Source: a bacterium (GTDB lineage: Bacteria; Joyebacterota; Joyebacteria; Joyebacterales; Joyebacteraceae). Taken from it: DNA of 64,000 nucleotides. A model generated the notes under the pieces. The model was not told the DNA's origin and made no database searches. It was given only the letters and a program-made list of their open reading frames with translations. Position numbers and translations under genes: made by a program. Position 1 is the stretch's first letter. Every line of letters begins with the position of its first letter. The stretch lies in NCBI GenBank assembly GCA_025782395.1, contig JALGZD010000176.1:1-64000 (forward strand). The letters are read 5' to 3'. Shown in pieces: positions 1 through 64,000 of the stretch.

Positions 1-135
1 TATCGTAAGCTGTTTGTCATGAACGGATCTCCATGCGACCTGCACGAGAGAGATCTGAGCGTCAGTCCGTTTCGCTTTGAATCCATGACCGTGGCAGCTT
101 CCGTGCCGCGCCGGCGTCGGCAAGAGGGAGACAGC

Positions 136-2544
136 ATGAGGATAGGGGTCTACGTGTGCCACTGCGGTGGCAACATATCAGAGACGGTGGACGTCAAGGC
201 AGTCGCAGCGGCCGCGGAGCAACGGCCCGGCGTCGTGGTCGCGCGCGACTACGGACACATGTGTTCCGATCTAGGACAGAAGCTCATCCTGGATGACATC
301 AAGGAGCACGACCTCGACAGGGTCGTAGTTGCAGCGTGTTCCCCGCACTTCCAGGGCGCAACATTCATGAATGTGCTTGAGACCGGTGGGCTGAGCCCGT
401 ACGTGTTCGAGATGGCCAACATCCGCGAGCAGTGCGCGTGGCCTCACTACGGCGAGCCGGAGACAGCAACGCTGAAATCGATAGAGCTTACGAACATGGC
501 TATCGCGAAGGCCGGACTCGACGAATCCCTCGACAAGAAGACGATGCCGATCGGAAAGAGGGTGCTCGTCATCGGCGGGGGCATCGCGGGAATCCAGGCG
601 TCTCTCGATCTTGCCGACTCGGGTTTCGAGGTCCACCTGGTTGAGAAGAATCCCTCGATCGGCGGCAAGATGGCGCAGCTGTCGAGAACTTTCCCCACCG
701 AGGATTGCTCCGCGTGCATCCTGAGCCCGAAGATGGCGGACGTGCCTGCCAATCCGAACATCGACCTGCTCACGTACTCGGAGATCGAGAGCGTCGAGGG
801 TTACCTCGGCAATTTCGAGGTCACGGTCATCAGGAAGCCGACCTACGTCGATCCCGACCTGTGTACGGCGTGTGGTCTCTGCGAAGAAGCCTGCCCCGTC
901 AAGGTCCCTTGTGAGTTCGAGGAAGGCTTGCTCGACCGCAAGGCCATCCACGTACCGTTCGACTTCGCGGTTCCATACAAGTACCTGATTGACGAAAGCG
1001 TGTGTCTGAGACTTACCAGAGGCGGTGATGTCTGCGGACTCTGCCAGAAGGCGTGCCCAAAGGACGCCATTGATTTCAACAGGAAGTCCGAGAAGGTTCG
1101 CTTCACCGTCGACACGATCGTCGTTGCCACGGGATACGACATCTTCGACGCAACGGAGAAGAAGGTCTACGGATACGGGAAGTACAAGAACGTTATCACA
1201 GCGCTCGAGATGGAACGCATGATCGTTAACGGAGCAGCAGGCAAACCTATAAGACCGGTCAAGGGCAGGATCGGCTTCATTCAGTGTGTGGGATCCAGAG
1301 ACGAGCAGGTCGGCAACGAGTACTGCTCGAGGGTGTGCTGCATGTATGCGACCAAGCTCTCCCAACTGCTCAAGCGCTCCGATCCCACAAGAGAGATCTA
1401 CGTTTTCTATACGGATCTCCGGGCGTTCGGAAAGGGGTTCGAGGAGTACTACAAGCGGGCGCAGACGGACGGCGTGAAGTTCGTCCGCGGTCGCGTGGCT
1501 GAGCTCATCGAGGATCCGGTCACAAAGAGTGTCACCGTCAAGGTAGAGGACACGCTCTCTCGCCGGATGATAGAGGCGGAGTTCGATCTCGTCGTGCTGT
1601 CGGTGGGACTCAAGCCGAACGCGGGTACGGAGAGGATCGCGGAGATACTGAAGCTCGCGAAGAGCCCCGACGGATTTCTGCAGGAGGCCCACCCGAAATT
1701 CAGACCCGTCGACACTCTCAAGGAAGGCATATTCCTCGCAGGCGCGGTCCAGGGACCGAAAGACATCCCGGACGCCGTGGCGTCGGCAAGCGCCGCTGCG
1801 GCAAGAGCCGTCCGACTGATGAACCAGGGTGAGTTCTCTCTTGACCCGGTGCTCGCATACGTCCACGAGGATATCTGCGATGGTTGCGGCCTCTGTGTGG
1901 AGAGCTGTCTGCCCGGCGCCATCTCCATGTCGTCGAACGTCGCACAGATCAATGAGACGCTCTGCACGGGCTGCGGGATCTGCATCGCCGCGTGCCCGAT
2001 CGACGCGATGGATCTCCACTGCTACGCGAACGACCAGCTTCTGGCTGAAGTCGAGGCCGCCATCTCCGAACGCCGCGACGGCGGAATCAGGATCATCGTG
2101 TTTGCCGATGACACGACGACGTATCGTCTTGCCGACAACGTCGGAACCGGAAGGCTTCCCTACGCGCCGGAGACGAGGATAATCAGGGTTCCCAGCGGCA
2201 GCAGAGCAACGCCTGCTCTCATACTGAAGGCGTTCGCTCTTGGAATCGATGGTGTCTTTGTGGGTGAGAGCGAGAGTAAGTCATCACCGTACGCAGGCAT
2301 TGGCCCAGCGCTGTCGCGCAATATCGAGCAGACGAGAGCCTTTCTGCGCGAGCACGGAATAGAACCGGAGCGCGTGCGTGCAAAGGAGTTCGTGACTATC
2401 ATGCTGGGAGGATTTGTGGCGCAGCTCAACGAGCTCACCGCGTTCGCAGAAAACGCCGGTCCGGTGCCGGATGAGAAGAGAAAGGCGCTCGAAGAGACCC
2501 TGGCGAACGGACTCCCACGCGCGGAAGCGCAGGTGGCACAATGA
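136..2544 (+). CDS. hdrA: HdrA-like FAD/iron-sulfur subunit with degenerate MvhD-like C-terminus
   Basis: Soluble heterodisulfide-reductase subunit A family, the flavin electron-bifurcating hub of HdrABC complexes. I chose ATG 136 because a GAGGGAG Shine-Dalgarno precedes it and MRIGVYVCHCGGNI is the usual HdrA N-terminus; the frame is open upstream to base 19. About 802 aa: N-terminal Cys segment, FAD Rossmann motif GGGIAG near residue 150, the HdrA motif DCSACILSPKM, a ferredoxin pair (CTACGLCEEACP and CGLCQKACP), a CVGSRD segment with Cys pairs, and a second ferredoxin pair near residues 585-630 (CDGCGLCVESC, CTGCGICIAACP). Residues about 650-760 align with MvhD, the hydrogenase/formate dehydrogenase adaptor, but without its cysteines. 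It overlaps hdrC by ATGA, indicating translational coupling. The family call is sure; physiological partners are unknown because the region upstream lies outside the window. Confidence 0.93.
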   Translation: MRIGVYVCHCGGNISETVDVKAVAAAAEQRPGVVVARDYGHMCSDLGQKLILDDIKEHDLDRVVVAACSPHFQGATFMNVLETGGLSPYVFEMANIREQCAWPHYGEPETATLKSIELTNMAIAKAGLDESLDKKTMPIGKRVLVIGGGIAGIQASLDLADSGFEVHLVEKNPSIGGKMAQLSRTFPTEDCSACILSPKMADVPANPNIDLLTYSEIESVEGYLGNFEVTVIRKPTYVDPDLCTACGLCEEACPVKVPCEFEEGLLDRKAIHVPFDFAVPYKYLIDESVCLRLTRGGDVCGLCQKACPKDAIDFNRKSEKVRFTVDTIVVATGYDIFDATEKKVYGYGKYKNVITALEMERMIVNGAAGKPIRPVKGRIGFIQCVGSRDEQVGNEYCSRVCCMYATKLSQLLKRSDPTREIYVFYTDLRAFGKGFEEYYKRAQTDGVKFVRGRVAELIEDPVTKSVTVKVEDTLSRRMIEAEFDLVVLSVGLKPNAGTERIAEILKLAKSPDGFLQEAHPKFRPVDTLKEGIFLAGAVQGPKDIPDAVASASAAAARAVRLMNQGEFSLDPVLAYVHEDICDGCGLCVESCLPGAISMSSNVAQINETLCTGCGICIAACPIDAMDLHCYANDQLLAEVEAAISERRDGGIRIIVFADDTTTYRLADNVGTGRLPYAPETRIIRVPSGSRATPALILKAFALGIDGVFVGESESKSSPYAGIGPALSRNIEQTRAFLREHGIEPERVRAKEFVTIMLGGFVAQLNELTAFAENAGPVPDEKRKALEETLANGLPRAEAQVAQ

Positions 2545-2864
2545 CCAAGACAATGATGATAACCAAAGAGGGTGAAGCGTTCCTCGCCAGGATCCAAGAG
2601 ATAAGTGGAGAAGCCATCACGGCGTGCGACCAGTGTGGAACGTGTTCCGGCAGCTGCCCCATGGCATCGGAGATGGACATCACTCCCTCGGAGATGATCA
2701 GGAAGACGCAAATGGGGCAACAGGATGTGCTCAGCACTAAGGCAATGTGGCTCTGCGCTGCTTGCTTCGCCTGCACGGTGAGATGTCCGAGAGGCATAGA
2801 CCTGTCGAAGATCGCCGAGGCCCTCAGGCAGATACAAGAAGCGGCGCTCGACCAAGCGGAATGA
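2541..2864 (+). CDS. hdrC: HdrC-like 4Fe-4S subunit
   Basis: Small ferredoxin-like subunit that passes electrons from HdrA to HdrB. The 107-aa protein has two canonical [4Fe-4S] motifs, CDQCGTCSGSCP (about residues 29-40) and CAACFACTVRCP (about 71-82), as in methanogen and bacterial HdrC. There is no membrane segment, so it fits the soluble HdrABC type and not HdrDE. Its start overlaps the hdrA stop (ATGA) and hdrB follows after 37 nt, so the three genes form one operon. Length and cysteine spacing are normal for the family. Confidence 0.93.
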   Translation: MTKTMMITKEGEAFLARIQEISGEAITACDQCGTCSGSCPMASEMDITPSEMIRKTQMGQQDVLSTKAMWLCAACFACTVRCPRGIDLSKIAEALRQIQEAALDQAE

Positions 2865-2901
2865 CCCGTCACAGCCCGTTCACGCCCGACCGGCGCGGAC
2901 G

Positions 2902-3801
2902 GTGTTCCCATACTACCCGGGATGCACTCTCAAGACGACGGCCCAGAACTTCGAGGACTCCGCGTTGGCGACCACGGCGATCCTAGGGATAGACCTTATG
3001 GAGATACCGCGGTGGAACTGCTGCGGCGTGGTCTCCTCTCTCGTGGAAAACGACCGCATGCACCACGTTGCACCCCTCAGGAACATCATCAGGGCACAGG
3101 AGATGGTGGCTGAACGAGGCGAGGAGATCGAGAGCCGACTGATCACGCTCTGCTCCATGTGCACTAACACGCTCCGAAGAACGAATCTGTTCCTGAAACA
3201 GAACCCCGAGGACCTCGAGGCCGTCAACGACTACATGTCTCTCGAGGACGACTACGAAGGCGGCGTCGAGATCGCTCATCTCCTTGAGATTCTGCGTGAG
3301 CGCGGTTTCGATACAGTGACGGACAAGGTATCGAACTCTCTCGAGGGCCTGAATGTCGCCGCGTACTACGGGTGCATGCTCCTCCGGCCGAAAGACATCG
3401 GTATCGACGACCCGGAGGATCCGACGATCCAAGAGGATCTGATCGGCGCGCTCGGCGCCACGGCCGTAGACACGCCGTACAAGAAGATGTGCTGTGGCAG
3501 CTATCAGACCGTGCAGGACAGATACGCTGTTGCTGAGCTGGCCTACGATATCCTCACCCACGCGCAGCGCGAGGGCGCAGAAGTGATCATCACTGCATGT
3601 CCACTCTGCGCATTCAACCTCGATGACCGCCAGAAAGAGGTACGCGAGCGACATCCGGAGTTTATGAGCATCCCCGTTCTCTACTTCACCCAGCTGATGG
3701 CTCTGGCCTTCGGGCTTGGAGAAGATGCGCTCGGCTTCGAACTGAACAGCGTTGACCCAAGACCGCTCCTCATGGCGAAAGGGCTTCTTGCCCCGCGGTA
3801 G
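2902..3801 (+). CDS. hdrB: HdrB-like CCG-domain subunit
   Basis: Catalytic subunit of heterodisulfide reductase-type complexes; its two CCG domains bind the non-cubane [4Fe-4S] clusters where disulfides are cleaved. Both CCG motifs are intact in 299 aa: PGC...NCCG...CSMC in the N-terminal half and YGC...MCCG...CPLC in the C-terminal half. The start appears to be GTG 2902 (GTG TTC CCA TAC), which places the first Cys at residue 8 as in other HdrB proteins; no in-frame ATG exists between the hdrC stop and this point. Bacterial homologues work with formate dehydrogenase, hydrogenase or NADH-linked partners; the physiological disulfide or other acceptor cannot be read from sequence. Confidence 0.92.
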   Translation: MFPYYPGCTLKTTAQNFEDSALATTAILGIDLMEIPRWNCCGVVSSLVENDRMHHVAPLRNIIRAQEMVAERGEEIESRLITLCSMCTNTLRRTNLFLKQNPEDLEAVNDYMSLEDDYEGGVEIAHLLEILRERGFDTVTDKVSNSLEGLNVAAYYGCMLLRPKDIGIDDPEDPTIQEDLIGALGATAVDTPYKKMCCGSYQTVQDRYAVAELAYDILTHAQREGAEVIITACPLCAFNLDDRQKEVRERHPEFMSIPVLYFTQLMALAFGLGEDALGFELNSVDPRPLLMAKGLLAPR

Positions 3802-3847
3802 AGAAGCGGAGTTCTGAAGCTAGGCAACCACATGGGAGACGAGACCA

Positions 3848-4831
3848 ATGAGAGCTGGAAGCTCAGTATGCGCCGTCTTCACGGCAGTGACTCTCAACCT
3901 CCTCGCCGCCTGGTGCGGGGCGACGGAGCCGGTGGCCACGTTCTCGATCGTGGCCTTCGATGAGGCAACAGGTGAACTTGGCGTTGCCGTGCAATCGAAG
4001 TTCTTTGCCGTAGGATCAGTAGTACCGTGGGCCAGAGCCGGTGTCGGAGCCATCGCATCGCAGGCGTTTGGGAACACGACGTTCGGACCTCGTGGACTCG
4101 ACCTCATTGAGGAGGATCTCTCCCTCGAAGATGTCCTCGACCACCTGTTGACGGATGACGAGAAGCGGGAGCAACGCCAGATAGGCATCGTGGATGCGTC
4201 CGGGAATTCGATCGCTTTCACGGGCGACGAGTGCATGGACTGGGCAGGCCACCGGGCCGGCCGCCACTACTCGGTCCAGGGTAACATCCTGGTAAGCGAG
4301 AAGACCGTCGACGCCATGGCGAGCACATTCGAGGAGACGGAAGGGCTTCTCGGTGAGCGTCTCATGCGGGCCATCGAGGCCGGACAGGAGGCGGGAGGCG
4401 ACTCGCGCGGGATGCAGTCGGCGGCGATCCTCATCGTCAGTGCGGGCGGCGGGTACGGAGGTTACAACGATCGCTACTGCGACCTGAGGGTCGACGATCA
4501 CGAGAACCCGATCGCGGAGCTCAGGAGGATCTTCAACATCTGGAAAGAAGTGGCGCTCATCACGGAGGGCTACCGTCTTCTCCACGAGGGCAATCATGAG
4601 GAAGCCATCGCTGTCGGCAGGAGAGCCGTGGAGCAGTTCCCAGAAAGCGCGGAGTGCCGCTATCACCTCGCGTGCTATCTGTCACGTGGAGGCATGCGTG
4701 ATGAAGCGATGCGCGAACTCGGGAAGGCCGTCGTGGGAGATGCAGAACTCGGCCCACGGGCAAAGCTGGATCCGGATTTCGAACCGCTGAGGAACGATCC
4801 TGAATTTCATCTGATCACGGGAGCGCCGTAG
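3848..4831 (+). CDS. DUF1028 Ntn-hydrolase-like protein with TPR tail
   Basis: Secreted or exported DUF1028 family protein, 327 aa. Residues 1-24 look like a signal peptide (hydrophobic AVFTAVTLNLLAAWCGA). The mature protein starts with TFSIVAFDEATGELGVAVQS, the hallmark DUF1028 start, and continues with FGNTTFGPRGLDL and QGNILVS motifs characteristic of the family, which has an Ntn-hydrolase-like fold. About residues 240-327 form TPR-like helices (EGNHEEAIAVGRRAVEQFPE). Function is not established for the family. It follows hdrB by 46 nt in the same direction, but a functional link to the Hdr genes is not evident. Confidence 0.85.
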   Translation: MRAGSSVCAVFTAVTLNLLAAWCGATEPVATFSIVAFDEATGELGVAVQSKFFAVGSVVPWARAGVGAIASQAFGNTTFGPRGLDLIEEDLSLEDVLDHLLTDDEKREQRQIGIVDASGNSIAFTGDECMDWAGHRAGRHYSVQGNILVSEKTVDAMASTFEETEGLLGERLMRAIEAGQEAGGDSRGMQSAAILIVSAGGGYGGYNDRYCDLRVDDHENPIAELRRIFNIWKEVALITEGYRLLHEGNHEEAIAVGRRAVEQFPESAECRYHLACYLSRGGMRDEAMRELGKAVVGDAELGPRAKLDPDFEPLRNDPEFHLITGAP

Positions 4832-4943
4832 GATCTCTACGCAACACGCAGTTCCACCGGAACTTAGGCGTTGAGTGACAGCTCGCTGAGTGCTAATCTG
4901 CCGTCAGAGAGCCTGGGACGCTGGAGTTGCGAGGGCACATCCA

Positions 4944-6179
4944 ATGGGCAACGCAGAACCACGATCCCACCGCGCCGCAGGTCTTCCCCGCAATGTCTGG
5001 GTGATGACCATCACCAGCTTCCTCACGGACATCTCGTCCGAGATGATCGTCAACGTCCTTCCTCTTTTCCTGTTCACGGTACTCGGAGTGTCGACGATGT
5101 TCATCGGCGTGGTCGAGGGCGTCGCCGAGACAACGGCCAGCGTGGTCAAGCTCTTCTCGGGCTGGTTCTCAGATCGTATCGGAAAGAGGAAGGGGCTCGC
5201 CGTCCTCGGTTACGGCATCTCTACGGCGGCCAAGCCGTTTCTCTATTTCGCAGCAAGCTGGAATGCTGTACTCACCGTGAGATTCGCCGACCGTCTCGGA
5301 AAGGGCATCCGCACGGCCCCCCGCGATGCGCTCATCGCAGATAGCGTGACCAAGCGCCAACGCGGGATTGCCTTCGGACTCCACCGCTCCGGTGACACGG
5401 CCGGAGCCGTCATCGGCATAGCCATCGCCCTTGGCATTCTGTTGGCCGTGCAGAAAGACGTCCAGCTGCTTTCACGAGCGACTTTCCAGACCATCGTTCT
5501 CGCCAGCATGATCCCGGCTGTACTGGCCGTCGTGGTCCTTGCGCTTGGAGCAAGAGAGGTCGGGATCGGCGGTCGAAAACGGTTACCGTGCTTCTCCCTG
5601 GCCGGCTTCGACCGCAAGTTCAAGATCTTCCTCCTTATATCGATCGTATTCACGCTTGGCAACTCGTCGGACGCATTTCTCATCCTCCGCGCGCAGAACA
5701 CCGGCCTCTCGGTCGCGGGCGTGCTTGGAATGATGATCACGTTCAACGTGGTCTATGCCGCAGTATCGAACCCTGCCGGTGCTCTCTCGGACCGCTTCGA
5801 CCGCCGCCGCTTCCTGATTATCGGCTGGCTGCTTTATGCCGCCGTCTACCTCGGCTTTGTGTTCGCGCGACAGGGCTGGCATGCGTGGACGCTCATGGGT
5901 TTCTACGGCATCTACTACGGCCTGACATACGGAGTCGCGAAGGCATACGTTGCGGATCTTGTTCCCGCAGAACTCAGGGGGACCGCCTATGGAGTCTACA
6001 ACGCGGCTATCGGCGTGACGGCTCTCCCGGCAAGTCTCATCGCCGGCGCGCTCTGGCAGGGGGTTGGTCACTGGCCCGGATTGGGACCGAAGGCTCCTTT
6101 TCTCTTCGGGGCCGTTCTCGCATTTGCAGCTGCCGTCATGCTCACAGGACTTCGTGGTGGATCGCCGGCTGAACGATGA
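4944..6179 (+). CDS. Major facilitator superfamily transporter
   Basis: Inner-membrane secondary transporter, about 411 aa from ATG 4944, the start that has a GAGG element 9 nt upstream and removes a hydrophilic leader. Twelve hydrophobic segments can be traced. The loop between TM2 and TM3 carries the MFS signature GWFSDRIGKRKG and the second half repeats it as GALSDRFDRRR. The opening TSFLTDISSEMI...LPLFL is typical of a family of bacterial MFS proteins of unknown substrate. It stands alone; the next gene starts 218 nt downstream. Confidence 0.88.
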   Translation: MGNAEPRSHRAAGLPRNVWVMTITSFLTDISSEMIVNVLPLFLFTVLGVSTMFIGVVEGVAETTASVVKLFSGWFSDRIGKRKGLAVLGYGISTAAKPFLYFAASWNAVLTVRFADRLGKGIRTAPRDALIADSVTKRQRGIAFGLHRSGDTAGAVIGIAIALGILLAVQKDVQLLSRATFQTIVLASMIPAVLAVVVLALGAREVGIGGRKRLPCFSLAGFDRKFKIFLLISIVFTLGNSSDAFLILRAQNTGLSVAGVLGMMITFNVVYAAVSNPAGALSDRFDRRRFLIIGWLLYAAVYLGFVFARQGWHAWTLMGFYGIYYGLTYGVAKAYVADLVPAELRGTAYGVYNAAIGVTALPASLIAGALWQGVGHWPGLGPKAPFLFGAVLAFAAAVMLTGLRGGSPAER

Positions 6180-6219
6180 CGAAATGGCTGGACATTCATG
6201 GAAAGGTGCTCGCTTGCCT

Positions 6220-6320
6220 AGGCACAGTGCCTGCGTGCCAAGTAAAATGCTTGCAACCTGATGAGGCAATGATAGGATACCCGTGCGGGTGACCGTGTCG
6301 GGTGTGAGTGCACACCCGAC
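6220..6320 (+). promoter_or_regulatory. Inverted repeats upstream of the hybrid kinase gene
   Basis: The 218-nt gap before the sensor kinase holds two perfect inverted repeats. AGGCACAGTGCCT (6220-6232) is a 13-bp odd palindrome. A 10-bp stem, GTCGGGTGTG (6297-6306) pairing with CACACCCGAC (6311-6320), closes a 4-nt AGTG loop. No T-run follows, so a Rho-independent terminator is unlikely. Operators or a 5'-UTR hairpin are possible; that is inference. Confidence 0.35.
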
Positions 6321-6397
6321 CTGCATTCCGGGGAGCCGGCCCGGTGGAAGTGATGACACGAAGCTCATATACGCACTTTTGAGAGAAACACAGCGAA

Positions 6398-9300
6398 ATG
6401 AAGAGACGCTCGACATGCTGTCTGTTTCTATCCCTATACACGGCCATCGTGGCGATCCTTGCGCTTTGGCCCCTCGCGTGCAACGCGCAGGATGCATCTA
6501 CAGAGGGCCCCGGAGCGACCCCACCACTCCTCGTGCGAGGCGATGACAGCTACCCGCCGTACGAGTTCCTCGATGAGCACGGTCAGCCGAACGGATTCAA
6601 CGTCGATCTCTTGAGAGCCGTCGCTGAAGAGGCCAATCTCAACATCGAAATAGACCTTGGACCGTGGTCGGAAGTCAGAGAAGACATCGAATCCGGGCGT
6701 GTCCGTATTGTCACCGGCATGTTCAGGTCGGTTGAGAGAAGTGCCTCGGTCGACTTCTCGGATCCGTGCGTCGCTGTCTCGCACTCCGTCTTCGTCAGGA
6801 AGGGCTCTCACATTCGCTCGCTTGAGGACGCTGCCGGGATGTCGATAATCGTCCAAGAAGACGATATCATGCACGACTACATCATGGAGACGGGGCTGAC
6901 CGACAGGATCGTGCTGGTTGAAAACCAACAAGAGGCACTCGATCTCCTTGTGCAAGGGGAACACGACTGCGCCCTTCTCGCGAAAGGGCCCGCCCTCCAC
7001 CACATCCTTGCCGACGGACTCACCGGCGTCATCGATCCCGTCGGTGAGCCCATTCTCGAGAGAGAGTTCTGCTTCGCGGTGGTTCGGGGAAATGCACCAC
7101 TCCTTCTCAAATTGAACAAGGGCCTTGCCGGTGTCCGGGCATCGGGAGAGTATGATGAGATCTACTCCAACTGGTTCTCGTCGGTCGCGTCGGGAACTCT
7201 GCTGGCACGACTGCTCAGACTTGCTGCGTGGGTCGTAGTTCCGCTCGTGCTTCTGCTCGGCGGGGCGCTCTACTGGTCTCGTGCACTTGAGAAAGAGGTC
7301 GCCAGGAAAACTCGTGAGCTCAAGCGCGAGCTCTCCGCACGCATCCAGGCGGAGGAAATCATCAGCGAGCGGGAGAATCAGCTTCGGCGTATCCTGGAAA
7401 ACATGCCGACCATGATCTTCGCCTACGACGAACACCACCGCATTATCGTGTGGAACCGTGAATGCGAGCGGGTCACCGGCTTCACGGCTGAGGAAACAAT
7501 GAAAGCTAGAGACCCGTTGGAGCTTCTGTACCCCGATCCGGACTACCGTGCGGCGATGTTGAAAAAATGGGAGGAGCGTGGTCGCGATTACCGCGGATGG
7601 GAGTGGGCGATCACCCACAAGGACGGCGGCAGGCGCCTTGTCTCATGGTCCAACATCTCCGACACAATGCCGATTGAAGGATGCAACAACTGGGGAACAG
7701 GTGTGGACATCACCTGGAAGGAAGACGCCTTGAACTCGCTCCAGCTGAGCGAGGAGCGCTACCGCCTCATCTCCGCACTCACCTCGGACTACGCCTACGC
7801 ATTCAGAGTCAACGGCGATCAGCTGTCTGTCGAGTGGGTGACTGATGCGATCACCCGGATAACAGGATTCACGGTAGCCGATATGCGGGCGAGCGGCGGA
7901 TGGGGAGCCTTGATCGATTCCAACGATCTTGATGTCAGAATGGAGCAGCTCAAAGCTCTCAGGCGCGGCGAACCGAAGACGGTCGAGTACCGGATAGTCA
8001 CCAAGAGCGGTGCGACGCGCTGGCTTGAGGATTGCGCCATGCCGGTCATGGGAGATGATGGCACAAGCGTGACACACATCTACGGGTCCGTCAGGGACAT
8101 CACTCAGGAGAAACAGACGGAGCTGGCCAGACGCGAGAGCGAACAGCGATACCGCGCGCTCTTTGCCCAAGCAAGCGACGCCATTTTCCTGCTGCTGGGA
8201 GAGATGTTCATCGATTGCAACGGCAAGGCGCTCGAAATGTTCGCGTGCACGCGTGACCAGATCATCGGGCAGCCACCGTATCGCTTCTCGCCCCCGAAGC
8301 AGCCTGACGGCCGCGACTCCAAGGATAACGCCCGCGAGAAGATAGGTGCTGCACTGAGAGGCACTCCACAGGTCTTCGAGTGGACGCACAGCCGATACGA
8401 CGACACGACCTTCGATACGGAAGTCAGTCTGAACGCCGTCGAACTCGATGGGACACAGTATGTCCAGGCTTTCGTTCGCGACGTCAGTGAGCGGCACCAG
8501 ATCGACAAGCTGACCCGCGTGCAGAGAGATCTCGGAGTCGCCCTCCACTCCGCCATGGATCCGGATCAGGCGCTCAGCCTCTGCCTCGACGCCGCGCTAC
8601 GCATTTCGGGCATGGACTCGGGCGGCATCTACCTGTTCGACGATGCGACCGGAGAGATCAGGCTTGGTTCTCACAGGGGGCTCTCCGATGAGTTCGTGGC
8701 CACAGCCGGCTACTACGGCCCCGACGGTCCGAATGCGAAGCTCGTGGCGGCCCGCGAGGCTATCTACACCATACATGACGATCTGGACGTCCCAAAGGAT
8801 GAGAACTGCATGGACGAGGGACTCCGTGCGGTCGGGGTGCTCCCCATCGTGCAGGAAAACCACGTGATCGGGTGCCTGAACGTTGCCTCGCACACGAGTG
8901 ACGACATCCCACTCCTCGCAAGGCGCGGGCTCGAGGGAATAGCGTCTCAGATCGGGAGTGTCATTGTCGGAGCCAGGGCAGTTGATGCGCTCCGCAGGTC
9001 GGAGGAGAAGTTCCGGGGGTTCTTCAACACGACTCGTGACGGCATCATCATCACGACGACCGAGGGCATCGCAGAGGACGCTAACCCCGCCTTTCTGGAG
9101 ATGATCGGCTACACGCTCGACGAGTTCAGGGGGATGAACCTCAGGGACGTGACACCGGAACAATGGCACGAAAGGGACCATGAGGCGTTCCGTGCCCAAG
9201 TTGTCGTCAAGGGATTCGCAGACGAGTACGAAAAGGAATACGTGAGGAAGGACGGCTCCGTGTTCCCCGCATCCGTACGCGCCTGGCGCCTCAGCGGAGA

Positions 9301-11053
9301 AACTGGAGAGCGTGGCCTCAACTGGGCCATCGTTCGTGACATCACCGAGCGGAAGGCAGCCGAAGAAGTGCAGTCAGTGCTGTCCAACATCTCCGGGGCA
9401 GTTGGCGGCACCGATACGCTCGAGGAACTCCTCGGCATCATCCGTGAGCAGCTCGGAAGGTTGATGGACACCACCAACTTCTACGTCGCTCTCTACGACG
9501 ACGAGACCGGACTCTACACCTTCCCCTATCACGTCGACATCCGCGACGAGACGCCGACGGAACCGATGAGGCTCGAAAACAGCGTGACCGATTTCGTCAG
9601 GCGAACGGGGGAATCGTGTCTTATCGACGAGCGAACACAGGAACGCCTCGAGAGCGAAGAGGAAATCACCGTCTATGGGGACGACTCCTGCATCTGGCTC
9701 GGCATGCCTCTCAAGTCGACGCGGGGCGTCTTTGGTGTCGTTGTTGTTCAGAACTACGAGGAGAGCGAACTCTACGGTGAGCGCGAGCTGGAACTGATGA
9801 GGTTCGTATCCGGCAACATCTCTCTTGTCATTGAGCGCAAGAAGGCGGAGGAGGAGCGCCGGGGGCTTGAGGATCAGGTGCGGCATACACAGAAGCTGGA
9901 GAGCCTGGGCGTGCTCGCGGGCGGCATCGCGCACGACTTCAACAACCTCCTGACAGGCGTCCTCGGAAACGCGGATCTCGCGCTGATGGATCTCGGAATG
10001 TCGGCGGCGGCTCGCCTCAGCATCGAAGCAGTGCGTGAGGCGGCGGTGCGTGCAGCCGAACTCAGTGGCCAGATGCTCGCGTACTCCGGCAGGGGGCGTT
10101 TCATCACCGAACCGGTCGATCTCAACGAGCTGATCAGGGGAATGCAGCAGCTTCTGATCGCGTCCACTTCAACGAACGCCGATGTGAATTACTCCCTTGC
10201 CTCCGACCTTCCCCCCATCGCAGGTGATGCAACGCAGTTGCAGCAGGTGATCATGAATATCATCTTGAACGCCTCGGATGCCATCGGCGATCAGAACGGC
10301 AGAGTAGCAGTAACGACCGGAGCGGCTTGGTTCGACAGCTCCTTCCTGGCCGAGACACGCACAAGTGAGCAGCTCCCCGAGGGACAGTACGTCTACATCG
10401 AGGTGCGCGACTCCGGCATCGGCATGGATGACGAGACGCTTTCGAAGATCTTCGATCCCTTCTTCAGTACGAAGTTCACAGGGAGAGGACTCGGGCTCGC
10501 TGCGGTGCTGGGGATCGTGCGCAGCCACAACGGTGGGATCACGGTCGAGAGTGTGCCGGACGAGGGTACGACCTTCCGCGTCCTGCTTCCGGCAAGACCC
10601 GATGCCGTTTCGGAGGGCACGGACAGACAAGAGACTGTCGAACAGACGCAGACAGAAAGCACCGTACAGAAGGACCAGCACATGGACGGCACGGTTCTGC
10701 TTGTGGATGACGAAGCCGTGGTACGGCAAGTCACCCAGCGAATGCTCGAACGCGCCGGGTTCTCTGTCCTTACCGCGTCAGACGGGCTGAAGGCGCTCGA
10801 TGCCTACCGCAAGAACAGCGATGACATCGTCTGCGTGCTGCTCGATCTCACGATGCCGAACATGGGTGGCGACGAAACTTTCAGGGAGCTTCTCCGAATC
10901 CGCCCGGATGTCCGCGTCATCATGTCGAGCGGCTACGGTGAGCGTGAGGTCATCGAGCGGTTCATGGATCAAGGCCTGGCCGGCTATATTCAGAAGCCCT
11001 ACCTCTCCGCGAAACTCATGACCAAGCTACGCGAAGTACTTGGAACCTCATAG
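6398..11053 (+). CDS. Hybrid sensor histidine kinase with periplasmic solute-binding sensor, PAS/GAF domains and receiver
   Basis: A 1551-aa inner-membrane sensor kinase. In order: signal peptide/TM (1-32), SBP_bac_3-type periplasmic binding domain (about 45-265; GDDSYPPYEFLDEHGQPNGF is typical of amino-acid-binding proteins), TM (about 270-295), PAS repeats beginning near 325, 450 and 580, GAF (about 710-865), PAS (about 870-990), GAF (about 995-1150), HisKA with GIAHDFNNLL (phospho-acceptor His1179), HATPase with N box (NIILNASDAI), G1 (DSGIGM) and G2 (GRGLGLAAV), and a receiver domain with phospho-Asp1483 in LLDLTMP and Lys in QKPY. All catalytic residues are present. No DNA-binding partner lies next to it, so the output must be to an unlinked response protein. 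The stop is 27 nt from the convergent glgP stop. Confidence 0.95.
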   Translation: MKRRSTCCLFLSLYTAIVAILALWPLACNAQDASTEGPGATPPLLVRGDDSYPPYEFLDEHGQPNGFNVDLLRAVAEEANLNIEIDLGPWSEVREDIESGRVRIVTGMFRSVERSASVDFSDPCVAVSHSVFVRKGSHIRSLEDAAGMSIIVQEDDIMHDYIMETGLTDRIVLVENQQEALDLLVQGEHDCALLAKGPALHHILADGLTGVIDPVGEPILEREFCFAVVRGNAPLLLKLNKGLAGVRASGEYDEIYSNWFSSVASGTLLARLLRLAAWVVVPLVLLLGGALYWSRALEKEVARKTRELKRELSARIQAEEIISERENQLRRILENMPTMIFAYDEHHRIIVWNRECERVTGFTAEETMKARDPLELLYPDPDYRAAMLKKWEERGRDYRGWEWAITHKDGGRRLVSWSNISDTMPIEGCNNWGTGVDITWKEDALNSLQLSEERYRLISALTSDYAYAFRVNGDQLSVEWVTDAITRITGFTVADMRASGGWGALIDSNDLDVRMEQLKALRRGEPKTVEYRIVTKSGATRWLEDCAMPVMGDDGTSVTHIYGSVRDITQEKQTELARRESEQRYRALFAQASDAIFLLLGEMFIDCNGKALEMFACTRDQIIGQPPYRFSPPKQPDGRDSKDNAREKIGAALRGTPQVFEWTHSRYDDTTFDTEVSLNAVELDGTQYVQAFVRDVSERHQIDKLTRVQRDLGVALHSAMDPDQALSLCLDAALRISGMDSGGIYLFDDATGEIRLGSHRGLSDEFVATAGYYGPDGPNAKLVAAREAIYTIHDDLDVPKDENCMDEGLRAVGVLPIVQENHVIGCLNVASHTSDDIPLLARRGLEGIASQIGSVIVGARAVDALRRSEEKFRGFFNTTRDGIIITTTEGIAEDANPAFLEMIGYTLDEFRGMNLRDVTPEQWHERDHEAFRAQVVVKGFADEYEKEYVRKDGSVFPASVRAWRLSGETGERGLNWAIVRDITERKAAEEVQSVLSNISGAVGGTDTLEELLGIIREQLGRLMDTTNFYVALYDDETGLYTFPYHVDIRDETPTEPMRLENSVTDFVRRTGESCLIDERTQERLESEEEITVYGDDSCIWLGMPLKSTRGVFGVVVVQNYEESELYGERELELMRFVSGNISLVIERKKAEEERRGLEDQVRHTQKLESLGVLAGGIAHDFNNLLTGVLGNADLALMDLGMSAAARLSIEAVREAAVRAAELSGQMLAYSGRGRFITEPVDLNELIRGMQQLLIASTSTNADVNYSLASDLPPIAGDATQLQQVIMNIILNASDAIGDQNGRVAVTTGAAWFDSSFLAETRTSEQLPEGQYVYIEVRDSGIGMDDETLSKIFDPFFSTKFTGRGLGLAAVLGIVRSHNGGITVESVPDEGTTFRVLLPARPDAVSEGTDRQETVEQTQTESTVQKDQHMDGTVLLVDDEAVVRQVTQRMLERAGFSVLTASDGLKALDAYRKNSDDIVCVLLDLTMPNMGGDETFRELLRIRPDVRVIMSSGYGEREVIERFMDQGLAGYIQKPYLSAKLMTKLREVLGTS

Positions 11054-11080
11054 CCCGCCTGCGTGGCTTCGTCGCCTCAC

Positions 11081-13540
11081 CTAGAGTACCGGCTTGATGC
11101 CCCACACGTCGCGCGCGTATTCACGTATGGTCCGGTCACTGGAGAAGCGACCGATCCTGGCCACGTTGAGTATGGCCTTCTTGCGCCAGAGCGACTGATC
11201 CGCGTACTCGGTGGACGCCCTGTCCTGTGCCTCGATGTATGAGGGCAGATCCGCGAGATGGAAGTAGTGGTCGCCATCTTCAAGAAGCGACTTGTAGATC
11301 CACTCGAAGAGGCCGGGCTCACGCGGGCTGAACCTGTCGGAGCCGAAGCAGTCCATGACTCGCCGGACTCGCTCATCATTGGAATAGACGGCGCGGGGAT
11401 CATAACTTCTGGATCTTCTCATCTCTGAGATCTCATCGACCGTCAGGCCGAAGATGTAGATGTTCTCCTGACCGACCTCCGTAAGTATTTCCACGTTGGC
11501 GCCATCGAGCGTTCCCACGGTGAGAGCGCCGTTCATGCTCAGTTTCATGTTCCCGGTTCCGGACGCCTCCGTTCCTGCCGTCGAGATCTGCTCACTGATG
11601 TCCGCGGCCGGGATGATGCGCTCCGCGAGCGAAACGCGATAGTCGGGAATGAAGGCGACCCTGATGAGGCCGCGCACGCGCTCATCGCGATTGATCGCGG
11701 CTCCGACGTTATTGACGAGCTTGATGATCTGCTTCGCCGCCCAGTAGCCGGGAGCGGCCTTGCCGGCAAATATGTAGGTCCGGGGCACAGCCGGTTCCTT
11801 GCCGTCCTCGACGATCAGGAGGTACTCATGGACGATGCGGAGCAGATTCAGGAGCTGCCGCTTGTACTCGTGTATCCGCTTGACGTGCACATCGAAGAGC
11901 GTGTGTGGATCCACGGAGATTCCGGCCGTCTCGGCGATGGTCTCCGCGAGCTGGATCTTGTTAAGTTCCTTGACGCCGGCGAACGCCTCCTGAAAATCCG
12001 GATCGTCCGCGTACGGCTCGAGCGCGCGAAGCGCGTCGAGATCCGTGATCCATTCACTGCCGATGGTCTGAGTCAGAAGATCGGCGAGCGGTGGATTCGC
12101 CTTCAACAGCCAGCGCCTCTGCGTAACGCCGTTCGTCTTGTTGTGAAACCTCTCCGGCCAGAGCTCGTAGAAATCCGGGACCAGCTCACGCTTGATGAGT
12201 TCACTGTGAAGCGCTGCGACGCCGTTCACTGAGTGACTGCCGATGATGGAAAGGTTGGCCATCCGCACGTGACCGCCGTTCTTACGATCTATGATTGCCA
12301 TCCTCCGCGCGCGTTCATCGTCACCGGGCCAGACAAGGGACATCTGTTCACGGAAACGCTCGTCGATCTCCCGGACTATCTGGAGGTGGCGCGGCACTAT
12401 TCGCTCCATCAAGCCCACCGGCCAGCTCTCGAGAGCCTCGGGCATAAGTGTATGATTGGTGAACCCCAGTGTGTCCCTCGTGATCCGCCACGCCTTCTCC
12501 CAAACTATGCCCCTCTCGTCGACGAGGAAACGCATGAGTTCAGCGACGGTCAGGGCCGGATGAGTATCGTTGAGGTGGATGGCGACGTGTGACGAGAACT
12601 CGTCGAAATCGTCGTGCGTATCCTCGTATCGTCGCACGATATCGCGGACCGCGCAGGCAACCAGGAAATACTCCTGAATCAGCCGGAGTTCGCGTCCCTT
12701 TTCGATAGAATCCGATGGGTAGAGCACCTTTGAGACCGTCTCGGAAGCGATCTTCTGCTGGACGGCTCGCAGGTACTCGCCCTGATTGAAGATCTGCATA
12801 TCGAAATCCTGCGATGAGCGTGCCGAGAACAGCCGCAGGTAGTTCACAACCTTGCCGCCGTAGCCGACGACCGGCATGTCATGCGGGATGCCCACCACAA
12901 GTTTCCAGTCCTTCCACACCGGGTGCGGCGTGCCGTTCGCGTCTCGTTCCTCTTCCACGCGACCGTAGACGGGAATCATCAGAGACTCGTTTGCTTTCTC
13001 GATAAGCCATGGATTGGAGCTCGCCATCCAGTCATCTGGGCGCTCTTTCTGGTACCCGCGCTCGATGATCTGCTTGAAGAGGCCGTACTGGTAGTTGATT
13101 CCGTAGCCGAAGCCCGGCATTCCCAGTGTCGCCAAGGAATCGAGGAAGCAGGCCGCGAGCCTGCCCAACCCTCCGTTTCCTAAGGCGGCGTCACGCTCGC
13201 ATTCGCGCACCTCTTCGAGATCGACCCCGAGACCGAGGAGCGCAGTATTGCAGACATCGTAGATGCCGAGGTTGTAGAGGTTGTTCCCGAGCGACCTCCC
13301 CATGAGAAACTCCATCGAGAGGTAGTACAAGCGCTTGGCGCCGGCGCGCTCGTAGCGACGCTCGGTCTCGAGCATGCCGTCGATCATGAGATCGCGGGCC
13401 GCCATACTGACCGCTTTGAACATGTCGTCGCACGTCATCTCGCCCCACTCGAGCCCGAGTGAGTATCTGGCGTGCCGACGGATGGACGCCTGGAGAGATG
13501 AGATCGCCAGCTCGTGCTGTGAAGTTGTGTCCTTGTGCAT
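11081..13540 (-). CDS. glgP: Glycogen/maltodextrin phosphorylase (GT35)
   Basis: Cytosolic PLP-dependent phosphorylase releasing glucose-1-phosphate from alpha-1,4-glucans. About 819 aa from the ATG at 13540 (MHKDTT), which is preceded by GAGGGAG; in-frame ATGs at 13558, 13567 and 13585 are alternatives, the one at 13567 having a GGGAG at reasonable distance. Diagnostic segments: YYLSMEFLMGR near residue 75, GNGGLGRLAACFLDS, and the PLP site EASGTGNMKLSMNGA with the Schiff-base lysine near residue 666. Length is normal for the plant/bacterial type without N-terminal regulatory phosphorylation. No other glycogen genes are nearby; the convergent neighbour is the sensor kinase. Confidence 0.95.
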   Translation of the reverse strand: MHKDTTSQHELAISSLQASIRRHARYSLGLEWGEMTCDDMFKAVSMAARDLMIDGMLETERRYERAGAKRLYYLSMEFLMGRSLGNNLYNLGIYDVCNTALLGLGVDLEEVRECERDAALGNGGLGRLAACFLDSLATLGMPGFGYGINYQYGLFKQIIERGYQKERPDDWMASSNPWLIEKANESLMIPVYGRVEEERDANGTPHPVWKDWKLVVGIPHDMPVVGYGGKVVNYLRLFSARSSQDFDMQIFNQGEYLRAVQQKIASETVSKVLYPSDSIEKGRELRLIQEYFLVACAVRDIVRRYEDTHDDFDEFSSHVAIHLNDTHPALTVAELMRFLVDERGIVWEKAWRITRDTLGFTNHTLMPEALESWPVGLMERIVPRHLQIVREIDERFREQMSLVWPGDDERARRMAIIDRKNGGHVRMANLSIIGSHSVNGVAALHSELIKRELVPDFYELWPERFHNKTNGVTQRRWLLKANPPLADLLTQTIGSEWITDLDALRALEPYADDPDFQEAFAGVKELNKIQLAETIAETAGISVDPHTLFDVHVKRIHEYKRQLLNLLRIVHEYLLIVEDGKEPAVPRTYIFAGKAAPGYWAAKQIIKLVNNVGAAINRDERVRGLIRVAFIPDYRVSLAERIIPAADISEQISTAGTEASGTGNMKLSMNGALTVGTLDGANVEILTEVGQENIYIFGLTVDEISEMRRSRSYDPRAVYSNDERVRRVMDCFGSDRFSPREPGLFEWIYKSLLEDGDHYFHLADLPSYIEAQDRASTEYADQSLWRKKAILNVARIGRFSSDRTIREYARDVWGIKPVL

Positions 13541-13643
13541 CTCTCCCTCACATCCCATCCGGCCCATCGGAACTCCCAGCTTCAAAGGAATCGAGCTGCC
13601 TGCCCGAGCACGATGTCACCAACGTGGTGACCGTATCTATACA

Positions 13644-13671
13644 TTGATAGTCTTGAAATCGTTCAGGTCAA
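13644..13671 (-). promoter_or_regulatory. Candidate sigma70 promoter for glgP
   Basis: On the minus strand TTGACC (13671-13666), a 16-bp spacer and TATCAA (13649-13644) stand about 100 nt upstream of the glgP start. The match is 5/6 and 4/6 to the consensus; the spacer is slightly short. Prediction only. Confidence 0.4.
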
Positions 13672-13732
13672 TCATAAGGAAACTGATGCATCTTGCGTGC
13701 CTGAAGGCGTGGCCGTGTGGGGGCGGCTTGAA

Positions 13733-13765
13733 GCGGGAGTCCGTGGGCGAAAAGGGGACTCCCGC
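13733..13765. repeat. Perfect inverted repeat in the glgP/molybdenum hydroxylase divergent gap
   Basis: The 509-nt region between the divergent glgP and hydroxylase genes contains a 10-bp perfect inverted repeat, GCGGGAGTCC (13733-13742) and GGACTCCCGC (13756-13765), around a 13-nt loop. It lies upstream of both genes, has no flanking T-run, and so is not an obvious terminator. Apart from this and the candidate glgP promoter, I see nothing gene-like in 13586-14049. Confidence 0.45.
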
Positions 13766-14049
13766 ACGTTCCTGAGGCCGTATTCAGCTATTCAATGACG
13801 GCGTTCCTTCATGAGCCCGTCCCTCGCCGCGTCACCAGTCGCAGACTGCTTCCCGGCTCCCTGCGTCGCCCACTGCCCACGCTATCCGACCGCACCCGCT
13901 CGCATGCCGTCCCCGCGCGCTGAGGCCGCGCATTGCGTCTTTGACTCGCTGCACCCCGTCCGCTAGAGTCGGATTGCTCGGCCTCTCTCCGGAGGGGCCG
14001 TCACCCGGTCGAGGTGGTATCCGCATCGCATGGAAGACGAGGTCTCAGG

Positions 14050-16365
14050 ATGACAGACAGAACCGACAAGTCGCGGAGTGGGCCGGATGTTTCTTCCCCC
14101 TCTCACATCGGGCTCAGCATCTCTCGAGTCGACGCAGAGGACAAGGTCAGGGGCACGGCCCGCTACGTCGATGATCTGGCATTTCCGGACATGTTGCACG
14201 CGGCCTTCGTATTGCCCGGAGTCGCCCACGCGCGGCTCGAGGGTATAGATCCAGCGCCTGCGCTCAAGATGCCGGGGATCCACGCGGTGGTTACGGCGGC
14301 AGACGTACCCGGTGAGAATCAGGTCGGTTGCGTGGACAAAGACCAGCCACTTCTTCCGGAGGACAGGATCCGCTACACCGGAGACGCCGTGGCAGTTGTT
14401 GTGGCTGACACACCGGCGCTGGCCCGCGAGGCAGCTCTTGCGGTACGCGTAGACCTTGTGGAGCTCCCGGCCGTATTCGACGCCAAGGACGCCATGGGAC
14501 CGGACGCGCCGCTCGTCCACAGCGGAGGCAACGTCTTCCTTCATTTCAAGGTCCGGAAGGGCGACGTCACCAAGGGATTTGAAGAGGCGGACGTCGTAAT
14601 CGAGCGCGTGTTTCATACATACCACCAGGAGCACTCCTACCTCGAGCCCCTCGGAACCATCGCGGTGCCGGAAGAGGGCGGGTCCATGACCATCTACGGC
14701 ACGATGCAATGCCCGTACTACGTCCAGAAGGCGGTAGCTACGGTGCTTGACCTGCCTCTTTCGCGAGTCCGTGTCCGCCAGACGGTCACCGGAGGCGGTT
14801 TCGGCGGCAAGGAGGATATGCCCAGCGAGATATGCGCCTGCGCGGCGCTCGCGGCCTGGAAAACCGGCCGACCCGTGAAGCTCATCCACACGCGGGAGGA
14901 GGACTTCTACCGTTCGAGCAAACGCCACCCGATGTCCGTATCGTTCAAGCTGGGCGCAACAACGGACGGGCGCTTCACTGCGGCAGAGATCCGTGTCGTT
15001 GCGGACGCCGGTGCGTATTCTACTCTCAGCCCAGTCGTCATCTTCCGCACGACAACGCACGCAACAGGGCCCTACGAGATATCGAACGTCAAGACGGATG
15101 CTTACGGCGTGTACACGAATCGCCAGACGACGGGCGCGTTCCGCGGCTTCGGACAGCCCCAGACTATCTTCGCGAACGAGTCGGTAGTGGACGAAATGGC
15201 CGAGAGACTCGGGATGGACCCGGTGGAGATCCGGCTGAAGAACTGCCTGACCGTCGGAAAACGCACGGCGACGGGACAGCTCCTTACAGAGAGTGTCGGC
15301 CTCCCGGACACGTTGGAAAAGGCTCGCGACGTCTCGGGGTGGGTGGAGAAACGAAGGAGCTACGCCGGCGACGATGGTCGCATCCGGAGGGGCATCGGGA
15401 TCGGCTCCATCTACTACGGAGTGAGCCTCGGCGCAAAGGGGCTTCTTCTCGACGCCTCGGGCGCGCATCTGAACGTCTACCGCGACGGCTCAGTCAGGAT
15501 CGCCGTCGGGGGAACAGAGATGGGCCAGGGCCTGCTTACTGTGCTCAGCCAGATTGCGGCAGACAGCCTCGGCGCTCCCATTGAGTCGATTCACGTGGAT
15601 CACGTGGACACAAGCGTGGTCCCCGACAGCGGCCCGAGTGTCGCCTCGCGCACGACGCTGATGACGGGCAACGCTGTCATCGACGCGGCGACCAAGCTCA
15701 AGGCGACGATGGGAGAAGTCGCGGCCGACATGCTCGGCGTTTCCCGGGACAGCATCGAGTTCCGCGACGGACGTGTGCTCGGCGGCGATGGATCACTGAC
15801 GTTCGCCGACCTGGCCAACGAGTGCTGGCTTCGCAATATCAACACGGCCGCTGATGGTTGGTATGCAGCACCCGAATCCACCTTCGACGAGAACGGCCAG
15901 GGCGACGCCTACGCTGTGTATTCCTACGCAACTCACGTGGCAGAAGTTGAAGTCGATACCGAGACCGGCGAGATCCACCTGGTCCGGGTCACCGCCGCGC
16001 ACGACGTCGGCCGGATCCTCAATCCGGTCACGCTCGAGGGACAAATCGAGGGCGGTGTGCTCCAGAGCGCGGGGATGGGTCTCTACGAGAAGATGAAAAC
16101 GAACGGCGGCGACATCATAACCCCGGACTTCTCGACCTACATCATCCCGACCGCCATGGACGTACCGGAGATAGAATCGGTGTTCATCGAGGCGCGGTAC
16201 TCCATGGGACCGTTCGGCGCCAAGGGTATCGGCGAGACTCCGGCGATGCCCGGCGCGGTTGCGATCGCGAATGCCGTGACACACGCCACCGGCATCCGGT
16301 TCCATGAGCTGCCGGTCACGGCCGAAGCCGTACGATTGGCGCTGTCGAGGAGGATAGACTCATGA
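14050..16365 (+). CDS. Molybdenum hydroxylase large (molybdopterin-binding) subunit, xanthine dehydrogenase family
   Basis: Catalytic subunit of the xanthine oxidase/CO dehydrogenase superfamily, binding the molybdenum cofactor. 771 aa from ATG 14050 (GAGG-type site upstream). The N-terminal domain a/b hammerhead (RGTARYVDDL), the GGGFGGKE motif (residues about 248-255), GAFRGFGQPQ, GTEMGQGL and the active-site loop AKGIGETP with catalytic Glu near 729 are all present. The usual partners, a [2Fe-2S] subunit and an FAD subunit, are not encoded beside it and are not fused to it. The loop GAFRGFG matches purine/aldehyde hydroxylases and lacks the Cys of CoxL-type CO dehydrogenase. Substrate is unknown. 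Its stop overlaps the next gene by ATGA. Confidence 0.92.
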   Translation: MTDRTDKSRSGPDVSSPSHIGLSISRVDAEDKVRGTARYVDDLAFPDMLHAAFVLPGVAHARLEGIDPAPALKMPGIHAVVTAADVPGENQVGCVDKDQPLLPEDRIRYTGDAVAVVVADTPALAREAALAVRVDLVELPAVFDAKDAMGPDAPLVHSGGNVFLHFKVRKGDVTKGFEEADVVIERVFHTYHQEHSYLEPLGTIAVPEEGGSMTIYGTMQCPYYVQKAVATVLDLPLSRVRVRQTVTGGGFGGKEDMPSEICACAALAAWKTGRPVKLIHTREEDFYRSSKRHPMSVSFKLGATTDGRFTAAEIRVVADAGAYSTLSPVVIFRTTTHATGPYEISNVKTDAYGVYTNRQTTGAFRGFGQPQTIFANESVVDEMAERLGMDPVEIRLKNCLTVGKRTATGQLLTESVGLPDTLEKARDVSGWVEKRRSYAGDDGRIRRGIGIGSIYYGVSLGAKGLLLDASGAHLNVYRDGSVRIAVGGTEMGQGLLTVLSQIAADSLGAPIESIHVDHVDTSVVPDSGPSVASRTTLMTGNAVIDAATKLKATMGEVAADMLGVSRDSIEFRDGRVLGGDGSLTFADLANECWLRNINTAADGWYAAPESTFDENGQGDAYAVYSYATHVAEVEVDTETGEIHLVRVTAAHDVGRILNPVTLEGQIEGGVLQSAGMGLYEKMKTNGGDIITPDFSTYIIPTAMDVPEIESVFIEARYSMGPFGAKGIGETPAMPGAVAIANAVTHATGIRFHELPVTAEAVRLALSRRIDS

Positions 16366-19262
16366 AACCGGGGAGCCCGCTCTCAATGATTCTGCTCGCG
16401 GTCCCACTGGTACTCCTCGCCACCTCGGCAGGGGCCGCCGATGGCTCCGCCACTCCTGAGAACATGCACGAGGCCATGGACGACGCCCTCAGGGCCATCG
16501 CGATGACACGCTCCGATCTCAGCTTCCGGACGGACTATGCCGACAGTCCCGACTCGTTCCGGCTGGCGATCTCCGATCACCTGCTCGCCGCCCCGCTGGA
16601 CACGGACAGCTACGTGAGCGGGCTGGCTGACGAAGTTGCTGCAGTTCGGGTCTTGACGCCACTGGTGGTGCTGGCCGCACGCGAGCTCGATCTCGGAGTC
16701 GATACGGGCACTTGCGGCCCTGCGGACCCGGACGCCACGACCGTCGTTGGAGAGCTCTTGAAAGGCATAGCAAAGGCGGAGACAGAGCTCGAGAGAGCCT
16801 TCGAGCGACTAACCCCCGACGAGATCGAGTTCATCATGAGTCATGCGCCCGTGCTTCTCGAGGAGGAGGAGTTCGATGCTGACAAGCCCATAGAGATGCG
16901 TGAGAAGGAAAAGCTCGACAAGGAAATCCTCGGCGATAAGCTGCTTGAGATCGCGGGGAATATCGACTACTCGCGCATCGCCCGCGCCGGGGCGATTCTT
17001 GCTTCAGCGACGGACGCTTCTCTCGCGATCATCGAAGCGAGCCGACCCGGGGACGTGAGCATGATTCTCCCTCCGGATGGTAACGGGAGCAACGGGCGTT
17101 CCGGCTTTCCCATGGAGGACGGGCGCTCCGACTTTCCCGCGGAGTGCGTGGCATCGGGAGACGTGCTCAAGATCATCGAGACAGAAGCCGGACTCGTCGT
17201 CATAGGTGGCCCCGGTGCGACCACCTATCATCAGACGTGTGCCATCATCATCGATCTCGGAGGGAACGACACGTACGAACAGCCGGCCTCGGGCCTATGG
17301 CGTGTCCATCCCTTCTCTATAGTAATAGACGTCGCGGGCGACGATGTGTACTCGGGTGGCAACCATGCCCTGGGTGCTGGATTCGGGGGCGTGGGTGTGC
17401 TCGTAGACATCGAGGGTAATGACAGCTACGATTCCGGAAGCTTCTCAATCGGTTCCGGCCTCTTCGGCGTCGGAATCCTTCTGGACAGAAGCGGAAACGA
17501 CCGCTACTCGGGTGACACCTGCGTACAGGGCTCCGGCGCCTTCGGGATCGGTTTACACGCGGATGAATCGGGAAACGACTCGTACCACGCCGCTCTCTTT
17601 TCCCAAGCGTTCGGCTTCGTGAAAGGCTTTGGACTACTGAATGATTCTCTTGGGAACGATCTCTACTTCGCCGGAGGCAAGTACACCGATGAGATCCGCT
17701 ACTTTGATCACTTCCTCAGCCTCTCTCAGGGGTTCGGCTTCGGCTGGCGGCCTGACGCCTCCGGCGGCATCGGACTCCTGGTCGATTCTGCCGGAAATGA
17801 TGTCTATGTTTCCGACATTTTCGGACAGGGCTCGAGCTATTGGTTCTCGATCGGTGGGCTCGTCGACTTCGAAGGAAACGACCAGTACATCTCGTACCAG
17901 TACGCACAGGGCGCCGCGACGCACATCACGGCAGCGGCTCTCGTCGACTGCGCCGGTGATGACAACTACGTGTCCAAAGGCGTCTCCCAGGGATGTGGCC
18001 ACGATCTCGCGGTCGGCATCCTCCACGACCTGGCCGGAGACGACAACTACACGTGCCACGACCTGTCGCAGGCGGCCGGCAACGCGAACGGGATCGGGAT
18101 CCTGCTCGATGACGGCGGTGACGATACCTACTCGGTCAGGAGCTCCGACAATACACACGGCTACGGCAACCTCAGGCGGGACTACGCAAGCGTTGGGGTT
18201 CTGATAGACGGCGGGGGGGTGGATTCGTACGGCGGCAGGGGCGGTGACAATGCCTGGTGGACGTACAGCGACCGCGGGGTCGGCATCGACACAGAGATCT
18301 CTATTGCTCCACCGGAAGCCGAATCGGCCGGGGACGATAACACAGTTCAAGCCACCGAGATCGACACGCTTGCGCTTGCGGTGCTCTCCCCGGAAGAGCT
18401 CTTCGACCGCGCATCATCGTCGGCGCTTCAGTTCGCGGAGATGATCCAACCGTCACGCCGCCTCCTCATCAGGAACTACGAGGAATCTCTTCCCTATCTC
18501 GTCACGGAACTCGATACCGATGGTCCGAGAGAGCGCCACGCACTTGAGGATATCATCGTCGGAATAGGAGCGCCGGCCGTCGAATCACTCATCGAGGCAA
18601 TAGCCGTCGAACTCGAGCGTATCGACACGACCCGCGGCGTGAGGCTCGCCGCCGGCATCCTCGGACGCCTGAGAGACCCGAGGGCCCTGGATGTCCTCAC
18701 ACGAGCTTCAGATCATGATGACTGGAAGGTCCGCTCCTCCACCGCAGGTGCCATCGGGAGAATCGCAGCACGCGACGGAGTCAACACTCTGGTCCTGTTG
18801 CTCAACGATGAGAACGAAATGGTGCGGAAGAGCGCCGCCGTGGCGCTGAGAAGAACCGCGGCGGAAAGTGAATCGGAAAGTTCCCTTGATGATGCGACCG
18901 TCGCCGCGCTTGTTCGCGCGTTACAGGATACCCACTACCCGGTGAGGCAAAGCGCCGGTGCTGCGCTGGCCGAAATCGGATCTCCGGCAATAGAAAGGCT
19001 CACACGTCTCGTGGTCGAGGGAGTCTCTACCTCAAGGCTTGCCGCGATAGAAACGTTGGGGCTCATTGGATCAGAATCGTCACTCGAGACGATGCTTGGC
19101 CTTCTGGAAGACGGCGACTGGGCCGTGCGTGCTTGCGCAACTGAGGCCATAGGGAAAATCGGTCCTGACGGAAGGGCGCGGAAGGAGATGGCAAAGCTTC
19201 TGGGTGATGAGAAGCACCCGCTCGTGAGGGCCAGAGCCAGCGAGGCGATAGCACCGATGTAG
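16362..19262 (+). CDS. Secreted G-[ND]-D-x-Y repeat protein with C-terminal HEAT repeats
   Basis: 966-aa exported protein of unrecognised function. Residues 1-26 are a signal peptide (ILLAVPLVLLATSAGAAD). Residues about 27-295 are mostly helical. About 296-630 hold roughly twelve repeats of 25-40 aa, each centred on G-[ND]-D-x-Y (for example GGNDTYEQ, AGDDVYSG, EGNDSYDS, SGNDRYSG, AGNDVYVS, AGDDNYVS) preceded by a short V-L-x-D strand and often by a G-x-G-x-G segment, which suggests a beta-solenoid that may bind metal. About 720-966 are HEAT repeats (DWKVRSSTAGAIGRIA, HYPVRQSAGAALAEIG, DWAVRACATEAIGKIG). The start overlaps the molybdenum hydroxylase stop (ATGA), so the two are co-translated. 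Similar GND-Y repeats occur in secreted proteins of other environmental bacteria, without a known role. Confidence 0.85.
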   Translation: MKPGSPLSMILLAVPLVLLATSAGAADGSATPENMHEAMDDALRAIAMTRSDLSFRTDYADSPDSFRLAISDHLLAAPLDTDSYVSGLADEVAAVRVLTPLVVLAARELDLGVDTGTCGPADPDATTVVGELLKGIAKAETELERAFERLTPDEIEFIMSHAPVLLEEEEFDADKPIEMREKEKLDKEILGDKLLEIAGNIDYSRIARAGAILASATDASLAIIEASRPGDVSMILPPDGNGSNGRSGFPMEDGRSDFPAECVASGDVLKIIETEAGLVVIGGPGATTYHQTCAIIIDLGGNDTYEQPASGLWRVHPFSIVIDVAGDDVYSGGNHALGAGFGGVGVLVDIEGNDSYDSGSFSIGSGLFGVGILLDRSGNDRYSGDTCVQGSGAFGIGLHADESGNDSYHAALFSQAFGFVKGFGLLNDSLGNDLYFAGGKYTDEIRYFDHFLSLSQGFGFGWRPDASGGIGLLVDSAGNDVYVSDIFGQGSSYWFSIGGLVDFEGNDQYISYQYAQGAATHITAAALVDCAGDDNYVSKGVSQGCGHDLAVGILHDLAGDDNYTCHDLSQAAGNANGIGILLDDGGDDTYSVRSSDNTHGYGNLRRDYASVGVLIDGGGVDSYGGRGGDNAWWTYSDRGVGIDTEISIAPPEAESAGDDNTVQATEIDTLALAVLSPEELFDRASSSALQFAEMIQPSRRLLIRNYEESLPYLVTELDTDGPRERHALEDIIVGIGAPAVESLIEAIAVELERIDTTRGVRLAAGILGRLRDPRALDVLTRASDHDDWKVRSSTAGAIGRIAARDGVNTLVLLLNDENEMVRKSAAVALRRTAAESESESSLDDATVAALVRALQDTHYPVRQSAGAALAEIGSPAIERLTRLVVEGVSTSRLAAIETLGLIGSESSLETMLGLLEDGDWAVRACATEAIGKIGPDGRARKEMAKLLGDEKHPLVRARASEAIAPM

Positions 19263-19291
19263 GCCGAGGCCGTCGCGCTGCCTCCGGCTAT

Positions 19292-19410
19292 CGGTCCTCG
19301 TGCTGCCGCCAGCTATCCATCCACGTCCTGCTCCCAGCTACCGGTCCTCACGCTGCCGCCAGCTATCCATCCACGTCCTGCTCCCAGCTACCAGTCCTCG
19401 TGCTGCCGCC
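19292..19410. repeat. 50-bp tandem repeat at the 3' end of the GT39 gene
   Basis: A 50-bp unit occurs at 19292-19341 and 19342-19391 with only two differences, followed by a 19-bp partial third copy (19392-19410). The partial copy is the last coding segment and stop codon of the leftward glycosyltransferase gene, so the tandem array looks like duplication of that gene's end into the intergenic space. Confidence 0.8.
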
Positions 19411-21526
19411 TCTCAAGCTCCCGAACCTGCTCTATGTTTGCGATGATGTTCCGGTCCCCCGGAGCCAAGCGGAGTGCGATCCCGAGTTCCAGAAGAGCTT
19501 CTCCGTACTGACCGGTCCTCGCGAGCAGAATCCCCAGGTTGTTCCTGGCCTCAGCGTATCCCGGGTCGATGAGAATGGCCCTATGGTAAGCGGCAATGGC
19601 CGGTCCGGCACGACCGCTCTCTTCCAGCACCACCGCAAGATCGTTCCAGGCCTCTTTGAAGTCCGGGTTCGCCTCGACGGCTAGACGCAGCTGTTCTTCG
19701 GCCTCTTTCCACTCACCGAGTGCGGTGAGAATGGCTCCGAGATTGTAGCGCGCCTCGCGCATCCACGGGTCGCGCTTCAGCGCCTCGCGGAACCATTTCG
19801 ATGCCTCAGGGAGATCGCCACGACGCCAGAAGAGCGTTCCGATGTTGTTCCGGACCGAGGCCAACCCCGGATCCAGCTCGGCCGCACGCGTGTAGGCCGC
19901 GAACGCTTCATCAACGTTCCCGAGCCGTTCAAGCGATATGCCCATGTTGTTGTAGGCCTTCGCGTACCCTGGTGATAGCTCCACGGCCCTGAGGTACTCA
20001 GCGACAGCATCGTCGTACTTGCCTGCCGACGCTTGTGCCAAGCCGAGTGTGTTGTGGGTCTGCGCCCGGTCCCCCACGTGTGTTCCATAGAAATCGACAT
20101 TGACAAAGACGGCCACGGCGGCTACTGCGAGAAGGCCCACGGCCAGAGGTCTCCACTGCCGGCTCCTCGCCCGGTCCCACAACCAGAGCGCGCCGGTCGA
20201 CGAGAAAATGATGATGACGGGGATAACTGGAAGCCTGTATCGCGCATTGATGAAGAAGAGAAGCACGCAGGCCATGTACGACACGAGGAAAAAGGCCAGA
20301 AGCGAAGCCTCCTTGCGACGACGCGCGACCCAGATTCCCACAAAGGCGAGAGGCGCGATGATGCCGAAATGGAGCCACGAGAGGGATCGGAAGATCGGAG
20401 ACATCCGACCAAAGAAATAGATGTCCTTGTTGTTCGCAAGTTCGAAGCTGTCCCAGAAGAGCACGAACTTCTTGAGATACAGCTGTGCTGCAGCACCCGG
20501 ATGGTCGCGCAGAAAGCGCCGCCCGAGACCGTACCAATAGCCCGACACGTCGCTCGGCTTCAGACGCGCCCCAGATTCTCTCTCGGCGACTCGCTCGCAG
20601 TCGGTGTACCGCCACGCCTCTCCCAGACCGGGAACGACCGCCGATATTCCGTCCGCTTGCTCGTTGTTCCCTATGTAGAAGTTGACGCCGCCCTGTGACG
20701 CGATGAGCACGAAGTCGTCGTCAAGTGCCGCGTTCCGCAACGTCACCGGGCTCACAATGAGCGCGACGCCGACCAGGAACAGCGCGAAGCGAGCAGCCGC
20801 GGTCAGAAGAGGCGTCGCGCCCCCCACGAGTGACAATCGTCCGTGAGTGTCTCCCGTCTCTCCCGGTCTCCCTCGTGACTCGAGGTCTCTCTTCCCCGCT
20901 CCCCTTGCCGCAAGCCAGATCCACACGAAGAGCAGCGGGATGAAGACGAGAACATTCGGGCGAGCAATCGCTGAGAACCCCATGACCACACCTGCGGTCA
21001 GCCACCGTCCCCACGTCGGGACGCGGTCCGCCCTGAGAACCGCAAGCAGCATGAGCACGTCCAGAAGGACGATGAGCGAAACAATGAGGAGCTCGTTGTC
21101 GAAGTAGATCAGAAACGGGTAGCAGCAGGCGACCAGACCGGCGACCAGACCGGCACGTTCACCGGCAACGCGGCGCCCGACCAGATAGGTGAGAACCGGC
21201 ACGAGTGATCCGTAGACCGCCTGAATGTGGCGCACGATCGTCAGACTTCCATCAGAGACTCTCAGCAATATGCCGAGGATGTACGGATAGAGCGGGGCAC
21301 TGAAGAAAGCATGTGATCCCAGCCAGTCCCCGGACGCGAGGGCGCGAGCCCACTCCACATGGTACAGTTCATCACGCATCGGCCAATGAGCAAGCGGGCT
21401 TGCCTGAAGGTGGCCCACATAGAAAGCGCGAAGAAGCCATGCGACAATGAAGAGAGCGAAAGCAGCGATGAAGGTTCTCCGCGTGCTCACCTCGTGATCT
21501 TGTTGTCCGCCGCCCACGCTGATCAT
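19388..21526 (-). CDS. GT39/ArnT-like polytopic glycosyltransferase with C-terminal TPRs
   Basis: 712-aa integral membrane protein. The N-terminal about 470 residues have many TM helices and a first loop with MRDELYHVEWARALASGDW, matching the acidic-residue loop of the PMT/ArnT GT-C superfamily (transfer from polyprenyl-phosphate sugars to protein or lipid on the periplasmic side). The C-terminal about 220 residues are five or six TPRs (AYNNMGISLERLGNVDEAF, RNNIGTLFWRRGDLPEA, EAWNDLAVVLEESGRAG). Start uncertain: ATG 21526 or GTG 21490 (VSTRRTFI, directly before the first TM); neither has a strong Shine-Dalgarno. GT-C plus TPR fusions are common in FCB and Planctomycetes-type genomes. Donor and acceptor are unknown. 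Confidence 0.85.
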   Translation of the reverse strand: MISVGGGQQDHEVSTRRTFIAAFALFIVAWLLRAFYVGHLQASPLAHWPMRDELYHVEWARALASGDWLGSHAFFSAPLYPYILGILLRVSDGSLTIVRHIQAVYGSLVPVLTYLVGRRVAGERAGLVAGLVACCYPFLIYFDNELLIVSLIVLLDVLMLLAVLRADRVPTWGRWLTAGVVMGFSAIARPNVLVFIPLLFVWIWLAARGAGKRDLESRGRPGETGDTHGRLSLVGGATPLLTAAARFALFLVGVALIVSPVTLRNAALDDDFVLIASQGGVNFYIGNNEQADGISAVVPGLGEAWRYTDCERVAERESGARLKPSDVSGYWYGLGRRFLRDHPGAAAQLYLKKFVLFWDSFELANNKDIYFFGRMSPIFRSLSWLHFGIIAPLAFVGIWVARRRKEASLLAFFLVSYMACVLLFFINARYRLPVIPVIIIFSSTGALWLWDRARSRQWRPLAVGLLAVAAVAVFVNVDFYGTHVGDRAQTHNTLGLAQASAGKYDDAVAEYLRAVELSPGYAKAYNNMGISLERLGNVDEAFAAYTRAAELDPGLASVRNNIGTLFWRRGDLPEASKWFREALKRDPWMREARYNLGAILTALGEWKEAEEQLRLAVEANPDFKEAWNDLAVVLEESGRAGPAIAAYHRAILIDPGYAEARNNLGILLARTGQYGEALLELGIALRLAPGDRNIIANIEQVRELERRQHEDW

Positions 21527-21535
21527 GTCCGCCAG

Positions 21536-21611
21536 CCGTTCGCTCTTCCTGCCATGCCGATCATGATTGCCGTCCGTTCTCTCTTCCTGCCACGCCGATC
21601 ATCGCCGCCCA
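21536..21611. repeat. Imperfect 38-bp tandem duplication in the intergenic region
   Basis: CCGTTCGCTCTTCCTGCC...GATCAT (from 21536) recurs as CCGTTCTCTCTTCCTGCC...GATCAT from 21574, a 38-bp period; a weaker echo (GCTGATCATGTCCGCC) covers the start codon of the glycosyltransferase. This is the only structure I see between the divergent genes apart from the promoter at 21855. Confidence 0.55.
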
Positions 21612-21854
21612 ATCTCCCTGCGTCCGGGGCGATTTGCCACCCCTTCCAACACTCAATTCATCGACCCTGAAGATCATGATTGTAGACGAGCGAGGCCTGC
21701 CACGTCCATCTCTCCGGCCGTTCCGGTGCACTCACGAAGCCGGGAAACAGACCGGGAGGCCTGCCGACTGATTATACCTCCCGACAGCCCACCATACCAT
21801 ACATTCACGTCCACCCAAGACAGCCCAGAATGTGTCATCGGTACTGAAAGACGG

Positions 21855-21883
21855 TTGACTTACGGAGCAGAATGTTGTAAGAT
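21855..21883 (+). promoter_or_regulatory. Strong sigma70-type promoter for the secreted-protein pair
   Basis: TTGACT (21855-21860), exactly 17 bp, then TAAGAT (21878-21883), in an AT-richer patch. Transcription should begin near 21890, giving a roughly 195-nt leader before the ATG at 22085. It is among the best promoter-like sequences in the window and faces the two small secreted-protein genes. Confidence 0.65.
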
Positions 21884-22084
21884 ATGCGCTAGGAGCTGTA
21901 GAAGCTTGTCTTGACGTGTTCGGGCAGAAGTATCGTGGCCGATCTCGATTCTGATGGTGATTCGTCGATGCCGTTGGTGATCTGAGATGAGGATTTATGC
22001 ACTGCGGTCCTCCGGTTTTTGAGCGGACGTCATAGAGCAGGCAAGCATCGTGACGGGCAACATGCTGGAAAGGAGCGTGTCCCT

Positions 22085-22741
22085 ATGAGGAAGATTATTT
22101 TTGCAGCTGTTGTATTGAGCCTTGTTCTCTTCACCGTCGCCCCTGCGGCCGCCGACGACTACACCTTCGGCGCCAGCGGGCTCGGCAGTCTGATGAAGAG
22201 TCCGGTTGTGTACAGCGGCACCTTCCTGTTTGGCGTCTCGGGTACCTGGGAGTTTCAGGTCGACGACTCTCTGTGGCCCGATCCGGCGGACAGCACTGCC
22301 AGGTTCGACTACATCTGGGACACGTTCTTTGCCGACAACTACGACGACACGCAGGGTGCCCAGTCGTGGTTCGGATACTTCAATGGCTCAACGCTGCCGA
22401 CCCCCCCGACGTTTGGTTTTGATCTCACGTCCCCGGCGGGACACATCGGCGGGGATATCTCGTTCGTCATCATGATGCGCGATTGGTACTCGGACGGGAT
22501 CCTCGATCAGAGCGAGAAGCACCGCAACAACCAGATATCGGGCACGTTTATTCTCAGCCCCGATCAGGGCACGGGTTTCTTCACCGACCACTGCGGCAAC
22601 GGCTCGATGAGCGCGGGCAATTTCAACTTTGTCAACCCGCCTCTCGATGATTCAATCATGTTTATGGGCCAGTTCTCGTCGGAGTGCGGTAGCCCCGTCG
22701 AGGATTCATCCTGGGGCGCCATCAAGGCTCTGTACAAGTAG
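22085..22741 (+). CDS. Small secreted protein, paralogue 1 (SWGAIKALY C-terminus)
   Basis: 218 aa from ATG 22085, which has AGGAG about 10 nt upstream. Residues 1-23 are a classical signal peptide (KIIFAAVVLSLVLFTVAPAAAD). The mature part is acidic and rich in aromatic residues. It shares with the next gene the blocks W..D....R..YIWDTF.A.NY, D.W.DG.LD..E, GTGF...CGNG and the C-terminus VEDSSWGAIKALYK. Two Cys near the end (HCGNG, ECGSP) also recur. I do not recognise a characterised family. The N-terminal signal, the lack of TM segments and the strong upstream promoter suggest an abundant periplasmic or extracellular protein. The second paralogue starts 68 nt downstream. Confidence 0.82.
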   Translation: MRKIIFAAVVLSLVLFTVAPAAADDYTFGASGLGSLMKSPVVYSGTFLFGVSGTWEFQVDDSLWPDPADSTARFDYIWDTFFADNYDDTQGAQSWFGYFNGSTLPTPPTFGFDLTSPAGHIGGDISFVIMMRDWYSDGILDQSEKHRNNQISGTFILSPDQGTGFFTDHCGNGSMSAGNFNFVNPPLDDSIMFMGQFSSECGSPVEDSSWGAIKALYK

Positions 22742-22809
22742 CGAATCAGGAGAACGGCATAGAAACCAACGGATGCCTCGCAAGGGGCAAAGCCAAAGGA
22801 GAGTGCATA

Positions 22810-23457
22810 ATGCGCGCATTGGTGATCGTTATCGCGGTTCTCGCGCTGGCGACGGTGGCATGTGCCCAAGAGACTTTCATCTGGTTCTTCGGCGAGGGCA
22901 ATGGTGATTTCATGGACAGTCCTCCGACGTTCACGGGCGCCATGGATCCGGGCGGAGACATTGTTGACGGTTCCTGGACGATCGTTATTCCCGATGACGG
23001 CTGGCCGACTGATCCGGTTCTTCGGTATCAGCACATCTGGGACACCTTCTACGCTCCCAACTACACAGCCGGCACCCCCGGGTACTGGAAGGGCTACTTC
23101 GACACGAGCCACGGTCTGCCGGAGATGAGTTCACTCGACATCATCGACGACACGAACGGCGGCACGATGACGGGCATATTGACGCTTGAGATTCAGGTCG
23201 AGGATACGGACAACGACGGCGAGCTCGACGAGGGTGAGTTCTGCGCCGGCAGTCTGTCCGGTCTCGTCATTATCATCCGTGAAGGCACGGGCTTCTACGA
23301 CGGTATGTGTGGGACAGGTAACTTCTTCGGCACATACACAAAGGCTTGCCCGACCACGTACGAGACGTGGAACTTCGGAATGTACCTCTGGCTCGACGAC
23401 TGCTCAACTCCTGTTGAGAACATCAGCTGGGGCGCCATTAAGGCTCTGTACCAGTAG
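22810..23457 (+). CDS. Small secreted protein, paralogue 2 (SWGAIKALY C-terminus)
   Basis: 215 aa with a clean signal peptide (MRALVIVIAVLALATVACA, cleavage before QE). It is a diverged tandem duplicate of the preceding gene: same length, same IWDTFYAPNY and GTGFYDGMCGTGN blocks, same VENISWGAIKALYQ ending. The middle contains an acidic stretch, VEDTDNDGELDEGE, resembling calcium-binding Dx[DN]xDG loops. AAAGGAGAG precedes the ATG. A strong hairpin closes the transcription unit 31 nt after the stop. Function unknown. Confidence 0.82.
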   Translation: MRALVIVIAVLALATVACAQETFIWFFGEGNGDFMDSPPTFTGAMDPGGDIVDGSWTIVIPDDGWPTDPVLRYQHIWDTFYAPNYTAGTPGYWKGYFDTSHGLPEMSSLDIIDDTNGGTMTGILTLEIQVEDTDNDGELDEGEFCAGSLSGLVIIIREGTGFYDGMCGTGNFFGTYTKACPTTYETWNFGMYLWLDDCSTPVENISWGAIKALYQ

Positions 23458-23488
23458 AAGTGCATGAGCTGCGCTTTGGGGGAGTGAA

Positions 23489-23535
23489 TTAAGCCCGCCG
23501 GTCCTTCACCGGTATGAAGGTGTCGGCGGGCTTAA
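23489..23535 (+). terminator. Large stem-loop after the secreted-protein pair
   Basis: Outer 12-bp perfect stem TTAAGCCCGCCG (23489-23500) with CGGCGGGCTTAA (23524-23535), and an inner 6-bp stem CCTTCA/TGAAGG around CCGGTA. The trailing T-tract is poor (CTTAACC), but the position just after the stop supports a bidirectional-looking terminator or an mRNA-stabilising structure. Confidence 0.7.
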
Positions 23536-23595
23536 CCAACTCTGATGGCGGACAACGGCCACACTGCATCCAAGCAGGAGGAGCGACAAGGCAGA

Positions 23596-26500
23596 ATGGT
23601 CCCTGAGAGTCGGAGTTGTGCGCACGATCGTGCGGTCGCTGTGCTCCTTCGCATCCCACTGGTCAGCGCACTGACAGCAACACTCATAGCAACAGCAGCA
23701 CTCGCAGGAGGAACAACAGAACCAGAGATCTCGGAAGCAAGTTCACTCCCACTGTGGCAATCGGCTTTCAGATCTGAGACAAGCGCTCCCTTGCAGCCCG
23801 GTTGTAGCACTTCCGCCAAGACTACGCTAAAACTCACTCTCTATGAGAACTCAGACCCCAACCGCGCGGTCTCGCATCAATCCCTGTCTTATCTTACTTC
23901 CGATGGGATTGAGCGAGCACAGCCAGTCGTTCGTCTGGTCGCCCTCCCCGACTGCGACGGCGCCCACATCGCTTCAGTCAGCCTCATTGTTGACGCCGTG
24001 GCAACCTTGCTACCGGAACACGATGCAGCCCGTGTGGCGAGCGTTCTCCAGATCGCCGGCATACGAGATCAGACCGTCGCCGTGATCTCAATTGACTTCG
24101 CGACAATCGCGGCGCTGATGCCGGACGAGCGCGTGACCGCGATCGAGATCGATGTTGTGCCGACCGCTCCTCATGGATCAGTAGCCCGAAACGTCGGGCC
24201 TTTCACAAATGTCTGCGCGCGCACGATACTCAACTACACTCTCCCATCGGATGCGGCACCTGCTTGGCGCCCGATGCCGGGAACGCGTGAGAGCGGCACA
24301 GTGACCTTCTGTTCATCCGTCGCCGAATGTGAACAGAGCGAGATAGATTTCCTTTTCCTCGTCGCCGACGAGTTCCATTCGGCTGCTGCGGTTTACCTGC
24401 TTGCGACGCACCGCGCTGCGTATCTGGGATTGAACGTCGGCATTGTATCAATGTCGGCCGTCGGCGAAACCAGTGCGGAGAACATCCACGACTTCATCCA
24501 GACCGTCTTCGAGACCCAATCAGCGGCCCATTTCGGTGATGGCCATCTCGGATTCGTGCTCCTCATCGGCGACGCATACGCCGACGATAACGAGACACTC
24601 ATGATCCCCGCCTACGACGGATACGGTGGGCAGCAAGTGGCCTCGGATCATTACTATTCCTGTGTGAGCGGAGATGATGATTTTGAGGATGTGATGCTCG
24701 GTCGTCTATCCGTGGGCAACACTGATGAGCTCACTGCCGTAGTCAACAAGGCCCGCAACTACATGCCGCTTCCTTCCGGGGCCCCGTGGCGTGATCAGAC
24801 GGTGCTTATCGGCGGTCTCTTCTACAACGAGAAGGACGACTACGTCGCACTGTTCGATGAGTATGAGGAGATTATCCCGACGGATCACGCGGTGGATCGC
24901 ATCTACCGACATGACTTCGACTCCGATTTCGACTGCGCCATGACGGTGGCTGATGCTTTCAATGAGGGCTACCTGTTTCTGAACTTTGCTGGGGACGGCT
25001 GGATCTCGGAGTGGTATCACACGTTCAGAACGACCCATCTCTCCGCACTCAGCAATGCAGACCGCCTTCCCATCGTTCTCTCGATGGCATGTCTCACGGG
25101 CTGGCTCGACAACACCGCAGAGCCGGACATCCTCGGATCATACGACTGTCTGGCGGAACAGCTCGTCAACCTGCCGGACGCCGGCGCCATAGCGTGCCTG
25201 GCCGCGCCAAGGTACAGCGATGGTGGGTCGTTCCGCACTCTGACAAAAAAGATCTACGAGGCGGCCTTCAACCAGAACTCCCTTTTCCTCGGAGAGACTT
25301 TTGCGGTCGCGAAGCTCCTGCATCTCCAGTCAGGCGGCGACGTGTCATACGTCAGGCATTTCAACCTGTTCGGAGATCCCTCACTCATCTACAAGTGGGA
25401 CGAAGCGCCCGGTGATCTAACCGACCTGACGGCCAAGCCGTATCAGGCCACATGGCTTCCGGAGAACCTGACGGCAGGTGATGACCTCTCTGTCGCGATC
25501 GTAGTCACGAACCAGAGCGTCGTCCAGGCATCATCGGTTGTGGTGCGACTCAGCGATGATTCATCCACGGGCTCCTACGTCTATGATGAGACGATTCCGC
25601 TCATCGACAGCTGGTCATCAGTTGAGATCGAGATCATCGTACCGGCGGTCGCCGCAGGTGCACACACTATAGAAATGGCAGTAGACCCCAACGATGAGAT
25701 CGCCGAGATAGATGAGGGAAACAACTCCTTTACCACGATCCTCTACGCCTATCCTGTCCTTCCTGGATTTCCTGCCGACATCGACAGTCGTCTTATCGGA
25801 GCGACGGTCGTACCGGCGGAGTCCGCTACTCCAGCGATAGCCGTTCTTGATGAACAGGGTCGTGTCTCGAGCGTGCGGCCGGATGGAAACATATCATGGA
25901 CGTCCGGTGCGTCTCTCGGCCCGCTCGACTTCGGGATCGAGAGCCCCCCTGCGGCGGCAGACCTCGACGGAGACGGTGCAAACGAGATCATCTCCACTCG
26001 CAGAATGGGACTCAAGTGCTTCAGCTTCGACGGCGAAGTGCTGTGGGACATCAACACCGACGATCCGATCGGCTCCCCGTTGATTGCCGACGCCGACGCC
26101 GACACCGATCTCGATATCGTCGTGGCCATGAAGGGACTATGGGGGGCGCCGTCGACTTTGTCCGCATTCGACGAGGACGGTGCGGTCATCTGGATGCATG
26201 AGATTGGGCCGGGCATTCACATTGAATCCCAGCTCGCCGCAGGCGACATGGATATGGACGGCCGCGTCGATTTCGTTTTCGTCTCGTCGATCGGTGATCT
26301 CACGGCTATGACAAACATAGACGGTGAGTCCTTCGACCTCTGGCAGCCGGTTCACATCGACGCGTCCCTTCCCACAGTCCTGGCCATCGGTGATGTCGAC
26401 GACGATGGCTTACTCGAGATTCTCTGCGGCGGGTCCGAGCTCTATTGCATCAGCTCAGAGAGCGGTTCTGTTGCCTGGAGCCTGCCACTGGGCGATGATG

Positions 26501-28260
26501 TCGTCTCTCTCGCTCTCGCAGACATGGACGCGGACGGCATCCCCGAGATACTCGCGGGCACGGCATCCGGAACCCTTCACATGATTGACGCGGGTGTCCC
26601 TGTGTGGTCGACGCCTCTCAGCGATGCAATAGGCAGCTCTGCCGTCGTCGCCGACGTCTACGGCGACGAAAACCTGGAGGTCGTCATCGGATCCGCATCG
26701 GGCTACGTTCACGTGCTCGATGCATCGGGCGATGAAGTCTTCGCCCCGATCCCGATTCCGGGGGGATGCGCTACTCCTACGGCCATCGATCTGGATGAAG
26801 ACGGCTCTCTCGAACTCACCGTCACATCTCTGGACGGGAGAGTCTATGCTTTCTCATTCGCTTCGGAGCCGCCGGAGGAAGATAGGGCAGCAGCGCCCGA
26901 GTGGAACGGGATCGGAGGCACACCCGGACACCGCGGTATCTACGCCCAGCCGCTCAACGGAGATATCACATCCGATCTCCTCCTCACGGGACGCTGTGTT
27001 CTGGCCGGGGACGTTACAGTCACACCTGAAGCGACACTCGTAATCGCTCCTGGAACGGCTATCACGGTCAAGTCCGCCGAGCCGCCGACGATCAGAATAG
27101 ACGGGGCCCTGACCGCCGTCGGTACCGCTGAGAACAGGATCGCGTTCTCCGCGACTCAGGGCAGCAGGCAGCAAAGCTGGGTGGGTCTTGATTTCGGGGC
27201 CGGAACGAGCAGTTCACTGGCGCATTGCACGATCACCGACGCTGACGTAGCTCTGGCCGGAAGCCACGCCAACCTGATCGTGTCCGACTGTCTCCTTGAT
27301 GGAAACGGCTTCGGTGCGTATCTCGACACTTGTACAGTAGCCATCACCCGCTCGGGTTTCTCCGCCTGCGACAGCCTGGGTGCGCACTTCAGTGACGGAA
27401 GCGGTACGGTCATTGATTGCTCGTTTGACCAGAACTACCTCGCGGGCGTAAAGCTGACGGCGTCGGCGAGCCACGCATTCAGTGGCTGCTCATTTTCTGA
27501 AACGAACTCGGGAAGTGGCGTCGACCTCTCGAAATTCGTCACTGCCTCCTTTGACTCGTGCGGCATATCCGGCAACGCTACGCATGGCGTCTGCATCAAC
27601 AACTCATCTCCGGAGTTCACGGGCTGTACGATCGCCGACAATGGTGCTGACGGAGTGGACTGTCGCAAGACCGCCTCCCCCAGATTCACGGGCAACACGA
27701 TTACCGGCAACCGAACCGGCGTTTGTTCCAACACAGGATCCCATCCCAATCTCGGCGACGACATGTACCCTGACACCGGCTACAACATCATCGCCGGCAA
27801 CCAGATGGCGGCTGTTGCAAACTACGGTGGACCGGAGAACCCGATCTATGCGCGGCGCAACTGGTGGGGCTCCGCTCCTCCAAGTGGAAGGATCTTCATC
27901 GGCCATGTGCTCTACGAACCGTTCCTGACAGCACCGCCTGAAGCAGATCTGAAACTTGAGGGTGATGAGATGCTCCCCTCTATCTTCGGGCTTTCGCAGA
28001 ATTCCCCCAACCCCTTCAACCCCATCACGACGCTCTCCTATGACGTGCCGTCCCAGGGTGGCAAAGTCGAGATCACTATCTACAACACCCTTGGCAGGCG
28101 TGTGGCCGCTCTTGTGTCTGGTCACCACGATGCCGGCACGTACCTCATCACCTGGAATGGACGCGACCAAGCAAACCAGAAGCTTGCAAGCGGCATCTAC
28201 TTCGCTAGAATGGTGGCGCCGGGTTTCGCCTCGACCACGAAGATGATTCTCCTCAAGTAA
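23596..28260 (+). CDS. Giant secreted gingipain-fold (C25-like) protein with CARDB, FG-GAP/VCBS, beta-helix and C-terminal sorting domain
   Basis: About 1554 aa from ATG 23596 (AGGAGGAG 12 nt upstream; ATG 23545 is in frame but lacks a site). Signal peptide-like hydrophobic stretch near residues 20-40 (LVSALTATLIATAALAGG). About 240-610: peptidase C25 fold (DFLFLVADEF, GFVLLIGDAY, MLGRLSVGNTDEL). The catalytic Cys is kept (SMACLTG, Cys499), but the GHG motif reads AGDG with Asp467 in place of His. Next a CARDB-type beta-sandwich (about 625-730), seven or so FG-GAP/VCBS-like repeats (AADLDGDGANEI, ADADADTDLDI, DMDADGIPEI; about 750-1100), a right-handed beta-helix (about 1130-1450) and a FlgD-like/type IX C-terminal domain (SPNPFNPITTLSYDVP ... 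SGIYFARM). Secretion to the surface is likely; protease activity is doubtful. Confidence 0.85.
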   Translation: MVPESRSCAHDRAVAVLLRIPLVSALTATLIATAALAGGTTEPEISEASSLPLWQSAFRSETSAPLQPGCSTSAKTTLKLTLYENSDPNRAVSHQSLSYLTSDGIERAQPVVRLVALPDCDGAHIASVSLIVDAVATLLPEHDAARVASVLQIAGIRDQTVAVISIDFATIAALMPDERVTAIEIDVVPTAPHGSVARNVGPFTNVCARTILNYTLPSDAAPAWRPMPGTRESGTVTFCSSVAECEQSEIDFLFLVADEFHSAAAVYLLATHRAAYLGLNVGIVSMSAVGETSAENIHDFIQTVFETQSAAHFGDGHLGFVLLIGDAYADDNETLMIPAYDGYGGQQVASDHYYSCVSGDDDFEDVMLGRLSVGNTDELTAVVNKARNYMPLPSGAPWRDQTVLIGGLFYNEKDDYVALFDEYEEIIPTDHAVDRIYRHDFDSDFDCAMTVADAFNEGYLFLNFAGDGWISEWYHTFRTTHLSALSNADRLPIVLSMACLTGWLDNTAEPDILGSYDCLAEQLVNLPDAGAIACLAAPRYSDGGSFRTLTKKIYEAAFNQNSLFLGETFAVAKLLHLQSGGDVSYVRHFNLFGDPSLIYKWDEAPGDLTDLTAKPYQATWLPENLTAGDDLSVAIVVTNQSVVQASSVVVRLSDDSSTGSYVYDETIPLIDSWSSVEIEIIVPAVAAGAHTIEMAVDPNDEIAEIDEGNNSFTTILYAYPVLPGFPADIDSRLIGATVVPAESATPAIAVLDEQGRVSSVRPDGNISWTSGASLGPLDFGIESPPAAADLDGDGANEIISTRRMGLKCFSFDGEVLWDINTDDPIGSPLIADADADTDLDIVVAMKGLWGAPSTLSAFDEDGAVIWMHEIGPGIHIESQLAAGDMDMDGRVDFVFVSSIGDLTAMTNIDGESFDLWQPVHIDASLPTVLAIGDVDDDGLLEILCGGSELYCISSESGSVAWSLPLGDDVVSLALADMDADGIPEILAGTASGTLHMIDAGVPVWSTPLSDAIGSSAVVADVYGDENLEVVIGSASGYVHVLDASGDEVFAPIPIPGGCATPTAIDLDEDGSLELTVTSLDGRVYAFSFASEPPEEDRAAAPEWNGIGGTPGHRGIYAQPLNGDITSDLLLTGRCVLAGDVTVTPEATLVIAPGTAITVKSAEPPTIRIDGALTAVGTAENRIAFSATQGSRQQSWVGLDFGAGTSSSLAHCTITDADVALAGSHANLIVSDCLLDGNGFGAYLDTCTVAITRSGFSACDSLGAHFSDGSGTVIDCSFDQNYLAGVKLTASASHAFSGCSFSETNSGSGVDLSKFVTASFDSCGISGNATHGVCINNSSPEFTGCTIADNGADGVDCRKTASPRFTGNTITGNRTGVCSNTGSHPNLGDDMYPDTGYNIIAGNQMAAVANYGGPENPIYARRNWWGSAPPSGRIFIGHVLYEPFLTAPPEADLKLEGDEMLPSIFGLSQNSPNPFNPITTLSYDVPSQGGKVEITIYNTLGRRVAALVSGHHDAGTYLITWNGRDQANQKLASGIYFARMVAPGFASTTKMILLK

Positions 28261-28359
28261 CCACATCGAGGAACAACGGCAGCGAATCCGGCAGACTCGC
28301 ACTGAACCTGCGATTCCGCGCGCACTGTGTGGACCACCGCAGCCTGAAAGGAAAGAAAC

Positions 28360-29337
28360 ATGTCACAGGTGAACCACATCGGCCTCCTCACGAGCGGTGG
28401 AGATTCCCCCGGAATGAACGCGGCCATAAGAGCGATTGTGCGAACGGCCCTCGCAGGCGGCACCACCGTCACCGGAATCATGCGCGGTTTCTCCGGACTT
28501 CTCGACAGCGAGTTCGTCGAGATGACGCCGAGGTCAGTCTCGAACATCATCCAGCTCGGCGGAACCATCCTCAAGACCAGCCGCTGCCTCGATTTCTACG
28601 AGACTGAGGGGCGTTCCCGCGCAGCAGGAATCCTGAAGGAGAAGGGTATCGACTGTGTCGTCGGGGTCGGCGGAAACGGAACTTTCAGGGGACTCAACTT
28701 GCTCGGCAAGGAACATGGTATCCGGGTAGTGGGTGTGCCCAGCACGATCGACAACGATATCCCGGGCACCGACATAACGATAGGATTCAGCACGGCTGCC
28801 AATACCGCGCTCGAATCGATAGACAAGATCCGTGACACCGCGGCCTCGCACGATCGCCTCTTTTTCATAGAGGTCATGGGCCGGCACTGCGGCGCGCTGG
28901 CGCTTGAGGTCGGACTCGCCGGCGGCGCGGAGGCCATTCTCATCCCTGAGGTCGAAGTCGATCTCGATCGAGTCGACCGGATAGTGCGCGACGGCCGTCA
29001 GCGCGGCAAGGGGAGTTTCATCATCGTTGTGGCGGAAGGGGCCCTGGAGGGTGGCGCAATGGCTGCCGCAAAGGGCATTAAAGAGCGCACGGGCGTGGAC
29101 TATCGTGTGAGCGTGCTCGGCCACGTCCAGCGAGGGGGCTCCCCAACCTCCTACGACCGGACCCTTGCCAGCCGCATGGGACGCGAGGCTGTAGTTGCTC
29201 TCATGTCCGGAGAGACCGACTGCATGGTGGCCGTCGTCTGCAACGAGATGAAGCTGGTTCCTCTTTCCGTCACCTGGGCGGAGAAGAAGGACACGAACTT
29301 GGAACTCCTGGGTGTTGCGGAGATCACGGCGAGTTAG
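28360..29337 (+). CDS. pfkA: 6-phosphofructokinase
   Basis: Glycolytic phosphofructokinase of the PfkA family, 325 aa. [13 protein letters not shown] at the N-terminus, the catalytic [12 protein letters not shown] loop, [10 protein letters not shown] and [12 protein letters not shown] are all diagnostic. The nucleotide-binding motif reads GGNGTFRG, with Asn106 at the position that is Asp in E. coli Pfk (GGDGS); this variant occurs in other bacterial Pfk branches, so phosphoryl donor (ATP or PPi) is left open. AAAGGAAAG precedes the ATG. The stop overlaps the stop of the convergent clpB by 4 nt. Confidence 0.92.
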
Positions 29338-31934
29338 GACAAGTTGCGAGAAGACAACCGGAACACCACCTCTCCATCCTTTGCATCCACAATCACCGTG
29401 TCACCGTTCTTCAGTTCACCCTCCAGGATCTTCACTGCGAGGGGATTCTGTATTTCGCGCTGGAGCACCCGCTTGAGCGGCCTGGCTCCGTAGACCGGGT
29501 CGAATCCCTCGCGAGCTATCATCTCTCTCGCGGCATCGGTGAGTTCAACTCTCATCTTGCGCTCGGCAAGAAGAACCTGCAGCCGCCTGAGTTGAATGTC
29601 CACGATCACCTTGATCTCATCAAGCGTGAGCGCATTGAAGACAATCACTTCATCTATCCGATTCAGGAACTCCGGACGGAACTGAGCCCGGAGCGCTTCC
29701 ATCACCCGTCTGCCCATCTCCTCGTGATCGCCCCCGTCGAGTTCCTGGATCAACTGACTTCCGACGTTGGATGTCATGATGACGATAGTGTTGGTGAAAT
29801 CCACTGTCCTCCCATGCCCGTCCGTCAACCGCCCGTCATCCAGGATCTGAAGCAGCACGTTGAAGACATCGGGGTGCGCTTTCTCTATCTCGTCCATCAG
29901 AACGACCGAGTACGGCCTGCGGCGGACCGCCTCCGTGAGGTATCCGCCCTCCTCATAGCCAACGTAGCCCGGAGGAGCACCGATGAGACGCGCGACCGAG
30001 TGCTTCTCCATAAATTCCGACATGTCTATCCGAACCATGGCGTCCTCATCATCGAACAGGAATTCCGCCAGCGCCCGGCCGAGCTCGGTCTTTCCCACAC
30101 CGGTCGGACCCATGAATATGAACGAACCTATCGGCCGACGCGGGTCCTGGAGCCCCGCGCGCGCGCGCCTGACAGAATCCGAGACGACGCGAATGGCCTC
30201 CTCCTGACCGACGACCCGCAGCCTCAGCCTGTCTTCCATGTTGAGGAGCTTTTCCTTCTCGCCTTCAAGCATCTTCGAGACGGGGATGCCCGTCCATATC
30301 GACACGACGGCCGCGATATCGTCCTCGTCGACCTCCTCTTTGAGCATCTGCCGGTCCTTCTGGAGTTCGGCCAGTTGTGCGTTTTCGCGCGCGAGCTTCT
30401 TCTCAAGTTCCGTCAGCGTGCCGTAACGAAGCTCCGCGGCCCTGTTCAGATCACCCTGCCGTTCCGCGCGTTCGTACTCCGCCTTCGCGCTCTCGATCTC
30501 AGCCTTCGTTTCACGGATCGACTTTATCGCACCCTTCTCGTTCTCCCAGTGAACCTTCATCTCTGAAGAACGCTCGTTGAGGTCCGCCAACTCCTGCTCT
30601 ATCTTTGCCAGCCGCTCCTTCGACGCCTCGTCTTTCTCCTTCATCATCGCCTGGCGCTCGATCTCGAGCTGTACGATCCTGCGCTCGACCTGGTCGAGCT
30701 CCTCCGGCATCGAGTCTATCTGTACTCTCAGACGTGATGCCGCTTCATCCATCAGGTCGACGGCCTTGTCCGGAAGGAACCGGTCTGTTATGTAGCGGTG
30801 AGACAGGGTCGCGGCTGCGACGAGAGCCGTGTCCTTGATACGAACACCGTGGTGAACCTCATATCGTTCCTTGAGGCCTCTCAAGATCGCGATCGTATCC
30901 TCCACAGTTGGCTCGGCGACGAGGACCGGCTGGAATCGCCGCTCGAGCGCTGCATCCTTTTCGATGTGCTTCCTGTACTCGTCGAGCGTGGTCGCACCAA
31001 CCGCGTGAAGTTCACCCCGTGCAAGAGCAGGCTTGAGCATGTTGGAGGCATCCATCGCCCCCTCGGCCGCCCCTGCACCGACAATCGTGTGCATCTCATC
31101 TATGAACAGGATAACCTCTCCGTTGGACTCCTGGATCTCGCGGAGCACCGCCTTGAGACGATCCTCAAACTCACCCCTGTACTTCGCCCCCGCCACGAGC
31201 GCGCCCATGTCGAGCGCTTTGACACGCTTGTTCTTGAGCCCCTCTGGAACGTCGCCGGCCACGATCCGCTGCGCGAGACCCTCGACGATGGCCGTCTTGC
31301 CGACACCCGGCTCCCCGATCAGGATCGGGTTGTTCTTGGTTCTCCGTGAGAGCACCTGGATAACGCGTCGTATCTCCTCGTCGCGGCCGATGACGGGATC
31401 GAGCTTGCCCGCACGGGCGCGGTCGGTGAGATCCTGACTGTAGCGCGCGAGTGCCTGGTACTTCTCCTCGGGGTTGGCGTCAGTTACGCGCTGACCACCC
31501 CGGATATCCTTCAAGACCTTGAAGATGTTCTCCCGCGTGGCGCCCGATTCCCTGAGGATCGCGCCGGCTGGAGACTCCTTCTCGTCGGAGAGAGCAACCA
31601 GAAGATGCTCGGTGCTGACATACTCGTCCTTGAGTTGCTGCGCCTCGTTCCAGGCAGTTCCGAGCACGGACTTGAATGTCGCTGCGGGGTATGTGTCCAC
31701 GCCACCGCCCCGGACTTGTGGCAGCCTGTTCAGCTCCTTCTCCACCCTTCCCCGGATACCAGAGATGTCCGCGCCCAGGCGCTGCAGAACCGGGATAACG
31801 ATGCCCTCGCGCTGATCCAGAAGTGTGTAGAGCAGATGCTCCGTAGTCATCTCCTGGTGATCTCGAGTCATCGCGAGATTTCGGGCGGCCTCAATGGCTT
31901 CCTGCGCCTTGAGAGTAAAGCGGTCCAGTCTCAT
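29334..31934 (-). CDS. clpB: ClpB disaggregase (Hsp100)
   Basis: Cytosolic hexameric AAA+ chaperone that pulls proteins out of aggregates with DnaK. 866 aa from ATG 31934, which has AGGAGG 7 nt upstream (an in-frame start at 31973 lacks one). Order: Clp N domain ([21 protein letters not shown]), first AAA+ with GEPGVGKT, long M-domain coiled coil (about 400-530), second AAA+ with GPTGVGKT, and the C-terminal D2-small domain ([16 protein letters not shown]). Length and domain order are standard. A CIRCE element or clear sigma32 promoter is not visible upstream. Confidence 0.97.
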
Positions 31935-32068
31935 TCGTCTTCCTCCTGTGTACGGAAATCCCGCATCGGCCAAGGTCCTGCGGATCCGGTAGCAGCGATC
32001 GACGACTCATGCTTCGGCTACGACCGGTCCCATCGGGGGCGCCGCCGAACCTTCTGCGACACACCCAC

Positions 32069-32097
32069 AGCCTAGGACTATGCGGGTTAAGCCTCAA
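32069..32097 (-). promoter_or_regulatory. Weak candidate promoter for clpB
   Basis: Minus-strand TTGAGG (32097-32092), 17-bp spacer, TAGGCT (32074-32069), 135 nt upstream of the clpB start. The -10 element is poor, so the call is tentative. Confidence 0.25.
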
Positions 32098-32125
32098 TAG
32101 ATTAGATGCCGAGGGCCGTACTTGG

Positions 32126-32166
32126 ATGCCGGGATTCGCACCCGGACGCGCGAATCCCCGAGGCAT
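32126..32166. repeat. Bulged inverted repeat between the beta-helix gene and clpB
   Basis: GGGATTCGC (32131-32139) pairs with GCGAATCCC (32150-32158), and ATGCC (32126-32130) with GGCAT (32162-32166), leaving a 3-nt bulge: a 14-bp stem in all. There is no T-run on either side. It sits in a 343-nt gene-free stretch (31935-32277) after the leftward secreted-protein gene and may be that unit's 3' structure. Apart from this and the weak promoter, the gap shows nothing. Confidence 0.5.
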
Positions 32167-32277
32167 GGTACCCCAGGGATTCGTCTGGAGAGGTCGGTTG
32201 CCTATTTGTCGCAAGTGCGCATTTGTTTGACACCGACCAGTCCGGTTCGCCTCTTCTGGATCTCGCTTGTGGCGATA

Positions 32278-33999
32278 CTACTTCAGAAGAACCATTCTCC
32301 TGACATCGGTGTGCTCACCTGCCTGAAGCCGGCAGAAATAGACGCCCGAAGCCACGCTGCTCCCGACGGCATCGGTTCCGTCCCACGCGACTTCGTGATT
32401 TCCCGGCGCCAGCTCGCCGGCTCTGAGAATCGTCCTGACGATGCGGCCGGCGGCATCGTAGATGACGATGTCTACGGGTGAGGTCTGCCCAAGCCGGAAG
32501 GCCACCATGGTCCTCGGGTTGAATGGGTTCGGGGAGATGCCGAGAATGCTGCTACCACCCACCGGCACGTTGTAATCAACCCCGGTTGCATCAAGGTCGT
32601 AGTCGGTGTTCTGCGGGTCGAAGTTCGTCCAGTTCGCCGCCCACTGGCTCTCCATGCCGCGCGACGGGTCAAAGGCTCCGCGGTACGTCACCTGCTGGAA
32701 GTAGGAGGCGACGTCCGGATGCACCCAGTTGGCCGGCGTGGTGACGAGCTCCGATGTCGATAGAGGAATGGGGTTCGGGTTGTTAAGGTCACTCATGTCC
32801 GTGAGGCCGACCGAACTCGGCATGCGCGGCTGCGACTGGGTCGGGTCATTCCCCGGCTCCGCGTCAAACCAAGCCGTCACCTCGGCCCAGCGCCCCTCGT
32901 CGTGGATGCTCGAGGAGCCGCTCGGCGTGGCGCTCGCCTGGACACTCGTGTGGTGCACGTTCATCGTGTCAGTCAGAGCGAAGTTCTGTGTACAGGCGTC
33001 GCGGACGCTGAAACCCCACGGGAAACCCATGATGACCGAGTTGTGGAGCTTGTGTTTCGTGCAGCGACGCAGCACAGCGCTGTACTCGAAGGCATGTCCC
33101 GGTGGGAGGTTGCCTACGAGGGCGTCGGTTCGTTCGGGCCCGACGATCGTGCAGTTGGCGAATATCGTCGAAGTGATCGGTGGCGTCAGTCCAGCGGGCT
33201 TGTAGCTGTCGGATTCGAATCCGTTGCTCTGGCCTTCGGCATCCGACCAGTCGGGATCGCGCAAGCAGAAGCAGAACTGGTGCCTACCCGAATGACCAAA
33301 GTCGGTGTCGAACACGTCATCGAGACCACCCAACACGCACAGGTAGTCACTGTTGCAGTTGCCGCCGAACCACTCAAAGCTGTCGTCGTTCGAGTAGCTC
33401 ACCTGGACGTGATGGATCTCGGTGTTCCGTCCGACGCCCCCCATCGTGAGCCCGTTGACCTCGTTGCCTTCCTCTATGCGGTGGCCGGGGAACTCGATCC
33501 GACAGTAGTAGAACTCACCGGAGTCATCATCGGGATCGTTCCCGCCGAAGTGCCCTTCTATGAGACCTCCCTCGATGACAGGGTTGACGCGGTTCACCGG
33601 AGCGTTGCCAAGGATGATAACGCCGCCCCAATCGCCCGGGTTCCGTTCGGCCGGCTCCTTCATACTCGTGAAGACGATGGGCCGTTCCTCGCTGCCGGTG
33701 GCGTGGATTTCACCGCCCCGCGCAACAACGAGGGTCGCGGTCGTGTCGCCCATGACGACGGTGCCTTCCGGAATCGTGAGGGTGTAGAGCGAATCGACGT
33801 AGTAGAACCCCGTCAGGACGTAAAGCGTGTCGGCGGACAGAGTGCGGTGCCAACTCTGATGATACGATTCCTCCGCGTGTTCCGGACCGGTCCCTGGACC
33901 GAGCACTACTTGGGGCTTCCAACCAGCGAAAGCCTGCGCGCCCAGAACGGTACTCAGGATCAGGACCAGCAGGATTCCTGTCTTGACGCATGACTTCAT
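32278..33999 (-). CDS. Secreted beta-helix protein with type IX-like C-terminal domain
   Basis: 573 aa with a signal peptide (GILLVLILSTVLGAQAFA). The body matches a family often seen in Bacteroidota and relatives beside TonB receptors: LTIPEGTVVMGD, a right-handed beta-helix opening with GGEIHATGSEERPIVFTS, NPGDWGGVIILGNAPVN, GGNDPDDDSGEFYYCRIEFPG and SNDDSFEWFGG. The last about 80 residues are a FlgD-like/type A sorting domain (SPNPFNPRTMVAFRLG...SGVYFCRLQ...RRMVLLK). GAGAGGAGT lies 7 nt before the ATG. It lies 286 nt downstream of the TonB receptor in the same direction, so joint expression and a surface role with that receptor are plausible. Function is not established. Confidence 0.85.
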   Translation of the reverse strand: MKSCVKTGILLVLILSTVLGAQAFAGWKPQVVLGPGTGPEHAEESYHQSWHRTLSADTLYVLTGFYYVDSLYTLTIPEGTVVMGDTTATLVVARGGEIHATGSEERPIVFTSMKEPAERNPGDWGGVIILGNAPVNRVNPVIEGGLIEGHFGGNDPDDDSGEFYYCRIEFPGHRIEEGNEVNGLTMGGVGRNTEIHHVQVSYSNDDSFEWFGGNCNSDYLCVLGGLDDVFDTDFGHSGRHQFCFCLRDPDWSDAEGQSNGFESDSYKPAGLTPPITSTIFANCTIVGPERTDALVGNLPPGHAFEYSAVLRRCTKHKLHNSVIMGFPWGFSVRDACTQNFALTDTMNVHHTSVQASATPSGSSSIHDEGRWAEVTAWFDAEPGNDPTQSQPRMPSSVGLTDMSDLNNPNPIPLSTSELVTTPANWVHPDVASYFQQVTYRGAFDPSRGMESQWAANWTNFDPQNTDYDLDATGVDYNVPVGGSSILGISPNPFNPRTMVAFRLGQTSPVDIVIYDAAGRIVRTILRAGELAPGNHEVAWDGTDAVGSSVASGVYFCRLQAGEHTDVRRMVLLK

Positions 34000-34285
34000 C
34001 GAAATACTCCTCTCTATGGAGCCGCAAAGTGTTCTATTGACCGTAGTGCTGCGAGCATTGAGACCCGCTGAAGCCTCTCCCCACTAGGTGCACCTCCTTC
34101 CGCACACAGCCTCCTCCACGGTTCAAGCCTCCTGCCACTAACTCGGCATCGCGGGGGATTCTACCAAGACTCCATGTCCCCAGTGTCTGAGCGGTGTCAG
34201 GAAATCGTGTGCACCGCTCCCGGCGTGCGTGCCGGGGGATCGTGCCCCCGTGCCGGCGCCCATGCGCTCGTCACGTCGCGTCCGC

Positions 34286-37072
34286 TCAGAGTCCGAAGCC
34301 GATCGAGAGGGAATATGTCGCGCCTCGCGATTCCTTGCTGTGGACGCTCCTCTCCGGGCCCATCGTCTTCACGTCGTCCGAACCCATGAGGTTCTTCCCA
34401 CTGAGCTTGAGTTCCCAGTGGTCAAACAGCTTCTGCGTCACCACGAGATCCAGTACCTCGCGGGACTCCTGCCAGAGATCTCCGTCCCGCTCACCGGACA
34501 CGGAGTAGAGGCGTCTTGCGATCTTGTTGTAGAGGACGCTGATCGACGTGCCGAGCCGGGGATGCTCGTAGAGGAGCGTGAGGTTCACCGTCCATGGCGA
34601 CTGTCCCTGGAGCGGACGGGTCCTGATCTCACGGCCCGTGTGCCAATCACCCTCGTCATCCTGCCAGCGCCACTCGTAGAGGTACTCAACCGACGAATAG
34701 ACCCATGCGTAGTTGCCCGCAATCGTGAAGTCCTCGAGGAACCCCCCGAGGAATCCGAGCTGCTTTCTCGCCTCGATCTCGAATCCGTAGTTGTGTCCCC
34801 TCGGCGAGTTAAACCACGTCCTGACGTACTTGTAGTCCGACGAGGGGATCATCTTGAGTTCGATCGCATCGTACAGGTCCTTGTAGAAACAGCTGACCGC
34901 GAGCACCTCGTCGCCGCCCGGGAAAGCCTCGACGCGCACGTCATAGTTCTTGATGACCGAGCGCTTGAGATCAGGGTTGCCCTGGACGTTCGCGCCCTCA
35001 TTGAAGTCGAAGTACTTGACGTCGGCCATTTCGCGAAGCTCCGGTCGGTTGACCGAATGGAAAGCGCTGAAACGTACGTTTGCCCACTCGGTCAGCATGT
35101 ATGTGAGATTGATGGAGGGCAGCACGTCCGTCTTGTCGATGCGCGAGTTGACCGGCTCCTCGGAGCCTTCCTTCTTCAGTGCCGCGACGTCTTGCAGAGA
35201 GTGCTCGACGCGCGCGCCCCCGGCGAGTCGGAAGCGGCATGAGCCCAGAGAGAATGGATGGTCAAACATGATGTAGTACGCGTCGAGTCGGTGTGTGGCA
35301 TCGTACTCCCCCGTGTGGGCGTTCTTGATCCGTAAGGTCAGTTTCCTCGCATCGTAGTTCTCGGCCACGAAAATGGTGTCGATTCCGCAGACCCGAATCC
35401 AGTAGTTGGGCGGTCGGATGGTCCCCGTATCGGTGAAAAACGAATCGGTCCTGTACTCCCTGCCGCGGTCTTCGAAGTACAGGCCTGCTTTCACCTTCAA
35501 CCGGCTGAAGGGCAGCGTGAAGTCGGCCCTCGCGCCGCGCGAGCGCTGGTAGAGATCTGACCACGTGCGGCTGTTCTCGCTCAGACTGTGGGTTCCATCG
35601 GCGCGTAGCTGGAAGTCGGCCTGCTTACGGTCGGGCTCCCGCGCCGTCGAATTCGAGAGGAACAACTTCCACTGGAGCTCCGGGCCGCGGCGCCAGCCAA
35701 GCTCGTGCCTGCCGCCGAACTGCAGACCGTAGCTGGAACGCTCGTCCCATTCGATTGTGTAGGTCTTCCCTCCGGGGCCACTGTTCTCGTTTACGCTTCC
35801 CTCCGAGTAGCTTACTTGGTCGCGGGCGTCGCGCATGTAGAGGCTCCTCAGGGTGTACTGGTGTCCCTCGCAAGGAGTGTACGCGAGGTTCAGAAGCCCG
35901 GACCCGAGGACCTTGTATCGGTCCCGCGTTCCCTCCTTGTGGTACAGCTCATAGCCTCCCGTGTCGTGAGGCGATTCAACGAACTCGATCCTCTCGTACG
36001 AACTGGCGTACTTGAACCCGGCGACCAGTCCGAGCACATGACGGCCATCCTCGGCGCCGAAGTCGATACGATCACCGTACGACAGACTGCTCGAACCGTT
36101 GAGCGGCGCCCTCTCGGTTCGCGTTGACCACGTGTTGGGAAGTTCCCTGGCAAGTTCGTTGTAGTTGTTGCCCCCATTGGGCGCGTACGAAGGCAGTTCT
36201 CGGATGCCGTCGTCCACGCCGAGCCAGTCGGTACTGCTCCCTTCCGATCTGAGGATGCCGTTTGTAGACGTGTTCTCGTCGTAGGCGGAGGAGAACGACG
36301 CCGAGAACTGCCGGCTGTCAGGGATGTCGCACGTGTTCAGCTGCACGAGGCCACCCGCGAAGTCGCCCGGAAGATCAGGTGTAGCGGTCTTCACAATGAC
36401 GACGCTTGCGAGGAGGGACGCAGGCAGGATGTCGAACGCGAAGCTCCGGCGGTCAACATCCGTGTCGGCGCTGCTCGTTGCCACGCCGTCGAGCCAGGTT
36501 GTGCTGTACCGGTCCGTGGTTCCCCTGACGTACACGAACTTGTTGTCCACGACCGAGAGTCCTGTCACCCGCTTAAGCACGTCGCTGCTCGTGCCGTCCG
36601 GTGACTTGGAGATGCGCTCGGCGCTGATCGCGTCACCGATGGTGATCGCCTTCATGCGTTCCGTGATGAGCGCGATCTCCGTCGAGAGAACGCGGTCTGC
36701 GGTGACGACGAGATCGTCGATCGTGTAGCTGGCTGCGGCCACCCCTTGGCGCAGGAGTTCGACATTGAGCTTCTCCGATTCTCCCGCCTCGATGCGGACG
36801 TTCGGTACGACCTTCGCCTCGTAGCCCACGAACGAGACCCTCATGTCGTAGGTGCCCCGCGGGATGTCATCGATGCGGTACTCGCCGTCGAGATCCGTCG
36901 AAGCGCCGATTGTCGTGCCCAGGAGAAGCAGACTCGCGCCCGACAGTCTCTCTCCGGATTCCTCATCGCGCACCGCACCGTGCAGCGACGTGCTCTCGGC
37001 GAACACGGCGGCAGGAAGGGTCAACGCAACAGCGAGGACCGCGATCCTGACTCTCTTCATGTGATCGATCAC
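34286..37072 (-). CDS. TonB-dependent outer-membrane receptor with carboxypeptidase-like domain
   Basis: About 928 aa. GTG 37072 is preferred because AAGGAG lies 5 nt upstream; ATG 37060 (MKRVRIAVLAVAL) has that site too far away. Order: signal peptide, CarboxypepD_reg-like domain (about 30-105; LHGAVRDEESGERLSGASLLLLG...DGEYRIDDIPRGTYDMRVSFVGYE), plug (about 125-240; SKSPDGTSSDVLKRVTGLSVV, VYVRGTTDRYSTTWLDG) and 22-stranded-type barrel to the end (SIGFGL). This resembles the Oar/SusC-like class without a SusD partner. Ligand unknown. The gene diverges from the ExbB/TonB operon that would energise it and precedes the beta-helix protein gene. Confidence 0.92.
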   Translation of the reverse strand: MIDHMKRVRIAVLAVALTLPAAVFAESTSLHGAVRDEESGERLSGASLLLLGTTIGASTDLDGEYRIDDIPRGTYDMRVSFVGYEAKVVPNVRIEAGESEKLNVELLRQGVAAASYTIDDLVVTADRVLSTEIALITERMKAITIGDAISAERISKSPDGTSSDVLKRVTGLSVVDNKFVYVRGTTDRYSTTWLDGVATSSADTDVDRRSFAFDILPASLLASVVIVKTATPDLPGDFAGGLVQLNTCDIPDSRQFSASFSSAYDENTSTNGILRSEGSSTDWLGVDDGIRELPSYAPNGGNNYNELARELPNTWSTRTERAPLNGSSSLSYGDRIDFGAEDGRHVLGLVAGFKYASSYERIEFVESPHDTGGYELYHKEGTRDRYKVLGSGLLNLAYTPCEGHQYTLRSLYMRDARDQVSYSEGSVNENSGPGGKTYTIEWDERSSYGLQFGGRHELGWRRGPELQWKLFLSNSTAREPDRKQADFQLRADGTHSLSENSRTWSDLYQRSRGARADFTLPFSRLKVKAGLYFEDRGREYRTDSFFTDTGTIRPPNYWIRVCGIDTIFVAENYDARKLTLRIKNAHTGEYDATHRLDAYYIMFDHPFSLGSCRFRLAGGARVEHSLQDVAALKKEGSEEPVNSRIDKTDVLPSINLTYMLTEWANVRFSAFHSVNRPELREMADVKYFDFNEGANVQGNPDLKRSVIKNYDVRVEAFPGGDEVLAVSCFYKDLYDAIELKMIPSSDYKYVRTWFNSPRGHNYGFEIEARKQLGFLGGFLEDFTIAGNYAWVYSSVEYLYEWRWQDDEGDWHTGREIRTRPLQGQSPWTVNLTLLYEHPRLGTSISVLYNKIARRLYSVSGERDGDLWQESREVLDLVVTQKLFDHWELKLSGKNLMGSDDVKTMGPERSVHSKESRGATYSLSIGFGL

Positions 37073-37192
37073 GTCGGCTCCTTGTTGGAGGCGATCATCT
37101 CTCAAGATGAAAGCTAGTGGTCTACGCGGGCGTGAGCGTGGATAGTCTAGTTCCGCCGTGTTCAGGAATTCCTAGCGCCGCGTAAGGAATTC
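37061..37192. promoter_or_regulatory. Palindrome and paired AGGAATTC repeats in the receptor/TonB-operon divergent region
   Basis: The 315-nt region between the divergent receptor and DUF3450 operon holds GTGATCGATCAC, a perfect 12-bp palindrome at 37061-37072 that includes the receptor GTG start, and AGGAATTC at 37164 and again at 37185, exactly 21 bp apart, the first extended to the palindrome AGGAATTCCT. Spacing of two helical turns suggests a dimeric regulator site. No other recognisable element is seen between 37193 and 37387 apart from the AGGAGG site of the next gene. Confidence 0.4.
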
Positions 37193-37387
37193 GTCTCAGG
37201 GGGCGGCAGATCCTAATCGAGAACCAGCACGGCGTTCATGGAACACTAACTTGCGTGCGTTATCTTTGGCCGCTGTGGTCTTGAGCACTCCGGTTGAGAT
37301 GAACCGCGACGCGACGGCCGGCGCGAGGCACTCGCCGACCGCGAGATCTTCCGGCGGCAAGCGCGGATCCAGGTAGAAGGAGGACGC

Positions 37388-38143
37388 ATGAACAGGCTGG
37401 CAGGTGTCGTGCTGCTCCTGGTCGTGGCGGCGAGCCAGGTGCAAGCACAATCCACTTCCGCCGATCTACGAGACACGGTGCAGGGAACGGTCGACATTCA
37501 GAAGCGGACACAAGAGGAGCGGAATGCGTGGGCGACCGAGCAGGCGGAACTCGAGGCCCGGTACCGCACGGCGAAGGCGAACGTGAGGTACCTGGCCGAG
37601 CACATCAGTGTTCGAGAGAGGGAAGTTGTGGGGCTTGAGGAGAGCACAGCGGAGCTCGAGCGGCGCATGCACGAATCGAGACTCCTCCAGACGAGCCTTC
37701 AGGACACGCTCAATGTGATCATGGCGCGGCTGGAGGGTTCCGTCGCGCGCGACCTCCCCTTTCTTCGGGATGAACGCGAGCACAGACTCGCTTCGCTCGG
37801 CGAGGAGTTTGCACGCCCAGAGGTCACCGGTGCTGAAAAGCTACGGCGACTCCTCGAGGCGATGCAGGTCGAGATGGAGTACGGCAAGACCGTGGATGTG
37901 AGCCAAGAGGAGATCCTGCTTGACGGTGAGCCGATTTTCGTCGACGTGCTGCGCGTGGGCCGCCTCGCGCTTTTCTGGCGCACACCTGATGGAGCGAAGA
38001 CCGGGACTTTCGATCGCGCGACGTGGACATGGGTGGAGCTTCCCGACAAGTACGGTCGCACCATCGCCCGGGCGATCGAGATGGCCTCGCGGATACGCCC
38101 CGTGCAGCTCATCGCTCTGCCGCTCGGGAGGATCCGGCCATGA
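37388..38143 (+). CDS. DUF3450 periplasmic coiled-coil protein
   Basis: 251-aa exported DUF3450 family protein. AGGAGG precedes the ATG. Signal peptide (LAGVVLLLVVAASQVQA), then a long coiled coil (about 25-110) and a compact C-terminal part with LRVGRLALFWRTPDG, the conserved DUF3450 block. In vibrios and other proteobacteria such genes head TonB2-type operons and are followed by TtpC-like ExbB proteins, exactly as here. It probably acts in the periplasm as an accessory of the TonB energising complex. Stop overlaps the next start (ATGA). Confidence 0.88.
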   Translation: MNRLAGVVLLLVVAASQVQAQSTSADLRDTVQGTVDIQKRTQEERNAWATEQAELEARYRTAKANVRYLAEHISVREREVVGLEESTAELERRMHESRLLQTSLQDTLNVIMARLEGSVARDLPFLRDEREHRLASLGEEFARPEVTGAEKLRRLLEAMQVEMEYGKTVDVSQEEILLDGEPIFVDVLRVGRLALFWRTPDGAKTGTFDRATWTWVELPDKYGRTIARAIEMASRIRPVQLIALPLGRIRP

Positions 38144-39615
38144 AGAAGCTTCTCGTGATCGCCGGCGCGATCATCGCGTTCGCGTCCCTGAGTGTGGATG
38201 CGCAGGATGTCCGGGAAGCGGCGCGGAGAGCTGAGATGGACCGTGTGGCGGCGGTCGATCGCGCGAGACTGATCGAAGAAGCCATCCTGGCTGACCGCGC
38301 GACCCTGTTGCCCGAAGTTGAGAAGCTCGAAGCCGAGGAGCGCAGGCTCGAGAGCCGGCTCGCGGAACTCGAGACACGAGCCGCAGCGCTCGAGAGGCGA
38401 CGGGAGAGACTCGCCGATCGATGGGCGGGGGAAGCGCTCCAGTACAAGGAAATCTCAGGCAACGTGCGTCTCGCGGCGCGGGATCTCTCGGCTCTGCTTG
38501 AGCAGTCGCCCCTGACATCGCTCCGGCCGGAGCGACTGGCGCCGCTGCGGCAGATCCTCAGGCAAGGCTATTTCCCGGACATCGACGATATCTCAGGCAT
38601 GGCCGCGGTGCTTCTCGAAGAGATGGAGCTCGGGGGACAGGTGTGCTTCACGGAGGAAGTCTTCGTCGGGCGGAACGGAGAGGAGCAGGTCGGCGACATC
38701 ATGACCCTCGGTACTTTCACCACCCTCTATCGCACGGGCGATGGCCGTGAGGTCGGCTTCCTCACGCACTCGCAGAGCGAACAGAAACTGTTCGCTCTGT
38801 CGGCCCTCCCCTCTCGGAAGATGCAGCGCCTGCTCAGGCGGTACATGGACGGGCGTGAGGAATCGGTCGTCATCGACATCTCTGGCGGCGCGGCGCTCAG
38901 GCAGATTACGCAGGATATGGGGTTGCGGGATCACCTCCTTCTCGGCGGTCCGATCGTCTACCCGATCCTCGCGCTCGCCGTGGCGGCGCTCCTCATCATC
39001 GTGTACAAGTTCGCCTTCCTCAAGAGGGTACACGGGAACACCGACAGGATCATGGGCGAGGTATCCTCGCTCGCATCGAGAGGCAACTGGGACGGCTGCG
39101 AGTCCGTCGTCCGGAAGCACGCATCGAAGAAGATGCCCGTCATCGAGGTGATCGCGGACGGTCTCTCGGCGAGGGAGGAGGATCGAGCAACGCTCGAGAG
39201 CGTCATGCAGGAAGCTATACTCCGCGAACTGCCGCGCGTGGAACGGGGCCTCCCCGTCCTCGCCGTGTTCGGAGCCGTCGCGCCGCTCCTCGGACTCCTG
39301 GGAACCGTCACGGGCATGATAGAAACCTTCCGTGTGATCACGCTCTACGGGACCGGCGACCCCCGCCTCATGTCGGGCGGGATCAGCGAAGCTCTCATCA
39401 CTACGGAGATCGGTCTCGCGGTCGCGATCCCGATCATGCTCTTTCACACGTTCCTCTCCCGCCGCGCCGACTCCATCATCGGCGAGATGGAGGAGAAGGC
39501 GGTGCATCTTGCAAACATCATTCTGAAGGAGAAGAGTCTGAGTGGCACCGATCCAGTGGCGCAGATCGCTGATCGGGCGATAGCGAGTGAGATACGCGAA
39601 AGGACGGATGGCTGA
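38140..39615 (+). CDS. TtpC-like ExbB/TolQ proton-channel protein with periplasmic coiled-coil domain
   Basis: 491 aa from ATG 38140, inside the preceding stop. Signal peptide, an Arg/Glu-rich coiled coil (about 20-110), a DUF3450-like periplasmic part ending near 240 (MTLGTFTTLYRTGDGREVGFL), then the MotA/TolQ/ExbB unit with TM1 (about 265-292), TM2 (VFGAVAPLLGLLGTVTGMI) and TM3 (EIGLAVAIPIMLFHTFL). This is the architecture of TtpC, which in Vibrio is required with ExbB2-ExbD2-TonB2. The TM2-TM3 motifs G-L-L-G-T-V-x-G-M and the TEIG segment are intact. Overlaps the next gene by one base. Confidence 0.92.
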   Translation: MKKLLVIAGAIIAFASLSVDAQDVREAARRAEMDRVAAVDRARLIEEAILADRATLLPEVEKLEAEERRLESRLAELETRAAALERRRERLADRWAGEALQYKEISGNVRLAARDLSALLEQSPLTSLRPERLAPLRQILRQGYFPDIDDISGMAAVLLEEMELGGQVCFTEEVFVGRNGEEQVGDIMTLGTFTTLYRTGDGREVGFLTHSQSEQKLFALSALPSRKMQRLLRRYMDGREESVVIDISGGAALRQITQDMGLRDHLLLGGPIVYPILALAVAALLIIVYKFAFLKRVHGNTDRIMGEVSSLASRGNWDGCESVVRKHASKKMPVIEVIADGLSAREEDRATLESVMQEAILRELPRVERGLPVLAVFGAVAPLLGLLGTVTGMIETFRVITLYGTGDPRLMSGGISEALITTEIGLAVAIPIMLFHTFLSRRADSIIGEMEEKAVHLANIILKEKSLSGTDPVAQIADRAIASEIRERTDG

Positions 39616-40331
39616 TGGAGGTGCTTCGCAGAACCTTCGAGTACCTGCAACAGGGCGGCTGGATCATGGTTCCGCTCGCTGCCGCGTCGGTTGTGCTCTG
39701 GACGCTCATGTTGGAGCGCCTGAGCTTCCTCCGGAGCCTCAGCCGCGACGACATCACCATCGATGAAGTGATCACCCTGCTCCGACGCGGCGCCGTATGC
39801 CTGGAGGAGAATGGGCTCCGCGCCCGGCTCGTCAGAAACTTCCTCGCCCGGCGAACGGGCTTCCCACGGCTGGACGTCGACATTCTCCGTCAGTGCGCGA
39901 TGCGCGAACGGTCCGGGCTCAGCAGCTTCCTCGCCATAATCGGTGTCCTCGTCTCAGTCGCGCCGCTCCTGGGACTCCTCGGAACCGTGCTCGGCATGAT
40001 CGAGACCTTCCAGGTCATCTCGCTCTTCGGAACGGGGAACGCGAACGCGATGGCCGGCGGGATCTCGGTCGCTCTCATCACGACCGAGGCGGGGCTCCTC
40101 GTGGCGGTGCCGGGTCTCCTGTTGAGCGGCGTGCTACTGCAGCGGTCTTCGCGACTCACGATGCAGCTTGAGGAGGACGTGATGATCATCTCGCGCATCG
40201 TGCGGCAGCCATCATGCGCGTTGATCAACCGCCGGCGCTCCGAGAGCGAGTGCGTCGACCAGCGCGAGGGCGTGCCCGTCATCGGCGAGACCGCTCCAGT
40301 CGGAGTCTACATGGAGGGTGAGACCTCATGA
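39615..40331 (+). CDS. exbB: ExbB/TolQ/MotA-family proton channel protein
   Basis: 238-aa inner-membrane protein with three TM helices (WIMVPLAAASVVLWTLML; FLAIIGVLVSVAPLLGLLGTVLGMIETF; EAGLLVAVPGLLLSGVLL). The GLLGTVLGM and TTEAGLLVAVPG motifs mark the ExbB channel core. It is the short ExbB of the TonB2-type operon; the pair of a long TtpC-like and short ExbB is normal for this operon class. ATG 39615 shares one base with the previous stop, and the stop overlaps exbD by ATGA. Confidence 0.93.
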   Translation: MEVLRRTFEYLQQGGWIMVPLAAASVVLWTLMLERLSFLRSLSRDDITIDEVITLLRRGAVCLEENGLRARLVRNFLARRTGFPRLDVDILRQCAMRERSGLSSFLAIIGVLVSVAPLLGLLGTVLGMIETFQVISLFGTGNANAMAGGISVALITTEAGLLVAVPGLLLSGVLLQRSSRLTMQLEEDVMIISRIVRQPSCALINRRRSESECVDQREGVPVIGETAPVGVYMEGETS

Positions 40332-40747
40332 TAAGCGTACGTGGAACGTTGCGCGGCAAGCACGATCGGGTCGACATTCCCCTCGGACCGCTGATCGACA
40401 TGGTGTTCCTCCTTCTGATTTTCTTCGCCGTCACGACGAGCTTCGTGAAGGAGTCCGGCATCGACGTGCAGAAGGCGACGGCATCGACAGCGGAGATCAA
40501 GGAGCACGCCGGCATCTTGATCGGAGTGACAGCGGAGGGCGATGCCTACTTCGAAGGCAAACGGATCGACATACGAAGCGTCCGCGCTCACATCGAGCGT
40601 GCTCTCGTGGAGGACCCCGAGAGCGGCGTCGTCATCGTCGCCGACCGGCGGAGCGAAACAGGCGCCATCGTCACTGTCATGGATCAGTGTCGGCTGGCCG
40701 GCGCCAAGACCGTGAGCCTCGCTGCAAAGCGGGAGGAAGAGTCCTGA
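40328..40747 (+). CDS. exbD: ExbD/TolR-family protein
   Basis: 139 aa: a short cytoplasmic N-terminus, one TM helix (PLIDMVFLLLIFFAVTTSF) with the conserved TM Asp in the GPLIDMVF motif that takes part in proton flow, and a periplasmic domain (VIVADRRSETGAIVTVMDQ). Standard ExbD size. Coupled to exbB (ATGA) and to tonB (one-base overlap), so stoichiometric translation is likely. Confidence 0.93.
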   Translation: MISVRGTLRGKHDRVDIPLGPLIDMVFLLLIFFAVTTSFVKESGIDVQKATASTAEIKEHAGILIGVTAEGDAYFEGKRIDIRSVRAHIERALVEDPESGVVIVADRRSETGAIVTVMDQCRLAGAKTVSLAAKREEES

Positions 40748-41364
40748 TGCGCATCGGTCGCTTTCCCGTGTGGGTCCTGTCGACGGCTCTCGGCATCAAT
40801 TTCGTTCTGTTCGGATTGGCGGCGCTCCTGCTACGGGAGCCGAGAGTTCCCCAGGACATGACCAATCCCGTCGCGGTGAGCCTTGTGAAGCTTGAGGCCC
40901 CCTCGCTCCCGGAGGAGGAGAAAATCAGGCAACCCGAGAGGCCAAAGTCCCGACAGAAGCTCGACTTCATGCCGGACGTCCTCCGCCCGGACTTGAACTC
41001 TGCGGGGCCGATGGATCTCGGGGTCGCGATCGACCTCGGGGGCGTGGGCGGCATCAGTGGCACGCATGAGTTCGTCTTCGAGGCGTACGAACTCGACCAG
41101 CCGCCTCAGCCAATCGTTCGCGTGCCGCCCGCCTATCCGTATGCGGCTCGCGAACGCGGAATCGAGGGAGCGGTTCAAGTGAGGATGCTGGTCACAACAG
41201 AGGGGACGGTCGGGGACGTGCAGATTCTCGACGCTCGTCCCAAGGGTACGTTTGAGGATGCCGTGCGGCGGACCGTGCCACAGTGGAAGTTCGCGCCCGG
41301 GAAGATCAAGGGAAAAGCAGTCATGGCCTGGATCGTGATGACGATCCACTTCAACCTGAGCTAA
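40747..41364 (+). CDS. tonB: TonB-family energy transducer
   Basis: 205 aa with an N-terminal TM anchor (VWVLSTALGINFVLFGLAALLL), a short Pro/Glu/Lys linker (LPEEEKIRQPERPKSRQK) and the C-terminal TonB domain (PPAYPYAARERGIEGAVQVRMLVTTEGTV...AVRRTVPQWKFAPGKIKGKAV). The linker is short compared with E. coli TonB, as in TonB2 proteins, which rely on TtpC to reach receptors. It should energise the divergent TonB-dependent receptor. Confidence 0.93.
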   Translation: MRIGRFPVWVLSTALGINFVLFGLAALLLREPRVPQDMTNPVAVSLVKLEAPSLPEEEKIRQPERPKSRQKLDFMPDVLRPDLNSAGPMDLGVAIDLGGVGGISGTHEFVFEAYELDQPPQPIVRVPPAYPYAARERGIEGAVQVRMLVTTEGTVGDVQILDARPKGTFEDAVRRTVPQWKFAPGKIKGKAVMAWIVMTIHFNLS

Positions 41365-41366
41365 AC

Positions 41367-42596
41367 ATGAGAAGCACCTCTCAGAATACTACTGTACGCG
41401 TTCAGCTCATCGCGTGGCTCGCGCTTGTCCTGTGGCTCCCCGGGGGATTCCTGTGGGCCGCGGACGGCGGCATCCTCGAGCGGAGGATCGACGACGTCGC
41501 CGACGTCCCCGCGGAGGCGCGCCTCGCCCTCTTCGAGGCCCAGAAGGAACGCGAGAAAGGTAACCCCGAGGCTGCGGTAGACATCATCTCGGGGTTTCTC
41601 CTCGCGCACCCCGATCAGGATCACTTCCTGGTGCGGTTCCACTTGGCCCTGAGCTGGGCCCGGCGCGGAGATCTGGAGGAGGCTCTCTCAGCTTACCAGG
41701 CCTCCGTGGCGATGGAACCTCTGTTCGCCCAGGGGTGGCTCAACCTCGGAGAACTCGCGTACAACATGGGGCAATTCGACCTCGCGGCGTCGGCCCTCGC
41801 AAAGGGGTACGAGGTGACCGAATGGAAGGAACCCAACGTACTCTTCTTCGCTGCCGCGGCACTGGTTATGGACGGGAGATCTCTCGATGCCGTCCCCATG
41901 TTGGAGGAGCTCTTATCGAGTGCGCACGGCGAGCCCCGGATGGAGTGGCACCGTGCTCTCATCATGGCGTATCTCGATCTCGGCGACGACGAGAAGGGAC
42001 GCGAGGCGCTCAGCGCGGCGCTGTCGCAGCACAGCGACAACCCCGAGGCGTGGCGACTTGGGTTCCGCTACTTCGCGAGCGCAGGCGACTACGAGCAGGC
42101 CGCGATCATGCTGACGATAGCCGGCTATCTGCGCCCACTCTCCCACGAGGAGGAGATGACGCTCGGGGATCTCTTCCTGACCGTGGGGGTGCCGGCCCAG
42201 GCGAGCACCCACTACGCGAGCGCTCTCGCCGGCGGCGGCTCCACGCAGGACTTCGAGCGCCTCGCCTCGGCGCATCTGGCTTCGTACGACTTTGATGCCG
42301 CCCTCGCCGCGCTCGACCGCGCCCTCGAGCGCGACCCGACTCCGCGGCTCTGGTCGCTTCTCGGAGATCTGCACTTTATGAGGAGGAGCTACGAGGAGTC
42401 CTACGAGGCCTACCGCAACTGCGTCGAGGCGGACAGTACGGTCGCGAGGGCCCATCTCATGATGGGCTACTGCGCCATCCAGCTTGAGCGCACGGCGGAC
42501 GCCGTGCGGGCTCTCGAGCGCGCTGCGGGATTCCCTGAGCTGGGCCGGAAGGCGAACCAGCTCCTCGCCACAGTCAGGTCACCGGCACCGCAGTAG
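41367..42596 (+). CDS. TPR protein of the TonB operon
   Basis: 409 aa from ATG 41367, 2 nt after tonB. The N-terminus is a signal sequence (LIAWLALVLWLPGGFLWAADG). The rest is about ten TPR units (FHLALSWARRGDLEEALSAYQ, AQGWLNLGELAYNMGQFDLA, RLWSLLGDLHFMRRSYEESYE). A periplasmic TPR protein closes TonB2-type operons in several proteobacteria, where it aids the system. The last gene of the operon; it is followed by the tRNA unit. Function in energisation is inferred from position. Confidence 0.88.
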   Translation: MRSTSQNTTVRVQLIAWLALVLWLPGGFLWAADGGILERRIDDVADVPAEARLALFEAQKEREKGNPEAAVDIISGFLLAHPDQDHFLVRFHLALSWARRGDLEEALSAYQASVAMEPLFAQGWLNLGELAYNMGQFDLAASALAKGYEVTEWKEPNVLFFAAAALVMDGRSLDAVPMLEELLSSAHGEPRMEWHRALIMAYLDLGDDEKGREALSAALSQHSDNPEAWRLGFRYFASAGDYEQAAIMLTIAGYLRPLSHEEEMTLGDLFLTVGVPAQASTHYASALAGGGSTQDFERLASAHLASYDFDAALAALDRALERDPTPRLWSLLGDLHFMRRSYEESYEAYRNCVEADSTVARAHLMMGYCAIQLERTADAVRALERAAGFPELGRKANQLLATVRSPAPQ

Positions 42597-42669
42597 GTTC
42601 CATGTCCGAGTCGCGGACAGCCCAAGCCTCCGGGGTGTTGCTCTGTGCCCCTCCGCGGGACCATTACGG

Positions 42670-42698
42670 TTGACCGGGCGCCCTGACTTGGCTATCAT
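42670..42698 (+). promoter_or_regulatory. tRNA promoter
   Basis: TTGACC (42670-42675), 17-bp spacer, TATCAT (42693-42698): one mismatch from consensus in each box. Predicted start near 42705, 45 nt before the mature tRNA. Confidence 0.68.
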
Positions 42699-42749
42699 TT
42701 CTGTGTGCCATAAATCCGAGGTGGGACCGTCCACCTGGCGAAGATCTAC

Positions 42750-42826
42750 GGCGGTGTAGCTCAGTTGGTTAGAGCAGCGGAATCATAATCCGCGTGTCCG
42801 GGGTTCGAATCCCTGCACCGCTACCA
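42750..42826 (+). tRNA. tRNA-Met (elongator, anticodon CAT)
   Basis: A complete 77-nt cloverleaf: acceptor GGCGGTG/CACCGCT with a G1-U72 wobble, D arm GCTC/GAGC, anticodon stem GCGGA/TCCGC with loop ATCATAA (anticodon CAT), variable loop GTGTC, T arm CGGGG/CCCTG with TTCGAAT, and encoded CCA. The same acceptor start and G-U pair occur in Bacillus elongator tRNA-Met. A CAT anticodon could also mean lysidine-modified tRNA-Ile2, but the acceptor stem is not the Ile2 type. It ends before a terminator and lies 167 nt upstream of tilS. Confidence 0.93.
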
Positions 42827-42830
42827 GATT

Positions 42831-42871
42831 CGGCCCTCCTGACGCTGTGATGCGCGGAGGGCCGACTTTTT
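42831..42871 (+). terminator. Rho-independent terminator of the tRNA
   Basis: 9-bp perfect stem CGGCCCTCC (42831-42839) with GGAGGGCCG (42856-42864), then ACTTTTT. It begins 4 nt after the tRNA CCA end and separates the tRNA from tilS. Confidence 0.88.
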
Positions 42872-42993
42872 GGGTACGATAGACTACGATAGAGGCATTG
42901 CATTCTGATCTGCGCGCGGCGGCAACGGGATATACCGACCTGCCCGCGACAAGACGCAGCAATACAAGGCTGCAGTACAAGGAAGAGGTCTCC

Positions 42994-44412
42994 ATGCCAG
43001 ATGTCGTCCAGCGGATCCGCGATTCCATCCGTCGTCACAGGATGATCTCTGTTCGCGACGCCGTTCTCGCGGCCGTGTCCGGTGGACCGGACTCAGTCTT
43101 CATGCTCCATGTCCTGGCCGGCCTGCAGGAAGAACTCGGTTTTGAACTCAAGGTCGCACATCTCGACCACCAGTTCCGCGGCGACGAATCCGCTGCTGAT
43201 GCGGAGTTCGTCGAGGATCTTGCTGCGAAGCTCGATCTCCCATGCTTCACCGATCGCGAAGATGTCCCCCGTTTCCTTCTCTCAAACGCAATGTCGAAGC
43301 AGGCGGCGGCGCGCATGCTCCGCTACCGCTTTCTCGTGAAGACATCCAAGCTTGAGTACTGCCAGCGAATAGCCTTCGGGCACAACGCCGACGATCAGTC
43401 CGAGACGGTTCTGATGCGCATCCTGAGGGGCGCTGGTCCGGATGGCCTTGCCGGCATACCTCTCAAGAGAGACGGCATCATCATCCGTCCGATCCTGAAC
43501 ATCCGGCGCTCCGAGATCATGACGTATCTCGATGAGCGAGACCTTGACTACCGTACTGACAGCAGCAACCTGGGGTCGGAATACACGCGTAACCGCGTGC
43601 GAAACGAGCTTATCCCGGTCCTCGAGACCTACAACCCCGGCATCAGTCGCTCCCTCGTCAATCTCGGGGCCATGATGAGCGGTGTTGCCACCCACTACAA
43701 CCACCTGACTGATGATGCACTCCTCAGAGTTGTCAAGAACACCACGATCGGCCAGATGTCCCTTGATCCGGGCACGTTCGGCGGCTACGATGAGAGTTTG
43801 AGGCGAAGTATCGTGAGGCGCGTCGTCGCAGATCTGCGACCGGATCTGACGGCCCTTCCCTTTCAGCACGTTGAGAACGTCCTCACCCTCGCCATTCGCG
43901 GCGAGGTCGGCACAGCGGTGGAGCTGCCCGGGGGCGTACAGGTGCGCCTCGACCATGGCCGGATCGTTTTCCTGGAGGGTGACGGACTACCGAAGCTCCC
44001 CACAGCTGAGCTTCCAGTCCCGGGCTCGGTCGTCTTTCAGGAGGCACGTCTCGAGATCCGCTCCAGAATCGTGCCTCGAGAAGAGCTCGGCGCGACGTTC
44101 TCCTCGACGGACGATGACGTTGCATACTTCGATCTCGATGAGCTTTCTCTGCCGCTCACGGTGCGGGCTCGCCGCAAGGGCGACAGATTTCGGCCGTTCG
44201 GAATGGAAGGAACAAAGACGCTCAAGGGATTCTTCATCGACGAAAAAATCGCCTGGAGCTTTCGCGACGAAGTCCCTCTCATCTGCGATGATACCGGAAT
44301 TCTCTGGGTCGTCGGGATGAGACGCGCCAGCGCGGCACCGGTGACCAGCAAGACCAAGCGGGTTCTCACAATAGGCGCCTATTCCACGGAGGTCGGAACT
44401 GAAGAAAGGTAA
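42994..44412 (+). CDS. tilS: tRNA(Ile)-lysidine synthase
   Basis: ATP-dependent enzyme that converts C34 of the CAU-anticodon tRNA-Ile to lysidine. 472 aa from ATG 42994 (AGGAAGAGG upstream). The PP-loop motif SGGPDS sits at residues 29-34; HLDHQFRGDES and FGHNADDQSETVLMRI follow, then the TilS substrate-binding and C-terminal domains (RARRKGDRFRPFGMEGTKTLKGFFIDEKI). Full length. It begins a housekeeping run tilS-hpt-ftsH-folP-cdaA, an arrangement frequent in bacteria. Confidence 0.95.
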   Translation: MPDVVQRIRDSIRRHRMISVRDAVLAAVSGGPDSVFMLHVLAGLQEELGFELKVAHLDHQFRGDESAADAEFVEDLAAKLDLPCFTDREDVPRFLLSNAMSKQAAARMLRYRFLVKTSKLEYCQRIAFGHNADDQSETVLMRILRGAGPDGLAGIPLKRDGIIIRPILNIRRSEIMTYLDERDLDYRTDSSNLGSEYTRNRVRNELIPVLETYNPGISRSLVNLGAMMSGVATHYNHLTDDALLRVVKNTTIGQMSLDPGTFGGYDESLRRSIVRRVVADLRPDLTALPFQHVENVLTLAIRGEVGTAVELPGGVQVRLDHGRIVFLEGDGLPKLPTAELPVPGSVVFQEARLEIRSRIVPREELGATFSSTDDDVAYFDLDELSLPLTVRARRKGDRFRPFGMEGTKTLKGFFIDEKIAWSFRDEVPLICDDTGILWVVGMRRASAAPVTSKTKRVLTIGAYSTEVGTEER

Positions 44413-44413
44413 G

Positions 44414-44929
44414 GTGCTGCTCACAAAGGAGCAGATAGCGGAAAGAGTCGAGGAGCTCGGAATCCGCATCTCCAAGGACTACGCAGATAGTCCGCCGATC
44501 ATGGTGAGCGTCCTCAAGGGCGGTTTCATCTTCCTTGCCGACCTTGTGAGAACCATCAGCATTCCGATCGAGATCGATTTCATGGAGGTCTCCAGCTACG
44601 GCAACGGAACCGTGTCGAGCGGTGTCGTGAGAATCCTTGAGGATCTCTCGCTCAACATCGAGCAGAGACATATCCTGATCGTCGAGGACATCATAGACAC
44701 AGGACACACGCTCCGCTACATCATCGACAACCTGGAGACCCGCCACCCAAAGAGCATCAAGATATGCACACTGCTGGATCGCCGCGGGCGCAGAGAGGTG
44801 GAGATCCCGCTGGACTACGTCGGATTCGTCGTCCCCGACAAATTCGTGATCGGATACGGGCTCGACCTCGCCCAGAAATACAGGAACCTCTCCTGCATAA
44901 GCATCGTTGAGGAAGAAGAGATACCCTAG
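44414..44929 (+). CDS. hpt: Hypoxanthine phosphoribosyltransferase
   Basis: Purine salvage enzyme making IMP/GMP from hypoxanthine/guanine and PRPP. 171 aa. PRPP-binding motif ILIVEDIIDTGHT, the PPi loop SVLKGGFIF and the base-recognition segment VVPDKFVIGYGLD are all present. GTG 44414 lies one base after the tilS stop; homologues often start with a few more residues (K-G-K-V-L-L), which here would need a non-standard start inside tilS, so GTG is the best choice. tilS-hpt-ftsH is a widespread bacterial gene order. Confidence 0.93.
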   Translation: MLLTKEQIAERVEELGIRISKDYADSPPIMVSVLKGGFIFLADLVRTISIPIEIDFMEVSSYGNGTVSSGVVRILEDLSLNIEQRHILIVEDIIDTGHTLRYIIDNLETRHPKSIKICTLLDRRGRREVEIPLDYVGFVVPDKFVIGYGLDLAQKYRNLSCISIVEEEEIP

Positions 44930-44962
44930 GCTCCACCGTCCCTCCCTGAGAGCGGGAACGAT

Positions 44963-47074
44963 ATGACACCTGACGAGAAGAAGCGCCCGAACGAGAAAGA
45001 GCAGACGGACAAGAGGCCCGGCAAGAACGGAGGTGATCTCCGGAGCCGGGGCGAGGACCTTCACAGGAAACTGAAGGTGGCGCCGAGACCGCCCCGTAGC
45101 CCGCTCCTGATGTGGATACTCCTCATCTTTGTGGCCATTATCGCCTGGCAGATGTACGTCCAGAACCAGCCGACCGACGTCGAGATCAACTACTCGAGAC
45201 TGATGGAGGAGGTGCGGAGCGACAATATCGCCTCCATTTCGGTCGAAGGACGCCTCGTTCTCGGCGAGCTGTCCTCTCCCGCTGTGTTCTATGAGAACGG
45301 TCAGGAGATACAGTTTACGCAGTTCCGCTCATGGCTTCTGTTCGAGGATCCGGAGTTCATCCACATCGTCGAAGAGAAAAGCCCGGGGGCGGAGCTGGCC
45401 GGACAGGCTCCTGCCACGAATTGGGGCGGCATTCTGTTCTCTGTCCTTCCTATTGCTGTCATCATCGCCTTCTGGATCTTCATCATGAAATCGATGCGCG
45501 GAGGCTCGGGTCCCGGGAAGGCCTTCAGCTTCGGAAAGAGCAACGCGCGCCTTCTCACAGAAGATAGACCCGATGTGACGTTCGATGACGTGGCGGGACT
45601 GCCGGAGGCCAAACAGGAGCTCCAGGAGATCGTTGAGTTCCTGAAAGAACCCAGGAAGTTCCAACGCCTCGGGGGAAAGATCCCAAAAGGCGCGCTTCTC
45701 ATCGGGCCTCCCGGCACGGGGAAGACACTCCTGGCGAAGGCCGTCGCGGGAGAGGCCTCCGTGCCTTTCCTCTCTATCAGCGGATCGGACTTCGTCGAGA
45801 TGTTCGTTGGTGTCGGAGCCTCGCGCGTGAGAGACCTCTTTGAGCAGGGCAAGGCGAATGCGCCCTGCATCATATTCATTGACGAGATGGATGCCGTCGG
45901 ACGCACGAGGGGAGCTGGGCTTGGCGGAGGGCACGACGAGCGCGAGCAGACCCTGAACCAGCTTCTGGTGGAGATGGACGGCTTCGAGTCAAACGAGGGC
46001 GTCATCCTCCTGGCCGCCACCAACCGTCCCGATGTGCTCGACCCCGCGCTTCTGAGGCCGGGACGCTTTGATCGTCAGATAATCATAGATCGTCCGGACC
46101 TTCGGGGCAGAGAGGGAATCCTGAAGGTGAGCGCGAAAGACGTGACGGTGGGTGAAGGCGTAGACTACCAGGTACTCGCCCGGGGCACCCCGGGACTCTC
46201 CGGTGCCGACCTTGCGAACCTCGTGAATGAGGCAGCTCTCCTCGCCGCGCGTTCCAACCACGACGCCGTGATGATGAGCGACTTCGAGGAGGCGAAGGAC
46301 AAGGTGATGCTCGGCACCGAGCGCAGGAGCGTTATCCTGACTGAGAAGGAGATAAAGAATACCGCCTATCATGAGGCGGGTCACGCGCTCGTGAGCTGGC
46401 TGATACCGGGATCCGACCCCATTCACAAGGTCACTATCATCCCGCGCGGCCACACACTCGGTGTAACCCATTTCCTGCCGGTCGATGAGCGCCACAGCTG
46501 GCCGAGGAACTACTGCCTCGACACTCTTGCCAACGCTCTTGGCGGACGCGCTGCAGAGGAGATCGCCTTCGATGAGATCACGACAGGAGCCGCTCAGGAT
46601 CTCCACGTCGCGACTGACCTGGCCCGCCAGATGATTTGCGAGTGGGGCATGAGTGAGGCACTCGGTCCGGTCACATTCGGCCGGAAGGAGCGCCAGATAT
46701 TCCTCGGCCGCGAGATCGCACGTTCGAAGGAGATCAGCGAGGCCACGGCCGTCATCATTGATGAAGAGATCAAACGTCTCGTGAATGATGCCCTGGTGCG
46801 TGCCCGCAGGCTCCTCAAGGAAAACAAGGACAAGCTCGACCTCCTCGCGGACGCCTTGCTGGAGCGTGAAACACTCTCGGGTTCAGAGGTAGACGAGCTT
46901 TTCGATGGGACGTCAAGTGCGGACGCCTCCGAGAATGCCGGGGATCCGGACGATGCCGGGAATCCGGGCGGTGCCGGGAGTCCGGGCGGTGCCGGGAGTC
47001 CGGGCGGTGCCGGGAGTCCGGGCGGTGCCCACCGAGACGCAGACGGCACTGGACAGAGCGGAGCTCAAGGGTAG
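44963..47074 (+). CDS. ftsH: ATP-dependent zinc metalloprotease FtsH with repetitive tail
   Basis: Membrane-anchored AAA+ protease for quality control of membrane and regulatory proteins. 703 aa: a long charged cytoplasmic N-terminus (1-45), TM1 (about 50-70), periplasmic domain, TM2 (about 160-178), AAA+ domain with Walker A GPPGTGKT (about 249-256) and SRH, then the M41 protease domain with zinc site HEAGH (His470). The C-terminal about 45 residues are low-complexity G-x-P-G-G-A repeats encoded by an 18-bp DNA repeat and are absent from typical FtsH. TAG is 2 nt before folP. Confidence 0.97.
46934..47029 (+). repeat. 18-bp tandem repeat encoding the FtsH tail
   Basis: About 5.3 copies of an 18-bp unit, the last three complete copies (46970-47023) identical: GGTGCCGGGAGTCCGGGC. 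In frame with ftsH it encodes G-A-G-S-P-G repeats. Identical neighbouring copies indicate recent slippage, so copy number may vary among strains. Confidence 0.9.
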
Positions 47075-47076
47075 CC

Positions 47077-48294
47077 ATGGCTGATGTTCTCTCCCCACGT
47101 GTAATCCTCATTCAATCGCGCGAGGACGCAGTCCGCGAGATGCGGGCCATCGGCGTTTGTGACGGCGGAATAGACGCAATGAAGGGCAAGGCCGAGACCG
47201 TTGTCATCAAGGTCACAGGCGTTGTGGTTCCCGTTGCGCATATCCTCAAACAGCAGATGCTCTCCCTGGGTGGTGAGGCCGCGACGCATCAGCACGTGCT
47301 GACGCATGCCGTCGAATCCAGCGACGTGCTCATCATGGGAACACCTCTTCAGATAGACCGACTCGCCGAGCGGCTCTCGTGTCAGCCGTTCGATGTTCCA
47401 TCTCTCGGCGAGCAAATCGCAGAGATCATGAAAGCCATGCGCTCATCCGGAACGCGTACCGTGCGCGCCAGGAACTTCACACTGGACGTCGGCAAGCGTG
47501 TGCAGGTGGTCGGCGTACTGAATGTAACTCCGGACTCGTTTTCGGATGGGGGCCTTTATCTGCATCCGACCGAGGCAACGGCTCATGCACTGACTCTCGT
47601 TGAGGAGGGAGCGGACGTAGTCGACGTCGGCGGGCAATCATCGAGACCAGGATCCGAGCCCGTCTCCGAGGAGGAGGAGCTCAAGCGGGTCATTCCGGTG
47701 ATTCGCGCCCTCGCCGAGGAATGGCAGGGTCCGATCTCGATAGACACATACCGCTCACGCGTAGCCGCCGAGGCGCTGGATGCAGGCGCCGCAATCGTGA
47801 ACGACATCTCAGCGTTTTCATTCGATCCCGAGATCGCTGGAGTCGTAGCCGAATTCGGGGCGGCCTGCGTTCTGATGCATATCCTGGGTACCCCTCTCAA
47901 TATGCAGGACGCGCCTCGATACGACGATCTCATGGGCGAAATCGCCCGTGTGCTGAGCGATGCAATGGAACGGGCCCGAGCGGCCGGCATCGGTGACGAC
48001 CAGATTGTCGTTGACCCCGGGATAGGATTCGGAAAGACTACCGAGCATAACCTCGCCATCCTCAGACGGCTCCCCGAACTGAAGGTGCTTGGAGCACCCA
48101 TTCTGGTCGGGCCTTCGAGGAAGAGATTCATCGGCAATGTTCTGGATCTTGCCGTCGATGAGAGACTTGAGGGAACGCTTGCGGCGACGGCGTACGCCGT
48201 CGTGCAGGGCGCACGCTTGGTCAGGGTGCACGACGTGAAGCCTGTGGCGCGAGCGGTGAGAATGATCGAGGCCTGTATCGCATCGCCTGAGTAG
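47077..48294 (+). CDS. folP: Dihydropteroate synthase with N-terminal extension
   Basis: Folate biosynthesis enzyme joining pABA to dihydropterin pyrophosphate. 405 aa, about 125 longer than E. coli FolP. The catalytic barrel starts near residue 145 (VVGVLNVTPDSFSDGG), with SSRPGSEP, ISIDTYRS, NDISAF and DPGIGFGKT all conserved. The first about 125 residues (ILIQSREDAVREMRAIGVCDGGIDAMKGKAE...) form a separate domain known from some long FolP proteins, role unknown. Follows ftsH by 2 nt, the common ftsH-folP order. Confidence 0.95.
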   Translation: MADVLSPRVILIQSREDAVREMRAIGVCDGGIDAMKGKAETVVIKVTGVVVPVAHILKQQMLSLGGEAATHQHVLTHAVESSDVLIMGTPLQIDRLAERLSCQPFDVPSLGEQIAEIMKAMRSSGTRTVRARNFTLDVGKRVQVVGVLNVTPDSFSDGGLYLHPTEATAHALTLVEEGADVVDVGGQSSRPGSEPVSEEEELKRVIPVIRALAEEWQGPISIDTYRSRVAAEALDAGAAIVNDISAFSFDPEIAGVVAEFGAACVLMHILGTPLNMQDAPRYDDLMGEIARVLSDAMERARAAGIGDDQIVVDPGIGFGKTTEHNLAILRRLPELKVLGAPILVGPSRKRFIGNVLDLAVDERLEGTLAATAYAVVQGARLVRVHDVKPVARAVRMIEACIASPE

Positions 48295-48327
48295 CCGGCG
48301 AGCACACATCGAACGGAGTTGGCCCGA

Positions 48328-49095
48328 GTGACCGGTTCGAGGATCATCATAGACGTCATCGACATCGCAATCGTCGCGTTCGTCATCTACCAGCTCCTCT
48401 TGCTGCTCCGCGGCAGGCGCGCCATGCAGATGTTCGTTGGCCTGTTTATCATCGTCGTCGTCGGCTTCATCGCTCGCTGGATCGAGTTCGATGCTTTGAA
48501 CTGGCTCATGTCGGGACTCAAGGGCCTATGGGCCATCATCTTCATCATTCTATTCCAGGACGAACTCAGAAGGATGCTCGCTCAGATGGGGCACAGCCGA
48601 TTCCTGAGACCGTTCGTGAAACTTGAGGTTCATGAATCGATAGACGCCGTCGCTTCCGCCGTGAAGGCAATGGCTGCAAAGAAGACGGGAGCGCTGATAG
48701 TCATCGAGCGTGAGGCGCGACTCACAAACTATTACCAGACCGGTGTGATGCTCAACGCGCCCGTCGTCTCAAGCCTGCTCGTCTCCATCTTCACGCCACT
48801 CACTCCGCTTCATGACGGTGCCGTTATCGTCAGCGGCAACCAGATCGTGGCGGCCAGATGTACCCTGCCCCTCTCCCAGAATCCATACTACGTCCACACG
48901 CTCGGCACGAGACACCGTGCGGGCGTCGGTCTGACGGAGGAGACGGATGCGCTGGTCGTTGTCGTGTCTGAGGAGACGGGTCAGATATCATTCGCTCTCG
49001 GAGGACAGATTTCGAGAGATGTCTCCCTGAGCGTTCTCAGGGAACGCCTGTCACAGCTCCTGAAGCCGCTGTCTGCCGAGACCACCGGAAGCTAG
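48328..49095 (+). CDS. cdaA: Diadenylate cyclase CdaA
   Basis: Membrane enzyme making the second messenger c-di-AMP from two ATP. 255 aa from GTG 48328, which has GGAG 9 nt upstream; TTG 48319 is immediately after the same site and less likely. Three N-terminal TM helices (to about 85), then the DisA_N domain with LHDGAVIV (DGA, Asp163) and GTRHRAG, the two signature motifs. No CdaR-type YbbR gene follows, though folP-cdaA adjacency is common in other phyla. The next gene starts 11 nt on. Confidence 0.95.
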   Translation: MTGSRIIIDVIDIAIVAFVIYQLLLLLRGRRAMQMFVGLFIIVVVGFIARWIEFDALNWLMSGLKGLWAIIFIILFQDELRRMLAQMGHSRFLRPFVKLEVHESIDAVASAVKAMAAKKTGALIVIEREARLTNYYQTGVMLNAPVVSSLLVSIFTPLTPLHDGAVIVSGNQIVAARCTLPLSQNPYYVHTLGTRHRAGVGLTEETDALVVVVSEETGQISFALGGQISRDVSLSVLRERLSQLLKPLSAETTGS

Positions 49096-49106
49096 AGGAG
49101 AACTGG

Positions 49107-51755
49107 ATGTACCAGCATAGACGGACGAATCGCATAATCGGCTGGACGATGGGCGCGCTGTCCTTCATCACCTACATTCTCACAACCGCGCCGGTCGTTG
49201 CCTTCTGGGACAACGGCGAGTTCATCGCAGTAGGCTACACGCTGGGCATCGGACATCCACCAGGATCACCCGTATACACACTCCTGACGCGCCTCTTCGG
49301 GCTTCTTCCCTTTCCAAACGTCGCGGTTGCCATCAACTTCATGTCCGTCATCGCCGGGGCGCTGGCAGTGTCTTTCTTCTACTTCGCACTCGCCAAGATG
49401 GCGCGTCGGTGGGAGGGCGAGATTCGTTCGTTCGCTGACGGACTCCCCACCTACATCACCGGGATCACGGCAAGTTGCTTCATCGCTTTCTCATTCAGCT
49501 TCTGGGAGAACGCCCTCGAGGCCGAGGTCTATGCAACCAACATCCTGATCATGGCAGCCACGCTCTGGCTCGTTCTTCGCTGGTCGGAACTGGGGAGTGC
49601 TCCACGCACGCGCAAGCACCTCTATCTGGTCTTCTACCTGCTCGCACTCGGCGTCGGCATCCACATGGGGAGCCTGTTGTGGGCGCCCGCCTTCCTGGTG
49701 TTCATGATCCTCTTCGAGAGGAACTACATCGGCTCGGTGCTCCTGGCAATCCCTCTGATGATGGGCTTCGTCCTCATGTCGAAGAACATCGAGTGGTGGC
49801 GCGGACCTCTGGCCATGTGGTTGATCGGACTCGGACTCGCCGTCTTCTACGCGATTCCGGTGTTATGGCCGACGCCGGTCAAACTGCCGAAGAGATCCAA
49901 AGCAAAGGTCTTCGTGCCTGCCCTTCCAACATGGTTGTGGGGCAGCCTCGTAGTCATCGAGGTGCTTCTGCTGTTCGCCACACTGTCCCGGCACGGCGGT
50001 AGCGCAGCGGGACTTTTTGTTCTTGCCCTGGCGATCTCTGCTGCGGCCATTTACTGCTTCATGCACCTGACAAGGATCGGCGTGATAGACCGACCCCAGG
50101 TACCGGCCCGCGCGCTCCTTGCCGCCCTCTCGCTCACCCTTATCGCGCTCTCCGTCCACGCGTACCTTCTGATACGCGCTCGACTCAATCCAGCTATCAA
50201 TGAGTCCGACCCGAGAACCTGGAAGATCGTCTTCGAGGTCATGCGACGGGCGCAGTACGAACCGATGCGGTTCTTCCCACGAAGGACACCGTTGCTAAAT
50301 CAATTCCGCATCGTGTGGGGCTATCACAAGATGCAGTTCTCCTCATCGTCGAACCCTATCGCCATTATCGCGCCCTACCTGCTTGCGCTCTGGGGCTTCA
50401 TCGCTCACGCACGCAAGGACCGACGCACCTTCACGATGATGGCGATCGCGTTTGGGATGGCGTCTCTCGGGCTTCTGATGTATCTGAACATCTCCGATCA
50501 CGAGGTGCGGAGCAGAGAGTATTTCTGGGTGCCGTCGTACGTCGGTCTTGCTTTGTGGATGGGCATCGGCTCCGGCGCGATCGTCGAATGGGCAAAGGAG
50601 CTTGGGAAGCACTGGAGGAACCTGCTGGCAGTAGCCGTTGTCATCTTCGCGCTCATGCCGTTCATCGGCAACTTCCAGAGGAATGACCGCAGCGACAACT
50701 ACGTTGCCTACTACTACGGCTGGAACATGCTGAGCTTCCTGGATGAGGACGCCATTCTGATCACCAACGGCGACAACGATACGTTCCCTCTCTGGTATCT
50801 GCAACAGGTCGAAAACCTGCGCCCCGATGTCGACGTGGTCAATCTCTCACTCATCCAGATCAACTGGTACTTGAAGCAGCTCAAGGATCGCGGTGTACCT
50901 CTCAGCTTCACATACGAACAGATCGAGGAGATGCATCCATACTGGGTCCGCGATCCCCAGACGCAGCAGCTCAGCCTTGTGACGCTCCGCGACCTGGGCA
51001 TTCATGACATCATAGCGACGAACGAGTTCAGGCGCCCCATCTACTTTGCCGTGACCGTCGACAATTTCATGGGCTACTACGACAATCTCGAGCTCGAGGG
51101 CATGGTCTTCAAACTGACGACGAAGACCGGTCGTCACATGGTCAATGAAGAGAGGACCTGGGAGAATGTCTTCGATAACTACCGCTACGACAGCATCGTG
51201 GATGTCAATGACGACTGGCGCGTAGTGGATACGGTGAAGAAATCCGCTTCGACGGCGCGACTCATCACGAACTACGCGGCCGGGTTCTCGAGGCTGGGCT
51301 TTGCAGCGATGCAGGACCCCGACAGGACAGACGAGGCGATCATGCTCTACACCAGGGCGCTCAAGTTCGCGCCCGATTACGGCCCGGCCCTCAATGGACT
51401 CGTCGCCCTCTACGCTGCCAGGCTCCTCCAGCCGGAGAAGGCTCTACCGTTTGCCGAGAGGCTTGTTGCGTCTCAACCAGATCTCATGGAAGCGTGGGTG
51501 CGTTACGGAGGCGTCCACCTGATGCTCGCCGAGGGTTTCCAGCGGCACGGCGAAACGGAAGAAGCACAGCCACACTATGAGATAGCTATGGAGGCATACG
51601 AACACGTGCTCAATATGGAGCCTCAGCGATACGACCTGTACCCACCACTCCTGACGATCTACCAGACCCTGGGCAAGGCGGACAAGCTCAACAGTCTTAT
51701 GGAGATGTGGAGGATGTACGGTCCGACCGATGAATCCGAGCCGGTCGTGAAGTAG
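49107..51755 (+). CDS. DUF2723 (TMEM260-like) polytopic membrane protein with TPR tail
   Basis: 882-aa inner-membrane protein of the DUF2723 family, GT-C-type proteins related to human TMEM260, an O-mannosyltransferase. The N-terminal motif FWDNGEFIAVGYTLGIGHPPGSP is the family hallmark, including the Asp/Glu pair of the GT-C active loop. About 12 TM helices follow (to about 530), then a soluble domain (NGDNDTFPLWYLQQVE, FRRPIYFAVTVDN) and C-terminal TPRs (about 720-880). Abundant in Bacteroidota and other FCB bacteria. Probably a protein or lipid glycosyltransferase acting on the periplasmic side; substrate unknown. Stop abuts the convergent M16 peptidase stop with no spacer. Confidence 0.9.
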   Translation: MYQHRRTNRIIGWTMGALSFITYILTTAPVVAFWDNGEFIAVGYTLGIGHPPGSPVYTLLTRLFGLLPFPNVAVAINFMSVIAGALAVSFFYFALAKMARRWEGEIRSFADGLPTYITGITASCFIAFSFSFWENALEAEVYATNILIMAATLWLVLRWSELGSAPRTRKHLYLVFYLLALGVGIHMGSLLWAPAFLVFMILFERNYIGSVLLAIPLMMGFVLMSKNIEWWRGPLAMWLIGLGLAVFYAIPVLWPTPVKLPKRSKAKVFVPALPTWLWGSLVVIEVLLLFATLSRHGGSAAGLFVLALAISAAAIYCFMHLTRIGVIDRPQVPARALLAALSLTLIALSVHAYLLIRARLNPAINESDPRTWKIVFEVMRRAQYEPMRFFPRRTPLLNQFRIVWGYHKMQFSSSSNPIAIIAPYLLALWGFIAHARKDRRTFTMMAIAFGMASLGLLMYLNISDHEVRSREYFWVPSYVGLALWMGIGSGAIVEWAKELGKHWRNLLAVAVVIFALMPFIGNFQRNDRSDNYVAYYYGWNMLSFLDEDAILITNGDNDTFPLWYLQQVENLRPDVDVVNLSLIQINWYLKQLKDRGVPLSFTYEQIEEMHPYWVRDPQTQQLSLVTLRDLGIHDIIATNEFRRPIYFAVTVDNFMGYYDNLELEGMVFKLTTKTGRHMVNEERTWENVFDNYRYDSIVDVNDDWRVVDTVKKSASTARLITNYAAGFSRLGFAAMQDPDRTDEAIMLYTRALKFAPDYGPALNGLVALYAARLLQPEKALPFAERLVASQPDLMEAWVRYGGVHLMLAEGFQRHGETEEAQPHYEIAMEAYEHVLNMEPQRYDLYPPLLTIYQTLGKADKLNSLMEMWRMYGPTDESEPVVK

Positions 51756-54428
51756 CTAGGCGCCGCCCTCTCCCCTGAGCACCATCACTGAGAAGCCCAG
51801 CAGCGGATCCAGATAGCGTCTGGCGACGCGGATGATATCGTCATTGGTAATGCGGTGAATGAGCTCCGGAGCCTTCTCCACACGTTCGAAGCCGACGCCG
51901 AGCAACTCCGCCATGGCGTACGTGGCTGCCCGCATCGACTCGCGCTCCATCGTGATCTCGAGCATCCCCGCCACATGCCGCTGCGCTCGCTCCAGCTCAT
52001 CCGATGCAAGTCCGTTCTCTCTCAACCGCTCCAGCTCAACAGTGAGCGACTCGATCGCTTCGTCTTCCCTCCCGGGTTGCGCCGTGACGAATGTCGCGAA
52101 AGACCCCCCGGCGGCGAGTGACAGATGAGTAGTCTGCACCGTGTACGCGTATGGAGGCCTCTCCCGAAGAGCGACCCAGAGCCGCCCACCCATCATCCCG
52201 AGTGCCCGTGCCAGAAAGCGCAGGATCAGTCCGTCCTCGGACGCCGCGGGAGCCCCCGACAGGCCCACCGCTATGTTCGACTGGCGCGAACCTGCGGCAA
52301 TCATCTCCCGTCGGTCGGTGGCCACGGAATTCGCTCTCGCTGTTTCCACCTGAGCCTCGCCGTCCGGCAGACTCTCGGCGAGTCTCTCGATGGCATCGCG
52401 TGCCTCTCCCCGCGAGATCCGGCCGCTTATGCAGGCGATCAGGTTTGAGGCGGAGTAGTTTCGGGAGTGCTGGTCTCGCACGTCGTCGATCGTGATTCCC
52501 TGAATGCTCTCGCGAGTTCCCCTGAGGGGGCGCCCGTACGGGTGCCCGGCGAAGACCATGGGCAGAAGCAGGAGCGCCGCATGCCTGTCAGGATGATCCT
52601 CGATCGAGCCGATCTCACTATCGACCTCTCCACGCACAAGGTCGAGCTGCTCATTCCTGAAGGCAGGTCGCGCAAGGACCTCTGACAGAATGCCGAGCGC
52701 ATCACCGGAGAACCTCGAAAGCACTGTTGATCCTACCCCAAACCCATCGCGGTCTGCCGCGATTGCCAGACCGCTTCCAAGACCCTCTATGGCTTCGGCC
52801 ACCTCACTTCCGGTTCGCTCTCCGGTCCCGCGCGGAAGAAGCAGCTGTGTGAGATAGGTGATCCCCGCCTTCTCATGTGGCTCGCAGACATGCCCCCCTC
52901 TGAACACGAGAGCGATAGATGCCAGCGGAAGGCCATCGGACTCACACGTGATTAGCGTGGAACCGCATGAAAGCGTCTCTCTCCTGCAGGTTCGGTCCGT
53001 CTGCTCTGCAATTATCATCGGTCGCGTGAAGCCACCCGTCGCCCACGTCCCAGGCTCCTCAGCGAGTCGTCCCTCAACCCAACTTCTTCCTCTTGATGAT
53101 TCATCCGTCGAGAGCGCCTCATCAAACAGGCCCGAGACCTCCTCGGATACATCACCATCCGCGACTCCGGTACTGCTCGGCAGGTACTCGACCAAGCTGA
53201 GCCTCTCACCCGTCAGATACATTTCCGCCACGCGCTGAATGTCGTCAGGCGTTACCGCCCCGAGGGAATCGATGTACTCATCGGCGCGGCGGTAATCTCC
53301 AAGCGTTTCGAAGAGGCCAAGCGTACCGGCTATCGTCTCTGCAGTCTCGTGCTCAAGAACGTATCCTGCCTCGAGCCGCCTCAGACCTTTCTTCATCTCA
53401 GCGGCGGCAACGCCGTCGCGGCGCAGGCGCCCGATCTCCTGGAAGATCATGGCGATCACGGCGTCGATATCGTGGGTCGCAAGAGCTGAGCCTATGACCA
53501 GAAGCCCCGCGTCCCGAAACGCGGCCATCGAAACGCCTACATCACTGACGAGTCCAAGAGAAAGCTGAAGGGAGCGTCTGAGTCTGGAGCTTCTCCCCTG
53601 CCCTAGAATGCCGGCAAGAGCGTCGAGCGCAGGTATGTCCTCATGAAGCGCGTGCGGGATGCGAAACGCGACTGAGAGGTAGGGTTGCACTATCGACCCC
53701 CTCAGCGCAATCGCTCGCGTTCCAGTCTGCTGCGGCTCACTGACGAACGCAGGCCGGGGTCGCTCTCCGTCCTGCAGATCAGTCAGATGATCGTGAGCAA
53801 GTGACACTACATCGGCTGTCTTTACATCACCGACTATAACCTGCGTCAGGTTCGAGCCCCGGTAGTGTGCTCTCATGTGCCCGTCGAGCGTGGCAGCCGT
53901 TATGCGACCTATGCTCTCCTCGGTACCTACGATCGAGCGTCTACACGGGTGCTCTCTGAACACCGTCTCCATCAGACGCCGCCATAGGAAGCCGTCAGGA
54001 CGGCTCTCCGCGCTTCGCGCCTCTTCCACAATGACGCCACGCTCGACGCTGACGTCTTCCCGGCGAAACCCGGGCCATGCGACCACGGCAGCCTGGGCCG
54101 CGAAGACCTCACGCCAGTGATCGGACGGCACGATCTGGTAGAAGGTCGTGTGGTCGCAACCCGTCATTGCATTGACGTATCCACCCGCACCATAGACAAC
54201 GGCGGCCAGATCCAGCCCCGGCCGGTCGCCACCCTTGAAGAGCATGTGCTCAATGAAGTGAGCCAGGCCGGCTTGCTCATCAGGATCGTCTGCCGAACCG
54301 GTTCCAACCCAAAGGCTCATGGCAACGACTGGAGCAGTCCTGAGCTCACGAACCAGCAGGCGAACTCCGTTGGGAAGCACTTCTCGGTGAACCGTGGACG
54401 ACCTCGACGGCCGTCTATCTGATCTCAT
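51756..54428 (-). CDS. M16 zinc peptidase, two-unit
   Basis: 890-aa insulinase/pitrilysin-family protein made of two M16 halves. The N-terminal half has the inverted zinc motif HFIEH (His57, Glu60, His61) and the distal Glu in VERGVIVEEARS, so it should be active. The C-terminal half (about 470-890) keeps the fold (GGHVCEPHEKAGITYLTQLLLPRG; ARALGMMGGRLWVALRERPPYAYTV) but has no HxxEH, the usual inactive partner. No signal peptide is seen, so a cytoplasmic location is likely. It begins inside the 3' end of the DUF885 gene (14-nt overlap), so both peptidases are co-translated. Confidence 0.93.
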   Translation of the reverse strand: MRSDRRPSRSSTVHREVLPNGVRLLVRELRTAPVVAMSLWVGTGSADDPDEQAGLAHFIEHMLFKGGDRPGLDLAAVVYGAGGYVNAMTGCDHTTFYQIVPSDHWREVFAAQAAVVAWPGFRREDVSVERGVIVEEARSAESRPDGFLWRRLMETVFREHPCRRSIVGTEESIGRITAATLDGHMRAHYRGSNLTQVIVGDVKTADVVSLAHDHLTDLQDGERPRPAFVSEPQQTGTRAIALRGSIVQPYLSVAFRIPHALHEDIPALDALAGILGQGRSSRLRRSLQLSLGLVSDVGVSMAAFRDAGLLVIGSALATHDIDAVIAMIFQEIGRLRRDGVAAAEMKKGLRRLEAGYVLEHETAETIAGTLGLFETLGDYRRADEYIDSLGAVTPDDIQRVAEMYLTGERLSLVEYLPSSTGVADGDVSEEVSGLFDEALSTDESSRGRSWVEGRLAEEPGTWATGGFTRPMIIAEQTDRTCRRETLSCGSTLITCESDGLPLASIALVFRGGHVCEPHEKAGITYLTQLLLPRGTGERTGSEVAEAIEGLGSGLAIAADRDGFGVGSTVLSRFSGDALGILSEVLARPAFRNEQLDLVRGEVDSEIGSIEDHPDRHAALLLLPMVFAGHPYGRPLRGTRESIQGITIDDVRDQHSRNYSASNLIACISGRISRGEARDAIERLAESLPDGEAQVETARANSVATDRREMIAAGSRQSNIAVGLSGAPAASEDGLILRFLARALGMMGGRLWVALRERPPYAYTVQTTHLSLAAGGSFATFVTAQPGREDEAIESLTVELERLRENGLASDELERAQRHVAGMLEITMERESMRAATYAMAELLGVGFERVEKAPELIHRITNDDIIRVARRYLDPLLGFSVMVLRGEGGA

Positions 54429-56055
54429 CTACACTCCTCATGCCGAGCGCTATCTCCACCAGTTTCGGCTGGAGACTCCCGAGATCGAGGAGTGTATCGT
54501 GGAACTCCCTGAGACTGAAGGAAACGCCGGCGCTGGATTCGTACTTCTCCCGGATACTCATGATGGCGCGCTTGCCTATCATGTAGCTCGATGGCTGCGT
54601 CGGGTGGCCCGCGTAGCGCTTCACTTCGGCAGTCGCATTGACGCGCTCTAGCGCAACCTCAGTCATCATGAACTCGATTCCCTCCTCGATCGACATCTCC
54701 CCCGCCTGCAACCCCGTATCAACAACGATGCGTGCTGCACGCCAGAGTGTCTCCTTGAGCTGCCCCAGTCTCGTTCTGGCGTCCCGGTAGAATCCGACGT
54801 CCTTCATCATTTCTTCGCAATAGAGCGCCCAGCCCTCAACGAAGACCGTGTTCCAGGTGAGCTTTCGGATCTTGCGCTCGCACGCGTTCGCCCGAACAAG
54901 CTGGAGATGATGCCCGGGGTAACCCTCGTGCAGCGCCACTATCGGGATCGTGTGGACGCTGTGACCTCGAAGCTGATGCTCCTGCTCATCGGGCGACAGG
55001 AACTCATCCACCGGGGTGACATAGAAGAGTCCGTGCTGTCGCTCCTCAAAGGGACCCGGAGGCATGTACGCCGCGTACGGAATGATTCCGCGGATGAAAA
55101 CAGGTGTGTCGATGACGTTGAGTTTCTCACCGTCGGGAATGGTCACCAGACCCTTCTCGACAACAAAGTCGCGCGCTCGCATCATCTCGAACAGATAGCG
55201 CTCTTTGAGCCCGTCCTTGGAGGGATGATCGGCCTTGAGCTCTTCCATGACCTCGTGCCAGGATGCATCCGGATCTATCTCGCGCGCGAGCTCCTTGATC
55301 CGCTCTTTCGTGTCAGCCATCATCTCCCGGCCCATCTCCGCCAGCTCCCGACTGTCGAAATCCAGGAGATGTGACTCACGAAGAAGCCAGTCGTAGCTGT
55401 CTCGCCCTGCGGCGAACGGCGCTGTAGCGCGCTCCGCCATCGCAGCGAGACCGGAAGCTGTCTCATCGAAGGCAGCTGCAGCTTCATCGGCTGCCGCCAG
55501 CAACTCCGCCTTCAGAGCAGGCACCGACTCAGCAACGGCCGGGACGACGCTCTTCATGAACGCTACACCACCTGTCGCCATCTGAGAACCGACGGTCGCA
55601 AACACCTTCGGGACCTCGCGACAGTTCAGTTCTATCGCAGAAAGAACGCCCGGCACCTCGCGCATTCGTCCGAGAAGGCTCACGGCTCGCTCCTGGATCG
55701 GTGCGAACTCTTTCGTGATAAGGCTGTTGCATCCCCCGAGCGCTGCGCCAATGTAGCTGCCGGGCATGCGCTCGTGCGTTCTGAGGACTTCGTGTTCGAA
55801 GATCCCTCTCTTCAGGGTCGCTCTCAGCAGTGCTCTGTCTATCGCCGCATCGATCCCCTCATTTGTGAGCTGCATCGCATCGAGGTCGTTCAGAAGCCCC
55901 TGCTGTCGTCGGTGCTTCGCCTCCATCGCGTCCGGAGTGAAATCGCCCAGTTCGGCGTCACGCTCATGCATTCCGAGAAACGTCGCGAACCCAGGGTGGT
56001 CTTCGACCATCACCGTGAGATACCGATCGACCATTCGATCCAGGGGCTCGCTCAT
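54415..56055 (-). CDS. DUF885 family metallopeptidase-like protein
   Basis: 546 aa from ATG 56055, chosen because GGGAGG is 5-6 nt upstream; the open frame extends to 56145. DUF885 proteins are gluzincin-like; the motif HEGYPGHH near residue 376 and EGWALYCEE about 25 residues later supply the expected zinc ligands and catalytic Glu. Mostly helical, no signal peptide. Overlaps the M16 peptidase, suggesting that the pair works in peptide turnover. Substrate unknown. Confidence 0.9.
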   Translation of the reverse strand: MSEPLDRMVDRYLTVMVEDHPGFATFLGMHERDAELGDFTPDAMEAKHRRQQGLLNDLDAMQLTNEGIDAAIDRALLRATLKRGIFEHEVLRTHERMPGSYIGAALGGCNSLITKEFAPIQERAVSLLGRMREVPGVLSAIELNCREVPKVFATVGSQMATGGVAFMKSVVPAVAESVPALKAELLAAADEAAAAFDETASGLAAMAERATAPFAAGRDSYDWLLRESHLLDFDSRELAEMGREMMADTKERIKELAREIDPDASWHEVMEELKADHPSKDGLKERYLFEMMRARDFVVEKGLVTIPDGEKLNVIDTPVFIRGIIPYAAYMPPGPFEERQHGLFYVTPVDEFLSPDEQEHQLRGHSVHTIPIVALHEGYPGHHLQLVRANACERKIRKLTWNTVFVEGWALYCEEMMKDVGFYRDARTRLGQLKETLWRAARIVVDTGLQAGEMSIEEGIEFMMTEVALERVNATAEVKRYAGHPTQPSSYMIGKRAIMSIREKYESSAGVSFSLREFHDTLLDLGSLQPKLVEIALGMRSVDEIR

Positions 56056-56202
56056 GCTGCCTCCCGATGTTGAGTGAGAGTGCGCGGTTCCTCTACGCCG
56101 CATTCTTTCATGGGAACCGGTGCCCTTCAAGGTGAATCGCTTCACCTCAGCGATGGCTCAGGAGATGAATCGCAAAGGAAGAACAAGATGAACGGAAGAT
56201 GT

Positions 56203-56490
56203 TCAGAAGACGCCGGTACCGAGGCCGAGTGCCATGGCGCAGTCTGCCAGACACCTCGCGAGTACGAGTCGACGCTCACGATCTGCTTCTGTCGTGACCA
56301 GGAGCGAAACCGCGCTCGTCGGGCGCCCGGCCTCCGAATCCGAGTAGAGGGCGCCAATCAGGAGGTGGTACCCGTTGCCACAACTGGACGTGAGTCCGGG
56401 CGGCGGCCGACGGATCTCGAATCGGAGCCCACGCCGAAGCGTGCGATTGAGACGCTCTACATCCTCGCTGAACTGAGTGGGCTTCTCCAA
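56203..56490 (-). CDS. Small hypothetical protein
   Basis: A 95-aa frame, starting with TTG 56490 (AGGAGG 4 nt upstream) or GTG 56544. Codon use resembles neighbouring genes, with GC-rich third positions throughout. The sequence (TQFSEDVERLNRTLRRGLRFEIR ... YHLLIGALYSDSEAG ... LLVTTEADRERRLVLARCLADC) reads like a compact globular protein. I do not recognise it. The overlapping plus-strand frame looks less protein-like. It lies 147 nt upstream of the DUF885 start in the same direction and could be co-transcribed with it. Confidence 0.45.
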   Translation of the reverse strand: MEKPTQFSEDVERLNRTLRRGLRFEIRRPPPGLTSSCGNGYHLLIGALYSDSEAGRPTSAVSLLVTTEADRERRLVLARCLADCAMALGLGTGVF

Positions 56491-56794
56491 GCCGCCTCCT
56501 GTCCGGGCACAACAGACCGCTTGTGTGCTCGGCTGTGATACCACAGCGCTGCAAGGTCGCCCCGTCCAGGGGCCGGCAAGCCGCCACCCACTTCACACCC
56601 TCACCCGGACACCGACGCAGCCGCTTTCGCCGGCGCCGCCTACCAGCCCCCAAACCAGAGGATCCTGCCTACGCCCCCTAGCTGGAGCATCGGGCATGCC
56701 ATTGCCGCCTCGTACATCTCAGGACGTTCGATGGAAGTGCTAATCCGTGGAAGGCACTCGGGTTACGCGATCAGTCCTCCGCCACAACAGAGAA

Positions 56795-56815
56795 GGCGCA
56801 CCTTTTCGGTGCGCC
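56795..56815 (-). terminator. Hairpin after the HAMP-protein gene
   Basis: 8-bp perfect stem GGCGCACC/GGTGCGCC with a 5-nt loop, about 70 nt past the stop of the leftward HAMP gene; on the minus strand it is followed by TTCTCTGTTG, a weak U-rich tract. The surrounding 394-nt stretch 56491-56884 holds no other gene I can support. Confidence 0.5.
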
Positions 56816-56851
56816 GCGCTGTCAATCGAGTTCACACTTTTTCGGAAGACC

Positions 56852-56867
56852 GTAAACGCGCGTTTAC
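56852..56867. promoter_or_regulatory. 16-bp perfect palindrome
   Basis: GTAAACGCGCGTTTAC reads identically on both strands, 18 nt past the end of the HAMP gene. A loopless palindrome folds poorly as RNA, so a protein-binding site is more likely than a terminator, but no nearby start codon is obviously controlled by it. Confidence 0.4.
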
Positions 56868-56884
56868 ACCTCGCGGCCGCGCCG

Positions 56885-57940
56885 TCAACGCCTTCGGGCG
56901 CGTCTCCGCTCTACTCTCTGCCGCTGTCCGTGAGCCTCGAGTGCCACACCAAGCCTCCGAAGCGAGGAAGCGAGCCTCGTTGCCGCACCGATACCACTGG
57001 ACGCGCTCTTCTGCATGAGCTCCGCTACCCTGGTCGCATCGATTCGCTCTTCGTCCACGATCGCTATCTGGTCCGTCGCCTTCACCGCGGCTCGGGCGTC
57101 AGCCTCCCGTCTCTCGAGCGGGGCTATCGCCTGTCCGGCAACATCCGCCAGGATCCGGGAAGCATCTCTGAGACCGTTCACAACTCTCGCAAGCTCTGTG
57201 GCGTCTATCTCAGGACGCGCCACCTCATCCATTACGCGGTCGGACATCGTCTCGATCTCCCTCCTCAGCCCCCCGATCGACTGAAGCCCGGCAGCGATGT
57301 CCTGAACGCGCTCCGCTCCACTACGTCCGGAAGACACCTGACTCACGAGACCGCGCGCCTCGGAAAGTCTGAGGGCCGATCTTCCGAGGATCGACGCCTC
57401 TGCTCCGGAGCCCTCCTTGAGTTCTTTCATCGACACGAGGATCTCCTGCGAGGCTCTGAGCAAGTCGGGAGCCGCGTCTGACAGCGCATCGGCCACGTCC
57501 TCCGACAGCTCGAGATCCGCACCAACCTCCCCCATGTCTCGGAGGCAGACGATGAGCTCATTGATCTCCTCGTTCAGGGCGCCGAGTTCGTCTGACCGCG
57601 GGAGCTGGATCTGGAGGTTCAAGTCGCCGTTCCGGGCCGCCTTGCACGCCCAAGCCAGACGGTGGATCGCTCGCGCCACTGAGTTGCCCCAGACAGCCGC
57701 CACGATGAGGGCTATGATGAGCACACCACCGAGCGTTATCTGTATCGCCCCCGGCGCCGCACCGGAGAGGTACATCGCAAGAAGAATGAGGTCGTGCACG
57801 ACGAGCACGGCCGCGACCAGTGTGACGATCTTAGTCTCTATGCTGGGACCTGAACGTTCCATGACACCCAACGTTTTCTGAAAGCCAACAACGGAGCCGG
57901 AGCGCTTCTTCTCCAGGTAGGGGCTGGTGGCCCCGTGCAC
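56885..57940 (-). CDS. HAMP-domain membrane protein with long helical region
   Basis: 351 aa, probably from GTG 57940 (AGGTAGGGGGG upstream); ATG 57862 is an alternative. Two TM helices (about 36-60 and 66-86) are joined by a very short loop, so there is almost no periplasmic sensor. A HAMP segment follows (AIHRLAWACKAARNGDLNLQIQLPRSDELGALNEEINEL), then about 200 residues of alanine- and glutamate-rich helix resembling chemoreceptor cytoplasmic domains. The conserved signalling tip of chemoreceptors is not present. Ends in an Arg-rich tail (RVERRRARRR). Probably a scaffold or signalling protein; no catalytic domain is seen. Confidence 0.7.
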   Translation of the reverse strand: MHGATSPYLEKKRSGSVVGFQKTLGVMERSGPSIETKIVTLVAAVLVVHDLILLAMYLSGAAPGAIQITLGGVLIIALIVAAVWGNSVARAIHRLAWACKAARNGDLNLQIQLPRSDELGALNEEINELIVCLRDMGEVGADLELSEDVADALSDAAPDLLRASQEILVSMKELKEGSGAEASILGRSALRLSEARGLVSQVSSGRSGAERVQDIAAGLQSIGGLRREIETMSDRVMDEVARPEIDATELARVVNGLRDASRILADVAGQAIAPLERREADARAAVKATDQIAIVDEERIDATRVAELMQKSASSGIGAATRLASSLRRLGVALEAHGQRQRVERRRARRR

Positions 57941-57952
57941 CGCCCCCCTACC

Positions 57953-57967
57953 TGACCAGATTGGTCA
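57953..57967. promoter_or_regulatory. Small inverted repeat upstream of the HAMP gene
   Basis: TGACCA-GAT-TGGTCA, a perfect 6-bp inverted repeat with a 3-nt spacer, 13 nt upstream of the proposed GTG start and next to its ribosome-binding site. Possible operator; prediction only. Confidence 0.3.
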
Positions 57968-58084
57968 TCTGTGCGGCGGGTGTGAACCCACGCTCTCGCC
58001 CCCAATCGTGCAACTAGCATGCCAGCGCTGCGATTACCCCGCCACCTTAGCGCTGCGATCATCCCGCCGCCTTGCCGCGCCGAC

Positions 58085-58873
58085 TCAGCCAAGTCGGTAT
58101 ATGTCCGGCCGTCTGTCGTTGAGGATATCATTGTACGGTGTCACAGCCTTGTTCCTGGCCGCAGCCGGGTCGATATCGACCACGAGGACCTCTTCCGTGT
58201 CGGTACCGGCGCGCGCGAGGATATCTCCTTTGGGCGAGACTATCCCGCTCATCCCAATGAAGGCAAGATCCTCACCAGCCCGGGCCTCAGAGCCGATCCG
58301 GTTCGCAGTCATGGAGAACACGCGGTTTTCGATCGACCGCGTCACCATGGCGTCGGGACAGTATGGAAGGACGAGGTTTGAGCCGTGACACAGGATGTCT
58401 GCGCCGGCCAGCGCCAGCGAGCGTGCTACCTCGGGGTATATCCAGTCGAAACAGATCATCATCCCGAGACGGACTCCAGCTACGTCGCACACGCTTGGCG
58501 GCATATCGCCGGGCAGGAATACTTCCCGCTCTTTGTAGAACAACTGGACCTTGCGGTAGACCTCACGCCGCCCATCAGGAGTCAGCATGAGCGACGAGTT
58601 GAACAACCCCTCCTCTGCCTGCTCCGCGAACCCCAGTACGATCGTCGCGCCCTTATCGCGAGCGAGTGTGGCCAGCGCATCGAACTCCGCGCCGTCCGCT
58701 TTCTGGGCAAGGGCCTCCGCCTCCGCCCGCGACTCGAACAGGTATCCTGACAGCGCCAGCTCAGGCAGTACAAAAAGCTCGGCGTCCTCCGGCTCAAGCA
58801 GCGCCAGCACCCGATCCATGTTCCCAGCCACATCGCCGAATACCGGCCCGAATTGAACCACCCCTGCCCTCAT
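58085..58873 (-). CDS. Carbon-nitrogen hydrolase (nitrilase superfamily amidase)
   Basis: 262 aa from ATG 58873, which has GAGGAGA 8 nt upstream. The Glu-Lys-Cys triad of the nitrilase superfamily is visible: Glu38 in LPELALSG, Lys108 in YRKVQLF, Cys141 in MICFDWIYPE. Cytoplasmic, standard length. Relatives hydrolyse amides such as N-carbamoyl compounds or omega-amides; the exact substrate cannot be assigned. It lies 144 nt upstream of the HAMP gene in the same direction. Confidence 0.93.
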   Translation of the reverse strand: MRAGVVQFGPVFGDVAGNMDRVLALLEPEDAELFVLPELALSGYLFESRAEAEALAQKADGAEFDALATLARDKGATIVLGFAEQAEEGLFNSSLMLTPDGRREVYRKVQLFYKEREVFLPGDMPPSVCDVAGVRLGMMICFDWIYPEVARSLALAGADILCHGSNLVLPYCPDAMVTRSIENRVFSMTANRIGSEARAGEDLAFIGMSGIVSPKGDILARAGTDTEEVLVVDIDPAAARNKAVTPYNDILNDRRPDIYRLG

Positions 58874-59129
58874 TCGATTTCTCCTCTTCGACGGAAGACC
58901 AAATATCGCGACACACAATGTACGCACAGTGGCAGGAAGTAACTACACCTCTTCCTCTTTGACGCCCATCGAGCCTTCAACATGGCGCGCATCCTGCACG
59001 AACCGCCCCTCCTGGGCGCAAAAAGGGGCAACCCGAAAGAACGTCGACCAGCTCTCAACACCGAAAAGTGACCGCGCACTCACAGCTATCTCCAGTGGCA
59101 CGAGGCTTGCATCCTAGGGGCAGACACAG

Positions 59130-59975
59130 ATGTTCAGAAATCCCTCGACGATGGCGGATGGCCGAATGATGGAAGCGAGACAGCCCTTGAAGAATGCACC
59201 GGCCCGTGCGACCAAGCGGCGACGTGCACGTCGCAAGCTTGAGATAGGAACCGACGTTCAGACTTCGTACTTCTTCATGCTCAACTGTCTCCTGCACTCG
59301 AGGATTCATACCGGCATCGAATCAAACCATGAGATCTACGATGAGGACGTGAACGTCTATCTCGCTCACCTTCTGAACTCGCACATGGATCCCACGCAGA
59401 TCGTCGCGATGCCCGAGTGCATCGCCACGTGTGATGCCGATCTATTCAGGATGGTAGAGGAGTCCGGCGACGACCGGCGACGCTACACAATCTATAGGAC
59501 GAACGCGGATTTCCTGCTCATGTCCATTGCCGTGTTCGACACGATCGACAGGCCTGCGTTCAACCGCCCCGCCATCTTCCGCACTCCGCGGAACGTCTAT
59601 ATCGCCCGCGCGGCGTCATACTACGCTCACGCTGCCTCATACGCAACGAAGCTGTCGTGCGGAACAAGCAGGGTTGGCGTCACGCTTCAGAAGCTGTCTG
59701 ACAGATTCGAAGACTACGTGCAGATCCTTATGTATATGAGAGGCCAGTATCTCAACCTGCTCAAGAGGTACTCGCCGGGCGAGCTCTTTCACCTCGATCG
59801 TCAGATCGAGACGATCCAACGCAACCAAGCCATCGAGCAGATGCGTGACGAGTTCCTCGATACATACCATGAGTGGATGAAGACCCACGAAGATGCAGTC
59901 CACAAGAGGCTCGTCGAACAGGCGGAGCTTCTCAAGGAACTCGATCCCGCTTTCAACTTCACACTTCCCAGATAG
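59130..59975 (+). CDS. Conserved-looking hypothetical protein
   Basis: 281 aa starting ATG 59130 (AGGGG 9-10 nt upstream). The first about 37 residues are basic and probably disordered (RATKRRRARRKLE); the remainder is helical with many aromatic residues (YFFMLNCLLHSRIHTGIESNHEIYDEDVNVYLAHLLNS ...) and ends in a probable coiled coil (DEFLDTYHEWMKTHEDAVHKRLVEQAELLKEL). No signal peptide, TM helix or catalytic motif. I do not recognise a family. It stands alone between the divergent amidase gene and the convergent Tol-Pal operon, 10 nt from the latter's last stop. Confidence 0.72.
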   Translation: MFRNPSTMADGRMMEARQPLKNAPARATKRRRARRKLEIGTDVQTSYFFMLNCLLHSRIHTGIESNHEIYDEDVNVYLAHLLNSHMDPTQIVAMPECIATCDADLFRMVEESGDDRRRYTIYRTNADFLLMSIAVFDTIDRPAFNRPAIFRTPRNVYIARAASYYAHAASYATKLSCGTSRVGVTLQKLSDRFEDYVQILMYMRGQYLNLLKRYSPGELFHLDRQIETIQRNQAIEQMRDEFLDTYHEWMKTHEDAVHKRLVEQAELLKELDPAFNFTLPR

Positions 59976-59985
59976 GGAGACATCC

Positions 59986-60633
59986 CTACTGAGGAATGAA
60001 GAGCTTCTGGCCGACGGAGATCCTGTCGGGATCGGCGAGGTTGTTCGCCTTCACGATGGCTTCAACCGTCGTTCCATACTGCGACGCGATGCGGGCAATC
60101 GAGTCACCTCGACGCACGACGTGTTCCACGCCGACGTTCAACGAACTCTTGATGGCCTCGAGCTCCTCCCGCAGCAGGCGGTTCTCACGGGTGACTTCCT
60201 CGAGAACGATTCCCATCCTCCCAAGCATGTCATCCCTGTCGCTCTGTCTCCCGCTGTCCACTGACCTGATCCGGCCTTCGAGCTCTATGCCCATCTGCTG
60301 CTGTCCATCGCGGACGGACTCCAGTCCTCTGCCGAACTCGCTCTCCAGGCTACCCACCCTCTGTGAAAGACCCTCAAGCTGGTGCGAGACGACCATGATC
60401 TCCTCTTCGAGCGCGGTCAGGCGCCCGTCGATCTTGAGAACTTTCTCTGAGAGCCCGGCCTGGCGCTGCTCAAAGCCATCCTGAGCATCCCAGATGTCCT
60501 TCTTGACGGCCAGACCACCGGTCCCGCACCCGGACAGCGTGACGCCGACCAAGATCACCATGAGAGCTGTGGCGCCCGCTCGACCTACGGAACGCACACG
60601 CGGGCTCGTTGCAAATCCATGCATTCGATTCAT
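59986..60633 (-). CDS. LysM-domain lipoprotein of the Tol-Pal operon
   Basis: 215 aa from ATG 60633 (GGGAG 7 nt upstream). Lipobox TLSGC with Cys36, then a long coiled coil (about 50-155; VLKIDGRLTALEEEIMVVSHQLEGLSQRV) and a C-terminal LysM domain (about 170-215; HVVRRGDSIARIASQYGTTVEAIVKANNL...ISVGQKLFIP) that binds peptidoglycan. It occupies the place where many Tol-Pal operons carry CpoB/YbgF, whose coiled coil it resembles, but has LysM instead of TPRs. Starts 13 nt after the pal stop. Confidence 0.9.
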   Translation of the reverse strand: MNRMHGFATSPRVRSVGRAGATALMVILVGVTLSGCGTGGLAVKKDIWDAQDGFEQRQAGLSEKVLKIDGRLTALEEEIMVVSHQLEGLSQRVGSLESEFGRGLESVRDGQQQMGIELEGRIRSVDSGRQSDRDDMLGRMGIVLEEVTRENRLLREELEAIKSSLNVGVEHVVRRGDSIARIASQYGTTVEAIVKANNLADPDRISVGQKLFIPQ

Positions 60634-60646
60634 GCGCCGGCTCCCG

Positions 60647-61183
60647 CTATTCGGAGATAACGAAGTGGGCGCGCCTGTTCTTTGCCCACGCATCCTCAGT
60701 GCTTCTTGGATCGAACGGGCTCTCCTCACCGTAGCTGATTGTCCCGAGACGGCTGGAAGCTATTCCAAGATGGACAAGATAACGTCGTGCGGCCAGAGCT
60801 CTCTGCTCGCCCAGCGCCATGTTGTACTCGTTGGTGCCGCGCTCGTCACAGTGTCCCTCTACCATGACGCGGATATCTTCGTGCTCAGTCAGCCAGATGG
60901 AGATCTCCTGGAGCGTACCAGCGTCGAGGCTCAGGATCTCGTAGCTGTCGAAATCGAAATGAATGTCATCGAAGATGGACGAACCGGGCTCTATGTACAC
61001 AACGTCTTCCGGCTGCTCGTGGAGCACAAGATCATCACCGACAAGTGCGTCGGTCTCCTCGGCCACGGTCGGATCTATGATCGGCTCCTCCACCACGTCT
61101 TCCCTTGAACCACACCCCGACAGAACGAACATCGCTCCTGCAAACAGAACAACTGCCATAGAAAGAACTGCGAACTTCCGCAT
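60647..61183 (-). CDS. pal: Peptidoglycan-associated lipoprotein Pal
   Basis: 178-aa outer-membrane lipoprotein linking the outer membrane to peptidoglycan. AGGAGG precedes ATG 61183. Lipobox FVLSGC with Cys24, an acidic linker, and an OmpA-like domain (IHFDFDSYEI ... VEGHCDERGTNEYNMALGEQRA ... ISYGEESP) with the Asp and Arg residues that bind diaminopimelate. 29 nt downstream of tolB. Confidence 0.95.
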   Translation of the reverse strand: MRKFAVLSMAVVLFAGAMFVLSGCGSREDVVEEPIIDPTVAEETDALVGDDLVLHEQPEDVVYIEPGSSIFDDIHFDFDSYEILSLDAGTLQEISIWLTEHEDIRVMVEGHCDERGTNEYNMALGEQRALAARRYLVHLGIASSRLGTISYGEESPFDPRSTEDAWAKNRRAHFVISE

Positions 61184-61212
61184 TCCCTTTCCTCCTTGCA
61201 AGCCCCGGGGCC

Positions 61213-62517
61213 TCAATTGGACCACGCCGGGCTCAGGTAGTCACCAGCACCGCTGGTGAGCCTCACCGGTTCCAACTCATAGATATCGAGCATGTACAGG
61301 TCTGATTTGCCTCCCGAAGTCACGCTGTATACGATGTGCCGGCCGTTCCTCGCCCAGGAAGGATCCTCCTTGTCTCCAGGCCCCGCCGTCAAGCGCACGA
61401 TCTCCCTGCTCTCGACATCAATGGTACATATCTGGAATACTCCATCCACCTTCGCGGTAAAGGCGACGAGATCTCCCTTCGGAGACCAGTCCGGTGACGT
61501 ATTGTAGCGCCCCTCATACGTGAGCCTCTGCGGACTGCCCCCTGTCGCACTCATTGTGTATATCTGGGGCGCGCCCGAACGATCAGACACATAGGCTATC
61601 CTGCGACCGTCCGGTGACCAACACGGTGAGGACTCCGTGTTCCTCCCGAACGTCAATCGGCGCAGTTCACTACCGTCCGCTCGCAGTCTGTAGATCTCAG
61701 GATTGCCGTCTCTGGAGAGAGTCATCATGATATCTCCACCCCTCGGCGATGGTGCGGCAAATGCATTGAGACCGGGAAGGGAGGTCACCCGCGAGTTTGT
61801 CCCCGTCGCGATGCCCGCGCGCCTCGTCTCCTGACGACTGCCTCGTATCATCGTGTAGATGAGATCCTCACCCCCGGGGAACCAATCCGGGTAGATGGCA
61901 ATGGCATTGTCACGGGTTACCCTGCGCCGATTCTCGCCATCGTAATCCATCACGTAGACCTCCTTCACCCCGGTCACATTCGAAACAAAGGCGATCCTGG
62001 TCTGCGCGATACCGTCCTCTCCTGTCAGTTGTTTCACGATGTCGTCCGATATGTGGTGGACGGCCCCCCGCCACTCACCGTGTCGTCCGGAGTAGCGCCT
62101 GCCGAAGATCGATTTGCCCTGTGCCAGATCGTACACCGTGGCTTCAATGGACATCTCCGAGAGCGTTCCCTCTATTCTCCCCTTCACGAGGACTTCTGCA
62201 CCGAGTGCTGCCCATTCCTGAAAGTTGATCCGTCCCGAAAGGCGGTCCTCAGTCTCAGTCTCGTCCACGAACTCCGTGTTCGCAACAAGACTGAAGTAGC
62301 CGGAGTTGGAGAGATCGAACCGCAGAACATCGCGGACGTCGTCCACTGCTATGATGGTGCCGCCTTCTACATCGAAGAGCGGCACTGCAATAATCACTTT
62401 CTCTCCGAACGCCTTCGATACGCTGAGGTGGACCTGCGCGCGGACAACGGGTGCGCCGCCCAGGAGAAGGGATGAAAGAAGTGAGATCATGATGCCTGCA
62501 CGGAATCGCCGTGTCAT
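61213..62517 (-). CDS. tolB: Tol-Pal system protein TolB
   Basis: Periplasmic partner of Pal and TolA. About 434 aa from ATG 62517 (AAAGGGC upstream; a GTG at 62577 lacks a site). Signal peptide (AGIMISLLSSLLLGGAPVVRA), TolB N-terminal domain (VIIAVPLFDVEGG...LRFDLSNSGYFSLV) and a six-bladed propeller of PD40-type repeats (TESSPCWSPDGRRIAYVSDRSG, YNTSPDWSPKGDLVAFTA, EDPSWARNGRHIVYSV). Full length; standard gene order. Confidence 0.95.
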   Translation of the reverse strand: MTRRFRAGIMISLLSSLLLGGAPVVRAQVHLSVSKAFGEKVIIAVPLFDVEGGTIIAVDDVRDVLRFDLSNSGYFSLVANTEFVDETETEDRLSGRINFQEWAALGAEVLVKGRIEGTLSEMSIEATVYDLAQGKSIFGRRYSGRHGEWRGAVHHISDDIVKQLTGEDGIAQTRIAFVSNVTGVKEVYVMDYDGENRRRVTRDNAIAIYPDWFPGGEDLIYTMIRGSRQETRRAGIATGTNSRVTSLPGLNAFAAPSPRGGDIMMTLSRDGNPEIYRLRADGSELRRLTFGRNTESSPCWSPDGRRIAYVSDRSGAPQIYTMSATGGSPQRLTYEGRYNTSPDWSPKGDLVAFTAKVDGVFQICTIDVESREIVRLTAGPGDKEDPSWARNGRHIVYSVTSGGKSDLYMLDIYELEPVRLTSGAGDYLSPAWSN

Positions 62518-62585
62518 TGGATGTGCCCTTTCATCCGATCGCGATGGTTCACCTTCAATCCGCTCCCGGTGATTCACTGATCAAG

Positions 62586-63296
62586 TCAGTTCGTCGCGAC
62601 CGTGAAGTCTATGGTCACGTCGAGATGGTTCTCCATGTAGTCATCGGGAAGCGGAGGAAAAGGAGCTGCGTTCCGAACAGCCTTCACCGCCGACTGATCG
62701 ACAGTCTGAAGTCCCGACGTGCGGCGCACGGTGACCACCTCAATACCCCCGTTGCGCCCGATCCTGAAGGAGATCTGCGTGAAGAGCTTCTCGTCGCTTA
62801 TCAGCCTGGAACTCGGCTGTTTCCAGTTCAGTCTCACCTTACCCTGGATGATAGACAGGTACCAGCTGTATGGGAAGCGAGAAGCGGTAACGACTGCGCT
62901 TGCAACCGCCGGCTGCTCCGTCGCTCTCTCCTCGGGCTCCGCCCGCTCATCACGCACCTCATCCTGCGCTCTCAGGCGCTCCGCCAGACGCTCCTCGAGT
63001 GTCTTCTCGCTTCGCTCCGGCGGTCTGAGTGTTACGCGTTTCACCTGTCTGGGCGGCGGGTCGTCGGGAATCTGCTCCTCGACAACCGGTTCTTCCTCGA
63101 CCGGTTCCGGCGCAGGCTTAGGGACTTCTTCCTCCACAGCCGGCTCCGGCGTCTGTGGAGGCGGGCTCAGCTCGACGAGCTCCACGGTGTATGTCTCGAG
63201 TCCCATCATCTCCTCCTCGAAAAGCCCCGGAACAAACGGTACGAGGATGAGCAGGAACAGGTGAACGATCGCCGATATGACAAGGAATCGAGACAT
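62586..63296 (-). CDS. TolA/TonB-type energy transducer of the Tol operon
   Basis: 236 aa from ATG 63296, directly after the tolR stop. N-terminal TM (FLVISAIVHLFLLILVPFVPG), a Pro/Glu-rich periplasmic spacer (PPPQTPEPAVEEEVPKPAPE), and a C-terminal TonB-like domain (YLSIIQGKVRLNWKQPSS...FRIGRNGGIEVVTVRRTSGLQTVDQSAVKAVRNAAPFPPLP). The position between tolR and tolB and the LNWKQP segment make TolA function likely, though the domain belongs to the TonB fold, as in other non-proteobacterial Tol systems. Confidence 0.9.
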   Translation of the reverse strand: MSRFLVISAIVHLFLLILVPFVPGLFEEEMMGLETYTVELVELSPPPQTPEPAVEEEVPKPAPEPVEEEPVVEEQIPDDPPPRQVKRVTLRPPERSEKTLEERLAERLRAQDEVRDERAEPEERATEQPAVASAVVTASRFPYSWYLSIIQGKVRLNWKQPSSRLISDEKLFTQISFRIGRNGGIEVVTVRRTSGLQTVDQSAVKAVRNAAPFPPLPDDYMENHLDVTIDFTVATN

Positions 63297-63297
63297 G

Positions 63298-63708
63298 CTA
63301 TTCAGCCGGTTTCGTGGCCATTGCCAATCTGGAGATGCCGGCGCCCCTTGCGGCATCGAGCACTTCAACGACGCAGCCGTACTGGATTTCCTCGTCGGCC
63401 TTGATGAGAACGGCGGCGTCGGCGTCAGATGCGTGGATGCTTTCGAGCCGCCCCCTTAGATCTTCAAGGGTCACGCGTTGGTTCTCGAAGTAGATCCTCT
63501 CGTTACTGGATATCGCTATCGTCACAACATTCGAGACGTCGATCTTCTGCGGCTCCGCCGTCGGCAGGGTCACATCTATCCCCTGCTCGATCATGGGTGC
63601 CACCATGATGAAGATAATGAGAAGCGCCATCATGATGTCGACCAGCGAAGTTACGTTGATGTCGCCGATCGGATCCATGTCGTTGTCGCGCTTCCGTCTT
63701 CTCAGCAC
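63298..63708 (-). CDS. tolR: ExbD/TolR-family protein of the Tol operon
   Basis: 136 aa, probably from GTG 63708 (AAGGGGGAG 3-5 nt upstream). One TM helix with the functional Asp in NVTSLVDIMMALLIIFIMVAP, then the periplasmic TolR domain (VTIAISSNERIYFENQRVTLEDL ... IKADEEIQYGCVVEVLDAARGAG). Works with TolQ to use the proton gradient. TAG lies one base before the TolA start. Confidence 0.94.
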   Translation of the reverse strand: MLRRRKRDNDMDPIGDINVTSLVDIMMALLIIFIMVAPMIEQGIDVTLPTAEPQKIDVSNVVTIAISSNERIYFENQRVTLEDLRGRLESIHASDADAAVLIKADEEIQYGCVVEVLDAARGAGISRLAMATKPAE

Positions 63709-63733
63709 GTTCTCCCCCTTACTATCGGACTCC

Positions 63734-64000
63734 CTATCTCGCGCCCATGTTGCGCTCAACCGTGGACATGAACTCGGATGAGAAGTTCTCCATCGCAGTT
63801 GTCATGATCCTCACGCGGTTCATCAGATAGTTGTACCCCACAAGCGCGGGTATCGCCACGGCCAGTCCCGCCACGGTCGTCGTCAGCGCGGCCGAGATGC
63901 CCGGAGCCACGCTGCTTATGCTGGCGCTTCCTGTCACATACATCGCGGTGAAAGCTGTCATAATGCCCCACACCGTTCCGAAAAGCCCAACGAACGGCGC
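63734..64000 (-). CDS. tolQ: TolQ/ExbB proton channel protein, 3' part only
   Basis: The last 88 codons of a leftward gene whose 5' part lies beyond base 64000. The visible part contains the end of TM2 (APFVGLFGTVWGIMTAF), TM3 (TTVAGLAVAIPALVGYNYLM) and the cytoplasmic C-terminus, all typical of TolQ. Stop is 25 nt before tolR. Heads the Tol-Pal operon as far as can be seen. Confidence 0.92.
   Translation of the reverse strand, partial: APFVGLFGTVWGIMTAFTAMYVTGSASISSVAPGISAALTTTVAGLAVAIPALVGYNYLMNRVRIMTTAMENFSSEFMSTVERNMGAR

Follow-up and report, generated by a model that had tools for sequence, protein, structure and literature searches.

How electrons enter HdrA by way of MvhD is a central and partly open question of electron bifurcation. 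In the known structures they pass from MvhD through the C-terminal ferredoxin of HdrA to the FAD, after which HdrBC receives one electron and ferredoxin the other (PMC9012536, PMC6019823); a published structure places the MvhD cluster more than 30 Å from the FAD (PMC6019823). The window analyzed here, a DNA stretch of 64,000 nucleotides, opens with a gene for an HdrA that ends in an MvhD-like domain, and according to the initial annotation this domain has been stripped of all its cluster cysteines. What is such a domain kept for, and where do the electrons come in? On balance, we favor the reading that it is a non-redox docking domain and that the protein is the HdrA of a soluble, probably bifurcating fumarate reductase whose electrons enter elsewhere. 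We refer to this form as HdrA' (gene hdrA').

An MvhD domain without cluster cysteines

The 802 aa product of hdrA' matches solved HdrA chains with E-values of 1e-220 to 1e-174. Its domains are arranged in the order N-terminal cluster domain, FAD domain (thioredoxin-reductase-like) with an inserted ferredoxin, C-terminal 2x[4Fe-4S] ferredoxin and Cys-free MvhD-like domain, and all those preceding the last are present with their cysteines, as expected for an HdrA. The best intact bacterial HdrA-MvhD fusions score 1117-1236 bits with the HdrA2 model NF040770, whereas HdrA' misses its cut-off. Residues E360 and K407 correspond to E356 and K409 of the Methanothermococcus thermolithotrophicus HdrA, which have been named as bifurcation-linked (PMC12054007), and are nearly invariant. 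The relevant features of the window are:

136-2544, + strand: hdrA', 802 aa (NF040770 HdrA2, E 7e-277, 920 bits, cut-off 1100; Pfam domains)
1876-1995, + strand: C-terminal ferredoxin of the HdrA'-specific type, two intact 4-Cys motifs (C581-C620), cysteines invariant
2092-2442, + strand: Cys-free MvhD/FlpD domain, residues 653-769 (PF02662, E 2e-20; model and Foldseek)
2107-2118, + strand: former Cys1 and Cys2, now D658 and T661 in FADDTTTY (alignment columns 24 and 27)
2194-2196, + strand: former Cys3, now S687 in VPSGSR (alignment column 53)
2269-2286, + strand: former Cys4 and Cys5, now S712 and S717 in GESESKSSPY (alignment columns 79 and 84)
2541-2864, + strand: hdrC, 107 aa, two 4Fe-4S (TIGR03290, E 1e-20), with an ATGA overlap with hdrA'
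2902-3801, + strand: hdrB, two CCG motifs (PF02754; TIGR03288, E 1e-48)

Genes upstream of hdrA' are missing because the window begins at a contig end. Directly after hdrB follows a gene for a DUF1028 protein (3848-4831), found at the same position in one relative (L052). Further on, positions 6398-11053 encode a 1551-aa sensor protein in which solute-binding, PAS/GAF-like, histidine kinase and receiver parts can be recognized by eye.

The C-terminal domain of HdrA' is MvhD by profile and by fold. The PF02662 (FlpD/MvhD) match scores 73 bits, where 22.3 would pass the curated cut-off, and lies within the span for which the initial annotation had proposed an alignment with MvhD (2085-2470); a genome-wide profile search returned the same match at E 8.5e-21 (bit scores 73-75). 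An AlphaFold model of the isolated domain, made with 17 homologues, had a mean pLDDT of 84. Foldseek placed the MvhD chains 5odh_D, 5odc_D, 8rvu_F and 7bkb_F at the top of its PDB matches (5odh_D: E 1e-12, TM 0.77/0.86; MvhD chains overall, TM 0.75-0.88). These were the only strong matches, followed by weak ones to lumazine synthase, and a new ligand-binding fold was therefore rejected; an absence of MvhD similarity is likewise rejected by the profile score and the fold match. In the full-length HdrA' model most of the domain has a pLDDT of 85-94, but the overall values (pLDDT 74, pTM 0.62) are moderate and do not settle its docking place.

The cysteine loss was seen exactly as annotated: CCNWC has become ADDTT, MCSGR reads PSGSR and GCHxGDCHY reads ESESKSSPY. 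Among the 42 stand-alone and 32 fused MvhD domains aligned, 98-100% have cysteine in each of the five corresponding columns. The window's HdrA' has D, T, S, S and S in these columns and no cysteine anywhere in the domain.

Distribution and conservation of the cysteine-free form

We collected 25 Cys-deficient sequences and compared them with 74 intact MvhD domains. The Cys-free form was present in all five genomes of the window's genus, where the relatives go by the name Candidatus Eisenbacteria, and in three of six from a sister genus. Two short patterns, which may miss more divergent members, were run against 84,980 species genomes and yielded 16 loci labelled Eisenbacteria, KSB1, Stahlbacteria, WOR-3, Caldisericia and unnamed bacteria, and searching the phyla around three of them added eight more. 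The data come entirely from metagenome-assembled genomes, which weighs against the favored reading, and the lineage labels that the relatives carry may be wrong. Decay in a single genome, or a sequencing error, can be rejected, since 25 genomes agree in their replacements and close homologues lack the intact cysteines too.

None of the 25 sequences retains the five-cysteine [2Fe-2S] site of FlpD/MvhD. The ligand columns read DTSSS (13), DCSCS (7), DTSSN (2), DTSAS (2) or DTSTS (1), giving the consensus D-[T/C]-S-[S/C/T/A]-[S/N]; in the intact set, 73 of 74 domains read CCCCC and one is truncated. Cysteines 1, 3 and 5 are absent throughout. Cysteines 2 and 4 co-vary, being both lost in 18 sequences, which thus keep none of the five, and both kept in seven (L063, L064, L126, L137-L140). 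In the domain tree the 17 Cys-free sequences group together with a support of 100, so the conserved clade that the initial annotation had asked about does exist. This topology suggests a single origin, and the paired pattern may reflect stepwise loss. The retained pair could form a disulfide or a metal site, or could mark an evolutionary intermediate; a redox or metal role may persist in this subset, which counts against the docking reading.

As a separate observation, most of the sampled intact HdrA-MvhD fusions (L080-L104) contain one in-frame TGA, probably encoding selenocysteine; none occurs in HdrA' of the window's family.

It is possible that the domain is still redox- or metal-active through non-Cys ligands (Asp, Ser or leftover Cys) and that electrons still pass through it. 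Asp and Ser are able to ligate Fe-S clusters, the replacements are fixed as D-T/C-S-S/C-S, and the joint behavior of Cys 2 and 4 is what a shared site or a disulfide would produce. However, the 18 sequences without Cys at any ligand position include those of the window's genus, the window's own domain is Cys-free throughout, and we know of no case of all-oxygen [2Fe-2S] ligation. This makes a surviving redox or metal center of that kind improbable in our view.

The domain could also be a neutral relic that lost its function after the fusion and is now simply tolerated, being kept by folding constraints. The disappearance of the cluster from a fold that stays would fit such a history. However, the non-Cys motifs are invariant across several phyla, and dN/dS within the window's genus is 0.07-0.14 for the domain (0.04-0.07 for the HdrA core), which indicates that it is under purifying selection. 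Moreover, the former cluster loops, which should be freest to drift, are the most conserved stretches of the domain (FADDxTxYRLADNVGT, PSGxR and SExKSSPY, 87% against 64% for the rest). We regard a relic as highly improbable. The equivalent loops of intact MvhD are just as prominent (84% conserved), so the constraint on them persisted after the cluster was lost, and their conservation alone is no proof of a new binding site. Taken with the spread of the form and its fixed replacements, the conserved loops and low dN/dS argue that the domain is selected for something besides a five-Cys cluster.

A tree of the HdrA core unites the Cys-free sequences in one group (support 100). It also includes three canonical HdrA (L058, L068, L069), all from genomes that encode HdrA' as well (L058, L060, L065). 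The main clade of intact bacterial HdrA-MvhD fusions (27 sequences) is separate, so that an origin of HdrA' from such a type Ia fusion is unsupported; one genome (G018) encodes both forms. Trees of individual segments gave different pictures. With residues 1-562, the canonical proteins L058_A and L068_A group with the HdrA' of their own genomes (support 99), while L069_A has an unresolved placement within the group. With residues 563-645, the C-terminal ferredoxin, all 13 HdrA' split from all eight canonical HdrA (100/99). Accordingly, HdrA and HdrA' of L058 and of L060/L068 are 75-78% identical in their cores but only 43-46% in their ferredoxin ends, as would be expected if the C-terminal ends differ in their job. 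The mosaic might stem from duplication or gene conversion. It suggests that the ferredoxin and the pseudo-MvhD end make up one module, whose job is unlike that of a ferredoxin serving intact MvhD.

Gene neighborhoods and electron supply

Wherever the contig continues, hdrA' is followed by hdrC and then hdrB (22 of 22 loci), and the HdrB of the window, aligned to solved HdrB, keeps the cysteines of both CCG motifs. Outside the window's genus, the order hdrA'-hdrC-hdrB-sdhB-sdhA was found in all 16 loci with a long enough contig, with fumarase genes directly upstream in six loci. The sdhBA genes had been out of view of the initial annotation, as had the seven relatives with two of five cysteines and the start at a contig end. 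SdhB has retained its cluster motifs, one of the [2Fe-2S] type and two of the [4Fe-4S] type. For SdhA, the best NCBIfam model is TfrA (NF004900) with 306-360 bits, short of the equivalog cut-off of 718. The active-site motifs HPTG, TExxR, HYxxGG and HGxNR are kept, their His and Arg aligning with the fumarate-reductase active site. A conserved N-terminal extension of about 100 aa has no Pfam match, and the usual C-terminal SdhA domain is absent (L054, L056, L058, L061, L064). The position that we take to be the FAD-linking one, by comparison with E. coli FrdA, holds a residue other than His. Such a non-covalent-type FAD site would favor fumarate reduction over succinate oxidation; we therefore lean towards bifurcation with fumarate as the high-potential acceptor, although the reverse direction is possible.

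The window's genus departs from this arrangement, which counts against the reading that we favor. There, sdhBA lies outside the hdrA' operon, in an adjoining divergent cluster hdrC2-hdrB2-hdrA2-mvhD-sdhB-sdhA (L050). In the window's own genome a contig (C44) begins inside sdhA, and the cluster appears to fall between contigs. Such a gap is also the probable reason why a genome-wide profile search found no intact MvhD in that genome. Intact MvhD accompanies the Cys-free form in all nine other genomes checked through their HdrA' loci, and in the seven other HdrA'-carrying relatives of the family. When the region downstream of the sdhBA cluster was searched for a hydrogenase gene in the window's genus, it turned out to hold a HycI-like gene followed by one for a prolyl oligopeptidase; matches to the NiFe-hydrogenase family lie elsewhere in the genome.

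The survey of electron-input genes around hdrA' gave more than one candidate source. In L058, a single operon reads hdrA-mvhD-mvhG-mvhA-hycI-hdrA'-hdrC-hdrB-sdhB-sdhA, with one hdrBC only, and L060/L068 show the same arrangement divided over two contigs. In L056, the upstream genes include Ech/complex-I-like ones and one that encodes a GltD-like NAD(P)H oxidoreductase. Two further loci (L139:9154-12984 and L140:9247-13077) encode an HdrA' of 1277 aa into which a GltD-like module (Fer4_20/Pyr_redox_2) is inserted. This variation argues that different inputs are attached to one HdrA'-CB-SdhBA core, and it fits the suggestion of the initial annotation that the electron entry route has changed. 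The docking surface proposed there is compatible with these neighborhoods as well, with docking itself a plausible role for the domain.

In the sister genus, a canonical HdrA is encoded beside methylmalonyl-CoA mutase, EtfA, EtfB, a CCG/4Fe-4S protein and acyl-CoA dehydrogenase (L112:2525-10554, L113), a possible link to fatty-acid or propionate metabolism.

The single operon of L058, with its one hdrBC, and its two halves in L060/L068 bring up another explanation. The domain may be an inhibitory plug that fills the MvhD site on HdrA', so that the intact MvhD-hydrogenase loads only the partner HdrA of an asymmetric HdrA/HdrA' dimer with one entry. HdrA is dimeric in known complexes (PMC9012536), and the close match of the two cores, with divergent ferredoxin ends, also speaks for such a pairing. 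However, several lineages have no close HdrA partner beside hdrA' (L056, L059, L137, L141). We give the plug a small but real chance.

Under the docking reading, HdrA' would act as flavin subunit in a soluble HdrABC complex, to which a fumarate reductase of the TfrA/SdhA type (SdhBA) is coupled. The pseudo-MvhD would be a folded docking or lid domain, MvhD-shaped and seated beside the C-terminal ferredoxin of HdrA', without relaying electrons. These could enter through a partner HdrA served by intact MvhD and a [NiFe]-hydrogenase, as the Stahlbacteria/WOR-3 operons suggest, or through the NAD(P)H-oxidizing GltD-like modules that adjoin HdrA' or are inserted in it. The FAD of HdrA' would then bifurcate, with ferredoxin at the end of one branch and, by way of HdrC/HdrB and then SdhB, fumarate bound to SdhA at the end of the other. 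More tentatively, these enzymes could constitute a distinct Hdr class, namely soluble, bifurcating fumarate reductases that draw on H2 or NAD(P)H. HdrA and HdrA' would form an asymmetric pair, and the cluster-free pseudo-MvhD would block or re-route one of its two entries.

Relation to known systems and implications

The domain has the same fold as MvhD/FlpD of MvhADG-HdrABC (5odc, 5odh, 7bkb; TM 0.75-0.88) and the same site beside the HdrA ferredoxin; here it is instead fused to HdrA and lacks the cluster cysteines. HdrA' resembles QmoB in having an MvhD-like C-terminal domain on an HdrA-like protein, but a QmoB-like example (L048) still has Cys in most ligand motifs. With the thiol:fumarate reductase TfrAB (NF004900) the operons share an SdhA-like subunit, for which TfrA is the top-scoring model, alongside a CCG protein of the HdrB type. 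They differ in that SdhB and HdrB are separate genes, HdrA is present, and SdhA stays below the equivalog cut-off and carries the N-terminal extension. Unlike the HdrA' operons, the methylmenaquinol:fumarate reductase SdhABE of Wolinella has, to our knowledge, no HdrA or HdrC. It does share SdhAB and a subunit related to heterodisulfide reductase (PMC2680327).

Fusions of HdrA and MvhD that carry a cluster are known, such as HdrA2 of the Methanosarcina acetivorans HdrA2B2C2, reported to have one [2Fe-2S] in its MvhD domain (PMC5296606, PMC12054007). HdrA' is likewise a fusion with all HdrA motifs, but it lacks the intact [2Fe-2S] motif and forms a clade separate from the sampled intact bacterial fusions. 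The type III HdrA has a GltD insertion (PMC12054007); two HdrA' have a similar NAD(P)H-type insert, here combined with a cluster-deficient MvhD domain. In Cloacimonadota (Ca. Celaenobacter), a cluster of TFR, OGOR, fumarase, Mvh group 3c hydrogenase and Hdr has been described (PMC8542988). It shares the Hdr, Mvh, fumarate reductase and fumarase genes, and the accessible part of that description does not mention a Cys-free MvhD domain. Our literature search, with subscription journals and Methanosarcina HdrA1 sequences outside its range, found no report of a conserved cluster-free MvhD domain in HdrA. Judged by the literature found, the domain appears to be new, while cluster-bearing fusions and Hdr/Mvh/fumarate reductase gene clusters were already known.

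A conserved cluster-free MvhD on an HdrA whose gene nearly always accompanies those of a fumarate-reductase-like enzyme suggests a variant of a known energy-saving machine. As a natural HdrA with the MvhD body minus its cluster, it would separate docking from electron transfer and serve as a control supplied by nature. The operon also suggests that several uncultured phyla of anaerobes couple fumarate reduction to Hdr. This may be a way in which the roughly 0.4 V between H2 and fumarate could be conserved in the form of reduced ferredoxin, with no need for a fumarate reductase in the membrane.
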